Origin: Methanofollis liminatans DSM 4140
Lineage (GTDB): Archaea; Halobacteriota; Methanomicrobia; Methanomicrobiales; Methanofollaceae
NCBI RefSeq assembly: GCF_000275865.1
Contig: NZ_CM001555.1
Span: 1,453,099 to 1,517,098, forward strand
Reading direction: 5' to 3'
DNA: 64,000 bases
Shown: piece by piece, positions 1-64,000 of the stretch
Layout: the number at the start of each line of letters is the position of its first letter
Numbering within the stretch: the stretch's first letter is position 1
Program-made: the position numbers and the translations under genes
Notes under the pieces: generated by a model
Told to the model about the DNA's origin: nothing
The model's database searches: none
The model's input: only the letters and a program-made list of their open reading frames with translations

Positions 1-290
1 CGCATGTCCAGGGGCAATCGTATGCGGGGGTCCGGGGTGCAACCCCCGGGCAGAGGCGAACTTCGCTATTCGTTCTATCGTCTCTTCGCATTGAGTACGT
101 GAGAGTTCTTGATAACCGAGCAGCCCTTGCCGGGGGGCCTGCAGCCCCATAGGCCTGCGATAGGGGCAGGGACGGGAAAGCCACTACGAAATGCATATCC
201 ATCATTTTCATCGACAGATGCTCCGCCCTCCTGCTCCCTCATGTCCCGGGCAATTGCCCTCAGCGCGAAGATGAATGAATCACGCTCGCA
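1..290 (+). repeat. Family A G/C-rich repeat island (two partial units)
   Basis: There is no credible gene before 350. The stretch holds the tail of one family A unit (about 1-60, with a G/C hairpin at about 32-49) and most of another (about 115-275). The same sequence recurs in reverse orientation at 7925-8580 and in this orientation at 29310-29690. Shared landmarks are a GGGGCCTGC-type hairpin, a GCGAT-GGGGCAGGGAC box, a CATCATTTTCATCGACAGATGCTCCGCCC-type box (shown here in part), and the CAATCGT box ahead of the second hairpin. Short frames across it are translations of the repeat. Confidence 0.8.
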
Positions 291-350
291 TCCAGAAAAG
301 AGGTGATTCTAAAAGATCCAAAAAAAGATATCGGTATATCCCGGAACAAC

Positions 351-1943
351 TCACTCGCTTCTGCCCTGGGCCGGGGTCATGTCCACCGGGAAGCCCCGGA
401 TCGTCTTGCCCTTCATGCCTTCGAGCACCTGCACCGCCATATTCTCCGGGATATCGACAAAGGAGCAGGTCTCTCTGATGTTGATCGCCCCGATCGCACG
501 TCCCGGTATCCCGGTCTCGCCGGCGACCGCTCCGACAATGTCTTTGGGCCTTATCTGCTGTTTCCTGCCGATGTCGATATAGAACCTGACCATGCCGGGC
601 TCAGCGCCGGTGTCCCCCATCTGGATCGCCGGGACGCGTTCTGGTTCGGCGCCGGTATCGAGTTGGAGCTTCAGGAGTGCGGCGGCGATATCGAGGGAGG
701 TGTACTCCTCCACCATCAGGCGCTCGGCAGCCTCGATATAGCGTTCAAGCCCGCCCTCTTCGATGGTCTGCTTCACCTTCTTGGCAAGGTTCTTCGTCTT
801 TGTCTCGGCCACGTCGTCCGCCGTCGGGAGAGGAATGCGACCGATGGTGATCTTTGCGTATTTCTGGATCGTCCGGAGTTTGTAGATCTCTTTCGGCCCG
901 ACAAAGGTGACGGCCCTGCCTGACCTGCCGGCCCGCGCCGTCCTGCCGATGCGGTGGACATAATATTCCACGTCCTGCGGGACATCGTAGTTGATCACCG
1001 TGTCCACGTCATCCACATCGATCCCCCGTGCCGCCACGTCGGTGGCGATGAGGACGTCGATGTTCCCGCTCCTGAACTTCGCCATCACGCGGTCCCGCTG
1101 GACCTGTTTCATGTCGCCGTGCAGCCCCTCGGCAAAGTAGCCGCGCGCCTGGAGCTGCGAGGTCACCTCATCGACCGCCATCTTCGTGTTGCAGAAGACC
1201 AGCGCGAGGGCAGGATCGTAGATATCGAGAATCCTGGAGAGGATCTCGAGTTTGTCGCCCCTGCGCACCTCGAGGTACGACTGTTCGATCTGCGGGACGG
1301 TCAGCTGCTTGTGCGGTACCTTGATAAAGACCGGATTCTTCTGGAACCGTCCGGAAATTTCGAGGATCGGTTTTGGAAGAGTTGCAGAGAAGAGGACGGT
1401 CTGGCGGCCGGCCGGCGTATCGCTGAGGATCTTCTCGATGTCCTCGAGAAAACCCATGTCCAGCATCTGATCGGCCTCGTCCAGGATCACCATCCGCACA
1501 TCTGAGAGCGAGAGCGTGCCCCGGTCGAGGTGATCGAGCACCCGCCCAGGCGTGCCGACGACGATCTGGACGCCCTGCCTGAGAGCCCTGAACTGGCGCT
1601 CAATGGGCTGACCGCCATAGACCGGCAGGACAGAGATTCTTCCCCGATATTTTCCCAGGCGGCCGAACTCCTCTGCCGTCTGGATGGCAAGTTCCCGGGT
1701 CGGCGAGAGCACGATCACCTGGGTACTGTGAGAATTGGGGTCCACCACTTCGATTGCCGGAATGCCGAATGCAGCCGTCTTTCCGGTGCCGGTCTGGGCC
1801 TGTCCGGTGATGTCCTGACCCTTGAGGATCGGTGGGATGGCAAGTACCTGGATGGGCGTAGGCTCCTCAAAACCCATGTCCTCGATGGCCCGGAGTATTT
1901 CCGGGGATATAGGAAAATCTGAAAATAGTGCTGGAGATTCCAT
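351..1943 (-). CDS. DEAD-box ATP-dependent RNA helicase with DbpA-type RNA-binding tail
   Basis: This 530-residue protein is an RNA helicase that should remodel structured RNA or ribosome intermediates in the cytoplasm. The Q-motif region PTPIQ is at about 28-32, Walker A AQTGTGKT at 49-56, PTREL near 81-85, and the DEAD box at 155-158. FSATLPK and the motif VI string HRIGRTARAG are also present, so both RecA-like lobes look complete. The last 75 residues (RFYIDIGRKQ through FVDIPENMA) resemble the DbpA/CsdA RNA-binding domain, which places it with the bacterial CsdA/DeaD type. It is a lone gene on this strand, about 100 bases after the DUF1894-like gene. A GGTGGAGG lies about 15 bases before the ATG. 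CsdA-type helicases often act in cold adaptation; that role is inferred here. Confidence 0.93.
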   Translation of the reverse strand: MESPALFSDFPISPEILRAIEDMGFEEPTPIQVLAIPPILKGQDITGQAQTGTGKTAAFGIPAIEVVDPNSHSTQVIVLSPTRELAIQTAEEFGRLGKYRGRISVLPVYGGQPIERQFRALRQGVQIVVGTPGRVLDHLDRGTLSLSDVRMVILDEADQMLDMGFLEDIEKILSDTPAGRQTVLFSATLPKPILEISGRFQKNPVFIKVPHKQLTVPQIEQSYLEVRRGDKLEILSRILDIYDPALALVFCNTKMAVDEVTSQLQARGYFAEGLHGDMKQVQRDRVMAKFRSGNIDVLIATDVAARGIDVDDVDTVINYDVPQDVEYYVHRIGRTARAGRSGRAVTFVGPKEIYKLRTIQKYAKITIGRIPLPTADDVAETKTKNLAKKVKQTIEEGGLERYIEAAERLMVEEYTSLDIAAALLKLQLDTGAEPERVPAIQMGDTGAEPGMVRFYIDIGRKQQIRPKDIVGAVAGETGIPGRAIGAINIRETCSFVDIPENMAVQVLEGMKGKTIRGFPVDMTPAQGRSE

Positions 1944-2045
1944 TCTTATAGTATTGGTCCTCCACCTTCTTTAGCCATTGGATCGATCCAGTCTTGAAGG
2001 ATAGGGTCCGGGTGTCGGAGAGGGGAGGAAAAACCGGGTACGCGC

Positions 2046-2354
2046 TTATCCTTCACCGAGGTCGGCCCTTATCTTTTCGATCTCACCGGGAAGGGCATCC
2101 ATCTCCATAACTGCCGTCCCGAAACAGGGTCTTGTGAAGGGAAAGAGGATCTTCTGTTTCCGGTTCATCACACCCACCACCATCGGCGGTTTGCCGAGAA
2201 CGACGACGTCGCGGATCGCATAGTCCGGCGGCATCTCGTAGTTCTCCTTTGCACGGGCGCGGATGTACTCGTTCGCCTCTGCCGGCGGGATGTCCTTGAC
2301 AAGTGTTCGGGCAGGGATCCTCTTGATACAGTGTGGTTTACCCATATCAGCCAT
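2046..2354 (-). CDS. DUF1894-like small protein of methanogens
   Basis: This 102-residue protein has no predicted signal peptide or membrane segment. The central stretch (EANEYIRARAKENY, then DVVVLGKPPMVVGV, ending near FPFTRPCFGTAV) resembles the methanogen family DUF1894 as I remember it. No function is established for that family and I assign none. A GGAG lies seven bases before the ATG, which supports this start over the internal Met at residue 4. It follows the symporter gene on the same strand after a gap of about 100 bases, so it may be read from its own promoter. The assignment should be checked with a profile search. Confidence 0.65.
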   Translation of the reverse strand: MADMGKPHCIKRIPARTLVKDIPPAEANEYIRARAKENYEMPPDYAIRDVVVLGKPPMVVGVMNRKQKILFPFTRPCFGTAVMEMDALPGEIEKIRADLGEG

Positions 2355-2454
2355 GCGCGTATCTCCGTACTGTGATCATCTGTGGGAAGGCCGGAATATA
2401 AACGCTCTCCCTGCTGAGAGCATCAGCCAGAACAGAGGGAGACGGGAAAAAAGT

Positions 2455-3957
2455 TTACCTGGGCTGGATAAAGCCGCCGGTCAGGGTGGCGTCGAGCACC
2501 CGGTGATCGGTCTTGTGCGTGGCGAGGCTGACCACCACCATCGCAACCGCCGAGAGAATGACCGCATACAGGCTGAAGTGGACCGGGAACTTCTCGACCA
2601 GGTAATACCAGTAGCCAAGACTCCCACCCGCCACAAGGCCGATGACCATCGATGCGATGGCACCCTGACGCGTCGCCCCACGCCAGTAGAGGCCGGCGAT
2701 CAGGGGGACGGCGAAGGTGGAGAGCATGATCCCGATCGCCGACCACATCAGCCATGCGAGCATCTGGGGCGGGTTGAGGGCCAGAAGGAGCGTGCCGCCC
2801 GCCGCCAGCACCACCGAGACCCGGGACACGAGCAGGATCTCCCGGTCGCTCGCCTCCGGCCTGAAGATGTTCTTCCAGATATCCCAGGAGAACATCGTTC
2901 CCACGGTGAGCATCAGGCGGTCGGTCGTCGACATCACGGCGGCGAGCACGATCACCGCGAAGAACGACCAGACCCAGAGGTTCGGGATCGCATACTGGAT
3001 CCCGGAGACGAAGATGTAGTCCTGGGCGTTCGGGACGCTCGGGAGGACGATCTGCCCCTCCTCGACAAGGGCGCGGCCGGCAAACCCGGCGAACTTCACC
3101 AGGAGCATGATCACGGCGTAGGCGGCGAAGGCGATGAGCGGCGACCACTTGAAGTAGCGTTCCTCCTTTGCGGCAAGGACGTTGTTGATCACGTGGGGGG
3201 CGCAGGCAAGCCCGACGGTGAGCATCAGCCCGAACGAGACGAGGAACCAGGGGGTGTAGGCGTTCCCTGATATGAGGTAGGGCTGGACCAGCGTCGGGTT
3301 GACCCCGGCCATCACCTCGTTGACATGCGAGAGGCCGCCGGCTTTCATGATGAGGACCGGGGCGATGGCGATCACGCCGACGATCAGGAGACCGCCCTGG
3401 ATCACGGTGGTCCATGAAACGGCGTAGAGCCCGCCGACGACGGTGTAGGCGGTGATGATAAACCCTGCCAGGAGGAGCGCCTGCCAGTGGGGCACCTCGA
3501 AGAGCCAGACGAGGACGATGGAGATCGCCGTGTACTGCCCGATCAGGTAGATCAGGGAGACGATGATCCCGGCGAGGGCGGCGAGGCCGCGCATCGTCCT
3601 GGGGCTCTCGAAGCGGTTTGCAAGGTAGTCCTCGACGGTCATGTAGTCGTTCTTCTTGCTGATCCGGTGGAGCTTCACGCCGAAGACGATGATACAGAAG
3701 GAGGCCGCAAGGGGCACGAAGAGCTGCTCCCAGATCGTCGGCCACCCGCTCGTGAACCCAAGGCCGCTGACCCCGAGAAGCGTCATGCCCGAGCAGATCG
3801 AGGAGATCATCAGGATGGTGAAGACCCAGAAGCCAAGGGAGCGGCCGGCAACGATGTAGTCCTCGGTGTTATGGATCTTGCGGGACGCCCAGGCGCCCAC
3901 AACGACCAGCACAAGAAGATAGAGGGCGACAATGCCGGCGGTTACCGGCTCGATCAT
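2455..3957 (-). CDS. Sodium:solute symporter (SSS family)
   Basis: This 500-residue integral membrane protein has about 13 hydrophobic segments along its whole length, as expected for the SSS (PutP/PanF-like) family. It should couple Na+ influx to uptake of an organic solute. The first helix (IVALYLLVLVVVGAWASRKI), an early YIVAGRSLGFWVF region and a later YAVSWTTVIQGGLLIVGV region fit the family. The substrate cannot be read from the sequence; pantothenate, proline, acetate or another small acid are all possible. Its ATG overlaps by four bases (ATGA) the stop of a 36-codon gene at 3954-4064, so the two are probably translated together. Confidence 0.9.
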   Translation of the reverse strand: MIEPVTAGIVALYLLVLVVVGAWASRKIHNTEDYIVAGRSLGFWVFTILMISSICSGMTLLGVSGLGFTSGWPTIWEQLFVPLAASFCIIVFGVKLHRISKKNDYMTVEDYLANRFESPRTMRGLAALAGIIVSLIYLIGQYTAISIVLVWLFEVPHWQALLLAGFIITAYTVVGGLYAVSWTTVIQGGLLIVGVIAIAPVLIMKAGGLSHVNEVMAGVNPTLVQPYLISGNAYTPWFLVSFGLMLTVGLACAPHVINNVLAAKEERYFKWSPLIAFAAYAVIMLLVKFAGFAGRALVEEGQIVLPSVPNAQDYIFVSGIQYAIPNLWVWSFFAVIVLAAVMSTTDRLMLTVGTMFSWDIWKNIFRPEASDREILLVSRVSVVLAAGGTLLLALNPPQMLAWLMWSAIGIMLSTFAVPLIAGLYWRGATRQGAIASMVIGLVAGGSLGYWYYLVEKFPVHFSLYAVILSAVAMVVVSLATHKTDHRVLDATLTGGFIQPR

Positions 3958-4064
3958 GCACGGTCCTCTTTAAACGTCATGGCCCACGCAAAGAGGACAG
4001 CAGTAGCTCCAAGGAAAGCGGTTCCGACGATGGCGAACGTCTCAAAGGGAAGTCCGATCAGCAT
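3954..4064 (-). CDS. Small symporter accessory membrane peptide (36 aa)
   Basis: This short frame encodes a 36-residue protein: a start MLIGLPFETFAI, one hydrophobic helix (IVGTAFLGATAVLFAWAM) and a charged tail TFKEDRA. The stop codon overlaps the symporter ATG as ATGA, the usual sign of translational coupling. Small single-helix partners encoded next to SSS symporters are known in bacteria (for example the DUF3311-type proteins) and in methanogens, so a role in stability or assembly of the carrier is likely but inferred. The frame is too short for ordinary length cut-offs. Its position, hydrophobic profile and overlap are the evidence. Confidence 0.72.
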   Translation of the reverse strand: MLIGLPFETFAIVGTAFLGATAVLFAWAMTFKEDRA

Positions 4065-4184
4065 AGTGTGTCAATATGTGTCACGCTAACATATAACATG
4101 ATCGGTCGCCGCAGCGGACGGTGAAAAGCCGCACCGTGAAGCGTGAGATAACGCCCGGATATCTGGAGAAAAAAAGGTGTGAGA

Positions 4185-4688
4185 TTATTTCTGGGCCTTC
4201 GCACCTTTCGAGCCGCGCAGGAGGGCGATCTTGCCCGTCCGCACAAACTCCTTGATGCCGTACTGGCGCAGCAGCGTCTCGAGGGCATCGATCTTCTCGG
4301 TGTCGCCGGTCACCTCGAGGATGACGCTTCGCGTCCCGACGTCGATGATCTGGGCGCGGAAGATGCTCGCGATCTGCATCACCTCGGCGCGGGAGTCGCC
4401 GGCATCGGCCGCGACCTTGATGAGGGCGAGTTCCCGGTCCACCGTGCTCCGCTCGGTGATGTCGGAGACCTTGATCACGTCGATGAGCTTGTTCAGCTGT
4501 TTTTTGACCTGCTCCACCTCGGCATCGTCCCCGAGGACGACGATGGTCATCCGGCTCATGCCGGGCTCCTCGCAGGTGCCGACGGTCAGGCTCTCGATGT
4601 TGAAGCCGCGCCTGGAGAAGAGGCCGGCCACGCGCGAGAGGACGCCGGCCTTGTTCTCGACGAGCACCTGCAGGGTGTGCGCCTTCAT
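4185..4688 (-). CDS. ilvN: Acetolactate synthase small (regulatory) subunit
   Basis: This 167-residue protein is the regulatory subunit of acetohydroxyacid synthase, the first common step of valine, leucine and isoleucine synthesis. The N-terminal ACT domain (about residues 4-75) starts HTLQVLVENKAGVLSRVAGL and includes RRGFNIESLTVG, the classic IlvN signature where feedback amino acids bind. The C-terminal half (DVGTRSVILEVTGD through IKEFVRTGKIALLRG) is the usual IlvN tail. Its ATG overlaps the ilvB stop by four bases, so it is the last gene of the cimA-ilvB-ilvN operon. Length is normal for the family. Confidence 0.96.
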   Translation of the reverse strand: MKAHTLQVLVENKAGVLSRVAGLFSRRGFNIESLTVGTCEEPGMSRMTIVVLGDDAEVEQVKKQLNKLIDVIKVSDITERSTVDRELALIKVAADAGDSRAEVMQIASIFRAQIIDVGTRSVILEVTGDTEKIDALETLLRQYGIKEFVRTGKIALLRGSKGAKAQK

Positions 4689-6355
4689 CTCTGCCGCCTC
4701 CCGATCATCTCGTTGATCGCAGCCCCCGCCGGCACCATCGGGAAGACATTTGCCTCACGCTCGATCCTGAAGTCGAGCACGAAGGGGCCGTCGCTCTCGA
4801 ACGCCGCCGTCAGGGCGGCGCGGACGTCCGCCTTCTCCTCGACCCGCATGCCGTCGACGCCGTAGGCGCGGGCGATGCCCACGAAGTCAACCGGCGGAAG
4901 TTCGGTGTAGGAATACCGGCGGTCGTAGAAGAGCTCCTGCCACTGCCGCACCATCCCGAGGTACATGTTGTTGAGGATGACGACCTTCACCGGGATGTGG
5001 TACTGGGCGACGGTGCCGAGTTCCTGGATGTTCATCTGGAAACTCCCGTCGCCGGCGACATCGACGACCGTCTCGTCCGGTCGTGCGAAGTGGGCGCCGA
5101 TCGCCGCGGGGAAGCCGTAGCCCATCGTCCCGAGGCCGCCCGAGGAGATCCAGGTGCGGGGCCGCCTGAAGCAGTAGTGCTGGGCCGCCCACATCTGGTT
5201 CTGGCCGACCTCGGTGACGATGATCCCGTTCTCGCCCAGGAGATCGCTCATCTCCGCAAGGATGTAGGCCGGGCCGAGGGCATCGGACTCTGCTCCCCCG
5301 GCCGCGGCCTCCTTCCAGCGGTGGATGCGGTCGAGCCAGCCGTCCCGGCCCTCCTTTTTCGCAAGGCGGTGGAGGATCCGCTGCAAAACGGACTTCGCGT
5401 CCCCGACGATCGGGACGTCGACCGGCTTGTTCTTACCGATCTCGGCCGGGTCGATGTCGATGTGGATCACCCGGGCGTTCGGGGCGAAGGCCTCGATCTT
5501 CCCGGTCACCCGGTCGTCGAACCGGACGCCGACGGCGATGAGCAGGTCGCACTCGGTGACGGCGTAGTTCGCCGCCTCGGTGCCGTGCATCCCGATCATC
5601 CCGAGGCTTAAGGGGTGGTCGCATGGGATAGCGCCAAGCCCCATCAGGGTGGTGGTGATCGGGATGAGCATCAGCTCTGCAAGCCTCGCCACCTCCTCGG
5701 ACGCCCCGGCGGCGATCACCCCGCCGCCGACGTAGAGGACGGGGCGGGCGGCCTCGGCGATCAGGCCGACCGCTTTTTCGATCTGGAGGGTGTGGCCCTC
5801 GTAGGTGGGCTGGTAGCCCCGGAGCCGGGCAGTGCCGACCGGGGGGACCTCCTCGAGCTGGGTGGTCATCACGTCCTTCGGGATGTCGATGAGCACCGGA
5901 CCCTGCCTGCCGGTGCCGGCGATGTAGAAGGCGTCCCTCACCACCTGCGGGAGGTCTGCCGCATGCTTGACCAGGTAGTTGTGCTTGGTGATCGGCATCG
6001 TGATCCCGGTGATGTCGGACTCCTGGAAGGCGTCGTTGCCGAGCATGGAGGTCGGCACCTGCCCGGTGATCGCCACCATCGGGACCGAGTCCATATAGGC
6101 GGTGGCGATGCCGGTGACCAGGTTGCAGGCGCCAGGGCCTGAGGTGGCGAGGCATACCCCTACGCGCCCGGATGCCCGTGCATACCCGTCGGCGGCATGG
6201 GCAGCGGCCTGCTCATGCCGTACAAGAATATGCCGGATCTCTGAGTCGTAGAGTTCGTCGTAGATCGGCAGGACCGAGCCGCCGGGGTAGCCGAAGATCG
6301 TCTCCGCTCCCTCGCGCTGCAGGCCCTCTAAGAGTATTCTGGCTCCTGTTTTCAT
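4685..6355 (-). CDS. ilvB: Acetolactate synthase large (catalytic) subunit
   Basis: This 556-residue ThDP enzyme condenses pyruvate with pyruvate or 2-oxobutyrate. The catalytic glutamate is E48 in RHEQAAAHAADGYARASG, and the ThDP motif runs from VAGDGSFQMN to VVILNN near residues 420-450. The three-domain architecture (PYR, central FAD-binding, PP) is complete. It overlaps cimA upstream and ilvN downstream by four bases each. Next to citramalate synthase, its expected role includes making 2-aceto-2-hydroxybutyrate for isoleucine as well as acetolactate. Confidence 0.97.
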   Translation of the reverse strand: MKTGARILLEGLQREGAETIFGYPGGSVLPIYDELYDSEIRHILVRHEQAAAHAADGYARASGRVGVCLATSGPGACNLVTGIATAYMDSVPMVAITGQVPTSMLGNDAFQESDITGITMPITKHNYLVKHAADLPQVVRDAFYIAGTGRQGPVLIDIPKDVMTTQLEEVPPVGTARLRGYQPTYEGHTLQIEKAVGLIAEAARPVLYVGGGVIAAGASEEVARLAELMLIPITTTLMGLGAIPCDHPLSLGMIGMHGTEAANYAVTECDLLIAVGVRFDDRVTGKIEAFAPNARVIHIDIDPAEIGKNKPVDVPIVGDAKSVLQRILHRLAKKEGRDGWLDRIHRWKEAAAGGAESDALGPAYILAEMSDLLGENGIIVTEVGQNQMWAAQHYCFRRPRTWISSGGLGTMGYGFPAAIGAHFARPDETVVDVAGDGSFQMNIQELGTVAQYHIPVKVVILNNMYLGMVRQWQELFYDRRYSYTELPPVDFVGIARAYGVDGMRVEEKADVRAALTAAFESDGPFVLDFRIEREANVFPMVPAGAAINEMIGRRQR

Positions 6356-7839
6356 CCTCGTTCCTCAAGCAATCTGTTCATTCCCGAGACCATCGCCTCG
6401 ACGCTCCCCATGATGATGTCGGTCCGTGCCCCGCGGGAGGTGAGCATCCGCCCATCCTTGCTCAGGCAGACCGTGACATCGACAAGGGCGTCGGTGCCGC
6501 CGGTGATGGCGTCGACCTGGTAGTCTTCGAGGCGTATGTCCCCGGCGCCGGCGACCGCACGGCGCAGGGCCTCGATCGCGGCGTCCACCGGCCCGTTGCC
6601 GGTGGCTGCGCAGGTGACCTCGCCGCCGTTGACGGTGAGCGTGACCGAAGCCGTCGGAATGACATTGCTTCCTGATACGACGGTCACCTGCTTTAATGTG
6701 ATCACCGGCTCGCGCACCAGGTCGAGCACGCTGTCGGCGACGGCCATGAGGTCGGCGTCGGTGACCCGTCGCCCCTCGTCGCCGATCGCCTTGACCCGGG
6801 CGACGATCTCGGCGATCTGGCCCTCGTCGCAGACGTAGCCGAGCTCATGCAGGGCGGCCTGCACCGAAGCGGTACCCGAGTGCTTGCCGAGCAGGATCCG
6901 GCGCGTCCTGCCCACCTGTTCGGGCCGGATCGGTTCGTAAGTGCTGGCGTTGCGCAGCACGCCGTGGGCGTGGATCCCGCTCTCGTGGGTGAAGGCCATC
7001 TCCCCGACGATCGCCTTGTTTAAGGGGAGGGGGACGCCGGTCATCTTCGAGACGGCAGTGGCGACGTGGTAGAGGCCGTCGGTCCTGATCCCGGTCTGCA
7101 CCCCGTAGAGCACCTCGAGCGCCATCACGAGTTCCTCGATGGGCGTGTTGCCGGCCCGCTCGCCGAGGCCGTTCACGGTCACGTGGGCCGCGCTCGCCCC
7201 GGCCTTCAGGGCGGCGAGGGTGTTGGTCATCGCCATGCCGAGGTCGTCGTGGCAGTGGATGCTCAGGGGCGCAAAGAGGAGGCCGGGGATAACCGACGCC
7301 ACCTGTTCGGGCGTGAGGATCCCGACGGTGTCGCAGAAGCAGAGCCGATCGGCCCCGCGCTCCACGCCCCCGCGGAAGAGCCCGGCAAGGTAGTCGGGGT
7401 CGGCGCGGGAGGCGTCCTCCCCGGAGAGTTCGACGACAAGCCCGCGTTCCTTCGCGTACTCGACGGCGTTCCACGCCATCTCGCAGACCTGCTCGCGGCT
7501 CTTCCTGAGCTTCGCTCCGATATGGAGGTCGCTCACCGGTACGACGAGGTGGACGCAGTCGGCGCCGCAGTCGGCGGCGTAGTCGATGTCCAGGGGCAGG
7601 GCCCGCACGAAGGTTGCGATCTCTGCGGAGAGTCCGGCACCGGCGATCAGCCTGAGGGCTTCGCGTTCGCCTTCTGAAGCGGCGGCAGAGCCTGCCTCGA
7701 TCGTAGAAACGCCGAGTTCGGCGAGCATGGTTGCAATCTCAACTTTCTGGGAGGGTTTCAGCGAGACGCCCGGCGTCTGTTCTCCGTCCCGTAAGGTCGT
7801 GTCAAAAAAGCGGATTTTATCGACAAATAAAGCAATCAC
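6352..7839 (-). CDS. cimA: (R)-citramalate synthase, CimA type (alternative: 2-isopropylmalate synthase)
   Basis: This 495-residue enzyme condenses acetyl-CoA with pyruvate to citramalate, the threonine-independent entry to isoleucine. FFDTTLRDGEQTPGVSL opens the TIM barrel with its metal and substrate residues. HCHDDLGMAMTN supplies metal-binding histidines, and the last 125 residues form the LeuA-type allosteric domain. EAGSA, FVRALPLDID and VHLVVPVSD match the archaeal CimA pattern better than LeuA, which has EAGFP at the same place; this choice comes from memory of the Methanocaldococcus proteins. The start is GTG, with GGTGAT upstream and a TATA box at 7879-7886. It leads the cimA-ilvB-ilvN operon, which also supports isoleucine synthesis. 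Confidence 0.88.
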   Translation of the reverse strand: MIALFVDKIRFFDTTLRDGEQTPGVSLKPSQKVEIATMLAELGVSTIEAGSAAASEGEREALRLIAGAGLSAEIATFVRALPLDIDYAADCGADCVHLVVPVSDLHIGAKLRKSREQVCEMAWNAVEYAKERGLVVELSGEDASRADPDYLAGLFRGGVERGADRLCFCDTVGILTPEQVASVIPGLLFAPLSIHCHDDLGMAMTNTLAALKAGASAAHVTVNGLGERAGNTPIEELVMALEVLYGVQTGIRTDGLYHVATAVSKMTGVPLPLNKAIVGEMAFTHESGIHAHGVLRNASTYEPIRPEQVGRTRRILLGKHSGTASVQAALHELGYVCDEGQIAEIVARVKAIGDEGRRVTDADLMAVADSVLDLVREPVITLKQVTVVSGSNVIPTASVTLTVNGGEVTCAATGNGPVDAAIEALRRAVAGAGDIRLEDYQVDAITGGTDALVDVTVCLSKDGRMLTSRGARTDIIMGSVEAMVSGMNRLLEERG

Positions 7840-7878
7840 TCATAGTGGAATCACCGGCTATTATGTCGCCGGGCGCGG

Positions 7879-7886
7879 TATAAAAA
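7879..7886 (-). promoter_or_regulatory. TATA box of the cimA-ilvB-ilvN operon
   Basis: TTTTTATA on the minus strand lies about 43 bases before the GTG start of cimA, giving an expected transcription start near 7859 and a leader of roughly 20 bases that contains the GGTGAT ribosome-binding site. Confidence 0.6.
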
Positions 7887-7924
7887 GGTTCGTGAAGAGG
7901 AGCGGGCGGTTCCCCCGGATTTCC

Positions 7925-8580
7925 ATACATGCTCAACCTGATTTCCCGTACGCTCACACAACGCCGCCCCCGGCCCCCCGCATACAATTGCCCCAGGACA
8001 TGCGAGGAGGGGCCGGGCGGCGCATCTGGCGATGAAAACTGATGGGTGGGCGTGCCGGCGTGTCTTGTCCATCCCTGCCCCAATCGCAATCGGCGGGGGA
8101 CCGGGGGCGGGCGAGGCCCCCCGGTACCGGCGTACCCTGATATCCCGTACACGCACACAACGCCCACCCCGTGCCGGGGGTTGCACCCCCGGACCCGCAT
8201 ATACGATTGCCCTGGACTTGAGGGAGCGGGAGGGCGGAGCATATCTCGATAAAAAATGATGGATGGACGTGCCGGCGTGGTTTGCCTGTCCCCGCCCCAA
8301 TCGCAGTTTTATGGGGCGGCATGCCCCCCGGCAGGGTTTTGCTTGATTTCCCGTACGCTCACACGACGCCCGCCTCTGCCCGGGGGTTGCACCCCCGGAC
8401 CCCTGCATGCGATTGCCCTGGATATGCGGGGACGGGAGGGCGGAGCATCTCTCGATGAAAAATAATGGACGATCATGCCGGCGTGGTTGTCCATCCCTGC
8501 CCCAATCGCAACCGGCAGGGGGTCCGGGGGGCGGCAGGCCCCCCGGTAGAGAGGCAGAACCTGATTCCCGTACACTCACG
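7925..8580 (-). repeat. Tandem array of family A repeats (about 210-bp units)
   Basis: This 750-base gene-free gap holds one partial, two full and one partial copy of a unit of about 210 bases, with unit boundaries near 8035, 8250 and 8457. Each unit carries the box GCCCCAATCGCA, a variable G/C hairpin of the type CCGGGGGG-N7-CCCCCCGG, a TCCCGTAC-CTCAC box, a second hairpin CCGGGGGT-TGC-ACCCCCGG (8174-8192 and 8380-8398) and a GGGCGGAGCAT-CTCGATGA box. The same family appears inverted at 1-290 and 29310-29690. Long minus-strand frames here are translations of the repeat. Confidence 0.85.
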
Positions 8581-8609
8581 TGAAGAGCCAAAAAAGAAGG
8601 AAGCAGGGT

Positions 8610-9266
8610 TTACGCCTCGGCGCTGTCGTAGATGAGGGTCAGGTAGCGCGCCTCAAAGACGCCGATGAACGGGCCGATGAGGATCGCAACGGCGGCGATC
8701 AGGATGAAGGCAAGGAGCCAGCCGACGAGCGGGATCAGCGCAAGGATGAACGAGACGATGCCCATGACAATGATGAAGATCATGACCGCAACGACGAGGA
8801 CGATCCACACGATGATCAGGGCAAGGATGTAGTTGAGCCACCCGATCCTGCCGATGTGGGCCAGGACCGCCGAGACGTTGAACGCCTCGCCGAAGCTGTC
8901 GGTGCGTGCAAACCTGATCAGGGCCATAATGGCGATGAGCGAGAAGAGGAAGTACACGATCATGCTGATGATCGCGCCAACAGTCATCGCCGCCTCGCCG
9001 CCGCCGCCCAGGACGAGGGAGATGATGAAGGGTATGATGAAGTACACGATGCCGACGATGATCAGCTTGATCCCGTTGACGAACATCTCCCCCCAGCCCT
9101 CGAGGGCGGGCAGTTGAGATTCGCCCTTGTAGATCTTCCACTGAAAACCTCCCCAGAGGGGGAAGATGATCATGCTGATGAAGAGCAGGAGCCATGTTCC
9201 CCAGTTGCCGACGAGGCCGTTTCTGGTGTACTCGTATGAGTCACCGAGCATTTTGCCGAATTCCAT
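8610..9266 (-). CDS. DUF4013 membrane protein (first of a tandem pair)
   Basis: This 218-residue integral membrane protein has about six hydrophobic stretches. It opens with MEFGKMLGDSYEYTRNGLVG, has an amphipathic IRFARTDSFGEAFNVSAVL segment in the middle, and ends FEARYLTLIYDSAEA. This layout is that of DUF4013 proteins, which are common in methanogens and without known function. The true start is the ATG at 9266. A GTG nine bases upstream lies inside the AGGTGAT ribosome-binding site and should not be used. A TATA box sits at 9311-9318. The next gene on this strand is a clear paralogue with the same landmarks, so the pair arose by duplication and may form one complex. Confidence 0.85.
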   Translation of the reverse strand: MEFGKMLGDSYEYTRNGLVGNWGTWLLLFISMIIFPLWGGFQWKIYKGESQLPALEGWGEMFVNGIKLIIVGIVYFIIPFIISLVLGGGGEAAMTVGAIISMIVYFLFSLIAIMALIRFARTDSFGEAFNVSAVLAHIGRIGWLNYILALIIVWIVLVVAVMIFIIVMGIVSFILALIPLVGWLLAFILIAAVAILIGPFIGVFEARYLTLIYDSAEA

Positions 9267-9310
9267 TACAATCACCTTTTGTCTGGATGGGTGATGGTAT
9301 TGTGCCGGCG

Positions 9311-9318
9311 TATAAATG
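9311..9318 (-). promoter_or_regulatory. TATA box of the first DUF4013 gene
   Basis: CATTTATA on the minus strand lies 45 bases upstream of the ATG at 9266. It predicts a leader of about 20 bases that includes AGGTGAT. Confidence 0.5.
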
Positions 9319-9386
9319 GATATCGGAGTATCTGCGGATACTTCATCCTCTAACCGAAATGGAAGGGCCAGAAAAGAAAAAAAAGA

Positions 9387-10043
9387 TCAGGCGGGCGCCG
9401 AAGCGCTCTCATAGATCTGGGTCATATACCGGGCAGCGAAGATCGAGAGGACCGGCATGATCACGAGTGAGATAAGCCAGCCGATGAGCGGGATCATTCC
9501 CAGCACGATATTGATGACGCCGACGACGACATAGATGATGATCAGGGCGATGATGTAGTCCAGCCAGCCGATCGATCCGATGTGCGCCATAATTGCGCGG
9601 ATGTTGAACGCCTCGCCGAAGCTGTCGGTCCGTGCAAACCTGATTCCGCCGAAGATGGCGATCAGCCCGATGGCAATGGCAAGGATGATGAAGATGATCA
9701 ACCCGATGAGCATCATGCCGATACCGGCACCCATCAGTGCGTCAGAACCCTGTCCACCTGCCATCAGGGCAATCGAGCCACCAAAGAAGATCATGGCCAC
9801 AAGGATCAGGGGGATCGCATAGATCAGCTCGACGATGAAGAGCTTGATCCCGTCGATGAAGAGTTTGCCCCAGTTTTCCAGTTCGGGCGCGGGGTCCTTG
9901 CCCCGGTAGATCTCCATCATATAGCCCATGATCAGGGGGAAGATGATCGAGCTGATGATCAGGAGGATCCATTTCACCCATTTACCCATGACCGCTTCCT
10001 TTGCATATTCAAAGGCATTTCCAAGCATTGAACCGTAATCCAT
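9387..10043 (-). CDS. DUF4013 membrane protein (second of a tandem pair)
   Basis: This 218-residue membrane protein is a paralogue of its neighbour. It starts MDYGSMLGNAFEYAKEAVMG, has the conserved IRFARTDSFGEAFNIRAIM segment near the middle, several hydrophobic helices, and ends FAARYMTQIYESASAPA. As in the neighbour, a GTG nine bases upstream lies inside the GAGGTG ribosome-binding site, so the ATG at 10043 is chosen. It has its own TATA box (10086-10095), so it need not be co-transcribed with the downstream copy. The function of DUF4013 is unknown; membrane location is the only safe inference. Confidence 0.85.
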   Translation of the reverse strand: MDYGSMLGNAFEYAKEAVMGKWVKWILLIISSIIFPLIMGYMMEIYRGKDPAPELENWGKLFIDGIKLFIVELIYAIPLILVAMIFFGGSIALMAGGQGSDALMGAGIGMMLIGLIIFIILAIAIGLIAIFGGIRFARTDSFGEAFNIRAIMAHIGSIGWLDYIIALIIIYVVVGVINIVLGMIPLIGWLISLVIMPVLSIFAARYMTQIYESASAPA

Positions 10044-10085
10044 CAAGAGCACCTCCGCGGTGCATATCTCGATGCAACCATTCGA

Positions 10086-10095
10086 GATATAAATC
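10086..10095 (-). promoter_or_regulatory. TATA box of the second DUF4013 gene
   Basis: GATTTATATC on the minus strand lies 43 bases before the ATG at 10043, with GAGGTG between. The layout matches that of the neighbouring paralogue. Confidence 0.5.
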
Positions 10096-10155
10096 TACCG
10101 AAAAAAGAGAGAGTTATGAGATTGGATTAACCCGAAAGAGAAAGCAAGGCCGGGG

Positions 10156-11640
10156 TTAGTGCCTGAAATAGCGCACGCCGGTAAAGACCATCGCCACGTT
10201 CAACCTGTTCGCCGCCTCGATGACCTCTGCGTCCCTGATCGATCCGCCGGGCTGGACGAGGGCCGTCGCTCCGGCCGCTGCGGCGACCTCCAGGGTGTCG
10301 GGGAAGGGCAGGAAGGCGTCGGAGGCGACGACCGTGCCGGTGACCGGGGAGCGGGCCTTTTCGACGGCGATCCGGGCCGAGTCGACCCGGTTCATCTGCC
10401 CGGCGCCGATCCCGACCACCGCACGGTCGGTCGCATAGATGATCGCGTTGCTCTTCGTGTGCTTGCAGACCTTCATCGCAAAGCGCATCGCCCTGATCTC
10501 ATCTTCGGTCGGCTCGCGCTCGGAGACGACCTGCCACTCCTCCTGTGGTTCGGGGGTCCGCTGGACCAGGATGCCGCCGTCGATGCTCCGCACCTCGTCG
10601 GCCTCGATCTTCGCGGGCAGCAGGAGGACGCGCATGTTCGGTTTGGTCTTCATCGTCTCGATCGCCTCGGGGCTGTACGACGGGGCGACGATCACCTCGA
10701 CGAAGGTGCCGCAGATCTCCTCGGCAAACGCCTTCCCGACCTCGCGGTTGACGACGACGATCGAGCCGTAGGCCGAGACGGGATCCACCTCGCGGGCGGC
10801 GATGTAGGCCTCGAGGACGTCGGCGCCGAGAGCGACGCCGCAGGGGTTGTTGTGCTTGACGATCACCGATGCGGGCGCGTCAAACTCCCTGAGAAGGGAG
10901 ACAGCGGCGTGCACGTCGAGATAGTTGTTGTACGACATCTCCTTGCCCTGCATCGGGGTCTGGCCGGCAATCCCGGTCTCGCCGTAGACGGCCGCCTGCT
11001 GGTGCGGGTTCTCGCCGTAGCGGAGTGAGCGGCCGTTCCTGAACTGGAAGGAGTAGGTCTCCGGGAACCCGCCGTCGAGGCTGGAGAGATAGTTCGAGAT
11101 GGCGGCGTCGTACGCAGCGGTCCGTGCAAAGACCTTCTTTGCAAGGGCGAGCCGCTCGTCGTAGGTAAACCCGCCCTTTGCGACGGCCTCCTTCACCTTC
11201 GGATAATCGGCCGGGTCGACGACGACCGAGACGTACTTGAAGTTCTTCGCCGAGGCCCGGATCATCGCCGGCCCGCCGATGTCGATGAACTCGATGAGAC
11301 GGTCGAGGTCGAGGTGCTCGCCCGACATCTTCTCGAAGGGATAGAGGTTGACGACGACAAGGTCGATCGGGTTGATGGCGAGGTCCTTCATCACCCCGGC
11401 GTCGATCTCGGGCCGGCCCAGGAGGCCGCCGTGGATGCGCGGGTGGAGGGTCTTCACCCTGCCGTCCATGATCTCAGGCGAACCCGTATAATCGGAGACC
11501 TCGACAAAATCGATCCCTGCTTCCTTCAGGGCCCGTCCTGTCCCTCCCGAGCTGATGATGCGGTAGCCGTTCTCACTGAGGGTCGCTGCAAGGTCCACAA
11601 TGCCGGCCTTGTCCCAGACCGAGAGAAGTGCCCATTTCAT
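10156..11640 (-). CDS. purH: Bifunctional AICAR formyltransferase / IMP cyclohydrolase
   Basis: This 494-residue enzyme carries out the last two steps of IMP synthesis. The N-terminal IMP cyclohydrolase domain (about 1-190) begins MKWALLSVWDKAGIVDLA and contains SSGGTGRALKEAGI and GRVKTLHPRIHGGLLGR. The formyltransferase domain contains KHNNPCGVA, CKHTKSNAI and GIGAGQMNRVDSARIA and ends QPGGSIRDAEVIEAANRLNVAMVFTGVRYFRH (given here as landmarks only, not a full match). PurH is the bacterial solution; many archaea use PurP and PurO instead. It diverges from a PAPS-reductase-like gene, and one TATA-like element could serve both. Confidence 0.95.
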   Translation of the reverse strand: MKWALLSVWDKAGIVDLAATLSENGYRIISSGGTGRALKEAGIDFVEVSDYTGSPEIMDGRVKTLHPRIHGGLLGRPEIDAGVMKDLAINPIDLVVVNLYPFEKMSGEHLDLDRLIEFIDIGGPAMIRASAKNFKYVSVVVDPADYPKVKEAVAKGGFTYDERLALAKKVFARTAAYDAAISNYLSSLDGGFPETYSFQFRNGRSLRYGENPHQQAAVYGETGIAGQTPMQGKEMSYNNYLDVHAAVSLLREFDAPASVIVKHNNPCGVALGADVLEAYIAAREVDPVSAYGSIVVVNREVGKAFAEEICGTFVEVIVAPSYSPEAIETMKTKPNMRVLLLPAKIEADEVRSIDGGILVQRTPEPQEEWQVVSEREPTEDEIRAMRFAMKVCKHTKSNAIIYATDRAVVGIGAGQMNRVDSARIAVEKARSPVTGTVVASDAFLPFPDTLEVAAAAGATALVQPGGSIRDAEVIEAANRLNVAMVFTGVRYFRH

Positions 11641-11663
11641 GATGAATGTATGGAGCCGGAATA

Positions 11664-11676
11664 TCTTATATCTTTC
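11664..11676. promoter_or_regulatory. Bidirectional TATA-like element between purH and the PAPS-reductase-like gene
   Basis: TATCTTATATCTT reads as a TATA box on both strands. It is about 30 bases upstream of the purH ATG (11640). For the plus strand it predicts transcription from about 11697, which places the ATG at 11727 within a short leader. Confidence 0.45.
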
Positions 11677-11726
11677 AAGGGGAGGGGATGCAACCTATTA
11701 TCCGCCCCTCGATCGTACCTGATCCT

Positions 11727-13100
11727 ATGCGGGAACCCTCGGTCAAAAAGACCCTGTACTGGTGCAGGCAGTGCAATCTCCCACTTATCGGCAGGACCTG
11801 CAGATGCGGGGCCGAAGGCGCGGAGATCCCTCTCCAGAAACCCTACGACCTCAGGCCCGCCCTGGGCCACGATATGGATCTGCTCAGGTCCCTCCTCCAG
11901 GAGCGCTACGGGACCGACCATATCCCGCAGATCATTCTTTTTAACAAGATCGGCGGCGTCGACCGGACGGAGGCGATCATCGCAAACGGCGTCGTTTTCG
12001 GCCGTCTAACCTACGATCCGGTCAGCGGATCCTATACCCTCGATCTCTCGCAGGACGCCCTGCGCTCCCTCCTCCCCTTCATCACGAAGGGCATCGTGGA
12101 CGTCACCGGGGCGGCGGCCGAGCAGAGACAGGAAAACCGGCGCATCGGCGGCAAAAAAGTCGCCGTCAGGACCGAGATCACAAACGGCCCGGTCGTCGTC
12201 AGGAGCGGGGAGCGGTGGGGCACCGGGATCCTCAGGGACGGCGAGGTGAGAGTGAAGCAGATCGGGAAGGTCGAGACCGAGGACCTTCCCGACCCCTCCT
12301 GGGGGGAGGCCGTGCGGGTGAATGTCCGCGCCCTCAAGGACCTCGAACGGACGGCGGTCCGCTTCATCAGGCAGCACATGGACGACCGGCCGCGCGCCAA
12401 CGTCTCGTTCTCCGGCGGCAAGGACAGCACCGTGGTCCTCGAACTGGCCAGACGGGCCGGGATCACCGACGCCTACTATGTGGACACCGGCATGGAGTTC
12501 CCGGAAACGGTGGCGTTCGTGAAGGAGACCGGGATCGAGAAGGTCATTCGCGGCGGGGATTTCTGGAGAGACATAAAAAAATACGACCTGCCAAGAAAGG
12601 ACGACCGCTGGTGCTGCGAGCGGCTCAAGCTCCAGCCGGTAAAGGACTGGCTCAGCCGGCAGGGCCCATGCGTCACCGTGCAGGGGAACCGGTGGTACGA
12701 ATCGTTCATGCGCTCGACCCTTCCCCCGGTTGTCGAAAACCCGTTCAACCCACTGCAGTTGAACATCTCCCCGATCAGGAACTGGCGGGCGCTTGAGGTG
12801 TTCCTCTACCTCTGGTGGAGAAAGGTGCCGTACAACCCCCTCTATGAGATGGGCTTTGAGCGGGTCGGCTGCTGGCACTGCCCGGCCATGCTCCAGAGCG
12901 AGGCGGCGCGCACAAAGGAGATCCATCCGGCCCTTGCCGCCCGGTGGGAGGAGTACCTCCGCACGTGGGCACAGAAGGAGAAGATCCCGCAGCGCTGTGT
13001 GGATCTCGGCCTCTGGCGCTGGAAAGAGTTGCCGCCGAAGATGCGCGAACTCGCCGCTCAGGAGGGGATCGCTCTCCCAAAACCGAGGCTTAAAACCTGA
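11727..13100 (+). CDS. Phosphoadenosine phosphosulfate reductase-family protein (archaeal type)
   Basis: This protein of about 457 residues starts with a zinc-ribbon-like knuckle (C13, C16, C25, C27 in YWCRQCNLPLIGRTCRC). It has a middle region that may be PUA-like (about 140-200) and a PP-loop domain with SFSGGKDSTVVLEL at about 227-240, then YYVDTGMEFPET. A cysteine-rich segment follows (RWCCERLK, then GCWHCPAML), which could hold a metal or Fe-S cluster. The family handles adenylyl-sulfate or thiol transfer chemistry; the substrate of this archaeal group is uncertain. Start: TGATCC stands just before this ATG. An ATG at 11688 after GGAGGGG is the alternative. Confidence 0.8.
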   Translation: MREPSVKKTLYWCRQCNLPLIGRTCRCGAEGAEIPLQKPYDLRPALGHDMDLLRSLLQERYGTDHIPQIILFNKIGGVDRTEAIIANGVVFGRLTYDPVSGSYTLDLSQDALRSLLPFITKGIVDVTGAAAEQRQENRRIGGKKVAVRTEITNGPVVVRSGERWGTGILRDGEVRVKQIGKVETEDLPDPSWGEAVRVNVRALKDLERTAVRFIRQHMDDRPRANVSFSGGKDSTVVLELARRAGITDAYYVDTGMEFPETVAFVKETGIEKVIRGGDFWRDIKKYDLPRKDDRWCCERLKLQPVKDWLSRQGPCVTVQGNRWYESFMRSTLPPVVENPFNPLQLNISPIRNWRALEVFLYLWWRKVPYNPLYEMGFERVGCWHCPAMLQSEAARTKEIHPALAARWEEYLRTWAQKEKIPQRCVDLGLWRWKELPPKMRELAAQEGIALPKPRLKT

Positions 13101-13169
13101 ATGGCGACAAATAGTCCTCTAAATCCCAATCAGGAGCATAATTAAGTAGATATCTATCACGGCAGTAGA

Positions 13170-13207
13170 AAATAATATATAGAACTACATTGCAATTGTT
13201 ATTGCAA
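13170..13207 (+). promoter_or_regulatory. grpE-dnaK-dnaJ promoter with inverted-repeat operator
   Basis: An AT-rich TATA box (AATAATATATAG, about 13170-13182) is followed by a perfect inverted repeat TTGCAAT-TGTT-ATTGCAA at 13190-13207. The arms are 7 bp with a 4-base spacer. Transcription should start near 13200, so the palindrome overlaps the start site, where a repressor would block it. It differs from CIRCE and from the Archaeoglobus HSR1 site as I remember them. Confidence 0.6.
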
Positions 13208-13226
13208 CACAATTACGAGGACACTC

Positions 13227-13760
13227 ATGGATGCGGATAGAGAGATAAAAAAACCGGATGAGCAACCGGTGTCGGATCAGGCCGGCCCTCCGCAGCCTGA
13301 GATAAATGTGGAGGCACTCACACAAGAGAACGAAGCCCTGAAAAAGGCTTACGAAGAGTTGAACGAACGGCATCTCCGCCTCGCCGCAGACTTCGACAAC
13401 TTCAGGAGGCGTACGAACCGGCAGATCGACGAGATCAGGGAATTCGCCCTGGAAAAGTTCGCTGCCGACCTGCTCGACGTCGCCGACAATTTCGAGCGCG
13501 CCCTGAAGGCGGACGATGCATCCCTGCGCGAGGGGCTTGAGAGCATCCAGAAACAGTTCACCGGGATCATGGAGCGCTACGGGATCAGACACTTCGAGTG
13601 TAAGAACGGCGAATTCGACCCTGAAAAACACGAAGCAGTCGTCTGCATCCCCTCGGACCACCCGGAAGGCACGATCGTCGAAGAATTCATGCGCGGCTAC
13701 TGCATGCACGATCGGGTGATCAGGCACGCAAAAGTCGCGGTCTCGCAGAGAAAAGAATAA
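13227..13760 (+). CDS. grpE: Nucleotide exchange factor GrpE
   Basis: This 177-residue cofactor exchanges nucleotide on DnaK. A charged, glutamate-rich N-terminus leads into a long coiled coil (about 30-100: ALTQENEALKKAYEELNERH, RLAADFDNFRRRTNRQ). A beta domain ends LRGY-like as MRGYCMHDRVIRHAKVAVS, the GrpE signature. GAGG lies six bases before the ATG. It heads the grpE-dnaK-dnaJ operon in the normal order and is 12 bases from dnaK. In archaea this chaperone set is generally taken to be of bacterial origin. Confidence 0.97.
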   Translation: MDADREIKKPDEQPVSDQAGPPQPEINVEALTQENEALKKAYEELNERHLRLAADFDNFRRRTNRQIDEIREFALEKFAADLLDVADNFERALKADDASLREGLESIQKQFTGIMERYGIRHFECKNGEFDPEKHEAVVCIPSDHPEGTIVEEFMRGYCMHDRVIRHAKVAVSQRKE

Positions 13761-13772
13761 CGGAGGATAACA

Positions 13773-15608
13773 ATGGCATCAGAAAAAGTTCTTGGCATTG
13801 ACCTTGGTACGACAAACTCGTGCATGGCGATCATGGAGGGCGGACAGCCAGTTGTCATCGCCAATGCCGAAGGTGGAAGAACAACGCCGTCGGTCGTCGC
13901 CTTTAGCAAGGACGGCGAGCGGCTGGTCGGCAACGTCGCAAAGAGGCAGGCGGTAACCAACCCGAAACGCACGATCATCTCGATCAAGCGGAAGATGGGT
14001 ACGAACGAGACCGTCGATATCGACGAGAAGAAGTACACCCCGCAGGAGATCTCGGCGATGATCCTGCAGAAGATGAAGGTCGACGCGGAGGCCTATCTCG
14101 GCGAGAAGATCGAGAAGGCAGTCATCACCGTCCCGGCCTACTTCAACGACGCCCAGCGGCAGGCGACAAAGGACGCCGGCAAGATCGCCGGGCTTGAAGT
14201 GCTGCGGATCATCAACGAACCGACGGCGAGCGCCCTTGCCTACGGCATCGACAAAGAAGAGGAGGCGACCGTCCTCGTCTACGATCTCGGCGGCGGCACC
14301 TTCGATGTCTCCATCCTCCAGCTCGGCGACGGCGTCTTTGAGGTGAAGGCGACGGCCGGGAACAACCGCCTCGGCGGCGACGACTTCGACCAGCGCGTCA
14401 TGGACTGGATCGTCGCCGAGTTCAGGGCAAAAGAGGGGATCGACCTCTCGAAGGACCCGATGGCCCTGCAGCGGATCCGTGACGCCGCAGAGAACGCCAA
14501 GAAAGAACTCTCCAGCGTCCAGAAGACGAACATCAACCTCCCGTACATCACCACCGATGCGAGCGGCCCCAAGTTCCTGGACATGGACCTCACCCGTGCA
14601 AAGTTCGAGCAGCTCGTCGGCGACCTCGTCGAGAAGACTGTCGAGCCGGTGAAGCAGGCCCTCTCCGACGCCAAAATGACCGCCAAGGACATCGACCACA
14701 TCCTTATGGTCGGTGGATCGACCCGCGTCCCCATGGTCGTCGAGACGGTCAGGAAACTTCTGGGCAAGGAACCCGACAAGGGCATCAACCCCGACGAGTG
14801 CGTGGCGGTCGGCGCGGCGATCCAGGGCGGCGTCCTCACCGGCGAAGCAAAGGACGTGCTCCTCCTCGACGTCACCCCGCTCTCCCTCGGGATCGAGACA
14901 CTGGGCGGCATCGCCACGAAGCTGATCGACCGGAACACCACCATCCCGACGAGAAAGAGCCAGATCTTCTCGACTGCCGCAGACGGCCAGACGAGCGTCG
15001 AGATCCACGTCATGCAGGGCGAGCGCGCCCTGGCAAAGGACAACTTCACCCTGGGCAAATTCCAGCTCACCGGCATCCCGCCGGCGCCCCGCGGCATCCC
15101 GCAGATCGAGGTCACCTTCAACATCGACGCAAACGGCATCGTCCATGTCTCGGCCAAGGACCTCGGGACCGGCAACGAGCAGACGATCACGATCAAGGGC
15201 GGCAAGGGCCTCTCCGAGGACGAGGTCAGCCGGATGGTCGACGACTCGAAGAAATTCGAGGAAGAGGACCGGAAGAAGCGGGAGGAGATCGAGGTCAGGA
15301 ACACCGCCGACACCGCGGTCTACACCGCCGAAAAGACCCTCAAGGAGTCGAAGGACAAGATTGCAGCCGACGACCAGAAGAAGATCGAGGACGCGGTCGC
15401 CGCCCTGAAGACGTCCCTTGAAGGCGACGACGTCGAGGAGATCAAGAAGAAGATGGAAGAGCTCACCGAAGCCGTCTATGCCGTGACCGCAAAGCTCTAC
15501 CAGGAAGCGCAGAAGGCCCAGGCCGAAGCCGGGGCCGCCGGTGCAGAGAAGACAGACGACAACGTTGTCGACGCCGACTTCGATGTCAAGGACGAGAAGA
15601 AAGAGTGA
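13773..15608 (+). CDS. dnaK: Molecular chaperone DnaK (Hsp70)
   Basis: This 611-residue Hsp70 binds unfolded chains in an ATP-driven cycle. The ATPase domain starts [18 protein letters not shown] and has [33 protein letters not shown] and [13 protein letters not shown]. The substrate domain includes [14 protein letters not shown] and [18 protein letters not shown]. The lid is helical, and the tail [15 protein letters not shown] is acidic, as in bacterial DnaK. The length is full. It lies between grpE and dnaJ, with six bases to dnaJ. A long antisense frame (13779-15713) covers the gene and is a codon-bias shadow. Confidence 0.99.
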
Positions 15609-15614
15609 GTTTCG

Positions 15615-16748
15615 ATGAGTGCGGGAAGCTACTATGATGTCCTCGGCGTCGCCCGGGACGCCGGCGACCAGGAGATCAAGAAGGCATACCGCAACCTTGC
15701 ACGCAAATACCATCCCGATGTCTGCAAGGAGCCTGACGCGGAGGAGAAGTTCAAAGAGATCAACGAGGCCTATTCGGTCCTCTCAGACGCGACCAAACGG
15801 GCGCAGTACGACAACATCGGCCATGACGCCTTCAAGAACGCCTCGAAGGGCTCGTACACCGGTGGCGGCGGCTACGGCGGCGGGTTCCAGTCCGACTTCA
15901 GCGGCTTCGGAGACATATTCGACACCTTCTTTGGTGGCGGCGGAGGGGCGAGAGGTCCGCGGCCGGGTGCCGATCTCCTCCTTCGCCTCTCGATCAACCT
16001 GAAAGACGCCGTCTTCGGAATCGATCGAGAAGTCGAGGTCTTCCACACGGAATCGTGCCCTGAGTGCGACGGCACCGGGAGCAAGACCAAAAAAGTCCAC
16101 ACCTGCCCGACCTGCGGCGGGAGCGGTCAGATCAGGCAGGTGAGCCAGTCCCTCTTCGGCCAGTTCGTCAGGATGTCCACCTGTCCGGCATGCGGCGGCC
16201 GGGGCAAAAAGCCAGAAGAACCCTGCAAAACCTGCGGCGGCAGCGGCCACACCCGCGTGAAGCGGAAGGTGAACGTCCATATCCCGCCGGGTGCCGATAC
16301 CGGGATGCGCCTCAGGATGGAGGGGTATGGCGAGGCCGGAGACTACGGCGCCCCGGTAGGCGACCTCTATATCGAGCTGATTGTAGAGGGTCACCCAAGG
16401 TTCGCCCGAACGGGAGACAACATCGAGACCGAGGCCCAGATCTCGCCGGCACAGGCAGCGGTCGGGTCCAGCGTCGAGGTGAAGACGATCGACGACCGGA
16501 CGGTGGACTTAAAGATTCCGGCCGGGATCCAGCACGGCACCGCCCTGCGCATACCCGGCGAGGGCGTGCGGCGGCGCGGGCGCCCGGGCGATCTCCTGGT
16601 CCGCGTGCGGATCGTCGTGCCAAAGAGCCTCTCCGACGAGGAGCGGGAACTCTACCAGAAACTCCTTGAGATCGAGAATAAGAAGGGCCCGGGGAAAAAG
16701 GGCTTTTTCAAGGATTTCGTCGATAAGGTGATGGGGCAGGAAGATTAG
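15615..16748 (+). CDS. dnaJ: Chaperone protein DnaJ (type I Hsp40)
   Basis: This 377-residue co-chaperone stimulates DnaK and delivers substrates. The J domain (about 5-70) carries HPD in [14 protein letters not shown]-rich linker follows ([19 protein letters not shown]). Four CxxCxGxG zinc repeats are present: [24 protein letters not shown] and CKTCGGSG. C-terminal beta domains end [15 protein letters not shown]. All parts of a type I DnaJ are present. It closes the chaperone operon, with an oligo(T) run just after the stop. Confidence 0.98.
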
Positions 16749-16754
16749 ACCCCA

Positions 16755-16761
16755 CTTTTTT
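16755..16761 (+). terminator. Oligo(T) terminator after dnaJ
   Basis: A CTTTTTT run begins a few bases after the dnaJ stop codon. Archaeal RNA polymerase terminates at such U-rich stretches without needing a hairpin. Confidence 0.55.
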
Positions 16762-16915
16762 GTTATCTGCACTTGATTGGATCTCTTTCATGGAATGCCG
16801 GGGGAGCTGGAGATTGGCGGGCCCCCGTAAAGATCGTGCATTTTTGCTTTCGCCGGGCCAGGTCCCGAGGGCGAACCAACAACAGGAGAGCACGAGGAAT
16901 GAGATCAGGAGGAGA

Positions 16916-17516
16916 CCGGTCAGGCGCGGGAGACGCTCATCCATCTGGTGAAAAGTATCCGCGCACCCGTTGCCGGATCAGAAGCATCATCAAAAATATT
17001 TCACGCAACACACCCCGCCAAATACGGGATATATCCAATTTAATCTGATATTAATATCCAGATAATGAATTGGAGCCCAGAAACAAATACGAGATATTTA
17101 TATGCAATAATATAAACTATTAAATACGCCCGAAATAGCATAGTACATGTGGCATCTCTCATGCCGTTGTCAGGATCCGTGGCGGGGAAAAACGCATAAT
17201 TTAGCGACAGTTGCCTGAAAAGTTGCCATTCAGGCATTTTACCAACGATGGAGCACTGCACGCCCCCCTCTCGCTAAATCGATCCCATAACTATGGCATA
17301 GCATGGAAATACACCTCTCAAAACGTGCTTTCGATTCACCAGAACGATCCGTTGCGCAACGACGCGACCGGTCATGGGGTTGCCGCACTTTCCAGATGTT
17401 GTGTGATTCCTCCTTTCAATGAAATCAACACACTCCTATAATTTTTCACGGTGGGGATGATACGGGATTATCGCTACCCCACATCCCCATTGTTTACAAA
17501 ATAATGATTAGAAATA
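16916..17516 (+). repeat. Duplicated 600-bp element, copy 1 (candidate non-coding RNA locus)
   Basis: This AT-rich block has a second copy 920-921 bases downstream (17836-18437) with almost no length change. It contains a TATA box TTTATATG (17097-17104), a hairpin GGCAT-CTCTC-ATGCC (17151-17165), and a hairpin TGCCTGAA-N9-TTCAGGCA (17212-17236). A 59-base stretch (17339-17397) is identical in both copies and includes the palindrome CGTTGCGCAACG (17350-17361) and GACCGGTC. A TATAATTTTT end follows. Frames shared by the two copies do not show better protein than DNA conservation, so I treat it as non-coding. Confidence 0.75.
17106..17450 (+). ncRNA. Candidate non-coding RNA, copy 1
   Basis: This is the inferred transcript of the duplicated element, with approximate ends: start about 25 bases after TTTATATG and end at the oligo(T) near 17450. 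It includes both hairpins and the 59-base invariant core. No known RNA family was recognised. In the stem at 17212-17236, a T-A pair here is a C-G pair in copy 2, a compensatory change, although the adjacent pair is lost in copy 2. Confidence 0.35.
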
Positions 17517-17524
17517 TCGGCTTT

Positions 17525-17762
17525 ATTGAAACTCCCATACCGAGCTTGATGTCTCCCCTGTAATCGCAGGGAGGGAGCGCGGATCCCCCGCCTTCCCCCT
17601 CCTGCCTGCCGGGAGTTGCACCCCCGGACCCCACGTGCGATGGGCCCCGGGAAGAGCAACCAGGACATCCAGGGAGAGGGCGTGCCGCATCCACACCTAT
17701 CCTGAACGGGGGTCCGGGGGCAGCAGTCCCCCGGCGCAAGCACGCCAGAATAAGATTTCATA
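17525..17762 (-). repeat. Family B repeat
   Basis: A unit of about 235 bases lies between the two copies of the 600-bp element. Its reverse complement matches 28360-28592 over nearly its full length, and in part 29140-29310. It carries two G/C hairpins: CCGGGGG-CAGCAGT-CCCCCGG near 17712-17735, and an imperfect CCGGGAGT-TGC-ACCCCCGG near 17606-17625, the motif also found in family A. The conserved edge reads GATTACAGGGGAGAC and CTCGGTATGGGAG in the other copy. Confidence 0.75.
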
Positions 17763-17835
17763 CCAGCCGAAATATCTTTACGGCAGCACAGGCATCGGGT
17801 TTTTGCAAATTGTTCCAGAAATGTGCGGTCATCTC

Positions 17836-18437
17836 CCGGTCAGACACTGGAGACGCCCCATCATCTGGTGAAAAGTATCCGCGCATCTGCGGCGGGAGCA
17901 GGAGCAGTATCAAAAATATTTCATGCAACGTATCCGACCGAATATAAAATATATCCCATTTAATCTGATATTAATCCCCCAATCCCGAATTAAGATCCGG
18001 CAAGAAATATGAGGGATTTATATGCAAGAATATAAACGATTAAATACGGCCCAGATGGTACAGTACATGTGGCATCTCTCATGCCGTCGTCAGGATTCGT
18101 GGCGGAAACAAACGCGAAATTCAGAGACAATTGCCCAGAAAGTTGCCATTCGGGCATTTACCTCAACGATGGAGTACTACATATCGTCCTTTCGCTAAAC
18201 CGATTCCTTAACAATGGCATAGCTGAGAAACTCACCTCTCAAAACCTGTTTCCAACTCTCCAGAACGATCCGTTGCGCAACGACGCGACCGGTCATGGGG
18301 TTGCCGCACTTTCCAGATTTTGTGTGATTCCTCCTTTGAATGACACCTAGATATCCCTATAATTTTTGACAGTGAGGACGGCACGGGATCATTATCCCCC
18401 TACGCCTCCATTGTCTGAAAAAGAATTATTAGAAATA
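17836..18437 (+). repeat. Duplicated 600-bp element, copy 2 (candidate non-coding RNA locus)
   Basis: This is the second copy of the element at 16916-17516. It has the same TATA box (18017-18024), the GGCAT-CTCTC-ATGCC hairpin (18071-18085), a stem at 18132-18156 (TGCCC paired with GGGCA), the 59-base invariant core (18260-18318) and an oligo(T) end. Just past it and just before it, GCGGTCATCTCCC occurs (about 17825 and 18485). At the right-hand site these bases are the stop region of the lipoprotein gene, so the duplicated segment seems to include or abut that gene's 3' end. Confidence 0.75.
18026..18370 (+). ncRNA. Candidate non-coding RNA, copy 2
   Basis: This is the inferred transcript of copy 2, with approximate ends by analogy with copy 1. 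Both structural stems and the invariant core are retained while the surrounding sequence has diverged, which suggests selection on the RNA or on a DNA-binding site in the core. Confidence 0.35.
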
Positions 18438-18488
18438 CCTTCCCTCATGAAGCGCCCTGGCTTTCTCCATCGCTTCAGGAATATGCGG

Positions 18489-19529
18489 TCATCTCCCAGA
18501 GGTGCCGAATGAGGCGGCCACGAGCATCATCTCTTCTTTATCGGCCAGGCCCTCGATCCTGAACGCCGTCGTGTTTTCCGTCCAGATGAGGGCGTTTGTG
18601 TCGGTCCCACCATAATAGGCGCCCTCCAATCCATTCACCAGAAGGCGCTGGGCCTGCCCCTCAGGCGGGTTCGAATCAGGGAGATCGGCGGGGCGCACGG
18701 TGATGCTGAACGTCGTCCCGTTCTTCTGGTAGACCATTATGGTGGAGAAGGCGGGGAGGCAGGAACCACCGATGAAGGCATATTCCCCGGGCAGATGGGG
18801 GAGGGGGACGTCGAAACACCGCTCTGCCGCCTCCAGGGTCGCGGCATGGATCGGGGTGACCGCATAGGTGCGCATCAGGGTGATCGCGGTCCCTTCCGGA
18901 GGGGCAAAAGAGAAGGCATCGGCAGGAAGGACGACCTCCGTGAAATCTTCGAAGGTTACCGCCATCACCCCTCTCCCTGCCGGGTCCAGGAGGGTGAGGC
19001 CCTCTATCTCCCCTCTCTTGGGGTCGACGGAGAGCGCGATCCGCTCGACCGCATCGTGCATCCGGGTCGGGGCGAAACCGAGAATCCCGTCACCGGCGAT
19101 CTCGATCCTCCCGTCCGTCCGGGTGCAGGTGACGTTGCCGTCCAGAAGGCTCTCTTGCAAAAGATCGAGGGCGTACAGCATCGCCCTGACCGATCTGCCG
19201 GCGCCGTTCCAGACCGCACCGGCGTACATGGACGGGACCACCTCAGCGCGCCCCCCGGCCGGATAGTAGGTCCAATGCCGACGTCCGTCGTCGGAGACGA
19301 TCGTCCCGTTCGAGAATTCGGCCAGATACCGCCCGTCATCCGCCGCCGTGATCAGAAATGCGGTTTCTTCGCCGTCCATGAAGACCGTGACGCCGGCAGA
19401 CCAGTTCGAAGGTACGGCCACGGCGCATGACGTCCCGGTGCTGCCGTAGCGTTCCCCGGCATCGGTGCACCCTGCACAGAGGACCGCACAGGCCAGCACG
19501 CAGAAGGTGAAAACGGTTCGAACCGACAT
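18489..19529 (-). CDS. Secreted lipoprotein, LolA-like with DUF4367-like tail
   Basis: This 346-residue protein has a signal peptide and lipobox (VLACAVLCAGC), so it should be exported and anchored by a lipid at the cysteine near residue 21. The middle part (FLITAADDGRYLAEFSNGT through LSVDPKRGEIEGLTLLD) resembles LolA/LppX-type beta folds. The last 110 residues (MVYQKNGTTFSITVRP, then ALIWTENTTAFRIEGLADKE) resemble DUF4367. This pair of domains is common in cell-surface proteins and its ligand is unknown. A TATA box at 19554-19561 makes the message nearly leaderless. It stands alone, with the repeat region downstream. Confidence 0.7.
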   Translation of the reverse strand: MSVRTVFTFCVLACAVLCAGCTDAGERYGSTGTSCAVAVPSNWSAGVTVFMDGEETAFLITAADDGRYLAEFSNGTIVSDDGRRHWTYYPAGGRAEVVPSMYAGAVWNGAGRSVRAMLYALDLLQESLLDGNVTCTRTDGRIEIAGDGILGFAPTRMHDAVERIALSVDPKRGEIEGLTLLDPAGRGVMAVTFEDFTEVVLPADAFSFAPPEGTAITLMRTYAVTPIHAATLEAAERCFDVPLPHLPGEYAFIGGSCLPAFSTIMVYQKNGTTFSITVRPADLPDSNPPEGQAQRLLVNGLEGAYYGGTDTNALIWTENTTAFRIEGLADKEEMMLVAASFGTSGR

Positions 19530-19553
19530 CTCGAAGGGAGCATCGCAGGAGAC

Positions 19554-19561
19554 TATAAAAA
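19554..19561 (-). promoter_or_regulatory. TATA box of the lipoprotein gene
   Basis: TTTTTATA on the minus strand is centred 28 bases before the ATG at 19529. It predicts a start of transcription at or next to the start codon. Confidence 0.5.
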
Positions 19562-19586
19562 GAGGGGCCCTGTCGCGCCGTCTCTT

Positions 19587-21677
19587 TCAGATCAGCCGCA
19601 CGATCCCCCGCCGCGGCTGCATCGCCTCGCCGAAACGCATCATCCGCTCGATCTGCTCCTGCACCTCATCGCGCTCGTAGCCCTCGCCGGCGAGTCGCTC
19701 GACGACCTCGGCGATCCGTGCCGTGCCGTCGTCGCCGCCGAGATCCTTGATCGTCTCCTTGATGGTGCGGATGATATCGCGCTTCTTCTTCGTGATCCCG
19801 CTGGTCCATTTATCGATGTCCAGGGTCCCGGTCTCGGCGTCGTAGGCCACCTGCCGAAGACAGGTGTCCACGATCTTGATCACCCGCTCGGCGTCCCGCG
19901 CCTCCACAAACGGCGAGAGGCGGATACGGGCCGAGGCCTCGCCCAGGCGGATCAATGCCTCCAGCTGGCGGGCCGTCACCGGCACCGGTTTGTTGTCGTC
20001 GGCAAGGCCCCGGAGACGGAGATAGTAGGCGATGAGCATCTCCTTTGCCCCGTCGGTGATCAGGGGGTTGATGTTCCGCTTCGCATAGGCGACGTACTTT
20101 CTCAGCACCTCAGGGGCGATCGGCGGTTCCACGGCCACGCTCTCCGCGGCAAGGAGTTCGGCGTGCCCCTCTGAGAGGGGACCGGCCGACGCCTGCAGGA
20201 TCAGTTCCCCGACCCGGTGGGCCTTGACGATATGCTCGGCGATCGCCGTGTCCCGCGCCTTATCGGGCGTGTCGGTCATGATAAAGATCAGGTCGAAACG
20301 GGAGAGCAGGGATGGAGGCATGTTGATCTGCTCGGCGATCGGGACGAAGGCGTCGAACCGGCCGAGTTTCGGGTTCGCCGCCCCGAGAAGGGCGCAGCGC
20401 GACCGCAGGGTCGCCGTCATCCCGGCCTTTGCGATCGAGATTGTCTGCTGCTCCATCGCCTCGTGCAGGGCCGATCGGTCCTCCTTCGCCATTTTGTCCA
20501 TCTCATCGACGGCAGCGACCCCCATATCGGCGAGCACCAGGGCACCGGCCTCGAGCGTCCAGCTCCCGTCGCCGAAATCATCCTTGACGGCCGTTGCTGT
20601 CAGGCCGGCCGAGGTCGAGGACTTGCCCGAGGTGTAGACGCCCCGCGGCGAGAGCTGCACCACGTAGCGGAGCATCTGGGACTTCGCGATGCCGGGGTCG
20701 CCGACGAGCAGCATGTGGATGTCGCCGCGCAGGCGCGAACCGTCCGGGAGATCCTTTGCTACGCCGCCGAAGAGCTGGAGGGCGATCGCCTCCTTCACCT
20801 CGAGGTTGCCGTAGATGGACGGGGCGATCGACCCGGTGATCATCGGGTAGAGAGCCGCCTCCCGGGACAGCGCCCGGATCGCCGCCTCGTCCTCCTCTGA
20901 AATGTTCACCTCCTCATACTCGCGCTCAGGCGCCTCGGCCGAGGAGCAGTCGAGATAAATATCGAAGAGCGTGGACTTTGTTCCGTAGTTGACGCGCTGC
21001 TTCGAGCGGAGAACGCCATTGAGCACCACCCGGTCGCCGGGTGCGATCATGCCGGTGAGGTCGTCGGTCATCTCCACGTCCAGGGTCTGCGGCCGTTCGC
21101 CGCCCCGCAGCCCTTCAGGCGATTCCTGTATCCTGACCTTCTGCGAATCGACGAACCGGGATTTTCCCGGAATGAGTTTGAGTTTGCGGCGGTTGCACTC
21201 AGGGTTCGGGCAGTTCTCCGGCTCCTCAAAGGTGCCGTAGCCCTGCGCCAGCGTCACGGTGGCGCCGCACCCCGGGCACTGGAAGACCGCCTCGATGATC
21301 CTCGGCCTCACCTCGGTCGTCTTCCTGATGATCCCTTTCACCGAGACGAAGCGGGTGATGTGGTAGGCCCTGATGTCCCGGATCCCGGTGATCCGATCGA
21401 TGTGGTGGAAGCGGATGTTGATCCGGCCGATCTTATCTTCGCCGATGATCGAGACCTGGCGAAGGGCGTCCCTGATGTCCCCTGTCGCCTTTCCCGGCCG
21501 GTCGATCATCTCGTCGGCAAGGCGCAGCCCTGACCGGCCCGATGCCTGCAGGGTCTGGTAGTCGATATAGAGTGAGCGTTTGAATGGGAATTCGCGCTCG
21601 ATCTCCGCGAGTTCCCGCCGGCAGTAGCGGGAGAGGAAGGCCACCCACTCCCCGACCACATCGGTGACCTCGCCCAT
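19587..21677 (-). CDS. mcm: Replicative helicase MCM, paralogue 2
   Basis: This 696-residue hexameric DNA helicase subunit has an N-terminal domain with a zinc motif (C134, C137, C156, C161) and an AAA+ core. The core has Walker A GDPGIAKS (326-333), Walker B MGVAAVDEMDKM and the arginine finger in SRFDLIFIMTD. A winged-helix-like tail ends MQPRRGIVRLI. All catalytic motifs are intact. It starts two bases after the stop of a second MCM gene, in the order rfcS-mcm-mcm. The AAA+ core is nearly identical in DNA sequence to its neighbour while the N- and C-terminal parts differ, so this is an old duplication with possible gene conversion. Confidence 0.95.
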   Translation of the reverse strand: MGEVTDVVGEWVAFLSRYCRRELAEIEREFPFKRSLYIDYQTLQASGRSGLRLADEMIDRPGKATGDIRDALRQVSIIGEDKIGRINIRFHHIDRITGIRDIRAYHITRFVSVKGIIRKTTEVRPRIIEAVFQCPGCGATVTLAQGYGTFEEPENCPNPECNRRKLKLIPGKSRFVDSQKVRIQESPEGLRGGERPQTLDVEMTDDLTGMIAPGDRVVLNGVLRSKQRVNYGTKSTLFDIYLDCSSAEAPEREYEEVNISEEDEAAIRALSREAALYPMITGSIAPSIYGNLEVKEAIALQLFGGVAKDLPDGSRLRGDIHMLLVGDPGIAKSQMLRYVVQLSPRGVYTSGKSSTSAGLTATAVKDDFGDGSWTLEAGALVLADMGVAAVDEMDKMAKEDRSALHEAMEQQTISIAKAGMTATLRSRCALLGAANPKLGRFDAFVPIAEQINMPPSLLSRFDLIFIMTDTPDKARDTAIAEHIVKAHRVGELILQASAGPLSEGHAELLAAESVAVEPPIAPEVLRKYVAYAKRNINPLITDGAKEMLIAYYLRLRGLADDNKPVPVTARQLEALIRLGEASARIRLSPFVEARDAERVIKIVDTCLRQVAYDAETGTLDIDKWTSGITKKKRDIIRTIKETIKDLGGDDGTARIAEVVERLAGEGYERDEVQEQIERMMRFGEAMQPRRGIVRLI

Positions 21678-21679
21678 CG

Positions 21680-23803
21680 TTAGAACTCCCGCTCAAAGAG
21701 CCTGATGATGCCGGGCCGCGGCTCGATGACCTCGCCCTGGTTTTTGAGCATCTTCAGGGTGCCTTCGACCTTGTCTTTCGTAAAGCCCTGTCTGATCATC
21801 TCCTCGATCACCTGTTCGAGGTTTGCGGACCCGTCGTCGCCGCCGACGTCCCTGATGATCTCCTTCACCGTCCTGATGATGTCCCGCTGCCGTTTCGAGA
21901 CCCCGGTGGTCCATTTATCGATATCGAAACTTCCCGACTCGGCGTCGTAGGCCACCTGACGGAGGCAGGTGTCGACGATCTTGATCACGCGGTCGGCGTC
22001 CTCCAGTTCGATCGTCGGCGAGAGACGGACGCGGGCCGAGGCCTCGCCCAGGCGGACCAGCGCCTCCAGCTGACGGGCCGTCACCGGCACCGGCTTGTTG
22101 GTGTCTGCAAGGTTTCTGAGGCTGAGATAGTAGTCGCGGAGTTTCTCCCGCGCCTCGGGCTGGATCGTCGGGAAGCAGTTCCGCTTCGCATAGGCGATGT
22201 ACTTCCGGAACAGGAGAGGCTCGATGTCAGGGGTGACGGGCTTGAGCTCGCGCTGGATGTACTCGTCGGTCACCCCTTCCATCGGCATCCGCTTGCGCTT
22301 TTCGATCAGTTCCCCGACCGAGTGGGCCTTGAGGATGTGGTCGGCGATCGCCATGTCGCGGGCCGAGTCGGGCTTGTCGGTCATGATGAAGATCAGGTCG
22401 AAACGGGAGAGCAGGGACGGCGGCATGTTGATCTGCTCGGCGATGGGAGCATACTCATCGAACCTCCCCATCTTCGGGTTCGCCGCCCCGAGGAGGGAGC
22501 AGCGCGACCGCAGGGTCGCCGTGATCCCGGCCTTTGCGACCGAGATCGACTGCTGCTCCATCGCCTCGTGGAGGGACGACCGGTCCTCCTTGTCCATCTT
22601 GTCCAGTTCGTCCACCGCCGCCATGCCCATGTCGGCGAGCACCAGGGCGCCGGCCTCGAGCGTCCAGCGGCCGTCGCCGAAATCGTCCTTGACGGCCGTT
22701 GCCGTCAGGCCGGCCGAGGTCGAGGACTTGCCCGAGGTGTAGATCCCCCGCGGCGAGAGCTGCACGATATACCTGAGGAGCTGGGACTTTGCGATACCCG
22801 GGTCGCCGACCAGGAGGACATGGATATCGCCGCGCAGGCGCGACCCGTCCGGCATCTCCTTTGGGATCCCGCCGAAGAGCTGGAGGGCGATCGCCTCCTT
22901 GACATCGTCGTTGCCGTAGATCGTCGGGGCGATGGAGCGGGGGATCTTCGAGTAGATCTTCGGGTCCCTGGAGAGTTCGAGGATCGCCGCCTCGTCCTCA
23001 TCAGAGATGTTCACCTCTTCAAACTCCTTCTCGGCCACCTCGATGGCGTTGCATTCGAGGTAAATGTCAAAGAGCGTGGACTTGGTTCCGGCGTTCACCC
23101 TCTGGAACGACCTGAGAATGCCGTTGATGATCACCCGGTCGCCGGGGGCGGAATCGCCGGTGAGGTCGTCGGTGACGTCCACGTCGAGGGTCTGCGGTTG
23201 TTCGCCGCCGCGAAGCCCCTCGGGCGACTCCTGGATCCGCAGCTTCTGGGCGTCCACGAAATCGGATTTTTCCGGCACCAGTTCGAGCGGGGTCTTCTTC
23301 TGGCAGGTGGCGCAGAGGCGGAAGGGCTCCTGGAACTTCCCGTACTTCTGCGGGTACGGGGGCGTGATCTGCCCGCACTCCAGGCACTTGAAGACCGCCG
23401 AGGTGACCCTGGGCCGCACCTCGGTCGTCTTCCTGAGGATGCCCTCCACCGAGACGAAGGTGTTGATCTGGTTCGACCTGATGTCCCTTATCGCCGTCTT
23501 GCGGGTGAGGTTGGTGAACCTGATGTGGATGCTCGACCGGTCCTTCTCCTCGATCACACCCAGGCGCACCAGGGCGTCCTTCACGTCGCCCATCACCTTC
23601 TCGGGCTTTGCGATGAGCTGGTCCGCGAGGGAGAGGCCGCGTTTGCCGAAGGCTTCGAGGTTCCGGTAGTCGATATAAAAGGAACGTTTGTGGGGGAACT
23701 CTTTTGCCAGCTCCACCCGCTCCCGTTTGTTGTACTGGCGCTTGAGAAATGTCTCCCAGTCGCTGACGACGTCGGTCACTTCAGTCTGCTGACGGTCTGA
23801 CAT
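21680..23803 (-). CDS. mcm: Replicative helicase MCM, paralogue 1
   Basis: This 707-residue MCM has a zinc motif C140, C143, C164, C167, Walker A GDPGIAKS (333-340), Walker B with VDELDKM (397-403) and SRFDLIFIMTD (466-476). GGAGGTACAG lies just before the ATG. It is 59 bases downstream of rfcS. Archaea usually carry one essential MCM and any extra copy is commonly part of a mobile element. Here both copies sit head to tail in a replication operon and both look active, so a mixed hexamer or a split of tasks is possible (inferred). Confidence 0.95.
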   Translation of the reverse strand: MSDRQQTEVTDVVSDWETFLKRQYNKRERVELAKEFPHKRSFYIDYRNLEAFGKRGLSLADQLIAKPEKVMGDVKDALVRLGVIEEKDRSSIHIRFTNLTRKTAIRDIRSNQINTFVSVEGILRKTTEVRPRVTSAVFKCLECGQITPPYPQKYGKFQEPFRLCATCQKKTPLELVPEKSDFVDAQKLRIQESPEGLRGGEQPQTLDVDVTDDLTGDSAPGDRVIINGILRSFQRVNAGTKSTLFDIYLECNAIEVAEKEFEEVNISDEDEAAILELSRDPKIYSKIPRSIAPTIYGNDDVKEAIALQLFGGIPKEMPDGSRLRGDIHVLLVGDPGIAKSQLLRYIVQLSPRGIYTSGKSSTSAGLTATAVKDDFGDGRWTLEAGALVLADMGMAAVDELDKMDKEDRSSLHEAMEQQSISVAKAGITATLRSRCSLLGAANPKMGRFDEYAPIAEQINMPPSLLSRFDLIFIMTDKPDSARDMAIADHILKAHSVGELIEKRKRMPMEGVTDEYIQRELKPVTPDIEPLLFRKYIAYAKRNCFPTIQPEAREKLRDYYLSLRNLADTNKPVPVTARQLEALVRLGEASARVRLSPTIELEDADRVIKIVDTCLRQVAYDAESGSFDIDKWTTGVSKRQRDIIRTVKEIIRDVGGDDGSANLEQVIEEMIRQGFTKDKVEGTLKMLKNQGEVIEPRPGIIRLFEREF

Positions 23804-23862
23804 TGTGTACTGTACCTCCGGGTCATGGGTCTATGAAGTCTTCTGGTGCAGGGTGAAAGTGT

Positions 23863-24831
23863 TCACGCCTGCTTCTGTGCCGAAAGGACGAAGAGGGCGA
23901 TCAGCGCGTCCATCTGGATCTCGGCGTCCGCACCCTCGGAGATCCTGAAATCGGCCTCGCCGATGTGGTCGATGTACGCCACCTTGAGGGCGGTGTCCAT
24001 CTGGTAGGAGGTGAGGGCCCTGAAGCACTGGTTGATCAGTTCGCCAGGGGCGATGCCGCGGTTCCTGAGCAGGTGGCGAAGCGCCCCCTGGGCACCGGTG
24101 AAGTCGCCCTTCGTGCAGAGGCCGAGCAGGTCTGCGATCTCCTCGGGCTTTGCCGTCGAGGTGGTCTCGTAGATCATCCGGGCGTCGATCCGGTCGGAGA
24201 GGATCGCCGCACCCTGCAGGGCGTTGAGGGCCTTTCGCATATCGCCCTCGGCGATGTAGGCGATCGCATGGACGGCGTCATCGGTGAGGGAGATCTCTTC
24301 GGCGGCGGCGACGCGGCGCACCTGCTCGGCCACCGCCGCTTCGTCGAGGCCCTTGAACCGGTAGATGGCGCACCTGCTCTGGATCGGATCGATGATCTTC
24401 GAGGAGTAGTTGCAGGAGAGGATGAACCGGCAGGTCTGGGCATAGTTTTCCATCGTCCTGCGGAGGGCCGCCTGCGCGTCCGGGGTGAGGGCGTCGGCCT
24501 CGTCGAGGAAGAGCACTTTGAAGGTCGCACCGCCAAGGGGCGAGGTCCGGGCGAACTGCTTGATCTGGTTGCGGACGACGTCGATCCCGCGCTCGTCCGA
24601 GGCGTTGAGTTCCCGGAAGTTCATCTGCCAGGTCTCGCCGAAGAACTCGCGGGCGAGCGCAACGGCCGCGGTGGTCTTGCCGACGCCTGCCGGTCCGGTG
24701 AAGAGGAGGTGCGGGAGGCTCCCGCTCCGCACATAACTCCTGAGTCGCTCGACGATCTCCTCCTGCCCGACCATATCCTCGAGCGTCTGCGGCCGGTACT
24801 TCTCGATCCAGATAGTGCTGTTGCCCTCCAT
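23863..24831 (-). CDS. rfcS: Replication factor C small subunit (clamp loader)
   Basis: This 322-residue AAA+ protein helps load the PCNA sliding clamp. Walker A is [15 protein letters not shown], Walker [15 protein letters not shown], and the SRC motif is in [15 protein letters not shown]. The C-terminal collar domain is present. It is first in the rfcS-mcm-mcm operon, with a TATA box at 24858-24866. The large subunit is not in this window. Length and motifs are typical. Confidence 0.95.
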
Positions 24832-24857
24832 TGCACAGAGGTTGTCCTTCCAGACTT

Positions 24858-24866
24858 AGATATATA
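24858..24866 (-). promoter_or_regulatory. TATA box of the rfcS-mcm-mcm operon
   Basis: TATATCTAA on the minus strand lies about 31 bases upstream of the rfcS ATG, consistent with a very short leader. Confidence 0.5.
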
Positions 24867-25299
24867 GTGCTCAGCACACCGCCCCGGATGAATGGCTGCT
24901 GCAGAAGAGGAGGATATCCGCTTTTTTCAGGAATTGATGCGGCTATGGGCCTGTACGTTCGGGAATTCCCATTGCATCGGCAACGGCCGGTTTGCAAAGA
25001 ACCGGCACCCCCCGGGGAGAGGCCGCACCGTCGCTTCCCCCGGGTCAGCGACGATCGGGGAGGTGGCAGAAGGGGGGGTGCGCGGCATTGCGCCCGCCTC
25101 CCCACACGCGATCTTCAGGGAAAAAAGATTCAGGAGATAATAAAAAAATAAAAGCGTTTATCGGCGTATTTTTCCTAAAATAACGCAAAATATCAGGCAT
25201 ATCTTCACCCGACAGGTGATCTGTCGTGCTTCGTCCCGGGTGCGGGTATCAAAAAATTATTTCAATATAAAGATAATTAGTATATGGAGGATACCTGAA
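24867..25299 (+). promoter_or_regulatory. Gene-free gap and likely structured leader of the RRM gene
   Basis: No convincing gene is seen in this gap. It goes from G/C-rich (25005-25110, with C/G runs recalling the repeat families) to very AT-rich (25130-25290). AATAAAAGCG near 25148 could be a distant TATA box. A hairpin GACAG-GTGAT-CTGTC (about 25210-25224), enclosed by CACCC/GGGTG, would then lie in a leader of over 100 bases. AATATAAAG (25264-25272) is a nearer TATA candidate, but it would place transcription start after the ribosome-binding site GGAGG (25286-25290). Confidence 0.35.
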
Positions 25300-25560
25300 A
25301 TGGAAACCAGCAGATTGTATGTCGGGAACCTGACATACTCCGTTACTGAAAAACAATTGGAAGAACTGTTTTCCCAATACGGCGATGTCAAGAGCGTCAA
25401 AATTATTGGAGACAAGGGTTTTGGATTCGTAGAGATGGGCAGCCCCGAAGAGGCTGAGAAGGCAAAAGAGGCCCTGAACGAGACGGTATTTGTCGGTCGC
25501 ACGCTCAGGATTGACGAGGCGCAGCCCCCCCGTCCGAGAAGGGAATTCCAGAGATACTAA
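25300..25560 (+). CDS. RNA-binding protein with a single RRM domain
   Basis: This 86-residue protein is almost entirely one RNA recognition motif. RNP2 is RLYVGNL at the N-terminus, RNP1 is KGFGFVEM near residues 39-46, and a basic tail RPRREFQRY follows. Such small RRM proteins bind single-stranded RNA and in bacteria, chiefly cyanobacteria, they respond to cold; here that is only an analogy. The ATG at 25300 is ten bases after GGAGG. Upstream in-frame codons are AT-rich leader and not part of the protein. RRM proteins are uncommon in archaea, so transfer from bacteria is plausible. Confidence 0.9.
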   Translation: METSRLYVGNLTYSVTEKQLEELFSQYGDVKSVKIIGDKGFGFVEMGSPEEAEKAKEALNETVFVGRTLRIDEAQPPRPRREFQRY

Positions 25561-25674
25561 TTATTTTCTCTTTATTCTCTTTTTGATTTCGAGTATTTGC
25601 TTGCCGCACTGCAGAAGAGTTGCGCGGCCGGACCGGGATGAGATGCAGCTTCTTCTTTCCGCCCCGTCCGATAC

Positions 25675-25700
25675 AAAAAAAAGGAGGGTATCGAACCCTC
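25675..25700 (-). terminator. T-arm-like hairpin plus oligo(T) after tRNA-Gln
   Basis: On the minus strand, GAGGG-TTCGATA-CCCTC (25684-25700) is followed by CC and eight Ts (25675-25682). It acts as a plausible terminator for the tRNA. The stem-loop has exactly the geometry of a tRNA T-arm, with five pairs and a seven-base TTCGATA loop, so it may be the remnant of a second tRNA. Confidence 0.55.
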
Positions 25701-25708
25701 GGTCAGCA

Positions 25709-25781
25709 TACCCCCGGGCGGATTCGAACCGCCGTCGCCGGATCCAAAGTCCTGCATGATTGACCACTACACTACGGGGGT
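25709..25781 (-). tRNA. tRNA-Gln (anticodon TTG)
   Basis: This 73-base tRNA has a perfect 7-bp acceptor stem (ACCCCCG with CGGGGGT) and discriminator A. The D arm is short. The anticodon loop is CTTTGGA, so the anticodon TTG reads CAA (and CAG by wobble). The T arm GGCGG-TTCGAAT-CCGCC is perfect. The anticodon stem has one mismatch (A28 opposite G42). No CCA is encoded and no intron is seen. A T-arm-like hairpin and oligo(T) follow. Confidence 0.93.
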
Positions 25782-25922
25782 GCAATTGAAGGACGCACCG
25801 CCAGGTCTGCTCTCTGTCCGAGAGATCTGGTGCCTTACACTATTGAACGCTATTCCCAATCAATTTAGCTGTTGCCACCCGAGGGGAAGTATAAAGCATG
25901 GGGGGAGAAAAGCGGCACCATT

Positions 25923-26768
25923 GTGCAGATCACGATCCTCGGCGCCGAGTCTCTCGGCGCCCGCTCCATGGCGACGGTCGTCGAGGCAGGGGGGCGGACG
26001 GTGCTCATCGATCCCGGTGTCGCCCTCGCCCCCCGGCGGTTCGGGCTGCCGCCGCACCCCTGCGAGACCAGGGCGGCAGCAGAGATACGCCGGGCGATCC
26101 TCGCATGGCTGCCGCGGGCGACCGACGTCGTCTTCACCCATTACCACGGCGACCATGTGCCCCTGAGTGAGCCCGACCCCCACCAGATCCCCCTCGCCGG
26201 GTTCACCCTCCCGGAAGGCTGCCGCCTCCTTGCGAAGGGACCGGACATGCTTTCCCGCCGTTCATCAGGGCGGCGCAGCGATATCGAGAAGGCGAACCGG
26301 GGCCCCCTCCAGAACGCGGAGGGCACCGACGATAACGTCGTCGCCTGTTCCCTGCCGGTCCCCCACGGCGGCAGGGCGGGTGCGGTGATGATGGTGGCGG
26401 TGCGCGAAGGAGAGCAGTGTTTTGTGCATGCCTCGGACACCCAGCTCCGCTCCGACGAGGCGGTGCGCCTCATCGAGGCATGGGGGCCGACGGTCGTTTT
26501 TTCGTCGGGCCCGCCGCTCTACCTCCCGTCGATCGACCGGGCGGAAGAAGAAGCGGCTTTTTCGCGGGCGATCCATGGTGCAGAGATTGCAGGGACGCTC
26601 ATCCTCGACCACCACCTCATGAGGTCGGAAAACGGACCGGCATGGATCCGGTCCCTCGAAGAGGTGAGCGGGCGGCCGGTCGTCTCCGCGGCAGGGTTTA
26701 TGCGGAGGCCGAACCGTCTGCTTGAGGCCGGACGCCGGGAACTCTGGTCGGGAACGCAGGGGCGATAA
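25923..26768 (+). CDS. UPF0282-family metallo-beta-lactamase-fold hydrolase
   Basis: This protein of about 281 residues has the metal-binding motif HYHGDH (73-78), preceded by ESLGARSMATVV and LIDPGVALAPRRFGLPPHP, the strings I remember for the archaeal UPF0282 family. A later ILDHHLMR near the C-terminus may also bind metal. The enzyme should bind two zinc or iron ions; the substrate is unknown. I start it at the GTG at 25923, shortly after a TATA box (GTATAAAGC, about 25888-25896). A TTG at 25872 would lie upstream of that box. It stands alone between tRNA-Gln and the convergent recombinase gene. Confidence 0.8.
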   Translation: MQITILGAESLGARSMATVVEAGGRTVLIDPGVALAPRRFGLPPHPCETRAAAEIRRAILAWLPRATDVVFTHYHGDHVPLSEPDPHQIPLAGFTLPEGCRLLAKGPDMLSRRSSGRRSDIEKANRGPLQNAEGTDDNVVACSLPVPHGGRAGAVMMVAVREGEQCFVHASDTQLRSDEAVRLIEAWGPTVVFSSGPPLYLPSIDRAEEEAAFSRAIHGAEIAGTLILDHHLMRSENGPAWIRSLEEVSGRPVVSAAGFMRRPNRLLEAGRRELWSGTQGR

Positions 26769-26854
26769 ACGCGGGAGGCAGAAACGACTGTCCCGGTCAT
26801 CCGCACTCACACAGGGGAGATCTGGGGGGGCGCACCGATATAGCAACATACGGT

Positions 26855-27775
26855 TTATCGCCCCTCCCCGCCCCCATTTGAGAGCGGGAAGTACTGCCGG
26901 TACACCGCCTGCCGCTCGTCGAGGTCGGTGTGCAGGTAGACCTCGGTCGTCTTGATCGAAGAGTGGCCGAGGTTTTCCTGGACGACCCTGAGGTTCTTCG
27001 AGCGCCGGTAGAGTTCTGAGGCATAGGAATGGCGGATCTTATGCGGCGTGATGCCGGGCGGCGCATACCGCTGAAAGATCCGCTGCACGGTCCGCGGAGA
27101 GAGATTCTTGCCCTGCTGACCGACAAAGAGCGGCCCTATGATCGTGTTCCCGATATGCCCCTCGATCTCGGCGAGCGTCTCCTCATCGACAAAGACCGTC
27201 CGGATTTTGTCGCCCTTGCCCTTCACCCTGATGGTGTGCTCTTCAAAATCGATGTCCCCGATATCGATGCTGCAGAGCTCGGAGACGCGGACGCCGGTCG
27301 CATAGATCAGCCTGACGATCAAACGGTCGGTATCGTCATCGATGGACTTCAGGAGGCGGACCACCTGACTGTGCTTGAGATATTTCAGTTCCTGGTTCTT
27401 GACCCGCGGCCGCTCCACGGCCGGCATGGGATCGGCAGAGATCGCCCCCTGCGCATAGAGGTACGAATAGAACGACGAGAGGGAGGAGATCATCCGGTGC
27501 AGGGTCCGGGGTTTATAGGAGCGCCGTTCGGCAAGCCAGGAGAGATAGTTGTTCACCACCGACGTGGGGACCTCAGCCGGGGAGTCGAGGCCGGCCGCCG
27601 CGAATGCGCCCTCGTCAAAAGAACCGGGATCGCCATGCCGGCAGAGCCACACATAGCGGGCAAAGTGCCGGACCGTCTCTTCATAACTTTTGATGGTCCT
27701 GGGGGAGTAATTTCGCATTTTGAGGTAGATTTCGAAGTGATCCAGGCACTCTGAAAAATGACCGGTTTTCATCAT
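26855..27775 (-). CDS. xerA: Tyrosine recombinase, XerA-like
   Basis: This 306-residue recombinase has an N-terminal SAM-like core-binding domain (about 5-110: FEIYLKMRNYSPRTIKSYEE). The catalytic domain has the arginine in YATGVRVSELCSI, the lysine in VKGKGDK, HKIRHSYASELYRR, and the final LGHSSIKTTEVYLH with the nucleophilic tyrosine. All catalytic residues are present. Such proteins resolve chromosome dimers in archaea (XerA) or act as integrases. No element boundaries or duplicated tRNA end were found, which favours XerA. Gene-free repeat sequence starts immediately upstream. Confidence 0.88.
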   Translation of the reverse strand: MMKTGHFSECLDHFEIYLKMRNYSPRTIKSYEETVRHFARYVWLCRHGDPGSFDEGAFAAAGLDSPAEVPTSVVNNYLSWLAERRSYKPRTLHRMISSLSSFYSYLYAQGAISADPMPAVERPRVKNQELKYLKHSQVVRLLKSIDDDTDRLIVRLIYATGVRVSELCSIDIGDIDFEEHTIRVKGKGDKIRTVFVDEETLAEIEGHIGNTIIGPLFVGQQGKNLSPRTVQRIFQRYAPPGITPHKIRHSYASELYRRSKNLRVVQENLGHSSIKTTEVYLHTDLDERQAVYRQYFPLSNGGGEGR

Positions 27776-28359
27776 TTATTTTATCAGCGGGCCACGCATA
27801 TAACTTTGTCGCAGAATATACATTTGGCGACAGATGGTTCGGGCACCCCACCCACACACGAAGTCGGCAGGACAAAAAATATCGAGGACGCCCGCAGGAT
27901 GTCACCGCCCGGGGCAGCCGGCCACCAGCAGAACAACAACATACCTGCGCGAAGGATCCCCACAAAAGAACCACATATCAAGCGATTTAACAGCACATCA
28001 GCGGGCCAGGGGGAACACCCCCATGGTTTCCCACCATATCGCGGAAAAGAATCCGCCCCGGCACATCTACGAGCGTCATTTATATAGGGAGGGGCGCCGC
28101 ATGCCCATCAGGCAGAGGGCAGCACACAAAACCAGAGATCCGGAACGCACCCCCCTGTACGAGGAAAAGATCCCGGAGGAGTTCGCGCCAGAAAATTCCC
28201 CGAAACGCACAGGAGGAACATGCCACCGACCATCGCGGCCAGAGGAGGAGACCTGAAGAGGCAGCAGGCCACGCCGGCAGAGACGTGCCCTGGTCCCCCA
28301 CCTCATGCGAAGACAGGAAGGCTACGAAGACAGGGACAAAAGAAGCCCGGATAGGCCCG
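27776..28359. other. Gene-free region left of the family B repeat
   Basis: This is the left part of a 2.2-kb gap. It holds the recombinase promoter (GTTATATGC on the minus strand near 27799) and otherwise no supported gene. A copy of a 55-base repeat sits at 28297-28350 (CCTCATGCGAAGACAGG...AAAAGAAGCCCGG, shown in parts), which recurs at 28676-28735. Frames here are short, rich in R/P/G and unlike the neighbouring proteins. Confidence 0.5.
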
Positions 28360-28592
28360 GTTGAAATCCCATTCTGGCGCACTTATGGCGAGAGACTGCT
28401 GCCCCGGACCCCAGCCCAGGATAGAGGAGGATACGGCACGCTCCCGCTCCGGACGTCCTGGTCGCTCTTCCGGGACCCATCGCAATGAGGAGCCCGGGGG
28501 TGAAAACCCTGGCAGGCAGCATGGAGAAGGCAGAGGGATCCGCGCTCCCTCCCTGTGATTACAGGGGAGACCTCAAACTCGGTATGGGAGGT
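28360..28592 (+). repeat. Family B repeat
   Basis: This is a near full-length copy of the unit at 17525-17762, in the opposite orientation. It begins TTGAAATCCCATTCTGGCG and ends near CTCGGTATGGGAGGTTC. The second hairpin is imperfect here (CCCGGGGGTGAAAACCCTGG). Confidence 0.75.
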
Positions 28593-28624
28593 TCAAAAAG
28601 CCCCCGAAATCACCGTTGCATCTT

Positions 28625-28735
28625 TTCGCGTCCTTCGCGTGAGATATTCACGAGACGCCCAAAAGGAGGAAACACACCTCACGCGAAGACGCGAAAGCCG
28701 CGAAGATAGAGAAAAAAGAAGCCCGGAACACAAGG
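28625..28735. repeat. CGCGAAGACGCG-type inverted and direct repeat
   Basis: TTCGCGTCCTTCGCGTGAG (about 28625-28643) is repeated in inverse form as CTCACGCGAAGACGCGAA (about 28677-28694), making a long near-perfect stem with about 35 bases between the arms. The right arm and what follows also form a direct repeat with 28297-28350. Repeats of this kind occur widely in prokaryote intergenic DNA; no function is evident. Confidence 0.6.
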
Positions 28736-29139
28736 GCGCGGCCACCTGCCGATTCAGAGGGAACCGGCAGAGACAGGCAGCCCCGGTAAAGGAGGGCACC
28801 AGATGTTCTGCTCACCCACATTCAAGAAGGTTCAGGAGACAGGGGATCCAATGGCGGATTGAAGCCCCGTGAAAGAACATCTGAATGAGGACATATAAGG
28901 ATGGGCCGTGCGGGGAGAAAGTGAACGCTGCCGCACAGAAGGATCACCGCGACCGGCCCCATCTTTCATCGCCCGACCGGACATCCGATGGCCTTTTTTT
29001 CATGAACCCTGCACTTCCGAACCCGCCCACCGGAATTCTCGCCACAGATCCATCCCGCGATTGGACCGGGAAGACAGAAGGGTAAGAACCGGCCACCCAC
29101 CGAAGAAAAATATAATCGAACCAGATCAGAAAAAAACGC

Positions 29140-29690
29140 CCCTGTTGAAATCCCATTCGGGCGTGCCTGCGCCGGAGGACTACGCCCCTGGACCGCCGCT
29201 CATGATAGGCAGGAATACAGTAACTCTCCCCCCGGACGTCCCGTTCGCTCTTTTCGGAGTCCATCGCAATTGGGAGTCCGGAGGTGAAACCCCCAGCGCG
29301 GTGCGGGCGTTGTGCGACCGCATGAAATTTCAGGGTACGCCTCTGCCGGGGCCTGCCGCCCCGTAAAACTGCGATTGGGGCAGGGACAGGCAAACCACGC
29401 CGGCATGACCGCCCATCATTTCTCATCAAGAGAGGCCCCGCTCCTCCCGCCCTCGCATATCCAGGGCAATCGTGTGCGGGGTCCGGGGGTGCAACCCCCG
29501 GCGCGGGGCGGAGGTTGTGTGCGGGTACGGAATCAGATTCTCCCTCTGCCGCGGGGCCTGCCGTCCCTTAAAACTGCGATTGGAGCAGGAACGGGCAAAC
29601 ACGCCAGCCGGACCATCAGGATTTTTTCATCGACAGATGCTCCGCCCGATCCTTCCCCGCATGTCAGGAGCAATCGTGCGCGCGGAGTAA
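29140..29690 (+). repeat. Family B half-unit joined to family A units
   Basis: A family B left half (29140 to about 29310, TTGAAATCCCATTCGGGCG) runs straight into family A sequence at about 29310. One full unit and one partial unit of family A follow to 29690, with a G/C hairpin at 29483-29501 (CCGGGGGT-GCA-ACCCCCGG). The join suggests that the two families share a breakpoint or recombine. From 28736 to 29139 and from 29691 to 29975 I see no gene. Confidence 0.75.
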
Positions 29691-29975
29691 TTTTTTGTAG
29701 TTTTTTCGGCTTTGCAGAAATCTTCACTTTTCCCGGTGCGAAGCATTATTCATTCGCTTTCTTCCATCTTCGCGCCGGGAGTTCATACTTCCGGACGGAC
29801 AGGATCAGATCAACCGGGAGGTCGAGAGCACCATAAACCGTATGATGCTATATGTAACTGTGGGGGATCCGACGACCCTCAGAGCCCCCGGACGAGAGAT
29901 CCCTGCCGCACCTATCATCGCAAGCGCGCGAGACCGGCAGAAGCATACCGGTAATATTGATACCCACAAAAACCA

Positions 29976-30521
29976 ATGCGTCAGCATACAATGGGACAGC
30001 CGGAAGACCGCTCCGACGAGATCAACAAATACCGGAAGTTCAGGAAGGTCGAAGGCTCGACCTACCACCGCGTCAACCAGTTTCTCCGCAAACACACCTA
30101 CATCACCGCGCGCGAGTGGGCGATAGCCCGCCTCTGCGCCGACTTCCAGACCACGAGCGGGGCCGAGATGACCTTCATCGGCGCACACCTGCCAGAACTC
30201 GTCCCGTTCATGACCGAACCCTACACGCCGCAGGCGGTGAACCAGGCCCGCAACGCCTTTCGGAACAAGGTGAAGATGGCCGGGGCGACATTCTTCTACG
30301 GCGCCCTCTGCGGTTTTTTCACGCCCGAAGAGCTCGACGACATCCTCTTCGAGTCGAGCGAGGTGGCGCGGTTCCTGATGGAAATCGAGGGGACGGCCCT
30401 TGAGATCGACGAGGAGATCGACCTCGAAGACCGGGTCGCCGCCGTCATGAAGAACGTCTCGCGTTCTTCGGCCGAAATCCTCAAAGAGCGAATAAAAAAT
30501 TCAGGAAGTGAGAAGGAATGA
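29976..30521 (+). CDS. Conserved archaeal protein, DUF5806-like
   Basis: This protein of 176-181 residues is probably cytoplasmic. It contains YRKFRKVEGSTYHRVNQFLR, TYITAREWAIARLCADF, TPQAVNQARNAFRNKVKMAG and ATFFYGALCGFFTPEELDD, which resemble DUF5806 as I remember it from haloarchaea. The function is unknown. The tail is acidic and helical. Its stop overlaps the ATG of the MobB-MoaE gene (ATGA), so the two are co-translated. The start is either this ATG or the one at 29991; neither has a strong ribosome-binding site, and a TATA-like TAATATTG near 29952 suggests a leaderless message. Confidence 0.72.
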   Translation: MRQHTMGQPEDRSDEINKYRKFRKVEGSTYHRVNQFLRKHTYITAREWAIARLCADFQTTSGAEMTFIGAHLPELVPFMTEPYTPQAVNQARNAFRNKVKMAGATFFYGALCGFFTPEELDDILFESSEVARFLMEIEGTALEIDEEIDLEDRVAAVMKNVSRSSAEILKERIKNSGSEKE

Positions 30522-31273
30522 AGATCATCCAGATCGTCGGCCGGTCCAACACCGGCAAGACCACATTCATCGTGGATCTGATCAGGGAACTGAAGGCGAA
30601 GGGAAGCGTCGCCGCCGTCAAGCACCTCGGTCACGACAGGTATGCGATCGAAGAGGGGAAGGACACCACCAGGTACGCAGAGGCGGGCGCAGGGCGATCG
30701 GTCGGGATCGACGACGAAAAGGCGGTGACCATCAGCAGCGCGCCAGAACTGACCGCCGTCCTGACCGAACTCTGCGATGCCGGCACCGAGTACTGCATCA
30801 TCGAGGGGTTCAAGACGATTCCGTTCCCGCGGGTCGTCATCGGCGACCTCGAAACAGAGGACGTCGTCCTGCGAAACCCGGCCACACCGGCAGAAGTGAT
30901 CGAGCGCCTCGACCGGTTCGAGGAGTTCCAGACGATGCAGGGCGTCGTCAGGGAACTGCGGCGCTCCTGCCCGGCAGAACGGGCCGGGTGCATCCTCTCG
31001 TTCAACGGCCTCGTCAGGGAGATCACCGGCGAGGAGAGGACCGCGTACATGGACTTCTCCCCCTCGATCGATCCCCTGATCAGGGAGATCGAGGCCGAGG
31101 CCGCAGAGACGCCCGGCGTCATCGGCGCGCGTTTCCACCACCGCAAAGGGCGGCTGTACGCCGGCGAGGACATCACCTACTTCGCAATCCTTGCAGAGCA
31201 CCGGCAGGAGGCTTTTCTGGCCATGAGCCGGGCAATCGACCGGCTTAAGAGCGAAGCCCACAATAAACACTGA
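30518..31273 (+). CDS. MobB-MoaE fusion (molybdopterin cofactor synthesis)
   Basis: This 251-residue protein joins two steps of molybdenum/tungsten cofactor assembly. The N-terminal 150 residues are MobB, a P-loop protein for guanine dinucleotide attachment: IIQIVGRSNTGKTTFIVDL with GRSNTGKT at 8-15, AVKHLGHD, and YCIIEGFKTIPFPRVVIGD. From about 155 the sequence is MoaE-like, the large subunit of molybdopterin synthase: GCILSFNGLVREITGEERTA, FHHRKGRLYAGEDITYFAIL, and EHRQEAFLAMSRAIDRLKSE. The fusion fits use in formylmethanofuran or formate dehydrogenase (inferred). It overlaps the DUF5806-like gene, and glmM follows eight bases later. Confidence 0.88.
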   Translation: MKIIQIVGRSNTGKTTFIVDLIRELKAKGSVAAVKHLGHDRYAIEEGKDTTRYAEAGAGRSVGIDDEKAVTISSAPELTAVLTELCDAGTEYCIIEGFKTIPFPRVVIGDLETEDVVLRNPATPAEVIERLDRFEEFQTMQGVVRELRRSCPAERAGCILSFNGLVREITGEERTAYMDFSPSIDPLIREIEAEAAETPGVIGARFHHRKGRLYAGEDITYFAILAEHRQEAFLAMSRAIDRLKSEAHNKH

Positions 31274-31281
31274 GGAAGACC

Positions 31282-32658
31282 ATGGGCGACGAACGAGTAC
31301 AAAAAAGATTGTTCGGGACAAACGGGGTCAGGGGCGTCATCGGTCAGGACATGACGCCGGACCTTGCGATGCGGATCGGCAAAGCGCTCGGGACAATGCG
31401 CAAAGGGCGGATCGCCATCGGGAGAGATACACGGACCTCGGGAGAGGCCCTTGCATGCGCCGTCTCGGCAGGGCTGATGGCGACCGGGTGCGACGTCGTG
31501 GACTGCGGCATCCTGCCAACACCGGCACTGCAGTATATCGTGATGGGCGGGTTCGAGGCGGGGGCAATGATCACCGCCTCGCACAACCCTCCGGAGTACA
31601 ACGGCGTCAAGATCATCGAGCCCGACGGCACCGAGATGGGAGACGAAGAGACGCTGCACCTTGAAGAGATCCTCTTCTCGGGATCGTTTAAAACCGTGCC
31701 CTGGGACGAGGTCGGCGGGAAGAAGAGCGAGCCGAACCTGAGGGAAGCCTACATCGATGCCATCGTGGGCCATTTCCCTCCCGGCATCGGGCAGGGCATG
31801 ACCGTCGTTGTCGACCCCGGTTCAGGCCCGGCGGCACAGACCACCCCGCAGATCCTCGCGCGCCTGGGCTGCACCGTCCACACGATCAACGGTCAGATGG
31901 ACGGCCGGTTCCCGGGCCGCCTCCCTGAACCGAGCCCTGAAGGGCTCGCGCCCCTTGCCGAACTGGTCAGGGAAACCGGCGCCGCCTTCGGCGTTGCCCA
32001 CGACGGCGACGCCGACAGGGCGGTGTTCATCGACAACCTCGGCAGGTATGTCGAAGAAAACAGGGAGTTCGGCCTTGTGGAAGGCTTCATCTGCAAACAG
32101 ACAAAAGGGCTCGTCGTCACCCCGGTATCCACCTCGCTGATCGCCGGGGCGGTGGCAGAAGAGAACGGGTGTGAAGTGGAGTTCACGCCGGTCGGGAGCA
32201 TCTATGTCGCCAGGCAGATGCGCAAACTCATCGCCGCCGGAAAACCCGTCGCCTTTGGAGGAGAAGGAAACGGCGGGCTCATCTACCCGGAGCACCAGTT
32301 CTGCCGCGACGGCGGCATGACCGCCGCAATGATGGTCGGCCTGCTCCATGCGGCGGGCGCACCTCTCGCCGCCCTCCTGGACGCCATGCCGGCCTACCAC
32401 ATCATCAAAGAGAAGATCAGGACAGAACATGCCGCAGATGTCATCGCCTCCTTAAAGATGCGGCATGCAGGCGAGGACATCGACTGCCGGGACGGCATCA
32501 GGATCAACCGGCAGGGAGCCTGGGCACTCGTCCGCCCCTCGGGAACCGAACCGATGATGCGAGTCATCGTCGAGGCGGAAGATGAAAAAACCGGCACCGC
32601 ATTCTTTGCCGACATCATGGCAGAGATCAGGGCATCGGCCCCGGATATCGCCCGTTAG
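31282..32658 (+). CDS. glmM: Phosphoglucosamine mutase / phosphohexomutase
   Basis: This 458-residue enzyme interconverts hexosamine or hexose 6- and 1-phosphates on the route to UDP-GlcNAc and related sugars. It starts LFGTNGVRGVIGQDMTPDLAMRIG. The phosphoserine loop is TASHNPPEYNGVK, the metal loop DGDADR, the sugar-binding loop GGEGNGGLIYPEH, and the phosphate loop RPSGTEPMMRV. All four domains are present. Archaeal members often act on more than one sugar, so glucosamine is the probable but not proven substrate. GAGGA lies before the ATG. It is the last gene of a three-gene operon. Confidence 0.93.
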   Translation: MGDERVQKRLFGTNGVRGVIGQDMTPDLAMRIGKALGTMRKGRIAIGRDTRTSGEALACAVSAGLMATGCDVVDCGILPTPALQYIVMGGFEAGAMITASHNPPEYNGVKIIEPDGTEMGDEETLHLEEILFSGSFKTVPWDEVGGKKSEPNLREAYIDAIVGHFPPGIGQGMTVVVDPGSGPAAQTTPQILARLGCTVHTINGQMDGRFPGRLPEPSPEGLAPLAELVRETGAAFGVAHDGDADRAVFIDNLGRYVEENREFGLVEGFICKQTKGLVVTPVSTSLIAGAVAEENGCEVEFTPVGSIYVARQMRKLIAAGKPVAFGGEGNGGLIYPEHQFCRDGGMTAAMMVGLLHAAGAPLAALLDAMPAYHIIKEKIRTEHAADVIASLKMRHAGEDIDCRDGIRINRQGAWALVRPSGTEPMMRVIVEAEDEKTGTAFFADIMAEIRASAPDIAR

Positions 32659-32756
32659 AAGTAAAATAACCCCCCACTATTTTTATCTCCACTTTTGGAT
32701 ATTAAAGCCCTCTTCAGGGGCCTCTCCCCTATTGCCCTGACCAAACCCCTTCAATT

Positions 32757-32768
32757 GATATAAATACC
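32757..32768 (+). promoter_or_regulatory. TATA box upstream of the 1191-residue protein gene
   Basis: GATATAAATACC lies about 95 bases before the chosen TTG start, in a 200-base AT-rich gap after glmM that otherwise holds a T5 run near 32678. Confidence 0.4.
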
Positions 32769-32857
32769 CTCAATTCATTTTATCTTATAGAATATTCTGA
32801 GACACCATAGAGAAACTTTTTTAACTATTGCTATATTATATTCTGGTAGGAAAAACC

Positions 32858-35800
32858 TTGCCAGAAACTGAAGCCGATATTTTAAAGAAAATACAAACAG
32901 TGGTGGCGCGGGGGGAGCAAAGCGAAATTGAGCTGCTTCTGAACGACATTTCTCAGATATCGAAGAGAAAGGAAAAGAAAGAACTGCTGGAGGCAATCCA
33001 CTCCACGGTCATCGAGATGGCGTTTCGGGAAAATCACCCTGAACTGACAAAACTGCCTGCAGTCCTTCCGAAAGATGAGATCTACGATCACATACGCCGC
33101 GCCTCGCGGATCTTTATCGATACAAAAGACCGGGCATGGCTCCAGGCGGTCTACGACCTCTCCGGATCGCTCGACCGGAAAAGTTCGCAGTCGATGATCC
33201 TCTCCGAAGTTACAAAAGAGATCATCGAGGCCGGTGTGGACCGGGCAGAGGCCGAACTGATCGATGCCGGGATGGAGGTCTTCCACCAGATCAGTTTCCG
33301 AAAATACCGCTCAGCCATACTGATGGACATCGTCCCGCTCCATATCGTCTGGAGCATCACCATCAGGGACACATCCCTTCTCACCGAGGCCCTCAAAATG
33401 ATCGAGGGAATTGGAGACATTTCAAAGCGCTCCCTGCTGCAGAGCGAGGTCACCAGGGCAATCGGGCGGATCGGTGTCGCAAAACGGGATTTTCCCACCA
33501 TCATTCTGGCGCTGGAGAACGCTGCGGAGATCAAACAGAAGATCCGGCGTATCGCCTCGATCAACGTCATCGTGGCACAGGTATGGAAGTCTCCGCTGAG
33601 CACGCAGGTCTCAGACATCCCTGCAGTCTTAAAAACGCTCGAACACCTGCCCGAGACGCAACTCTCAGAGGTTGCAGCCGCCCTCACCGGCGAGATGATC
33701 AGCCGGGCCAGCGACAAAGGGGCGGCGATCGCCATGCTCGAAGGCGTGGAGAAGACCTACCCCTTCACCCTGCAGGCGATCATCGGCGAACTCCTCCAGG
33801 CTGCAGAGCGAAACGGCGACCCCTACTTCCTTGAGGCGGCCCTGAGGTTCAACTCCCGCCTCAGACCCGAGGACGAGGTCCAGATCAAAGAGATTGTCAG
33901 GGCCGGTACGGCAGTGGTCGAGCGGACGGGAGAGGCAAAGTTCCTCCTCGATATCGTCCCTCTGATCGAAGAGGCGGTTTCAGGGCCGCGTGCATTTGCC
34001 GTCTACCTCCAGCTTGTCCAGACTATGCTCGGCCGCGGGGCATTTTCGCACGCCGTCGATATCTTCGGGAAGATCACCTCGTTCTCAGAGATCATCCAGA
34101 CCGGAACGCAGTTCTGGGACACCTCGGTCATGCTCGTCAGCGCAGGGGTGCTGAGGGACCGGGTCGACCAGATCAGGGACCGGGTCTTCGCACTGATGGA
34201 TACCGAGACGAAAGAAAGCCTGATCCAGCGGAGCATTACAGAGATCGCCAGAAACACCAGTTTCGGTGAGATCATCCACCACATCTCCTCCATCGTCGCC
34301 CTCGCCGGCCTCCACCGCCACCGCGATGATCAACTGCTCCTGGCGATCGATCACCTGATCGAACGAAAATTCATCGATTCGCTGGACCCGTCGTACCTGG
34401 TGGAGATCGCCCGCCAGATCAGCAACCGCGAGATCAGCGGTGCGGCCGTCTCCCGGATCGTTGCAAACATGTCAGATTTCGGCGTCTCTCACCAGAACCG
34501 GGACTACCTCCAGAGGGCCGTCGGTCTCACGTGTGAGATCAGGGTGCAGAAGATCAGGTCGGAGGCGCTCTGCAGCGTCATCGACCGTGCCGCCGATCTC
34601 GCCGTCTCCCAGGGCGATCTCACGCTCCTGAAACGAATGCGGGGCTGGACCGATCCTCTCCTCGAAAAAGAATTCGGCCTCTACACCACCGGAAACATCG
34701 TCAAAGGGATGGTGAAGTACGGCATCAACAGGATAGCGCCCCACGCCCTGGAAAACGCCTATGAGGTGGCCGGCGATATCGACGACCCCTCCCTCCGGCA
34801 GCAGCTCAACGAACTGATCATTGAGGGGCTGATCAGAGTAGGGTGCCTGATGATGCAGGAACCGCTCACGGCAGAGAGTAGAAACCTGCTGGAGAACAGA
34901 ATTGCGGTGTTCAGACGGGCGAACAAGATCCTCGGCGATACCGTGACCGAACGGCGCTACTCCATCAGGATCGCCCGCGGCATCGACATCATCACAGAAT
35001 ATCTGTCAGACACCAGGAACCCCTACTACGCCATACCCCTCGTGATGTTTGTCCTGGAGATCAGGAGCCAGGTCGAGCGGGACGCCATGGTGGCGCGGAT
35101 CGCCGCCGAGTTCGAGCCGTACATCGACGACCTCGCCTCCACCGATCCGTACGAAATGATGGCGTTTCTGCTCCAGCGCCTCGAATATGCGAGCGGTTCG
35201 CCCGAGGTCATGGACCTGACGAAGTCGCTCCTCCTCCAGATCGCAAACCCCTATACCAGATATTCAGGGATGTGCACGCTCGCCGAGGGCTACCTCAGGA
35301 TACACGATCTCGAACGGGGCTGGAGCGTCCTCAGGGAGATCCACGAGGGTGTCGGAGAACTGACGGTAGCCCACGAAAAAGCCCTGATCCTCTCCGACAT
35401 CGCAGGGCTGATGGCGAAGGTTGACCCGGAGGAGGCATATGACTGTTTCCAGGAAGCGATGGCCCTTCTGCCGGCGGTTGACCCGGAGATGGGAGGGATC
35501 GTCCGGAAACATCTGGTCTTCTCCCTGGTAAGCCTCCACGCGATCGAGCCGCGAGAGGAGAACATTGCGGCGGTCACCGGACTGATAGAGGCGATCGAAG
35601 ATCCGACCGATTACGTGAACTCTCTCATCTCCGCCTTCACCCTTGTTGCCCAGGGCGACAGGGCAAAAAATGTAATGGAAAGTATCTACGCCGGTATCGA
35701 CGCCATTCCTCTCCCCTACGACCGGGCGTCGATGCTCCTCTCGGTTGTCCCGATCGCGGTGAGGTCGGGCGAGAAGGGCGACGCGGAACGGCTTCTCGTC

Positions 35801-36433
35801 GAGGCCGATGCCCTGACGGCGGATATACATATCCCGGTCGTCTCTGCCCTGGTAAAGAAGGGCATCTGCCAGATGTACCTGATGCTGGCCGCCACAGAAA
35901 AGAACGAGGCCTACAAAAAGAAGGGAATCGAGGTCGTCAGGAGTATTGAGGACGAGATCCTCAGAATACGGACCTTCGGGGAGATCGGGATCAGCACCGT
36001 TGAAGAGGTCGAGGATCCGGCGTTCAGGCGCCTCATGGAAGCGGCAGAGGAGGTGCTCGCCGCAGGTTCCGCCCACCCCGACATCTCCTCTCTCGAATAT
36101 CTTATCGAAGGAGTTTCCGACCGGGCGCAGCGCGCGCGCTACTGCTTTGAATTATTCCTGCATTTCAGGGATGCCGGACGCGAGCGGGCGGCAGACAACA
36201 TCCTCCTCCTCGGCCTCGACGAGGCGAGCATCATCAGGCCCCTCTCCAGAAGAGTCTATGTCCTCTGCGGCCTGGCGCTCTCCCTCCAGAGCATCGGGGA
36301 AAAGAAAAAGAGCAGAGACATCATCGGAATGGCGGTGAACGCCGCTACAAATATCAGGCAGGACGATCTGCGCGACGAAGTGTTCAACGAGCTTGACGTT
36401 GTCATGCGGGTGATGCAGGAAGGGAGGGTATGA
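32858..36433 (+). CDS. Large alpha-helical repeat protein of unknown function (about 1191 aa)
   Basis: I do not recognise this family. The protein is hydrophilic, without signal peptide or membrane helices. It is built of helix-turn-helix stretches of about 35-40 residues that recall HEAT or TPR solenoids, for example AVDIFGKITSFSEI and LRQQLNELIIEGLIRVG. Late repeats look TPR-like, around AYDCFQEAMALLPAVDPEMG. Such scaffolds bind other proteins. The start is probably TTG at 32858, seven bases after GGTAGG; an upstream TTG at 32828 lies in AT-rich leader sequence. Its stop overlaps the acylphosphatase ATG (ATGA). Its size and lack of catalytic motifs stand out in this gene-dense region. Confidence 0.75.
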   Translation: MPETEADILKKIQTVVARGEQSEIELLLNDISQISKRKEKKELLEAIHSTVIEMAFRENHPELTKLPAVLPKDEIYDHIRRASRIFIDTKDRAWLQAVYDLSGSLDRKSSQSMILSEVTKEIIEAGVDRAEAELIDAGMEVFHQISFRKYRSAILMDIVPLHIVWSITIRDTSLLTEALKMIEGIGDISKRSLLQSEVTRAIGRIGVAKRDFPTIILALENAAEIKQKIRRIASINVIVAQVWKSPLSTQVSDIPAVLKTLEHLPETQLSEVAAALTGEMISRASDKGAAIAMLEGVEKTYPFTLQAIIGELLQAAERNGDPYFLEAALRFNSRLRPEDEVQIKEIVRAGTAVVERTGEAKFLLDIVPLIEEAVSGPRAFAVYLQLVQTMLGRGAFSHAVDIFGKITSFSEIIQTGTQFWDTSVMLVSAGVLRDRVDQIRDRVFALMDTETKESLIQRSITEIARNTSFGEIIHHISSIVALAGLHRHRDDQLLLAIDHLIERKFIDSLDPSYLVEIARQISNREISGAAVSRIVANMSDFGVSHQNRDYLQRAVGLTCEIRVQKIRSEALCSVIDRAADLAVSQGDLTLLKRMRGWTDPLLEKEFGLYTTGNIVKGMVKYGINRIAPHALENAYEVAGDIDDPSLRQQLNELIIEGLIRVGCLMMQEPLTAESRNLLENRIAVFRRANKILGDTVTERRYSIRIARGIDIITEYLSDTRNPYYAIPLVMFVLEIRSQVERDAMVARIAAEFEPYIDDLASTDPYEMMAFLLQRLEYASGSPEVMDLTKSLLLQIANPYTRYSGMCTLAEGYLRIHDLERGWSVLREIHEGVGELTVAHEKALILSDIAGLMAKVDPEEAYDCFQEAMALLPAVDPEMGGIVRKHLVFSLVSLHAIEPREENIAAVTGLIEAIEDPTDYVNSLISAFTLVAQGDRAKNVMESIYAGIDAIPLPYDRASMLLSVVPIAVRSGEKGDAERLLVEADALTADIHIPVVSALVKKGICQMYLMLAATEKNEAYKKKGIEVVRSIEDEILRIRTFGEIGISTVEEVEDPAFRRLMEAAEEVLAAGSAHPDISSLEYLIEGVSDRAQRARYCFELFLHFRDAGRERAADNILLLGLDEASIIRPLSRRVYVLCGLALSLQSIGEKKKSRDIIGMAVNAATNIRQDDLRDEVFNELDVVMRVMQEGRV

Positions 36434-36708
36434 AGACGATCAGGGTGCGGGTCACCGGCAAGGTCCAGCACGTCGGTTTTCGGGCCTGCACCAGAAAGAT
36501 CGCCACGACCCTCGGGATCGGGGGGGCGGTGCGGAACCTCCAGAACGGCACCGTCGAGATCGATGCCACCGGCGATGATGCGGTCCTGGAAAAGTTCCTG
36601 GGGATGATCTATACCTGTCCAAGGGTGGTGATACGGGACCTGGAGATCGAGGACCTTCCGCTTTCCAGGTACGCCGAGTTCAGCATCTGCCGGGAGACCG
36701 GTCAGTAG
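36430..36708 (+). CDS. acyP: Acylphosphatase
   Basis: This 92-residue enzyme hydrolyses acyl phosphates such as acetyl or carbamoyl phosphate. The signature GKVQHVGFRACTRKIA carries the phosphate-binding loop and catalytic R18, and GGAVRNLQNGTVEI carries the catalytic asparagine (N36). Length is typical. It overlaps the large helical protein gene by four bases and the convergent cas1 gene by seven. Enzymes of carbamoyl phosphate metabolism (carbamate kinase, arginine deiminase) are encoded 1-3 kb away, which may be chance. Confidence 0.93.
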   Translation: MKTIRVRVTGKVQHVGFRACTRKIATTLGIGGAVRNLQNGTVEIDATGDDAVLEKFLGMIYTCPRVVIRDLEIEDLPLSRYAEFSICRETGQ

Positions 36709-37637
36709 ACCGGCGAAAATTCTGTCCCTGAGAGAAGGGCGCAGGCATAGTCGCGCACCACGGTATTGATCCGGCCGTCGTCAAGGGTACGGCGGATGCC
36801 GCCGAGCAGGTTTTGTATAAGATTTTCAGAAAGGTAGCAGCGCCGATCGCCGGTATCGTAGTCGCAGGCAGAGATCCCTCCCCGCGCAAGGGAGAAGACC
36901 GTTTCATCGATCATTAACGGTTTGAACCCGTCGATGATATCGTAGATCAGGCCCCCGGCCCCTTCGTGCAGGGTGCCGGAGTCCGGGTCCAGCCCTGCGG
37001 CCGAGAGCGTTACGTCTGCCGAACCATAGAGGACGGCGTAGCCGAACGAGAGCATGGCATTGACGGGATCGATATGGGGTCTCCTCCCCCGCCGCCTGAA
37101 CCCGAGTTCTGCCGGGATGGTGCGCGCCATGATCTCGTAATACATGTCACTGACCAGTTTGTGAAGCCGGCGGACCTCCTCCATTCTGATAAGAAAGGGC
37201 AACTCCTCGCGCGACCGGTGGAGGAACTCGAGTTCTCCTTCGTACAGGAGATCCCAGCCGTGAGCATTGCCATAACGCTCGATCGCAAGGATACGCGCGT
37301 CGATCCCGGCCTGAGCAAAGATCAGGGCGACGGAGTGACACGATACCTTCTGCTGGGCGAACCTGATCGTTTCAGCGTCCTGCGGGTGGGGCGGATTGAT
37401 CTGGCCGGCCGGGAAGCCGTCGGCGTCAAAAAATGATATGGTTGCCCCGGCCCTGACGAGGGCGACGACAGCGGAGGTGTGGATGGTATGCCCGCCGACG
37501 ACGATGAGGTGACCGACCCTGCCAATATCATAGCGCTCCTCACCCGCTCCCTTCAGGACCGTGAGGGTATTCCTGGTCGCCCTGATGTGTCCACCAGAAC
37601 CGGCGACCGTCACCCATTCACGCAGATGTTCGGTCAT
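36702..37637 (-). CDS. cas1: Stand-alone Cas1 family integrase (no CRISPR nearby)
   Basis: This 311-residue Cas1 family protein has an N-terminal beta domain (about 5-85: VLKGAGEERYDIGRVGHLIV) and a helical catalytic domain. The expected metal ligands are E168 (YYEIMAR), H224 (SGTLHEG) and D233 or D236 (YDIIDGF), with the conserved RRPHIDPVNAMLSFGYAVL. So the enzyme looks active. No repeat array, cas2 or effector genes occur in the window, and no PolB, HNH or terminal repeats of a casposon were seen. It is thus a cas1-solo gene, flanked by acylphosphatase and arginine deiminase. The TATA region 37672-37686 is shared with the divergent gene. Confidence 0.88.
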   Translation of the reverse strand: MTEHLREWVTVAGSGGHIRATRNTLTVLKGAGEERYDIGRVGHLIVVGGHTIHTSAVVALVRAGATISFFDADGFPAGQINPPHPQDAETIRFAQQKVSCHSVALIFAQAGIDARILAIERYGNAHGWDLLYEGELEFLHRSREELPFLIRMEEVRRLHKLVSDMYYEIMARTIPAELGFRRRGRRPHIDPVNAMLSFGYAVLYGSADVTLSAAGLDPDSGTLHEGAGGLIYDIIDGFKPLMIDETVFSLARGGISACDYDTGDRRCYLSENLIQNLLGGIRRTLDDGRINTVVRDYACALLSGTEFSPVY

Positions 37638-37671
37638 GATTAAACTACACTGTCAGCGCCGGGTTTCGGCG

Positions 37672-37686
37672 GTTGATATATCATAT
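37672..37686. promoter_or_regulatory. Bidirectional TATA region between cas1 and arginine deiminase
   Basis: GTTGATATATCATAT reads as a TATA box both ways. On the plus strand its centre lies 26 bases before the ATG at 37704, predicting a leaderless arcA message. On the minus strand it is about 43 bases before the cas1 ATG. Confidence 0.5.
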
Positions 37687-37703
37687 CTGGCATTTTCCCA
37701 TAG

Positions 37704-38993
37704 ATGAAAGGATCGATATTTCTGCCGGATGGCGTCCGGGTTAGTTTGAAGATGCAAGAACACACCCTTCTGGATATGCAGACAGGGGCAAAGGCTGAAT
37801 GGCACCGGTTGCGGGATGTGCTCGTTCATGAGCCCGGGTTAGAGGTTTTTTTCGCCCTCCTGTCTCCTAAAAACCATCTTTACGAGCGTTTTTTTGATCT
37901 CGGGGCAGCGCAGCGGGAGCACAGGCGGCTCTGTGAGGTGCTGCACGAGGATTTCGGGGTCAGGGTCCACCGTCTCTGCAACAGCATCCTCGGCGGGGCA
38001 GAGGAGATGCCCGGGATCAGGAGGGCGCTCGAAGCCTCGGCCGAACGCCTGAACCCGGAGGCCGATCCCGGTCCGGCGGCGCGGGACAGTGCCCATCTCC
38101 TCTCGATCGCCATACTCGGGGCGCAGGGCAGGAAGGGGGGGACCGCCCTCACAGAAACGATGCACAACCTCTATTTCATGCGCGATCAGCAGGTCTGCAC
38201 CGACAGGGGGATGGTAACAGGCCGGATGGCGACGCGGGAGCGTCGGATGGAGGTCGAGATGACGCACCTCGCCCTCTCTGCACTCGGCGCCGACCCGGTC
38301 GCACAGGTATTGGAGGGAAAGATGGAGGGCGGGGACGTTATCCCTGCAGGGGATTTCGCCCTCGTCGGTTGTGGTGTCCGCACCGATATGAAGGGCATTG
38401 CCGCACTGATGAGGGGCATGGAGTTCGACGAAGTCGCCGTCGTCCATGAACCCCTGCACCCCCTGATCAGGGGCCGGGACTATATGGTGAGCATGCACCT
38501 CGACACCTACTTTAACATTGCAGGCGACGGCGTCGCCGTGGGCAACCCGGTCCTCCTCGACCGCGCCCGGGTCGAGGTCTTCGTCCGCGAGGGCGAGGGA
38601 TACCGTCCAGAAGACGGAGCGCAGACCACCCTCGCCGGGTATCTGGGGGAGAAAGGATATTCGATTATACCGGTCACGACCCTCGAACAGCTCTGTTATG
38701 CCTCAAATTTCCTCTGCGTCAGGGACCATGAAGCGGTCGCCGTGGACACCGGGCAGATCGCCCCCATGATGCTGGAACGGCTCAAAGAAAAGGAGGCGGC
38801 GCGGCCGGGGATGTACGCCGCCCTGCTCGCACAGGCCGAGGCCGATTACCGGCGTCTCAGGGCAGAGGCGGAGTTTTTCCCGTACAAGAGGGAGGTGTAT
38901 GCCGAGGGGCTTGAGATGACGCCGGTCAGCCTGAAATGCGCCACCGGCGGCTATGGCGGGGCGCACTGCATGACCTGCCCGCTCAGGCGGTGA
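37704..38993 (+). CDS. arcA: Arginine deiminase
   Basis: This 429-residue guanidino-group hydrolase converts arginine to citrulline and ammonia. The family motifs are in order: LRDVLVHEPGLEV near the start, YFMRDQQVCTDRGMV, EGGDVIPAG, MHLDTYFNI (His and Asp) and the C-terminal catalytic cysteine in GAHCMTCPLRR. In most arginine deiminases I recall an arginine just before that cysteine; here it is histidine, so the exact substrate deserves a check. The 3' end overlaps the convergent carbamate kinase gene by eleven bases. Start: the ATG at 37704 is 26 bases after the TATA box; later Met codons (37752, 37779) are possible. Confidence 0.85.
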   Translation: MKGSIFLPDGVRVSLKMQEHTLLDMQTGAKAEWHRLRDVLVHEPGLEVFFALLSPKNHLYERFFDLGAAQREHRRLCEVLHEDFGVRVHRLCNSILGGAEEMPGIRRALEASAERLNPEADPGPAARDSAHLLSIAILGAQGRKGGTALTETMHNLYFMRDQQVCTDRGMVTGRMATRERRMEVEMTHLALSALGADPVAQVLEGKMEGGDVIPAGDFALVGCGVRTDMKGIAALMRGMEFDEVAVVHEPLHPLIRGRDYMVSMHLDTYFNIAGDGVAVGNPVLLDRARVEVFVREGEGYRPEDGAQTTLAGYLGEKGYSIIPVTTLEQLCYASNFLCVRDHEAVAVDTGQIAPMMLERLKEKEAARPGMYAALLAQAEADYRRLRAEAEFFPYKREVYAEGLEMTPVSLKCATGGYGGAHCMTCPLRR

Positions 38994-39906
38994 AAAGCGT
39001 CCCGGCCTCTCCGTCAAGGGCGGCCTCGGCGTCGTCGAGGTGGGCGATGATCGCTGTTTTCGCGCCCGATCCGACAAAGCGGATCGCCGCCAGCACCTTC
39101 GGCGCCATCGAGCCCTCCCCGAACTCGCCTTCTGCAAGGAGGCGGCGCGCCGTGGCGGCGTCCAGGCTGTTGAGGAGGGTCCGGGCCGGTGTGCCGAAGC
39201 CGGAGAAGACGCCCTGGACATCGGTGAGCATCAGGAGGAGATCGGCGCCGATGCCGACGGCGATGCGTTCGGCGGCGAGATCCTTGTCGACGACCGCCTC
39301 AACCCCCCGCAGGAGGCCGCCCTGCCTGACCACCGGGACGCCGCCCCCGCCGCCCGCGACCACGACGGTTCCTGCATCGAAGAGCCTTCCGATCGTCTCG
39401 ATCTCAAGGACCTCCAGGGGGTCGGGAGACGGGACGATCCGCCGCCAGCCGCGGCCCTCCTCCTCGCGCATCGCCCATCCCTCTGCCGCCGCAAGGGCCC
39501 GGGCCTCGGCGTCTGAATAATACGGCCCTATCGCCTTGGAAGGGGTGGCAAATGCCGGGTCGCCGGGATCGACGAGCGTACGGCTGAGCACCGTCGCCAC
39601 CTGCGCCCCCGGCCCGAGACGGTTCTGCATGCACTGCTGGATCATGTAGCCGATCATCCCCTGGCTCTCGGCCCCGCAGACGTCGAGCGGCATCCTGGGG
39701 ACGGCGTCCCTGGCACACTCGTTCTGGAGGAGGATGTCGCCGACCTGCGGACCGTTGCCGTGCGTGATCATGACCGCATGACCGGCCGCCGCCATTCTGG
39801 CGAGGGGAGCAACCGCCGCGTCGATATGGCCGAGCTGCTCCTCGGCCGTCCCTTTCTCCCGGTACCTGACGATCGCGTTCCCGCCGAGCGCCGCAACGAT
39901 CTTCAT
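38983..39906 (-). CDS. arcC: Carbamate kinase
   Basis: This 307-residue kinase makes ATP from carbamoyl phosphate and ADP, or the reverse. It opens KIVAALGGNAI and has MITHGNGPQVGDILLQNE, VVAGGGGGVPVV and DKDLAAERIAVGIGADLLLMLTDV, the signatures of the family. Length is normal. Its ATG overlaps the stop of the upstream decarboxylase gene (ATGA), so the two form an operon. It converges on arginine deiminase. A catabolic ornithine or putrescine carbamoyltransferase, needed to link these enzymes, is not in this window. Confidence 0.95.
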   Translation of the reverse strand: MKIVAALGGNAIVRYREKGTAEEQLGHIDAAVAPLARMAAAGHAVMITHGNGPQVGDILLQNECARDAVPRMPLDVCGAESQGMIGYMIQQCMQNRLGPGAQVATVLSRTLVDPGDPAFATPSKAIGPYYSDAEARALAAAEGWAMREEEGRGWRRIVPSPDPLEVLEIETIGRLFDAGTVVVAGGGGGVPVVRQGGLLRGVEAVVDKDLAAERIAVGIGADLLLMLTDVQGVFSGFGTPARTLLNSLDAATARRLLAEGEFGEGSMAPKVLAAIRFVGSGAKTAIIAHLDDAEAALDGEAGTLFTA

Positions 39907-42248
39907 CGGTCTTCTCTCAGACAGAGAATCGAATAGACCTTCCGGTCGTCGCCGGCGTCCCTGATCACGCCGTGGATCTCGGTCTCAAAACCCGGGAAAG
40001 CAGCGTCGAAGTCCTCGTAGAGCAGGAGGAAATCGATGATGTCCCGGTCATCGACGGAAAGGACCTCGCCGGGCATCCAGATCGGAATACCCGGCGGGTA
40101 AGGGACGACCATCACCGCGGCGGTCCGGCCGGCGAGGTCCTGGAGCCTGACTTTTTCCGCCTTTCCGGCGATCATCATCCTGTAGGCCTCCGCAGGCGTC
40201 ATCGCAGGGCGCGGGATCCGGGCATAGACGTCCTTCTGGATATCTGCAATGCCGTGCCCCTTCAGGTATGCGTGCATGGCGTCGCAGAGGTCGGCAAGCC
40301 CCATTCCCCCGTAGATCCGTGGGTAGGTCTTCACGATCTCCGGGAACACCTGTTCAAGCGGGGTATTGGCGTCGTACTGGTCCTTGAACTCGAAGAGCTG
40401 GGCGATCAGGGTGCCCGACTTTCCTTTCGAGATCCCCATCGTGAAGAGGATGAAAAAGGAGTAGAACCCGGTCTTCTCCACGACGATCCCCTGTTCCTGA
40501 AGGAACCTGGAGACGATGGCGGCCGGGATGCCGCGCTCCTCCATCAGGCCGCCGGGATCGATCCCGGGCGTGAGGACGGTGACCTTCAGGGGATCGAGAA
40601 GGCAGTAGTTCTCCTCGATCCCGTCGAAACCGTGCCAGGCGTCACCGGGCTTCAAGGTCCAGTAATCGAGGTGACGGCAGAGTTCGGCGGCGTCCCCCTC
40701 CTGTATCCTCGGCCTGAGGGTGAGAAAATGCTCCGCATACTGACCCTGCCCCACGCCGGGCTGCCAGACAGGAAACCACCAGCGCCTGCTCCCGGCCTCC
40801 TCGTCCTCGAGCACCTGCGCCATCAGCTGGACCATCTTCTGGCGGAAAATCAGGGCCTCTTCAAGCGTGTCGGCGATGAGAACGGTGCCCGAGTCGCCCT
40901 CCATCATCTTCGCCGCCACGTCGAGAGAGGCGATGATGCTGTACTGGGGCGAGGTGGAGGTGTGCATCATAAAGGCCTCGTTGAACCCATCGGGATCGAT
41001 CCTGGCTTCCTCGGGGCAGTGCGAGTCCCTGAGGTGGATCATCGAGCCCTGCGAGAAGGCGGCGAGGACCTTGTGCGTCGACTGGGTGGCAAAGATCGCC
41101 GGCCTATCCGGTGCGGCCGTCACCGGGGTCATCGCATAGCGTCCGCGGTACAGCGGGTGAAACCGGGCGTAACCGTACCATGCCTCGTCAAAGAGAAGGA
41201 CACCGACGGTCCCGGTGAGTTTCTCGATGATCGCCTCCACATCGTAGCAGAGACCGTCATAGGTGGAGTTCGTGACCACGGCGAGGCGGGGCGTCCGGCC
41301 CGCATCGGCAATGAGGGGATGATCCGCACATTTCTTCTGTATTACGGCGGGATCGAACTCGGCCGCATGGATCGGGCCGATGATCCCGTAGGGGTTCCTG
41401 GTCGGGATCAGGTAGACCGGGACCGCCCCGGTCATGATGATCGCGTACATCACCGACTTGTGGCAGTTGCGATCGACAAGGACGATATCGCCGGGCTGCA
41501 CGCACCCGGAGAAGACGACCTTGTTCGAGGTCGAGGTGCCGTTCGTGAGAAAGTAGGTCCGGTCGGCCCCGAAGATCCGGGCGGCGTCGGATTCGGCGGC
41601 GCCGACCACGCCGGTGTGTTCGAGGAGCGATCCCAGTTCGGGGACCGAGACCGAGAGGTCTGACCTGAGGGTGTTCTCCCCGTAGAACCGAAAAAAGAGT
41701 TTTCCCACCGGCGACTTCAGGAAGGCGATGCCGCCGGTGTGGCCAGGCGTGTGCCAGGCGTATTTGTACTCCTGCGTGTAGCGGACCAGTTCCCCGAAGA
41801 ATGCCGGGAGGAGTTTGTCAAGGTAGTCGCCGGTGACGTCCTCGATGCGCCCGGCGATGAAGCGCGGCGTGTTGTCCAGTTTCCAGAAATAGCCGTCTAT
41901 CGACCTGATCACCTCGAGCGGGATCTCGTTGACGGCGAGTTTGCTGGTGAACAGAAATATCGGAAGGTCCCTGTTGCGTTTCCTGATCGTCCTGATCATC
42001 TCCACGGGCCCGGCCGAAGCGGCCGATTCGGGCTGGAGGTCCCAGTCCAGGAGCACGCAGGCGATGTCCGGGTAGACCGACCGGTAGATGGAGAGGGCGT
42101 CCTCCACCGTCAGCGCCTCGATGACCCTGAAGTCGAGGTCGCCGAGGATCTCGATGACCTGGCGGAGGGCGATCCCGCCCGCGGTCTCGGCATGGATCTC
42201 TGAGTCGACGATGAGGATGGAGAGATCGAGGTTGCTGTACCATTCCAT
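39903..42248 (-). CDS. Orn/Lys/Arg decarboxylase (fold type I, PLP)
   Basis: This 781-residue decarboxylase is of the bacterial inducible type. The N-terminal 130 residues are a receiver-like domain (LSILIVDSEIH, CVLLDWDLQP, FLFTSKL). The large PLP domain follows, with HTPGHTGGIAF, FLTNGTSTSNKVV, LLFDEAWYGYARFHP and the PLP lysine K393 in ATQSTHKVLAAFSQG. A C-terminal domain ends near PYPPGIPIWMPGEV. Arginine is a likely substrate given the neighbours, but lysine or ornithine cannot be excluded. It is translationally coupled to carbamate kinase. As far as I recall, methanogens usually make agmatine with a small pyruvoyl enzyme, so this large PLP type is notable. Confidence 0.88.
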   Translation of the reverse strand: MEWYSNLDLSILIVDSEIHAETAGGIALRQVIEILGDLDFRVIEALTVEDALSIYRSVYPDIACVLLDWDLQPESAASAGPVEMIRTIRKRNRDLPIFLFTSKLAVNEIPLEVIRSIDGYFWKLDNTPRFIAGRIEDVTGDYLDKLLPAFFGELVRYTQEYKYAWHTPGHTGGIAFLKSPVGKLFFRFYGENTLRSDLSVSVPELGSLLEHTGVVGAAESDAARIFGADRTYFLTNGTSTSNKVVFSGCVQPGDIVLVDRNCHKSVMYAIIMTGAVPVYLIPTRNPYGIIGPIHAAEFDPAVIQKKCADHPLIADAGRTPRLAVVTNSTYDGLCYDVEAIIEKLTGTVGVLLFDEAWYGYARFHPLYRGRYAMTPVTAAPDRPAIFATQSTHKVLAAFSQGSMIHLRDSHCPEEARIDPDGFNEAFMMHTSTSPQYSIIASLDVAAKMMEGDSGTVLIADTLEEALIFRQKMVQLMAQVLEDEEAGSRRWWFPVWQPGVGQGQYAEHFLTLRPRIQEGDAAELCRHLDYWTLKPGDAWHGFDGIEENYCLLDPLKVTVLTPGIDPGGLMEERGIPAAIVSRFLQEQGIVVEKTGFYSFFILFTMGISKGKSGTLIAQLFEFKDQYDANTPLEQVFPEIVKTYPRIYGGMGLADLCDAMHAYLKGHGIADIQKDVYARIPRPAMTPAEAYRMMIAGKAEKVRLQDLAGRTAAVMVVPYPPGIPIWMPGEVLSVDDRDIIDFLLLYEDFDAAFPGFETEIHGVIRDAGDDRKVYSILCLREDR

Positions 42249-42374
42249 TCAGACCACATCCCCGCCTCTTCGGGCCTGCATAAACCGGCCCCGATCGCGT
42301 GCGGGTATATGCGTGAGGGGATGCAGGGGCACTTATGCCTTGCGGGAGGCCGGGCTCCTCGCAGAAAAAAAGAG

Positions 42375-43880
42375 TTATTCTTCTTTCTTCTCGTCGCTCC
42401 GGACCGGGGCCCGCATCGACGGGAAGAGGATCACTTCTTTAATGGAATCGTTCCCGGTGATCATCATAATTAAACGGTCCATGCCGATCCCGACACCGCC
42501 GGTCGGGGGCATGCCGTAGCCGAGGGCGTTGATGAAGTCGTAGTCGATCATCTGCGCCTCAAGGTCGCCGAGACGGCGCTTTTTGTCCTGCTCCTCGAAC
42601 CGTTCCTTCTGGTCGATGGGGTCGTTCAGCTCGGAGAAGCCGTTTGCCAGCTCCATGCCGTAGACGAAGAGCTCGAAGCGTTCGGTAAAGCCGGGTTTTG
42701 TCCGGTGGCGTTTTGCGAGCGGCGAGTTCTCGACCGGGAAGTCGTAGATGAAGGTGGGCTGGACCAGTTTCTCCTCGCAGTAGTGGTCGAAGAAGAGCGG
42801 GAGGTAGTCGCCGTGGGTCTGTGCGGTCTCGCGCTTGTCGATCCGCTCCTGCTCGGCGATCCTGGCAAGGTCGTCGAGCGGGGTGGCATAGACGTCGATG
42901 CCGCCGTACTCCTTCACGGCGTCCTCCATCGTAAGCCTGCGCCAGGGGCGGGCGAAGGAGATCTCGGTTTCATCGAAGGTGACGGTCGTTGTGCCGCGGG
43001 CGTGGACGACGAGGTCGGCGATGATCTCCTCGGTGAGGTCCATCATGTCCCTGTAGTCGTGATAGGCGGCATAGATCTCCACCATCGAGAACTCGGGGTT
43101 GTGCTTTGTGTCGATGTCCTCGTTCCTGAAGTTCTTCGAGAACTCGTAGACCTTCTCGAATCCGCCGACGACAAGACGCTTTAAGTAGAGTTCGGGGGCG
43201 ATGCGCAGGAAGAGCTGCTGTTCGAGGGCGTTGTGATAGGTGATGAAGGGACGGGCATTCGCCCCGCCGTAGACCGGCTGGAGGGTGGGGGTCTCGAACT
43301 CCATGAAGCCGCGGCTGTTCAGGAAGTTCCGCAGTTCGGCGATCGTCCGGCTCCTGAGACGGAAGGTTTCTCTCGTCTCATCGTTCATGATCAGGTCGAG
43401 GTAGCGCTGGCGGTAGCGCGCTTCGGTGTTCTTCAGGCCGTGGAACTTCTCGGGCATGGCACAGACCGACTTGGCAAGCAGCGTGTAAGCGCTCGCCCAG
43501 ACGGTGATCTCGCCCATCTTCGTCCTGAAGACGCGGCCGGTCACCCCGATGATGTCGCCGGCGTCGAGATATTTCTTGAGGAACTCAAAGGCCTCATCGC
43601 CAACGTCGTTTTTCCTGATATAGAGCTGGATGCGGGCCGAGGCGTCCCCGATATCGATGAAGACCGTTTTGCCGTGGTGGCGGATGATGTAGATCCGTCC
43701 GGCGGTGCAGACCTCCTCCTCTGAGGGGTCGTGACCGATCTCTGTATATCGCTCCCTGATCTCGGCAAGGGTGTGCTTTCGCTCATAGTGGGCCGGGTAG
43801 ATCGGTCTGCCGTCGCCGGTGAGTTCGCGATATTTGGTGAGTTTTACCTCGTCAAAGGTGATCTGGCTGCTATCACTCAT
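42375..43880 (-). CDS. lysS: Lysyl-tRNA synthetase, class II
   Basis: This 501-residue enzyme charges tRNA-Lys. An OB-fold anticodon-binding domain (about 60-150) precedes the class II catalytic core. Motif 2 is FRNEDIDTKHNPEFSMVEIY and motif 3 GVGIGMDRLIMMITG, followed by SIKEVILFPSMRP. Length and motifs are those of bacterial LysS. Many euryarchaea use an unrelated class I enzyme, so its presence is informative. A TATA box at 43943-43950 gives a leader of about 45 bases. It diverges from the UV endonuclease pair. Confidence 0.96.
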   Translation of the reverse strand: MSDSSQITFDEVKLTKYRELTGDGRPIYPAHYERKHTLAEIRERYTEIGHDPSEEEVCTAGRIYIIRHHGKTVFIDIGDASARIQLYIRKNDVGDEAFEFLKKYLDAGDIIGVTGRVFRTKMGEITVWASAYTLLAKSVCAMPEKFHGLKNTEARYRQRYLDLIMNDETRETFRLRSRTIAELRNFLNSRGFMEFETPTLQPVYGGANARPFITYHNALEQQLFLRIAPELYLKRLVVGGFEKVYEFSKNFRNEDIDTKHNPEFSMVEIYAAYHDYRDMMDLTEEIIADLVVHARGTTTVTFDETEISFARPWRRLTMEDAVKEYGGIDVYATPLDDLARIAEQERIDKRETAQTHGDYLPLFFDHYCEEKLVQPTFIYDFPVENSPLAKRHRTKPGFTERFELFVYGMELANGFSELNDPIDQKERFEEQDKKRRLGDLEAQMIDYDFINALGYGMPPTGGVGIGMDRLIMMITGNDSIKEVILFPSMRAPVRSDEKKEE

Positions 43881-43942
43881 GGTATTTCCATCCAGGATGC
43901 GGAGTTATCCACCCGATGTGGTCCAGACGGGTGAAATGGTGC

Positions 43943-43950
43943 TTTATATA
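43943..43950 (-). promoter_or_regulatory. TATA box of lysS
   Basis: TATATAAA on the minus strand, inside an A/T run, lies 63 bases upstream of the lysS ATG. Confidence 0.5.
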
Positions 43951-44064
43951 TTTTTTCTCAGGGGTATTAAGGGTATCACCCCGAACCGGAGTGCAGGCCG
44001 GAAAGAGAGGTCCTGATAGAATGGCAGAGGCGCAATGCCGGAGGCTCTGATGCAAAAGAAACCA

Positions 44065-44072
44065 TTTATAAT
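44065..44072 (+). promoter_or_regulatory. TATA box of the UV endonuclease-like genes
   Basis: TTTATAAT is centred 35 bases before the ATG at 44103 and only 23 before the ATG at 44091, which favours 44103 as the start of the first gene. Confidence 0.45.
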
Positions 44073-44102
44073 CCGGGCCGCTGAAAAGACATGACTATTC
44101 TC

Positions 44103-44990
44103 ATGAAAATCGGTTATCCCTGCGCAAACCGATCCATCGGATGCTCGCCGAGCCGCACCTTTGACCTCAGGGTATTTTCCAGGGATCACCTGATCCTGAC
44201 GATTGCCGAGAACCTCTCCTGTCTTGCCAGGATTCTGGAGTTCAACAGGAAAGCAGGGCTGTATTTTTTTGTCATCGGGCCGGAGCTCATCCCCTATGCC
44301 GCCCACCCGGCAAACACGCTCAACTGGGCCGAGGAGTTTGCCGCCGATTTCGCTGCCGTCGGGGCCTTTATCAGGGACGCAGGGATGCGGATCGCCGTCC
44401 AGCCTTCGTGCGGTTTTGCCGTTCCTGAAGGGAAGGGAGAGAGGGAGGCAACACACGCTGCGGCGATCCTGGACGCCATGGAACTCGGGACCGATGCAAA
44501 GGTCATTGCGTGGGCAGGGAGCGGCCCGGACAGGGAAACGGCACAGGATAGAACTTTCGAGTGGCTGAACAGGCTGCCCGGCGGGATCAGGCGGAGGATC
44601 GCGATCAGAAACGACGACACCCTGTCGGTTGCCGACTGCTGCGCCGTCGCAGAAGAGTGCGGCGTCCCGGTCGTGTACGACCATCTTCACCGCGACAGCG
44701 CCCCTTCGCCCTGCAGCTCCGCCGAAGCGATGCGGCGGTGCGCGGCGACCTGGCACGAGGGGGACGGGGCGCCGATCCTCGTCTTCGCCACGCCCGGAAA
44801 GGACGGACGACCGGCCCACACCATCGACGCCGACCGCTTCGCGGAGGTGCTCGCGGCGTCCAGGCCCGACAATCCCGATATTCTCATCGACTTTCAGGAC
44901 CGGGAGCAGAGCGCACTGATCGCGATGATCGCCGCCTTCGAAGACCCGCGGCTCTTTCCAGGGAAAGAACTGAGAAAAAGAGGGGCCTGA
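44103..44990 (+). CDS. Degenerate UV damage endonuclease (UvdE/UvsE) paralogue
   Basis: This 295-residue protein of the UvdE TIM-barrel family lies immediately upstream of an intact copy. The opening MKIGYPCANRSIGCSPSRTF and the AHP motif (H68) fit the family. Against its neighbour, several metal ligands are replaced: H100 is Q100 (AVQPSCGF for SMHPDQF), H143 is W137, E176 is R169 and E274 is D263. D193, H196 and H239 remain. It is also a few residues shorter around 105-115. It is therefore probably not a UV endonuclease; it could be a non-catalytic partner or have a new activity. The reading frame is intact and its codons look normal. Confidence 0.8.
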   Translation: MKIGYPCANRSIGCSPSRTFDLRVFSRDHLILTIAENLSCLARILEFNRKAGLYFFVIGPELIPYAAHPANTLNWAEEFAADFAAVGAFIRDAGMRIAVQPSCGFAVPEGKGEREATHAAAILDAMELGTDAKVIAWAGSGPDRETAQDRTFEWLNRLPGGIRRRIAIRNDDTLSVADCCAVAEECGVPVVYDHLHRDSAPSPCSSAEAMRRCAATWHEGDGAPILVFATPGKDGRPAHTIDADRFAEVLAASRPDNPDILIDFQDREQSALIAMIAAFEDPRLFPGKELRKRGA

Positions 44991-45009
44991 AGGGAAAAGT
45001 GAGGTAGAG

Positions 45010-45903
45010 ATGCGGATCGGCTACCCCTGCGTGAACATCGGCATCGGGTGCACCTCGGCCCGGACCTTCAGGCTGCGGTCGTGGAGCCCTGAGCGGTTTC
45101 GCTCGACCGTCAGGGAGAACCTCGCCTGCCTCTCCAGCACCCTCCAGTTCAACATCGACCACGAGCTCCTCTTCTTCAGGATCACCTCTGACCTGATCCC
45201 CTTCGCCTCCCACCCGGTGAACGAGATCGACTGGGAGGGGGAGTTTTCCGGGAGTTTTACCGAGATCGGCGATCTGATCCGTGAGAGCGGGATGCGCATC
45301 TCGATGCACCCTGACCAGTTCACCCTGATCAACTCCCCCGACGGGGGCGTGACGGCGCGGAGCATCGCCGAACTCGCGTACCATGCCGCCGTCCTCGACG
45401 CCATGAACCTGGACACCAGGGCAAAGATCCAGGTCCACGCCGGCGGCGTCTACGGGGACAAAGCATCGGCGATGGACCGGTTCCTCGACCGCTACCGCGA
45501 TCTGCCAGCCGAGATCCGGCGGCGTCTCGTCGTCGAGAACGACGACCGCCTCTATACCGCGGCAGACTGCTGCGCGTTGAGCCGATCCTGCGGCGTCCCG
45601 GTGCTCTTCGACACCTTTCACCACGAGTGCAACTCTTCGGGAGAGGAGATGCCTGAGGCGCTGGCGATCTGCGCAGAGACATGGGGGCGATCCGACGGCA
45701 TACCGATGGTCGACTACTCGTCGCAGGAACCGGGTGCACGAAAAGGGGCTCATATACATGCCATCGACCTGGCGCATTTCAGGGCGTTTCTTGCGGCCTC
45801 CAGGCCCCACGACATCGACATCATGCTCGAGATCAAGGACAAGGAGAAGAGCGCCCTCCTGGCCCGGGCAGAGGCCGCCGCCGATCCGCGCCTGGCAAGG
45901 TGA
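45010..45903 (+). CDS. uvsE: UV damage endonuclease (UvdE/UvsE)
   Basis: This 297-residue enzyme nicks DNA 5' of UV photoproducts and starts an alternative excision repair. The full ligand set of the family can be placed: H68 (FASHPVN), H100 (SMHPDQF), H143 (QVHAGG), E176 (VVENDD), D201 and H204 (FDTFHHE), H248/H250 (GAHIHAID) and E274 (MLEIKDKE). These are close in number to those I recall from the Thermus protein. GAGGTAGAG precedes the ATG. It begins 19 bases after the degenerate paralogue, in one operon. Confidence 0.93.
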   Translation: MRIGYPCVNIGIGCTSARTFRLRSWSPERFRSTVRENLACLSSTLQFNIDHELLFFRITSDLIPFASHPVNEIDWEGEFSGSFTEIGDLIRESGMRISMHPDQFTLINSPDGGVTARSIAELAYHAAVLDAMNLDTRAKIQVHAGGVYGDKASAMDRFLDRYRDLPAEIRRRLVVENDDRLYTAADCCALSRSCGVPVLFDTFHHECNSSGEEMPEALAICAETWGRSDGIPMVDYSSQEPGARKGAHIHAIDLAHFRAFLAASRPHDIDIMLEIKDKEKSALLARAEAAADPRLAR

Positions 45904-46018
45904 GCGGGCGCGCCATGCCAGAGCATGACAAGGTTATTGGCAGGCGGCGACGAAGGAGTATGCACAGGAGCCCGCGGCCGCGCCGGCAGTGCCGCGGGAG
46001 AGAAAGGATTGTGCTGAT

Positions 46019-47311
46019 ATGTTCTGGAACAGGGAAATAGAAACGATCGCGGGGGACAACCTCGAGGCGCTGCAGCTCTCCCGGCTGAAATGGACGGTGC
46101 GCCAGGTTCAGAATGTCGAGTTCTACCGGAGGGCGTTTCAGAAAGCCGGGGTCTCGCCCGGCGACATCCAGACGCTCGACGACCTCGAGAAACTCCCATT
46201 CACGACGAAGAAGGACCTGAGAGAGGGCTACCCGTTCGGGTTTTTTGCGGTGCCAAAGCGCGAGGTGGTCAGGATCCACACGACCTCGGGGACGACCGGC
46301 AAGCCCACCGTCGTCGGCTACACCCGCCAGGACCTCGATACCTGGACCGAACTGATGGCGCGGAACCTCACGATGGTCGGCCTGACCGAGGACGACGTCT
46401 TCCAGAACATCCTCGGCTACGGCCTCTTCACCGGCGGGCTCGGCTTCCACTACGGGGCCGAGCGCGTCGGGATGACCGTGATCCCGAGTTCCACCGGGAA
46501 CACAAAAAGGCAGATCGAGATGATCCAGGACTTCGGGGTCACGGCGATCAACAGCACGCCGGGATACGGGCTGCACCTCGTCGAGGTGGCCGAGCAGATG
46601 GGGGCGTCCCTGGAGACCCTGCGGATCGCCACCTTCGGCGCCGAGCCCTGGTCCGAGAGCATGCGGGCGGAGCTGGAGAGGCGCCTCGGCGTGGATGCCT
46701 ATGACAGCTACGGGATGAGCGAGATGTACGGTCCCGGCGTCGCCTTCGAGTGCGAGGAGAAGGACGGGCTCCATATCTGGCACGACTGTTACCTGGCCGA
46801 GATCATCGACCCGGCGACCGGGGAGCGCCTGCCCGACGGCGAGACCGGCGAACTGGTGATCACCCCCCTGGTCAAGGAGGCGATGCCCCTGATCCGCTAC
46901 CGGACCGGGGACATCACCCGCTTCCTCACCGACGACTGCCCGTGCGGGCGCGGCAAGCGTATCGCCCGCCTCTCAGGCCGGGCCGACGACATGCTCGTGA
47001 TCCGGGGCATCAACGTCTTCCCTTCGCAGATCGAGCACACTCTCCTCTCCCTTCCCGAGGTCGGGGATCAGTATATGGTTTATGTGGACAGGATCAATCA
47101 TCTTGATGAGATGACAATCGAGGTGGAGATCAACAGGAGCTACTTCTCCGGCGAACTGGCCGACCTCCAGCGGCTGCAGAAGAAGGTATCAGGGGCGATC
47201 AGGGAGACGCTGAACCTGCGGACGACGGTGAAGTTCGTGGAGCCTGGCACCCTCCCGCGCTTCGAGGGCAAGGCAAAGCGCGTGGTCGACCGGCGGGGGG
47301 CGATCTGGTGA
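46019..47311 (+). CDS. paaK: Phenylacetate-CoA ligase family protein (first of two)
   Basis: This 430-residue enzyme activates an aryl acid, such as phenylacetate or indoleacetate, to its CoA thioester with AMP formation. The P-loop is TTSGTTGKPTVVGYT, and YGMSEMYGPG and RTGDITRF are later adenylation motifs. The C-terminal lid carries GKAKRVVDRR with the likely catalytic lysine. The start is MFWNREIETIAG at 46019; an upstream ATG at 45989 adds unrelated residues. In methanogens such ligases usually work with indolepyruvate:ferredoxin oxidoreductase, in reductive aryl acid assimilation or amino acid breakdown. The oxidoreductase is not in this window. Confidence 0.92.
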   Translation: MFWNREIETIAGDNLEALQLSRLKWTVRQVQNVEFYRRAFQKAGVSPGDIQTLDDLEKLPFTTKKDLREGYPFGFFAVPKREVVRIHTTSGTTGKPTVVGYTRQDLDTWTELMARNLTMVGLTEDDVFQNILGYGLFTGGLGFHYGAERVGMTVIPSSTGNTKRQIEMIQDFGVTAINSTPGYGLHLVEVAEQMGASLETLRIATFGAEPWSESMRAELERRLGVDAYDSYGMSEMYGPGVAFECEEKDGLHIWHDCYLAEIIDPATGERLPDGETGELVITPLVKEAMPLIRYRTGDITRFLTDDCPCGRGKRIARLSGRADDMLVIRGINVFPSQIEHTLLSLPEVGDQYMVYVDRINHLDEMTIEVEINRSYFSGELADLQRLQKKVSGAIRETLNLRTTVKFVEPGTLPRFEGKAKRVVDRRGAIW

Positions 47312-48612
47312 GGATGTGGGACCCGCGCGTCGAGGAGATGCCGCCCGAGGAGTTGAAGCGCCTCCAGTACCGCCTGCTCAAGACGCTCGTCTACCGGCTG
47401 TACAGTTTCTCGAACTTTTACCATGAGCGGATGCGGGCGGCGGGCGTCCACCCCGACGATGTGAAAACACTCGACGATATCGCAAAACTCCCGTTCATGT
47501 ACAAGAGCGACCTGCGGGACAACTACCCCGACCGGATCTTCACGGCCTCGCAGGACGAACTGGTGCGCTACCACGTCTCCTCGGGGACGACCGGCAAGCC
47601 CACCGTCGTCGGCTACACGGCAAACGACCTGGAGATCTGGACGACCTCCCTCGCCCGCTCCCTCACCGCCTGCGGGCTTGGCCGCGGCGACGTGATGCAG
47701 GTGAGCTACGGCTACGGCCTCTTCACCGGCGGGCTCGGCCTCCACTACGGCGCCGAACGGATCGGGGCGACGGTGCTGCCGATCGGGACGGGGAACACCG
47801 AGCGGCAGATCGAGCTGATGCAGGACCTGCACGTGACGGCGATCGCCTGCACCCCGTCCTACCTCGTCCACCTGGGCGAGACGGCCGAGCGGATGGGGGT
47901 CTCGATCAAGAACGACACGAACCTGCGGGTGGGGATCCTGGGGGCAGAACCCTGGTCTGAGCGGATGCGCACCGGGCTCCAGGATTCGCTCGGGATCCGG
48001 GTCTTCGACATCTACGGCACCTCAGAGCTCTCGGGCCCGATGTTCACCGAGTGCACCGAGCAGCAGGGGATCCATATCTGGGGCGACATCGCCTACCCCG
48101 AGATCATCGACCCGGAGACCGGGGAGCAGCTGCCGCCGGGCGAGAAGGGCGAACTGGTGATGACCGTCCTGAAAAAGGAGGCGCTCCCGATGATCCGCTA
48201 CCGGATCGGGGACGTCACCATGCTCGACGATGCGGTCTGCGCCTGCGGGCGGACCTCGCCGCGGATCATGCGGATCCAGGGGCGGGTCGACGATATGCTC
48301 ATCGTGCGCGGGATCAATGTCTTCCCGTCGCAGGTGGAGCACACCCTGATGGGCATCCCCGAGGTGCTGGGCTCGGCCTTCCAGATCGAGGTGGACCGGC
48401 GGGGGGCGCTGGACTCGATGCTCGTGCGGGTGGAGATGAGCCGCGACGCCTTTTCCGACAAGATCACCGATCTCATGCGGGTGAAGGCGAAGGTCACCCA
48501 TGACCTGAGGAACTCCCTGAACGTGGCGGCGGACGTGGAACTCGTGGCGCCGGGGACCCTCCCGCGCTTTGAGGGCAAAGCAAAGAGAGTGATTGACCGG
48601 AGAGTGTACTGA
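47308..48612 (+). CDS. paaK: Phenylacetate-CoA ligase family protein (second of two)
   Basis: This 434-residue paralogue has YHVSSGTTGKPTVVGYT, YGTSELSGPMF and GKAKRVIDRR. It overlaps the first ligase by four bases (GTGA). An ATG at 47314 is an alternative start that aligns better with the upstream paralogue. DNA stretches such as GGGACGACCGGCAAGCCCAC are shared by the two genes, showing recent common origin or conversion. Two ligases could prefer different aryl acids or form a mixed dimer (inferred). Confidence 0.92.
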   Translation: MRMWDPRVEEMPPEELKRLQYRLLKTLVYRLYSFSNFYHERMRAAGVHPDDVKTLDDIAKLPFMYKSDLRDNYPDRIFTASQDELVRYHVSSGTTGKPTVVGYTANDLEIWTTSLARSLTACGLGRGDVMQVSYGYGLFTGGLGLHYGAERIGATVLPIGTGNTERQIELMQDLHVTAIACTPSYLVHLGETAERMGVSIKNDTNLRVGILGAEPWSERMRTGLQDSLGIRVFDIYGTSELSGPMFTECTEQQGIHIWGDIAYPEIIDPETGEQLPPGEKGELVMTVLKKEALPMIRYRIGDVTMLDDAVCACGRTSPRIMRIQGRVDDMLIVRGINVFPSQVEHTLMGIPEVLGSAFQIEVDRRGALDSMLVRVEMSRDAFSDKITDLMRVKAKVTHDLRNSLNVAADVELVAPGTLPRFEGKAKRVIDRRVY

Positions 48613-48615
48613 ATT

Positions 48616-49050
48616 ATGGCAGAGAAGAAGTATATCATCAAGCAGATCTCGATCTTTTCGGAGAACAAGCCCGGACGCCTTGCGGCGATCGCCCATGCCC
48701 TCGAAGAGGCCGGGATCAATATTCTCGCCTTCTCGATCGCGGAGGCGAACGGGTTCGGCGTGGTGCGGGCGCTCGTGAACAAACCCGACGGGGCCTATGA
48801 AACGCTCACCAAACTCGGCTTCATGGTCTCGTTCACCGACGTGATCGCCGTCGCCATGCGTGACGAACCCGGCGGCCTCTTCGATATCGCCCGGATCCTG
48901 GGCGAGGCCGGGATCAATATCGAGTATTCATACGCCTATTCGGGGAAGGAAGGGGCGGTGCTGATCCTCAGGGTGGATAAGGTCGAGGAAGGGATCAGGA
49001 AGGTGCTGGACGCCGGCGGGAAACTGCTCGGTGCAGAACTGTTCGGATAA
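48616..49050 (+). CDS. ACT domain protein (tandem ACT)
   Basis: This 144-residue protein has two ACT-type folds: IIKQISIFSENKPGRLAAIAHAL at the N-terminus and IAVAMRDEPGGLFDIARILG in the second half. ACT pairs bind amino acids and often regulate enzymes. It starts three bases after the second ligase stop, and paaK-ACT pairing is a recurring arrangement in methanogens. It probably senses an aromatic amino acid for this operon (inferred). An oligo(T) run follows. Confidence 0.9.
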   Translation: MAEKKYIIKQISIFSENKPGRLAAIAHALEEAGINILAFSIAEANGFGVVRALVNKPDGAYETLTKLGFMVSFTDVIAVAMRDEPGGLFDIARILGEAGINIEYSYAYSGKEGAVLILRVDKVEEGIRKVLDAGGKLLGAELFG

Positions 49051-49406
49051 TATACACTCTTTTTTGACCGGTGGTGGGCGCCGGTGTACCGCACGCGAGG
49101 GAGAGGTCTGCACGAAAATGTGCGAGCATGTTTTTACCCGGTACAGGTGGTACAGGCGGATCAACTCGGAGGATATTCGATATTATGCAGATCTGACGCT
49201 ATGTGAACGTTTTTTCTGTTCCACCTTCTGATCGTGCATCCCGGTACACCCGGATCGGGTACTCTCCTGTACGGGACCGCGACCTATAGGGATGCAGAAA
49301 AAGAGGGAAGCGATCGTTCCTCGCGTGCGATCGATGGGGGCGGTCTGCAGGGCGGCCGGGGCGATCAGGCGGCAGGGAGATTACCCCCATGAACCGCCAA
49401 ACAGTT
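49051..49406 (+). terminator. Terminator and gene-free gap after the paaK-ACT operon
   Basis: A T6 run at 49060-49065, directly after the ACT gene stop, is a likely terminator. The remaining 340 bases show no supported gene. A small direct repeat GGTACAG-GTGGTACAGG (49140-49157) and an imperfect inverted pair CCCGGTACA/TGTACGGG near 49232-49268 are the only structure seen. Confidence 0.5.
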
Positions 49407-50084
49407 TTATTCCTCCTCCCCCATCCACCCCATCCCGACCCAGCGCTCATACTCCTCAGGCCGCCAGTCCCGGTTCTCCCGCACGATCGCGGCAAAGCAG
49501 GCGCGGTTCTCCGCGATCTCCGCCTCCTGCTCAGGGTACGACGGGCGCGTGCGGACCGCCTCAACAAGCCGCCGCCCGAGGTCCCGCGCCGCCTCCTCGG
49601 CCCCGTAGATCGCTTCGGGATCGTCGCCGAGGGCGACGCCCATCCCGCCGACGGCGAGCGCCCCCAGGTAGTTGAGCACGTGGTTCAGGTAGGCGACGAC
49701 GGCGTCGCCGCCCGAGCCCCAGGTGGTGGCGACGGCGCAGCCGTACTTCCCGGCGCAGGTCTGGTAGTGGATCGCATCGGCCAGGCGGTCGATGAAGATC
49801 TTCATCTGGCCGGTGACGCCGTCGATGTACACCGGCGAGGCCATGACCAGACTGTCGGCGTCGATCATCCGTGCGTACACGGCGGTGAAATCATCGTTGA
49901 AGACGCAGGCGCCGTCCAGGCTGCAACTCCCGCATGCGGTGCAGGGGGTGATCCGCAGGTCGGCGAGGTCGATGAGGTCCACCTCGGCCCCGGCGTCTGC
50001 GGCGCCGTCGAGCACCCAGCGCGCCAGTTTTCTCGTCCTGCTCCCCATGCCCCGCGGGCTTCCCTGCACTGCACAGATCTTCAT
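49407..50084 (-). CDS. Iron-sulfur flavoprotein (Isf-like NADPH-dependent FMN reductase)
   Basis: This 225-residue flavodoxin-fold protein has the FMN-phosphate loop VQGSPRGMGSRTRKL (about 6-20) and a compact cysteine motif C48, C51, C54, C60 (CTACGSCSLDGAC) that binds a 4Fe-4S cluster in archaeal iron-sulfur flavoproteins. The flavin region SPVYIDGVTGQMKIFIDR follows. Isf proteins take electrons from ferredoxin and can reduce oxygen or peroxide in methanogens. The gene stands alone on this strand, close to the next gene. Confidence 0.9.
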   Translation of the reverse strand: MKICAVQGSPRGMGSRTRKLARWVLDGAADAGAEVDLIDLADLRITPCTACGSCSLDGACVFNDDFTAVYARMIDADSLVMASPVYIDGVTGQMKIFIDRLADAIHYQTCAGKYGCAVATTWGSGGDAVVAYLNHVLNYLGALAVGGMGVALGDDPEAIYGAEEAARDLGRRLVEAVRTRPSYPEQEAEIAENRACFAAIVRENRDWRPEEYERWVGMGWMGEEE

Positions 50085-50132
50085 GAACAGAGTATTGCGG
50101 GCAGGAAAAATAAAAGAAAGGTTACGGAGAGG

Positions 50133-51419
50133 TCACTTCTTCTCCCATTTATAGAGTTCCTGCACCTCGGCGAGGGTGCTGCCGCGTGCGATCTCAGCCC
50201 GCACCCTTTCTTCGTTCTTCTTCACCTCCAGGGCGCGGCGGGCGACCTCGTAGGCCCGCTCCTTGGGAACAACGACGGCACCGCTCTCGTCTGCGACGAT
50301 CCAGTCGCCGGGCCTGACCGTCTGGCCACAGCAGGGGATCTCGGCGTTGATCTCCCCGAACCCCTTCGGCTCCCCGGCGTTCGGGACGCAGGCGCGGGCG
50401 AAGAGGGGGAACTTCAGGGCCCTGATATCGTCGACGTCCCGAGCAGAACCGTCGATGATCACCCCGGCGACCCCGCGGTTGATCGCGCTCCTGGTCGCGA
50501 GTTCGCCCCAGGGTGAGACGTGCGTGGCGGCGGCGTTGTAGATCACCAGGACGTCGCCGGGTCGGCAGACGTCGATCGCCTCCACCGGTTTTGCCCAGTC
50601 GCCCGGGAAGGACTGGACCGTCACCGCCGGGCCCACCGCCTTCACCCCGAAGGTGAGGGGGAAGAGCCCGTTCATCGCCCCCTTCCGGTGCATCGCATCG
50701 GTGACGTTCGGGGCCGAGACCTGCATGAACAGGCCCCTGATCTCCTCGTCCACGCTCCGCTTCGCAGGGGGGGCGATAGACGGAGCGTCGATCGCCTCCC
50801 TGATCCGCCGGGCCGAACCCTCAACGTCGCCTGACTTCACGATCCAGCCCCCGACGATGACGATATCGGCCCCGGCCGCGACGGCCTGCGCCGCCGTCGA
50901 GGCATCGAGCCCCCCGGCGACGGCGAGGGGGATCGAGACCTCGCCCGCGATGGAGCGGAGGAGGTCCACCGAGTTTTTCCCGATCATCTGCTGGTCGATC
51001 CCCACGTGGGCGTTGACGATATCGACGCCCAGAGACGCCAGGTCCCGCGCCCGCGCTACCGGGTCGGCGACGTTGATCAGGTCGGCCATGACCCGCACGC
51101 CATAGAGATGGGCCGCCCTGACGCACTCGGCGATCACCGTATCGTCGGCATCGGCAAGGACGCAGACGACGTTCGCCCCGGCCTTCGCCGCCATCTCCAC
51201 CTCGACCGTCCCGGTATCGGCGATCTTCATGTCGGCGACGATCACGCGGCCGGGAAAGGCCTCGCGGATCTGACGCACCGCCGCCATCCCCTCGCTCTTG
51301 ATCAGCGGGGTGCCCACCTCGATCCAGTCGGCGCCGCCGGCGACCGCTTCCTCTGCGATCCTGACGGCGCGGTGCAGTTCTAGAATATCAAGCGCAACCT
51401 GGAGCGTCGCATGCGTCAT
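50133..51419 (-). CDS. 3-hexulose-6-phosphate synthase fused to an RraA-like domain
   Basis: This 428-residue two-domain protein begins with the hexulose-6-phosphate synthase barrel (1-210): [29 protein letters not shown], and the decarboxylase-superfamily motif DMKIAD (63-68). In archaea that enzyme removes formaldehyde or makes ribose 5-phosphate with a 6-phospho-3-hexuloisomerase. The C-terminal 200 residues are RraA-like: [20 protein letters not shown] followed by GSARDVDDI, the active-site pattern of the aldolase-like members. Substrate and role of that half are unknown. I start at the ATG at 51419; an ATG at 51473 adds 18 unrelated residues. Confidence 0.9.
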
Positions 51420-51506
51420 GCGATCGAGATGGGGCTGGAATACTGTTAAGGCTTGCCTCCATGCGTCAGGCATAAGAGCCCTGGGGGCACACGCTCTCCA
51501 GATACC

Positions 51507-52256
51507 ATGATCAGACTCGTCCTTTTACGCCACGGGGAGAGCGTATGGAACAAGGAGAACCGGTTCACCGGATGGACCGACGTCGACCTCTCGGAGAAAG
51601 GGATCGCCGAGGCGCATGAAGCCGGAAAAACCCTCCTGCGCGAGGGATACACCTTCGACTGCGCCTTCACCTCGGTGCTGAAACGGGCGATCCGCACCCT
51701 CTGGATCACCCTCGACGAGATGGACCTGATGTGGATCCCGGTGGAGCGGTCGTGGCGGCTGAACGAGCGCCACTACGGCGCCCTGCAGGGCCTGAACAAG
51801 GCCGAGATGGCCGAGAAGTACGGCGACGAGCAGGTCTTCGTCTGGCGGCGGAGTTATACAGTCCCGCCCCCGCCCCTCGACGCCGACGACGCCCGCCACC
51901 CGGGAAAGGACCGGCGCTACGCTGCCCTCTCCCCCGCGGAGCTCCCGGCGACCGAGTGCCTGAAGGACACCGTCGCCCGGTTCGTGCCCTACTGGGAGGG
52001 CGCGATCGTCCCGGCCTTAAAAGAGGGGAAGCAGGTGCTCATCGCCGCCCACGGCAACAGCATCAGGGCGCTCGTCAAGCACCTGGACAATATCCCTGAC
52101 GACGCCATCGCCGAGGTGAACATCCCGACCGGCATCCCCCTCGTCTACGAACTCGACGACGACCTCAGCCCGATCCGCCACTATTATCTTGCCGACGAGG
52201 CGACGGTGCGGGCGGCGATCGAGGGCGTGAAAAAGCAGGGAAAAGCGGAAAAATAA
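51507..52256 (+). CDS. gpmA: 2,3-bisphosphoglycerate-dependent phosphoglycerate mutase
   Basis: This 249-residue enzyme interconverts 3- and 2-phosphoglycerate. [20 protein letters not shown] carries the phosphorylated His9, then [24 protein letters not shown], and the second active histidine in [15 protein letters not shown]. These are the hallmarks of bacterial dPGM. Most archaea use the unrelated cofactor-independent type, so this gene may have been acquired from bacteria. An oligo(T) run follows the stop. Confidence 0.96.
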
Positions 52257-52264
52257 TTTTTTTT
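52257..52264 (+). terminator. Oligo(T) terminator after gpmA
   Basis: Eight Ts directly follow the TAA stop. On the other strand the same bases close the convergent ABC importer operon. Confidence 0.6.
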
Positions 52265-52270
52265 ACCGGA

Positions 52271-53047
52271 TCAGGCCTTCGTCACCGGCCCCAGGGGGAA
52301 GATATAAGGGATATCACCGCGGTGCTCGATCACCGCGTCCACCCCGTAGACCTTCGCGATCACTTCCGGGGTGAGGACGTCGGTCGGCGGGCCCTGCGCA
52401 GCGATCGTCCCGCCGGAGAGCACGATGATCCCGGTGCAGTACCGGGCGGCCAGACTGAGGTCGTGGATCGCCATGATCGCAAGCCGACCCTCATCGACGG
52501 TCAGGCGGCGGATCAATTCCATCACCTCCATGGCGTTCCTGAGGTCCAGGGCGCTCGTGGGTTCGTCGAGGAGGAGGAGCGGGGACTCCTGCGCCAGCGC
52601 CCGGGCGATCATCACGCGCTGGCGCTCCCCGCCCGAGAGGGTGCGCAGTTGCCTGAAGGCCAGGTCCTCGACACCGAGCAACTCCAGCGCTCGGACGACC
52701 TCCTCCTCGTCTTTTTTCCCGATGCTCCACGAGAGATGGGGGCGGCGGCCCATCAGCACCGCATCAAAGACGGTCGCGGACGAGTTGTTCCTGATCCCCT
52801 GCGGGACATAGGCCACGCGCTTTGCCACCTCCATCCGCGTAAGATGGGAGAGATCGGCGTCATCGAGGAGGATGCTCCCCTCCGGCCTGATGATGCCGTC
52901 GATGCACCGGATCAGGGTGGTCTTGCCCGAGCCGTTCGGGCCCACGAGCCCGACCAGCGCCGGCGCCCCGGCGTCAAACGAGATGTCGGAGAGAATCCGG
53001 CGGTCCCTGATCCTATAGGAGAGGTTCCTGACCGCAAGCCCGGCCAT
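52271..53047 (-). CDS. ABC importer ATPase (iron/cobalamin type)
   Basis: This 258-residue ATPase has Walker A GPNGSGKTTLI, Q-loop YVPQG, signature LSGGERQRV, Walker B LLLLDEPTSALDL and the switch histidine AIHDLSLAARYC. This is the FecE/BtuD type that powers uptake of iron chelates, haem or cobalamin. The ATG at 53047 shares one base with the permease stop (TGATG), and GGAGGGGTGAG precedes it; the GTG at 53050 is a less likely start. It is the last gene of the binding protein-permease-ATPase operon. Confidence 0.95.
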   Translation of the reverse strand: MAGLAVRNLSYRIRDRRILSDISFDAGAPALVGLVGPNGSGKTTLIRCIDGIIRPEGSILLDDADLSHLTRMEVAKRVAYVPQGIRNNSSATVFDAVLMGRRPHLSWSIGKKDEEEVVRALELLGVEDLAFRQLRTLSGGERQRVMIARALAQESPLLLLDEPTSALDLRNAMEVMELIRRLTVDEGRLAIMAIHDLSLAARYCTGIIVLSGGTIAAQGPPTDVLTPEVIAKVYGVDAVIEHRGDIPYIFPLGPVTKA

Positions 53048-54096
53048 CACTCACCCCTCCCGCGCAGGAACAGGGCGATGAAGAACGGCACGCCAAGGAA
53101 CGCCGTCATGATCCCGACCGGCAGGATCGTCGGGGCGAGGACGGTCCTGGCCAGGCTGTCGGCGCCGAGGAGGAGGAGTGCCCCGACAAGCCCGGAGGCC
53201 GGCAGGAGAAACCGGTGATCGGTGCCGACGACCATGCGCGTGATATGGGGCGCAACAAGCCCGATGAACCCGATCGTCCCGGTGAAGCAGATGATCGAGG
53301 CGGTGACCAGGGAGGAGATGAGCATGAAGATCGTCATCGAGCGCCGCACCGGGATGCCCAGGCTCTCGGCGATATCGTCCCCCTCGGCAAGGGCGTTGAG
53401 GTCCCAGGCGCGGTAGACCAGGTAGAGGGTGGACACCACCAGGATGGCGGCGATGATCCCCACCTTCGGCCAGTCTGAACGGCCGAGGGATCCGAACATC
53501 CAGAAGACGACTTCCTGGACCTGCTCGGAGGAGCCGACGTACTGGAGGAGGGAGGTCACGGCCGAGAAGAGGTACATGAGGGCGATACCTGCAAGGATCA
53601 TCGATTCTGCCCCCATGCCCCTGAACCTGGCCATGCCGTAGATGAGAGCGGCGGCGAGGAGGGCGAAGAGAAAGGCGTTGCCGACGACGAGGTAATCCCC
53701 GCCGACGACGCCGACGCCGAGCACGATGGCGATCGAGGCGCCGGTCGCCGCAGCAGAGGAGATGCCCAGGGTAAAAGGACTCGCCAGGGGGTTTCTGAGG
53801 ATCCCCTGCATCACCGCCCCGGCAATCGCCAGCCCGAACCCGGCGGCGATCGCCATCAGCACGCGGTGCAGGCGGTAGTCCCAGACGATGGTCATCGCCG
53901 TATCGGTCGCCGTGAAATGGTCGGGGAAGAGACCGGCAAGGACGGCCAGGTAGACCTCGGCCACCGAGAGGTCGGCGCTGCCGAGGGTGACCGCCACCCC
54001 GGCCAGAAGGGCGATGACCAGGGTCGTGCCGCCAAGGAAGAGGGCCCTCTTTCTTCGTGCCGCGGCAAACGCCGATCGCAGGTCTGGGTCGGGCAT
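53047..54096 (-). CDS. ABC importer permease (FecCD/BtuC type)
   Basis: This 349-residue membrane protein has about ten helices. It contains RLHRVLMAIAAGFGLAIAGAVM with the FecCD motif, GILRNPLASPFTLGISSAAA and GLVAPHITRMVVG, the family signatures. It forms the dimeric channel for the ATPase encoded next. It starts four bases after the stop of the binding protein gene. The substrate is not fixed by sequence; iron chelate, cobalamin or haem are possible. Confidence 0.95.
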   Translation of the reverse strand: MPDPDLRSAFAAARRKRALFLGGTTLVIALLAGVAVTLGSADLSVAEVYLAVLAGLFPDHFTATDTAMTIVWDYRLHRVLMAIAAGFGLAIAGAVMQGILRNPLASPFTLGISSAAATGASIAIVLGVGVVGGDYLVVGNAFLFALLAAALIYGMARFRGMGAESMILAGIALMYLFSAVTSLLQYVGSSEQVQEVVFWMFGSLGRSDWPKVGIIAAILVVSTLYLVYRAWDLNALAEGDDIAESLGIPVRRSMTIFMLISSLVTASIICFTGTIGFIGLVAPHITRMVVGTDHRFLLPASGLVGALLLLGADSLARTVLAPTILPVGIMTAFLGVPFFIALFLRGRGE

Positions 54097-54100
54097 GGCA

Positions 54101-55276
54101 TCACGGATAGGTGAAGATCTTCTCTGCAGGGTCGAAGGGAAGGTGCTGGTAGTCCTCCAGGTAGACCCGGTGGACCGCCGCCGGGTCTATGTCGGCGAAG
54201 ACCTCGGGGTAGCACCATTTTGCCATATAGGCGATACCGATGAAGTGCTGGGGACCGCCGAAGATGTCGTTGTGGAGGAGATGGAGGTCCCCGTTCTTCA
54301 CAGACGCGAGCGTCTTCCATCCCGGGCGTTCGGTCAGGCCGGTATAATACCCGGGGATCGCTTCCGCGTCCTCGTTGTCGTAGCCGCCGGCGTCGTAGGA
54401 TCCGGCGCCGATGAGTTTGACGATCACGTCCGGGTTGGCCTGGATCACTGCTTCAGGGTCGAGTTCAGGGTATTCGGCCGCCAGGGAGGAGAAGGCATTT
54501 CTGCCGCCGGCCATCCTGATCTTCTCTTCGTATCCGGAGGATGAGGCGCCGGTCCGGTAATCTTTCCAGTTCTCAAGGTACACCACGGCCCGGTCTTCCT
54601 CCGCAACCCCTGAGAGCCGCCCCGGGATCGTCTCCAGGGTGCCGGTGTAGAAGACCGCAAACGCTTCTGCTTCGGCCGTTCTATCAAAGATTGCTCCAAG
54701 GGCGCGGATCTCCCTGGCATAGGTCCCAGGCTGGTAGCAGTCGAACCTGAAGATCCGGACGCCGGGGATGGTGCTCTCCAGTTTATTCTGGATCTCATCA
54801 CAGGCGTCCTTGCTCGTTGTCGCATACAGGAAGACGGCGTCCGGACTGAGGGAGACGATCGCCTCGTAGTCGGGCGACCAGATGCTCCCGACGACCGGCG
54901 TATCGGCATACTCCGGGAAGAAAGAGGGCCGGTCAGCCGAATATTTGTCGATCCCGACTATTATCGAGGGATCGACCCCAAGAGAGCGCAAGGTCTCCAG
55001 GGTCTCGCCGTTCATGACGACGATGCGGGAGGGCGCCGCATCAATAGTATGCGTCCGGCCCGATGAGTCGGTGACGATCCGTGCGGCAGGACTGAACGCA
55101 GCGGCGGCGTCCTGCACGGCGGCAAGGTCAGGGGCGTCAGGGCCGCCCGAGAGGAAGGCGAGGACCATGGCGACGATCTCGTCTTCGCCGACCTGGACGT
55201 TCCCGTCGGTTTCGGCGGCCATGGCCGGGGCGATGAGCATGAGGATGAGGCAGGCGAGAAGGGCGATCTGCTTCAC
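54101..55276 (-). CDS. ABC importer substrate-binding protein with N-terminal dockerin-like segment
   Basis: This 391-residue protein starts with a signal peptide (MKQIALLACLILMLIAPAMA). A short segment follows, ETDGNVQVGEDEIVAMVLAF, that looks like half of a dockerin or EF-hand. After about residue 65 comes a TroA/BtuF-type fold: RIVVMNGETLETLRSLGVD, SLSPDAVFLYAT, ANPDVIVKLIG. The start is the GTG at 55276, six bases after GGAGGTG; it overlaps the upstream stop as GTGA. The dockerin-like part suggests docking to a partner on the cell surface, and the coupled upstream gene encodes a surface protein (inferred). Confidence 0.85.
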   Translation of the reverse strand: MKQIALLACLILMLIAPAMAAETDGNVQVGEDEIVAMVLAFLSGGPDAPDLAAVQDAAAAFSPAARIVTDSSGRTHTIDAAPSRIVVMNGETLETLRSLGVDPSIIVGIDKYSADRPSFFPEYADTPVVGSIWSPDYEAIVSLSPDAVFLYATTSKDACDEIQNKLESTIPGVRIFRFDCYQPGTYAREIRALGAIFDRTAEAEAFAVFYTGTLETIPGRLSGVAEEDRAVVYLENWKDYRTGASSSGYEEKIRMAGGRNAFSSLAAEYPELDPEAVIQANPDVIVKLIGAGSYDAGGYDNEDAEAIPGYYTGLTERPGWKTLASVKNGDLHLLHNDIFGGPQHFIGIAYMAKWCYPEVFADIDPAAVHRVYLEDYQHLPFDPAEKIFTYP

Positions 55277-55776
55277 CGGCGCCACCTCCGCAGGGCCGGG
55301 ACGGCAAGGAGAGCGAGAAGGCCCAGAACGATGCCCGGTCCGGGCGCCGCGGGCGCCTCAGCCCCTCCAGCCGGCATCTCGGACGATGGAATGGTGCCGT
55401 TTGTCCTGGCCGTAAAATCCCACCATCTCCCGGCGATCTCGCCGATTCCCTGGTCGGGTGCGCGCACTCGATAGGTGACGGTCGATTCGTTTATCATGCA
55501 GAAACAGACCTGATCGTCCTGGACCAGCACCTGTGAAGGAGGCAGGGAGGAGTCCACATAGGTGAAGCCTTCGGGAAGCGTTTCGATGAGGCCGCCGACG
55601 CCCATACCGTCGAGCGAGAGGGTGACGGTGATCAGCCCTCCGGCATCGGCAGGGCCCACCTCGCGCGTAACGGTCCCGGCAGCCAGAACGGGCATGCAGA
55701 GGATGAGGGAAATGCACAGGATCAGCAACGCACTTCGTCGTGTGATCGTCCGGCTGGTTAATACGGTCAGCATCAT
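55273..55776 (-). CDS. Small surface protein with C-terminal membrane anchor
   Basis: This 167-residue protein has a signal peptide (LLILCISLILCMPVLAAGT), a single beta-rich domain (about 36-130: REVGPADAGGLITVTLSLDG, LIETLPEGFTYVDSSLPP, STVTYRVRAP) and a Pro/Ala linker. It ends in a hydrophobic helix and arginines (PGIVLGLLALLAVPALRRWRR), much like archaeal sorting tails. The domain recalls cohesin-like or other adhesive surface modules that I have seen next to methanogen ABC binding proteins; I cannot name it firmly. It overlaps the binding protein gene and leads the four-gene operon. A TATA-like AAATATCT sits about 26 bases before the ATG. Confidence 0.7.
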   Translation of the reverse strand: MMLTVLTSRTITRRSALLILCISLILCMPVLAAGTVTREVGPADAGGLITVTLSLDGMGVGGLIETLPEGFTYVDSSLPPSQVLVQDDQVCFCMINESTVTYRVRAPDQGIGEIAGRWWDFTARTNGTIPSSEMPAGGAEAPAAPGPGIVLGLLALLAVPALRRWRR

Positions 55777-55944
55777 TTGTCTTATGAGGTTCTAAGGTTT
55801 TAGATATTTTTGCATAGACGGTGAGGGACTTCGACGCCAGGGTCCGGGATCAAACGCCGGTTCACCGGTGCAGTCTGGAGAGGAATACAATCATCTGTTT
55901 TCCCGGGCATGAAGATCCTGACCCAGATCGCATCAAAAAAGAGA

Positions 55945-58695
55945 TTATTTTCTCCTCATCAGCAGGAAGACCCCCAGAGCGGCAAACGGAAGTATCCCGA
56001 GGAGAGGAGACGCCTGTGGGGTGGTGGCCTGGACAGAGGTTGTGCCGGTCGCGGCCGGAGCGGTCGTGGCGGCGAGGGTCGAGGGCGTCGTCGCCGCAGG
56101 CGTCTGCTCAGGTGCGACGGTGACGGCCGGGGTCTCACCCAAAGATTCACCCGCAACAGAGGCGCCGTTCTTCTCGGTCACGATGGCAAAGTACGAGAAC
56201 CCAGGAGAGGTGGCGCGATAACGCGCCTCGTTCCCGCTCTCGCCGATCAGTTCGGTCGGCAGGGCAGTCCAGACACCGTTATGATAGCGCATCAGCACGA
56301 TGTCGCGGACCGTCAGGCCCTGATCGGCCAGCCATGAGAGGGGCACCGAGAACTCGAAGACCGCCTCATCGATCCCGTCGTCGGTCGTATAGGAGAGGTC
56401 TGTCTCCAGGTAGCGGTAGACCGCACCCGAAGGTCCGTCGACCGGGATCTCCCCGTTTTCAGTGACTGCAAGCATGATCCCGGCAGTCGGCCTGGAGACG
56501 GTGACCATCACCCTCGAGACCGTTCCTGAATAGGAGAAAGAGGCGGTCGCGCCAGTCGAGAGAGCGCCGGCCGCGGCGATCGTCCCGGCGTCGTCGCCCC
56601 CTCCAGTGTTGTCGGGGGTCGGCGTGGGTGTCGGCGGGACGATTGGATCGCCGTACTCAAGGACAAGGACGGCGCACGCCGCATCGAAGTAGTCGTTGTC
56701 GCTCCTGAAGGCGGCGACCGGGGTTGCATTGAGATATGCGGTCACGTCGCGTTCGTCAATGCCGATGTTCGAGACGCCGGAATAATTCCAGGCCGGCGTC
56801 CAGATCTGGTTCCCGAAGAGGAGCGTGCCTTCGGCACTCGCCGCCGGGGCGACCGTGATCAGACGGGCGGCAGAGAGGTTCACGCCCAGGAGCGGGTGAT
56901 AGGCGAAGGGTGCATAGGCCGTCGCCTCCTCGGGCGAGGCGGCATACGTGGCCTTGCCCGAGAGGATGTCATAGCCGGCGTTGAAGAGGATCTGCTTCTG
57001 GGTCGCCGCGGGATCCTCGTAGACGACGAAGAGTGTCATCCCGTTGAACGAGGAGGCGCCGGTTCCGAGGTTCGTGACGGTAACGGAGTTACCGGATAGA
57101 TCGAAGGAATCGGTGACGTTGTAGACGACCATGCCCGAGGGGAAGTTGTACGTTCCATAGAGCTTCTGGTCGGTGTAATAGGCGAGGTAAGGCACCCCTA
57201 CCCCGTTGAAGGAGAGACTGACGTTTTCGGGCATCACCTGATTCTTGTCATAGGTGTAGAAGGCACAGAGGTACGCCGCCTCGACCGTCGCATTGGCCGG
57301 GAGGGAGAGGTCGGCGGCGGTCCAGTTCGCCGTGTAGGTCGTCCAGCCCGACGAACCGCCGAGGTACGCCGAGTCGCCGGTGGAGTACACGAGGCCGCCG
57401 GTCACCGTGAAGTTCGTCAGTCCGGTGATGTCGTCGCCGCCGGTGTAACGCTTGCCCTTGTAACCGTTGTACACCACGCTCTTCGTGAGCGTGAGGTTGT
57501 TCGCAGGGGAGGCGTCCGTGGTGACGACGATCGTCACAGCGTCGCCGAGGGCGCGGATCGCCGGATCGACGACCGAGACCGTCGTCGTGTTCCCGGCGGC
57601 GAGATCGGGAACGCTCACGTTCTGCACGGCGCCGTTGATCGAGAACGAGACTGAAAAGGCGCCTGAGGCGGCGGTCCCGTTGTTCTTCACCGTCGCCGCG
57701 ATCGTGTTGGGCTCGTTCGCAAAGATTTCCTTTGCGTTCGGCGTGATGGCGGTGATCTCGATATCGGCCGGCTGCGCCTTCACCGAGAGGAGGGCGAGGA
57801 CAGAGCGGTAGTAGGATCCGGCACCGGGCCACCCAAAGGTGTTAACGCCCGATACGAGGCTTGCGTTCACGTCAAAACTGTTGTATCCGCTGTAGATGAC
57901 CTTGTCAGAATCGTAGGCGACGATTGTATCGCCGTTGAAGGTGTACTCCGTGGCCTCGGTGCTCGCCAGGTAGAGGTTGGTCAGGTCCGCGTCCGCAAAG
58001 CCCGCCGGGAGATCAGAGAGGTCGAAGTCGGTGCTGCCCTGACCGGTGAAATGGCCCGCGTTCACCCGGTAATAGACCCGGTCGGCATCGCCGTCATTGT
58101 ACGCCGCCACCAGGCAGGCGGCCTTCACCCGCCCGTCAAACGAGCCGGTCGTGTTGACAAGCACCGCGGGGTTCTGTGCAGAGATTGACTCTTTCACATC
58201 GTACCAGAGGACGTAGTTGCTGCTTTCCCGCGTGATGTGCGGTTTGCCCGGAGTAACGCCGATATCGGTCGAGTTCAGGGACTCCAGGGCAAGCGTGTCG
58301 AAGGTGCCGTCCCCGTCGCCGTCGATGGAGACCTCGATGGTGGTCTGCTTTGCCTCCGAAGTGCTCCCGATATACACGGCCAGGTAGAGGCGCGCCCATT
58401 CGAGATCGTCGTATGCCGGCATGGCATACGCCTTCGTCACCTCGACGCCGCCGGTCGATGGCCACGATGTGTTCCACATGACGCCGGGATCGCTCCAGAG
58501 TCCGCCTGAGACTGTGCCCGATCCCACCGTGACCAGATCGATCCCGTCGGCGCTGACCGTCGCCGGTATCAGGGCGAGGCAGAGCAGCAAAACTGCAAAA
58601 ATCTGGAGATGCCGACCGGCACCTCTCGGAGATTCGGATATTCTCCATGAATTCAAATGAAAAATAATGCTTTTCCTCAAAGAAACACCGCCCAT
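55945..58695 (-). CDS. DUF3344 surface protein with CARDB and PGF-pre-PGF-like domains
   Basis: This 916-residue exported protein has a signal helix (LQIFAVLLLCLALIPATVSA). A DUF3344-type region follows (GTVSGGLWSDP through WARLYLAVYIG), then a CARDB module (DIEITAITPNAKEIFANEPN through VTTDASPANNLTL) and a second DUF3344-like unit. A PGF-pre-PGF-like domain comes next (MVTVSRPTAGIMLAVTENGE through NGVWTALPTELIG). A Thr/Ala-rich linker leads to a membrane tail LLGILPFAALGVFLLMRRK, the layout of proteins cut and lipid-anchored by archaeosortase. It is likely an S-layer-associated or adhesive protein. I start at the ATG at 58695; a TTG further upstream is unlikely. Confidence 0.8.
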   Translation of the reverse strand: MGGVSLRKSIIFHLNSWRISESPRGAGRHLQIFAVLLLCLALIPATVSADGIDLVTVGSGTVSGGLWSDPGVMWNTSWPSTGGVEVTKAYAMPAYDDLEWARLYLAVYIGSTSEAKQTTIEVSIDGDGDGTFDTLALESLNSTDIGVTPGKPHITRESSNYVLWYDVKESISAQNPAVLVNTTGSFDGRVKAACLVAAYNDGDADRVYYRVNAGHFTGQGSTDFDLSDLPAGFADADLTNLYLASTEATEYTFNGDTIVAYDSDKVIYSGYNSFDVNASLVSGVNTFGWPGAGSYYRSVLALLSVKAQPADIEITAITPNAKEIFANEPNTIAATVKNNGTAASGAFSVSFSINGAVQNVSVPDLAAGNTTTVSVVDPAIRALGDAVTIVVTTDASPANNLTLTKSVVYNGYKGKRYTGGDDITGLTNFTVTGGLVYSTGDSAYLGGSSGWTTYTANWTAADLSLPANATVEAAYLCAFYTYDKNQVMPENVSLSFNGVGVPYLAYYTDQKLYGTYNFPSGMVVYNVTDSFDLSGNSVTVTNLGTGASSFNGMTLFVVYEDPAATQKQILFNAGYDILSGKATYAASPEEATAYAPFAYHPLLGVNLSAARLITVAPAASAEGTLLFGNQIWTPAWNYSGVSNIGIDERDVTAYLNATPVAAFRSDNDYFDAACAVLVLEYGDPIVPPTPTPTPDNTGGGDDAGTIAAAGALSTGATASFSYSGTVSRVMVTVSRPTAGIMLAVTENGEIPVDGPSGAVYRYLETDLSYTTDDGIDEAVFEFSVPLSWLADQGLTVRDIVLMRYHNGVWTALPTELIGESGNEARYRATSPGFSYFAIVTEKNGASVAGESLGETPAVTVAPEQTPAATTPSTLAATTAPAATGTTSVQATTPQASPLLGILPFAALGVFLLMRRK

Positions 58696-58827
58696 TGTAT
58701 GATCATTAGTTTGTGTTGTAACACCCAATAGGATAAAAATATTATCCGGTATTCAATGGTCCTCCAGAGACCTGCATAACTCCAGATTTTTCCCGGCAAA
58801 TAAGAGATCCCGATTCCTCCACCCACT

Positions 58828-61800
58828 TCAAGAAAAGGTGAAGTTATAGGCCGCCTCCCTGCACGGCAGCACAACGAGGTCGTCCCGGGTTACAGAACCA
58901 TCCTGTCCGGTCACCTTCACCTCGTACCTCCCGATTCGCATATGCGTGAAGGTATAGGGTGTCACCGCCCCGGTTTCCTTTCCGTACAGGTAGATCTTCC
59001 CGCCGGGCGGATCGCTGGTGATGGTCAGCGAGCCGTACGGATAACCTTCGAGCACAAAGGATATTTCGGCGTCTTTCTGGACTGTGGAATCTTCGACGAG
59101 CAGGATACGCGTTTCCCGCGGGATATATCCGGGACGGGAGACAGAAACCAGGTGGGGCCCGGGAGAGATATTCGCGATAAGATACGGCGTGGAAAACCCG
59201 GTATCGAAGCCGTCGATAAAGATCGCCGCACCAGCAGGATCCGATCTGACCAGGACGCCTGCCGTTGCCGGGGCGGGTTCGCCGAGGTTGCATTCCTCGC
59301 CATCGTCAAGAAAGTCCGAGATCATAAAGGAATAGTAGCCCGTCGCATTCCTGATAGCGGCAAACGACGAAATTCCGGGTACATCCACCCTCTTCGGGAT
59401 CCTGGTGTTCAGCCTCATGCCATTCATCGAGAACTCCAGATCCTTGAAAGACTCAGAGGTAACGGTCACCGATCTCACCATTACCTGGTCCTGAACAAAA
59501 GACACCGGGGTCACGGCACCGGCCGTAACATAACACTTCATGCTGTCGATCGGGAAGTTCCCGTTGCCGTTTTTGATCTTCACCGTGTGGAGGCCGGGTT
59601 TGAGACCGCAGATCACCTGCGGCGTGGTGTACGAGAGCGTCCGGCCGTCGAGGACGATCGTGGCGCCGTCGGGTTTCGAGGTCACGTATATGCTCCCGGT
59701 CTCATCACCGGGAGTCTCGAAAAGACCGGGTGAGAGTGTGTGCGTCCCTCCAGAAAGATCGACGGAGATCGTAGTGTCCTCTCTCATGACGACCGTCGCC
59801 TCGAAGGGTGCGTGGTTCTCATGCTCAAGCCCGACCGCGTAATCTCCAGGCTGAAGAGATGAGAACACAAAGGGCGTCGTCCGTCCGGTATAGACACCAT
59901 CAAGGGAGATTAGCGCACCATCCGGCTCAGAGACGACGAGGAGATCGCCCGGCTGAATAGGGGTTGGAGTCGTAACAGGGGCTCCCGGGTTCTCTTCGGA
60001 GGTGGAGAAAGCGTCGGCGATCGGGACTCCGGGATCCGCGGCCGAATGTATACCGAACAGGGAGAGGATCCAGGACCAGAGAGAGGAGAACCAACTGCCG
60101 GACGAAATAGTGTTCGCTTCTGGAGTTTCTTCTCTCACGGACTCCTGAAGGGTGGTGGTTTTAGCGGTACCGGCCTCTGCCGCCACCGTTTCTCCGGCCC
60201 GGACAGAAGAGACCGGATCGGCGTCGACAGAATGGGTGATAACCAGAATGGCAAGTCTGTTCTCGATATAATCTCCTTTTCCGCCCTCAGGGACACTGCG
60301 TATGGCGGCGGTATTGTCCCCGCCCATCAGGTAGGGAAGGACATCGAGGGCTGCCGCGCTGATCTCAGACGATCCGCCCCTGAGCACATTTCTCCACTCT
60401 CCGCCGTTGAACCCGACAGCATTCGCCTGACCCTCCTCACCGGTCGCCGCCGTGCCCATCACCGTGAAGAGGGCGCCGGAGATCCCGGCAGGGTCTGGAA
60501 TGTCGGGGAAGAGAGCGGTTGTCGCCGCCTCGGATTCTTCAGCGAGCACAACGTCTGAACCCTCGGCGATCCAGTACTCCCTGGCCGGGGCGTCCGGCGC
60601 CTCGTATGCCAGCACCAGGCAAGAACCGTAAAGGGCAAAGGTGGTGCGTCCGGTTCCGGCGTTCGCCGCCGTCACCGTCAGGTTCCCCCTGCCGACACGG
60701 GATGTCACGTCATAGACAAGTGTCTCGACCGGGTAGTCATACGGTCCCTCCCCTTTCCGATCGCCGTACCTGGTGCCCGCCTGGACCTGCGTGCCGTTGA
60801 CCAGGAGAGCGATCTGCGCCTCGCTGCCGATCCTCTGGCCCTCGTCATGGCCCCACGTGCTGAAGAGATAGAGCCGCGCCTCCCGCACCGTCGCCCCCGC
60901 GGGGAGACCGGGATCCATGACGGCGCGGCACGTATCCCCGGCCGCCATCAGGCCGCTATAATTGCTCACTGAAGTGATGCTCAGGTTTCCATTGATCGAA
61001 ACATGCCTGACCACACTGAGAGAACCGCCGGCATAGCCGCTGCCGCCGGCGTCCTCCTTCCCGTCAGAGGAATCAGACGAGGACCCGCCCGGGGCAAGGA
61101 CGGCCTGCACTTCAGCAACCGATCCCTCCTCGACCACAACCTCGGCGGAATAGGCGCCATACCCGGAGAGCGTCAGAGTGATGGTATGGCTCCCGACAGG
61201 AACATTTTCGATGACAACATCGGTGGTCTTACCGGTATTACTGCCGTCGAGCAGGATCGCCGCACCATGGGGCTCCGACGCCACGCTGATCGAACCGGTC
61301 AGGGGTGCCAGGGCAAACGAAACTTCTGTCGTGGATCCTTTTTTGGCCGCCACCGTGCGCTCGTCCTGAGTTTTGTAACCCTCTTTTTCCACGCGGACCT
61401 GATGATCCCCGACTGCAACTCCCGTGATCGTGGTGTTCGTCACACCCGACTCCTCGTCGTCGATATACACCGTTGCACCGGCGGGAGAGGACGAGACGGC
61501 GATCGATCCGGCCTCCTCCTCCGGGTACCTGACCGAGAAGACGGCGCAGAACACCTTATAGAAGGTCTCGGTATCCAGACGGTCGTAGGTGAGGGCGGCA
61601 TCCTGCCCGGGCTGCAGGCTGTCGCCGACCTCCCAGGTGTTCTTTCCGAAATACGCTCCAGAAGGTTTGCTCCCGTCAAGAGAATCCCCATTGAACCGGT
61701 ATTCGGCATCGGCCGATGCAAGATAAAGCACCGAGAGGCTGGCCGTCTCAAAGCCGTCCTCCAGTTCGCTCGTTGAAAACTCCGTCTCCCCGACATACGA

Positions 61801-62427
61801 TTTCCCGGCATCGTCGGCTTCGTATGAATCGGTGTCATGCCCCGCGTTCACCCGGTAACAGACGGTGTCGCCGTCGCCGTCATCATATGCAGCGACCAGG
61901 ACGATCGCCTTGATCCGGCCGTCAAACGAGGGCGATACCTTTGTAGTCCTGGCATGCACCTTCAGCGTTCCTGACGAGAGGAGGGAGGCGACGTCGTACC
62001 ACATCAGGTAGTCGCTGGTCACGCGGTTGCAGTGGTCGTTCAGGGCGACCGGCCCGGTGCCCCCCTCGCCAGGAAACGAGTACGGGAGATTGAGGTTCTC
62101 GGTGTACTCCCGCTTCCCGGCGCCACCGCCATCGACCGCGACCGTCACTTTCCCATCATAGTTCTCCCGCATATTGCCGCAATAGACCACGACGTAGAGC
62201 TGCGCCCACCGCACCGTCGCCCCCGCAGGGAGCGTGAAGGTCTTTGTGGCATCGGTGGCGAAACCAGGATAGGCGTCAATGAACACCCCGCCCGATACCG
62301 TCCCGCTCTCCACCGTCGAGAGCGGGATGCCGCCGATATATTCGTCGGCAGAAACCGCAGCGGGGAGCAGGAGAAGCGCAAGCAGGACCAGCCAGATACG
62401 ACCCGTATTTACATTCATTCCATGCAT
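58828..62427 (-). CDS. DUF3344/PEGA multidomain surface protein
   Basis: This protein of about 1199 residues is exported (LVLLALLLLPAAVSA). It has an N-terminal DUF3344 domain (GGIPLSTVESGTVSGGVFID), two PEGA repeats (VSSSPAGATVYIDD, VASEPHGAAILLDG) and a second DUF3344 region. A hydrophobic segment WFSSLWSWILSLFGI follows, then four more PEGA repeats (VVSEPDGALISLDG, VTSKPDGATIVLDG, VRSDPAGAAIFIDG, ITSDPPGGKIYLYG). PEGA modules are beta-sandwich surface folds. The start is the ATG at 62427, right after GGAGGTGAT; the next Met (62418) is less well placed. It begins six bases after an FtsX/MacB permease gene, so a surface protein and a transporter are made together. Confidence 0.85.
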   Translation of the reverse strand: MHGMNVNTGRIWLVLLALLLLPAAVSADEYIGGIPLSTVESGTVSGGVFIDAYPGFATDATKTFTLPAGATVRWAQLYVVVYCGNMRENYDGKVTVAVDGGGAGKREYTENLNLPYSFPGEGGTGPVALNDHCNRVTSDYLMWYDVASLLSSGTLKVHARTTKVSPSFDGRIKAIVLVAAYDDGDGDTVCYRVNAGHDTDSYEADDAGKSYVGETEFSTSELEDGFETASLSVLYLASADAEYRFNGDSLDGSKPSGAYFGKNTWEVGDSLQPGQDAALTYDRLDTETFYKVFCAVFSVRYPEEEAGSIAVSSSPAGATVYIDDEESGVTNTTITGVAVGDHQVRVEKEGYKTQDERTVAAKKGSTTEVSFALAPLTGSISVASEPHGAAILLDGSNTGKTTDVVIENVPVGSHTITLTLSGYGAYSAEVVVEEGSVAEVQAVLAPGGSSSDSSDGKEDAGGSGYAGGSLSVVRHVSINGNLSITSVSNYSGLMAAGDTCRAVMDPGLPAGATVREARLYLFSTWGHDEGQRIGSEAQIALLVNGTQVQAGTRYGDRKGEGPYDYPVETLVYDVTSRVGRGNLTVTAANAGTGRTTFALYGSCLVLAYEAPDAPAREYWIAEGSDVVLAEESEAATTALFPDIPDPAGISGALFTVMGTAATGEEGQANAVGFNGGEWRNVLRGGSSEISAAALDVLPYLMGGDNTAAIRSVPEGGKGDYIENRLAILVITHSVDADPVSSVRAGETVAAEAGTAKTTTLQESVREETPEANTISSGSWFSSLWSWILSLFGIHSAADPGVPIADAFSTSEENPGAPVTTPTPIQPGDLLVVSEPDGALISLDGVYTGRTTPFVFSSLQPGDYAVGLEHENHAPFEATVVMREDTTISVDLSGGTHTLSPGLFETPGDETGSIYVTSKPDGATIVLDGRTLSYTTPQVICGLKPGLHTVKIKNGNGNFPIDSMKCYVTAGAVTPVSFVQDQVMVRSVTVTSESFKDLEFSMNGMRLNTRIPKRVDVPGISSFAAIRNATGYYSFMISDFLDDGEECNLGEPAPATAGVLVRSDPAGAAIFIDGFDTGFSTPYLIANISPGPHLVSVSRPGYIPRETRILLVEDSTVQKDAEISFVLEGYPYGSLTITSDPPGGKIYLYGKETGAVTPYTFTHMRIGRYEVKVTGQDGSVTRDDLVVLPCREAAYNFTFS

Positions 62428-62433
62428 CAATCA

Positions 62434-63648
62434 TCACCTCCGCGACCGGATCGCCTCCACCGGGTCCTGCCGTGCGGCAATCCGCGCCGGGTAGAGCCCG
62501 GAGAGCACAGAGAGTCCGACCGCCGCCACGACCCCGAAGACGAGGAGGAGAGGGGTCACCAGCGTGATGCCGGTCGTCGAGATACCGGCAAAACCCTCGC
62601 CCAGGGCGGCGACGATGAAGGGTTTGCCGACGGCGTCGATCAACCATGCAAAGGCGATCCCGAGGGCGTCGCCCAGGATGCCGCCGATGAGCCCGATCAC
62701 CGCGCACTCCAGGAGGATCAGGGTGAGCACCTCGCGCTGCGAGGCGCCGACCGCCATGGCGATCCCGATCTCGTGCCGCCGCTCGTAGACCGAGGTGACC
62801 ATCGTGGTCATGATCATCAGGGCCCCGACGACCAGGGAGACCGCCGCAAAAAAGGCGAGCACGACGACGACCATATCCATCAGGCGGTTCACCGACTCGA
62901 TCTCCTCGAACGAACCGGTCGCCGAGAGGCCGAGGCTCTCGATCCGGTCGACGAGGGGGAAGACGGCGGCAGGCATCGACGCCCTGACCAGGAGGCCGTC
63001 ATAGTGCCCCTCACGCTCCCGCACCGCACCGATGAACGAGATATCGCCGACGACTGCCGTGTCAAAGGCGTCGCCGCGCTCCCGCAGCACCCCGACCGGC
63101 ACCAGGACGATCTTCCTGTCCTCAGGAGAACCGGTGTCGGCGTACGCCCGCACCAGCACCGTCACCGGTTCGCCGAGGCGCACCCCCTCGTAACGCCTGA
63201 GGGTGTCCCAGATATCGGCGCCCAGCACGACCTCATTCGTCCCGGGAGAGAATCCCCGCCCCTGCGCATATGAGGGCGAAAGGACGGCGGAGAAGCCCTC
63301 TGCACCGAGGCCGGTCACCGCCAGGTAGGTCTGCCTCTCTGAGGCGAAACTGTCCCTCACCAGGGGCGCGGCAGCGTCGACGCCCGGCAACCCTGCGATC
63401 GCCTGGGCGCGGGCCCCGGTGACGAGGTGCATCGCCCCGCCCCCTCCACCTGCAGAGACCTCGACGAGGGTGAGGTCTGACTGAGCCTCGATCGCCCCGA
63501 TCGCCTGCGCCCTGATCCCCTCGCCGAGGGAGACGGTCCCGATGACAGCGGCGATCCCGACGGCGATCCCGATGATGGTCAGGACGGCCCGCATCCGCTT
63601 TCTGGTCACCTGTCCGGCGGCATAGGAGAGGAAGTCGAGGAGTTTCAC
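62434..63648 (-). CDS. ABC transporter permease, FtsX/MacB type
   Basis: This 404-residue protein has a first helix at about 17-42 ([20 protein letters not shown]), a large extracytoplasmic MacB-like periplasmic domain (about 45-265), and three C-terminal helices ([60 protein letters not shown]). It ends with the family pattern [13 protein letters not shown]. Such permeases move lipoproteins, peptides or signals from the membrane rather than import solutes. It starts at a GTG overlapping the ATPase stop (GTGA). Confidence 0.93.
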
Positions 63649-64000
63649 GCCACCACCTCCCCGTCGCGCATCTCGATCGTCCGGTCGGCCTCTGCCCCGA
63701 CCTCGGGGTCATGGGTGACGATGAGGAAGGTGGTGCCGCGCTCCCGGTTGATCTGGCGGAGGAGTTCGATCACCCCGGTGCTCGTCCTGGTATCCAGGTT
63801 CCCGGTCGGTTCGTCTGCCAGGATCACCGGGGGATCGGCGATGAGGGCCCGGGCGATCGCCACCCGCTGCTGTTCCCCGCCGCTCATCTCCCGCGGGTAA
63901 TGGTCTGCCCGGTCGGCGAGCCCGACGTCCTCGAGGAGGGTACTGGCCCTTCTGGCCCGCTCGCCCGCGCCCTGGTAGTTGAAGAGGAGGGGGAAAGCGA
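63645..64000 (-). CDS. ABC transporter ATPase, LolD/MacB type (partial)
   Basis: This gene is cut by the right end of the window, so only the C-terminal 118 residues are present. They start within [12 protein letters not shown] and include the signature [15 protein letters not shown], Walker [13 protein letters not shown] and the switch histidine VTHDPEVG. This is the short-form ATPase that pairs with FtsX/MacB permeases. It is the upstream gene of an operon with the permease and the PEGA surface protein. Confidence 0.95.

Follow-up and report, generated by a model that had tools for sequence, protein, structure and literature searches.

A tandem pair of genes, most probably for a new structured RNA family, in Methanofollis liminatans

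Introduction

The question raised by this locus is what two tandem copies of a sequence of about 600 bp, lying between dnaJ and a pair of mcm genes, represent in the genome of Methanofollis liminatans DSM 4140 (G000, 2.48-Mb chromosome). The window, that is the whole stretch of 64,000 nucleotides that was analysed, contains both copies, and the relatives compared were G003, G006 and G007. A sequence-only reading had proposed a pair of unknown non-coding RNAs or a protein-binding locus. The RNA half of this proposal has been strengthened by the copies found in relatives, by the fold of the plus strand and by a closing helix that is kept, and a protein-binding locus is unneeded; conservation does not lie in the parts singled out at that time (a palindromic 59-base core, the box TTTATATG and a second stem). 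It is considered probable, on the basis of models of sequence and folding, that the two copies are each a plus-strand gene whose product is a structured non-coding RNA, and the pair would most probably be tandem genes of a new structured RNA family of Methanofollis without an Rfam entry. The general kind, an intergenic regulatory RNA, is already known.

The duplicated element and its neighbourhood

Pairwise alignment of positions 16916-17536 with 17836-18457 gave 489 identities in 622 positions (79%) and a single 1-base indel, which bears out the almost indel-free duplication described earlier; the oligo(T) ends claimed for it were also found, as T-runs in both copies. A genome search returned these two sites as the only matches to the element within the 2.48-Mb chromosome, far past chance. 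The units and their neighbours are as follows.

15615-16748, plus strand: dnaJ, one flank of the element pair
16916-17516, plus strand: copy 1, whole repeated unit, 79% identical to copy 2 with one indel
17836-18437, plus strand: copy 2, whole repeated unit, ortholog of the single G003 copy (94% to G003:C1:57236-57855, 74% to G007:C98:18271-18775)
18489-19529, minus strand: lipoprotein-like gene of 346 aa, adjoining copy 2
19587-21677 and 21680-23803, minus strand: adjacent pair of mcm genes, beyond the lipoprotein-like gene

The flanking genes converge on the element, thus it is no gene's promoter region. Its G+C content is 44% vs 62% for the window. The lipoprotein-like gene is missing at this place in G003 (18525-19576 absent), and a remnant of 78-100 aa is left in G007. 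The two mcm proteins are about 66% identical to each other, and in G008, G009 and G010 mcm (one or both) is split by about 1.1 kb into two matching pieces, a hint of inteins. Intergenic repeats rich in G+C, of the GGGGTCCGGGGGC type, lie at 17518-17830, 28362-28602, about 8172-8400 and 29478-29502; the one between copies 1 and 2 is about 82% identical to 28362-28602, in inverse orientation. Such repeats may have helped the duplication of the element.

Coding capacity and known families

In each of the six frames, first, second and third codon positions have taken up about equal numbers of substitutions, with no codon periodicity, and a coding element was rejected on these position-specific counts, in agreement with the earlier statement that the frames common to both copies do not conserve protein better than DNA. 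A meaningful Pfam match was obtained neither for the element nor, of any kind, for a 205-codon frame of G007. When the whole window was searched against Rfam at gathering thresholds a tRNA was the only match, and at permissive thresholds (E up to 5) the element gave chance-level matches only; for the curated families RNase P, SRP RNA, C/D box RNAs and riboswitches no score of the element rose above the gathering threshold. A viral or plasmid origin was rejected after collections of phages, plasmids and viral contigs had returned no matches.

Distribution and history

The search for further copies in related genomes, which had been suggested for this locus, was successful: five copies of the element are known across four Methanofollis genomes, every one next to mcm. 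G003 and G007 each hold one copy in the same place, 94% and 74% identical to copy 2 respectively. The fifth, far more diverged copy was detected in G006 (E 1.5e-8) when 232 genomes of the order were searched with a sequence model covering the 3' half; its place is immediately downstream of mcm with no dnaJ alongside, and for this reason the element belongs with mcm. No homolog was present downstream of mcm in seven other Methanofollis, a structure model run across the 232 genomes recovered only the five known copies, and weak sequence-model matches in other genera were dismissed when the structure model did not confirm them. Within Methanofollis, the putative gene accompanies the 3' end of mcm in some members of the genus.

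The distances between copies (copy 1 to copy 2, 0.198; copy 2 to G003, 0.053; copy 2 to G007, 0.27) indicate a duplication older than the split of G000 and G003. The G003 genome is without exactly 16848-17517, that is, copy 1 is precisely absent. The comparison is most simply read as a tandem duplication that predates the split, with copy 1 later lost in G003; instead of such a loss, copy 1 may have been gained from another strain. With G007 as outgroup, 54 sites have changed in copy 1 vs 28 in copy 2.

The 59-base tract

The sequence-only reading had described an invariant 59-base core with the palindrome CGTTGCGCAACG.

17339-17397, plus strand: 59-base tract of copy 1, the same in copy 2 and attributed to gene conversion
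18260-18318, plus strand: 59-base tract of copy 2, identical to copy 1, read as a gene-conversion tract

The identity between the copies is real (0 differences), but the tract is not invariant in evolution, with 2 differences in G003, 11 in G007 and 31 in G006, and the palindrome inside it is destroyed in both G007 and G006, so that it was given up as a conserved feature and the palindromic core as the functional centre. Since the distance to copy 2 is elsewhere about four times as great for copy 1 as for G003, the 59-base identity appears better explained by gene conversion between the two G000 copies. Tandem copies can mislead in this way: their longest common stretch reflects gene conversion, and the functional parts emerge only with distant relatives.

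The predicted RNA core and its closing helix

When all five sequences are compared, the most conserved blocks are two ends of a core (UGUGGCA...UGCCGCA), which are mutually complementary over 7 + 10 bp; the core, ends included, measures 238-242 nt in every sequence.

17148-17387, plus strand: RNA core of copy 1, 240 nt, closed by the terminal helix in the consensus fold
18068-18308, plus strand: RNA core of copy 2, 241 nt, closed by the terminal helix in the consensus fold
17148-17166, plus strand: 5' arm of terminal helix P1+P2, copy 1; P1 invariant, P2 kept in G006 via compensating changes
17369-17387, plus strand: 3' arm of P1+P2, copy 1; P1 invariant, P2 kept in G006
18068-18086, plus strand: 5' arm of P1+P2, copy 2; P1 invariant, P2 kept in G006
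18290-18308, plus strand: 3' arm of P1+P2, copy 2; P1 invariant, P2 kept in G006

P1 (UGUGGCA/UGCCGCA, 7 bp) is invariant in the five sequences, and P2 (UCUC[A/G]UGCCG with its 3' partner, 10 bp) is kept in G006 through a double change from A-U to G-C, two changes from U-G to U-A and a shifted bulged U, a shift which the comparison of this helix assumes. Although 9 of the 24 bases of the G006 3' arm have changed, the duplex energy is still -28.4 kcal/mol; random changes reach this energy with p 0.00035 when placed anywhere and p 0.0046 when placed outside P1, and with p only 0.054 when the changed positions are fixed and the letters drawn at random. As to the covariation check that had been suggested, the terminal helix is kept in G006 with compensating changes (p 0.00035 to 0.054, depending on the null model), and formal pair counts in four sequences were not significant.

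Against resampled alignments preserving conservation and dinucleotides, the consensus fold of the plus strand reached z -4.06 with four sequences (0/400) and -3.62 with five (0/300), in contrast to the antisense strand, for which z was -1.5 and -1.2 respectively and not significant. Folds of single sequences give modest values (z -1.1 to -2.8), and the interior helices are poorly conserved and less certain than the terminal helix. Two stems described earlier were recovered: a GGCAU/AUGCC hairpin is present and lies in the 5' arm, where it can form locally in competition with the closing helix, and the second stem shows both the T-A to C-G change and the broken neighbouring pair as claimed, but it is broken in G007. 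A predicted folded RNA of about 240-300 nt is the most likely product of each copy according to these models.

Two other explanations meet the evidence at this point. The conserved ends might be terminal inverted repeats of a miniature transposable element, the unit having moved as DNA, and indeed imperfect inverted repeats, some 240 bp from each other, form the core ends of an element that is duplicated and patchy in distribution; nevertheless there are two tandem copies in the genome and no dispersed ones, every ortholog sits at mcm, the duplicated unit measures about 600 bp and not 240, conservation extends past both supposed ends (to the TATA box, the upstream box and the tail hairpin described below), and the aligned sequences, inspected by eye, show no short target duplication at the copy-1 junction. 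This explanation is regarded as very improbable. Hardly more credit is given to a functionless relic or slowly decaying intergenic sequence, for example a dead gene, for which one could quote a mean divergence of 6% and 26-27% vs 7-10% and 23-35% at fourfold sites, the lipoprotein-like neighbour that is absent in G003 and partial in G007, and the larger number of changes in copy 1. Conservation, however, is clustered, with identical runs of 28 and 27 bases vs G007 (p 0.013 and 5e-5) and few indels; near-perfectly conserved blocks recur in the far G006 homolog, the helix and its spacing are maintained, and no frame shows past coding.

Promoter-like and upstream boxes

The following boxes precede the core of the putative structured RNA.

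17120-17127, plus strand: predicted TATA box TTAAATAC of copy 1, 28 nt before the core, with a presumed promoter role
18040-18047, plus strand: predicted TATA box TTAAATAC of copy 2, 28-29 nt before the core, with a presumed promoter role
16942-16954, plus strand: upstream box CATCTGGTGAAAA of copy 1, 12-13 bases kept in five copies
17862-17874, plus strand: upstream box CATCTGGTGAAAA of copy 2, 12-13 bases kept in five copies

The TATA box proposed at the outset, TTTATATG, is present in both copies, but it reads TTTGTATG in G007 and is absent in G006. About 23 bases downstream of it lies the conserved TATA-like box TTAAATAC, identical in all five copies and 28-29 nt upstream of the core, a spacing that would fit an archaeal TATA box with an RNA start at P1. 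The CATCTGGTGAAAA box precedes the predicted RNA core by about 200 nt in the five copies (one of its positions being L097 7135-7147), which is beyond ordinary promoter range.

The conserved upstream box, the linkage to mcm in four genomes and the AT-rich composition of the element would suit a DNA-level locus near mcm, either a protein-binding or a replication-related site. Such a locus predicts neither strand-specific folding nor the maintenance of pairing over 240 bp, conservation does not extend to the palindrome, and a replication origin was rejected because no orc1/cdc6 gene is adjacent, the nearest of five being about 100 kb away. A site acting as DNA is thus judged quite unlikely, and a structured RNA remains the preferred reading of the element.

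Invariant loop and 3' tail

The putative RNA has two further conserved motifs outside the closing helix: ACCUCUCAAA, which lies within the core and is the same in all five sequences, and AUUCCUCCUnUnAAUGA, which lies 3' of the core. Both resemble the anti-Shine-Dalgarno end of 16S rRNA.

17313-17322, plus strand: invariant ACCTCTCAAA of copy 1, candidate pairing loop, identical in all five
18234-18243, plus strand: invariant ACCTCTCAAA of copy 2, identical in all five
17406-17422, plus strand: 3' tail ATTCCTCCTTTCAATGA of copy 1, conserved in five bar single changes, one mismatch weakening the hairpin
18327-18343, plus strand: 3' tail hairpin ATTCCTCCTTTGAATGA of copy 2, conserved, with CCUCC in the loop and loop bases predicted unpaired

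The mean unpaired probability of ACCTCTCAAA is 0.98 in copy 1, 0.85 in G006 and 0.54-0.57 in copy 2, G003 and G007. AUUCCUCCUnUnAAUGA can form a hairpin with a CCUCC loop in four sequences, with a mismatch in copy 1.

A possible mode of action and the candidate target mtd

From the TTAAATAC box, transcription would start at or near 17148 and 18068 and give an RNA made of a core of about 240 nt with paired ends, followed by a short 3' tail with the CCUCC hairpin. ACCUCUCAAA, and perhaps also the CCUCC loop, could pair with Shine-Dalgarno regions and so mask ribosome binding on target mRNAs, among which mtd is the best candidate. This mode of action is put forward tentatively, as possible and well short of probable.

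Targets were sought in the four genomes as TTTGAGAGGT followed by ATG. Besides the elements themselves, mtd (F420-dependent methylenetetrahydromethanopterin dehydrogenase) is the only gene start common to all four with this arrangement; two more TTTGAGAGGT-ATG sites in G006 were discarded, as there are no real genes behind them. The family of mtd was assigned by NCBIfam, and its leaders in the four genomes all carry an identical TTTGAGAGGTGTATAGATG; the 28 conserved gene starts of the window served as a rough yardstick for leaders. ACCUCUCAAA is complementary to the mtd leader in four of four genomes, although in three sequences its predicted accessibility is no more than partial. In copy 1 the predicted pairing can be prolonged to 14 bp and in G006, where it runs over the start codon and contains one bulge, to 23 bp, at about -31 kcal/mol in both, a value matched by 2/1000 and 6/1000 shuffled flanks; in copy 2, G003 and G007 the extended pairing is absent. 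On these comparisons mtd stands as the best candidate target of the RNA.

The mtd leader itself holds an inverted repeat (UCUCAAA/UUUGAGA) on the ribosome-binding site, and relatives that lack the RNA conserve this leader to the same degree. This repeat, TTCTCAAAT..TTTGAGAGGTG, lies over the ribosome-binding site about 60 nt upstream of mtd, is near-identical in 12 of 12 Methanofollis and has similar counterparts in several further families of Methanomicrobiales; the repeat may be a hairpin that regulates this core methanogenesis gene in cis. Because the leader is conserved in Methanofollis whether or not the RNA is present, and is similar in other families, it did not evolve for the RNA.

The same RNA might act not by antisense pairing but by binding a protein, as a sponge or scaffold. 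There is a likeness between the invariant CUCUCAAA and UUCUCAAA, the 5' arm of the repeat in the mtd leader, as though one factor recognised the two, and that repeat is conserved across much of the order where the RNA is missing; set against this are the extended antisense pairing in copy 1 and G006 and the fact that the proposal is purely inferred, with no candidate protein. It is held to be unlikely, and pairing of an antisense type is kept as the working proposal for the RNA.

Relation to known regulatory RNAs

Bacterial small RNAs with C-rich loops, such as Staphylococcus RNAIII and the Rsa RNAs, pair with Shine-Dalgarno sequences. The Methanofollis element is similar to RNAIII and the Rsa RNAs in that CCUCC and ACCUC-type motifs are conserved and a hairpin loop carries one of these; unlike them, it matches no Rfam family and is predicted from sequence alone. 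In methanogens, sRNA162 of Methanosarcina mazei, 191 nt long, has an unstructured linker that masks a ribosome-binding site; RACE and Northern blots demonstrated that it is transcribed, and its target was put to the test (PMC3510493). Together with its homolog sRNA171 it offers a parallel for an intergenic methanogen RNA that comes as a related pair and is proposed to mask ribosome-binding sites through an unstructured stretch (PMC3510493). The predicted Methanofollis RNA is likened to it by description only and differs in its core of about 240 nt, its long closing helix, its genus and its neighbours.

Significance

In a limited literature search, characterised regulatory RNAs of methanogens were known only from Methanosarcina, and Methanofollis belongs to a different order. 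The locus offers a concrete candidate RNA gene: both copies could be removed, the core is defined, and the proposed target, which belongs to the main methane-forming pathway, can be tested. It is a speculative idea, rated unlikely as it stands, that an RNA family restricted to the genus represses mtd translation by pairing over the Shine-Dalgarno sequence and the start codon, on a leader repeat conserved in much of the order. If true, it would mean translational repression of mtd, whose product is central to hydrogenotrophic methanogenesis.
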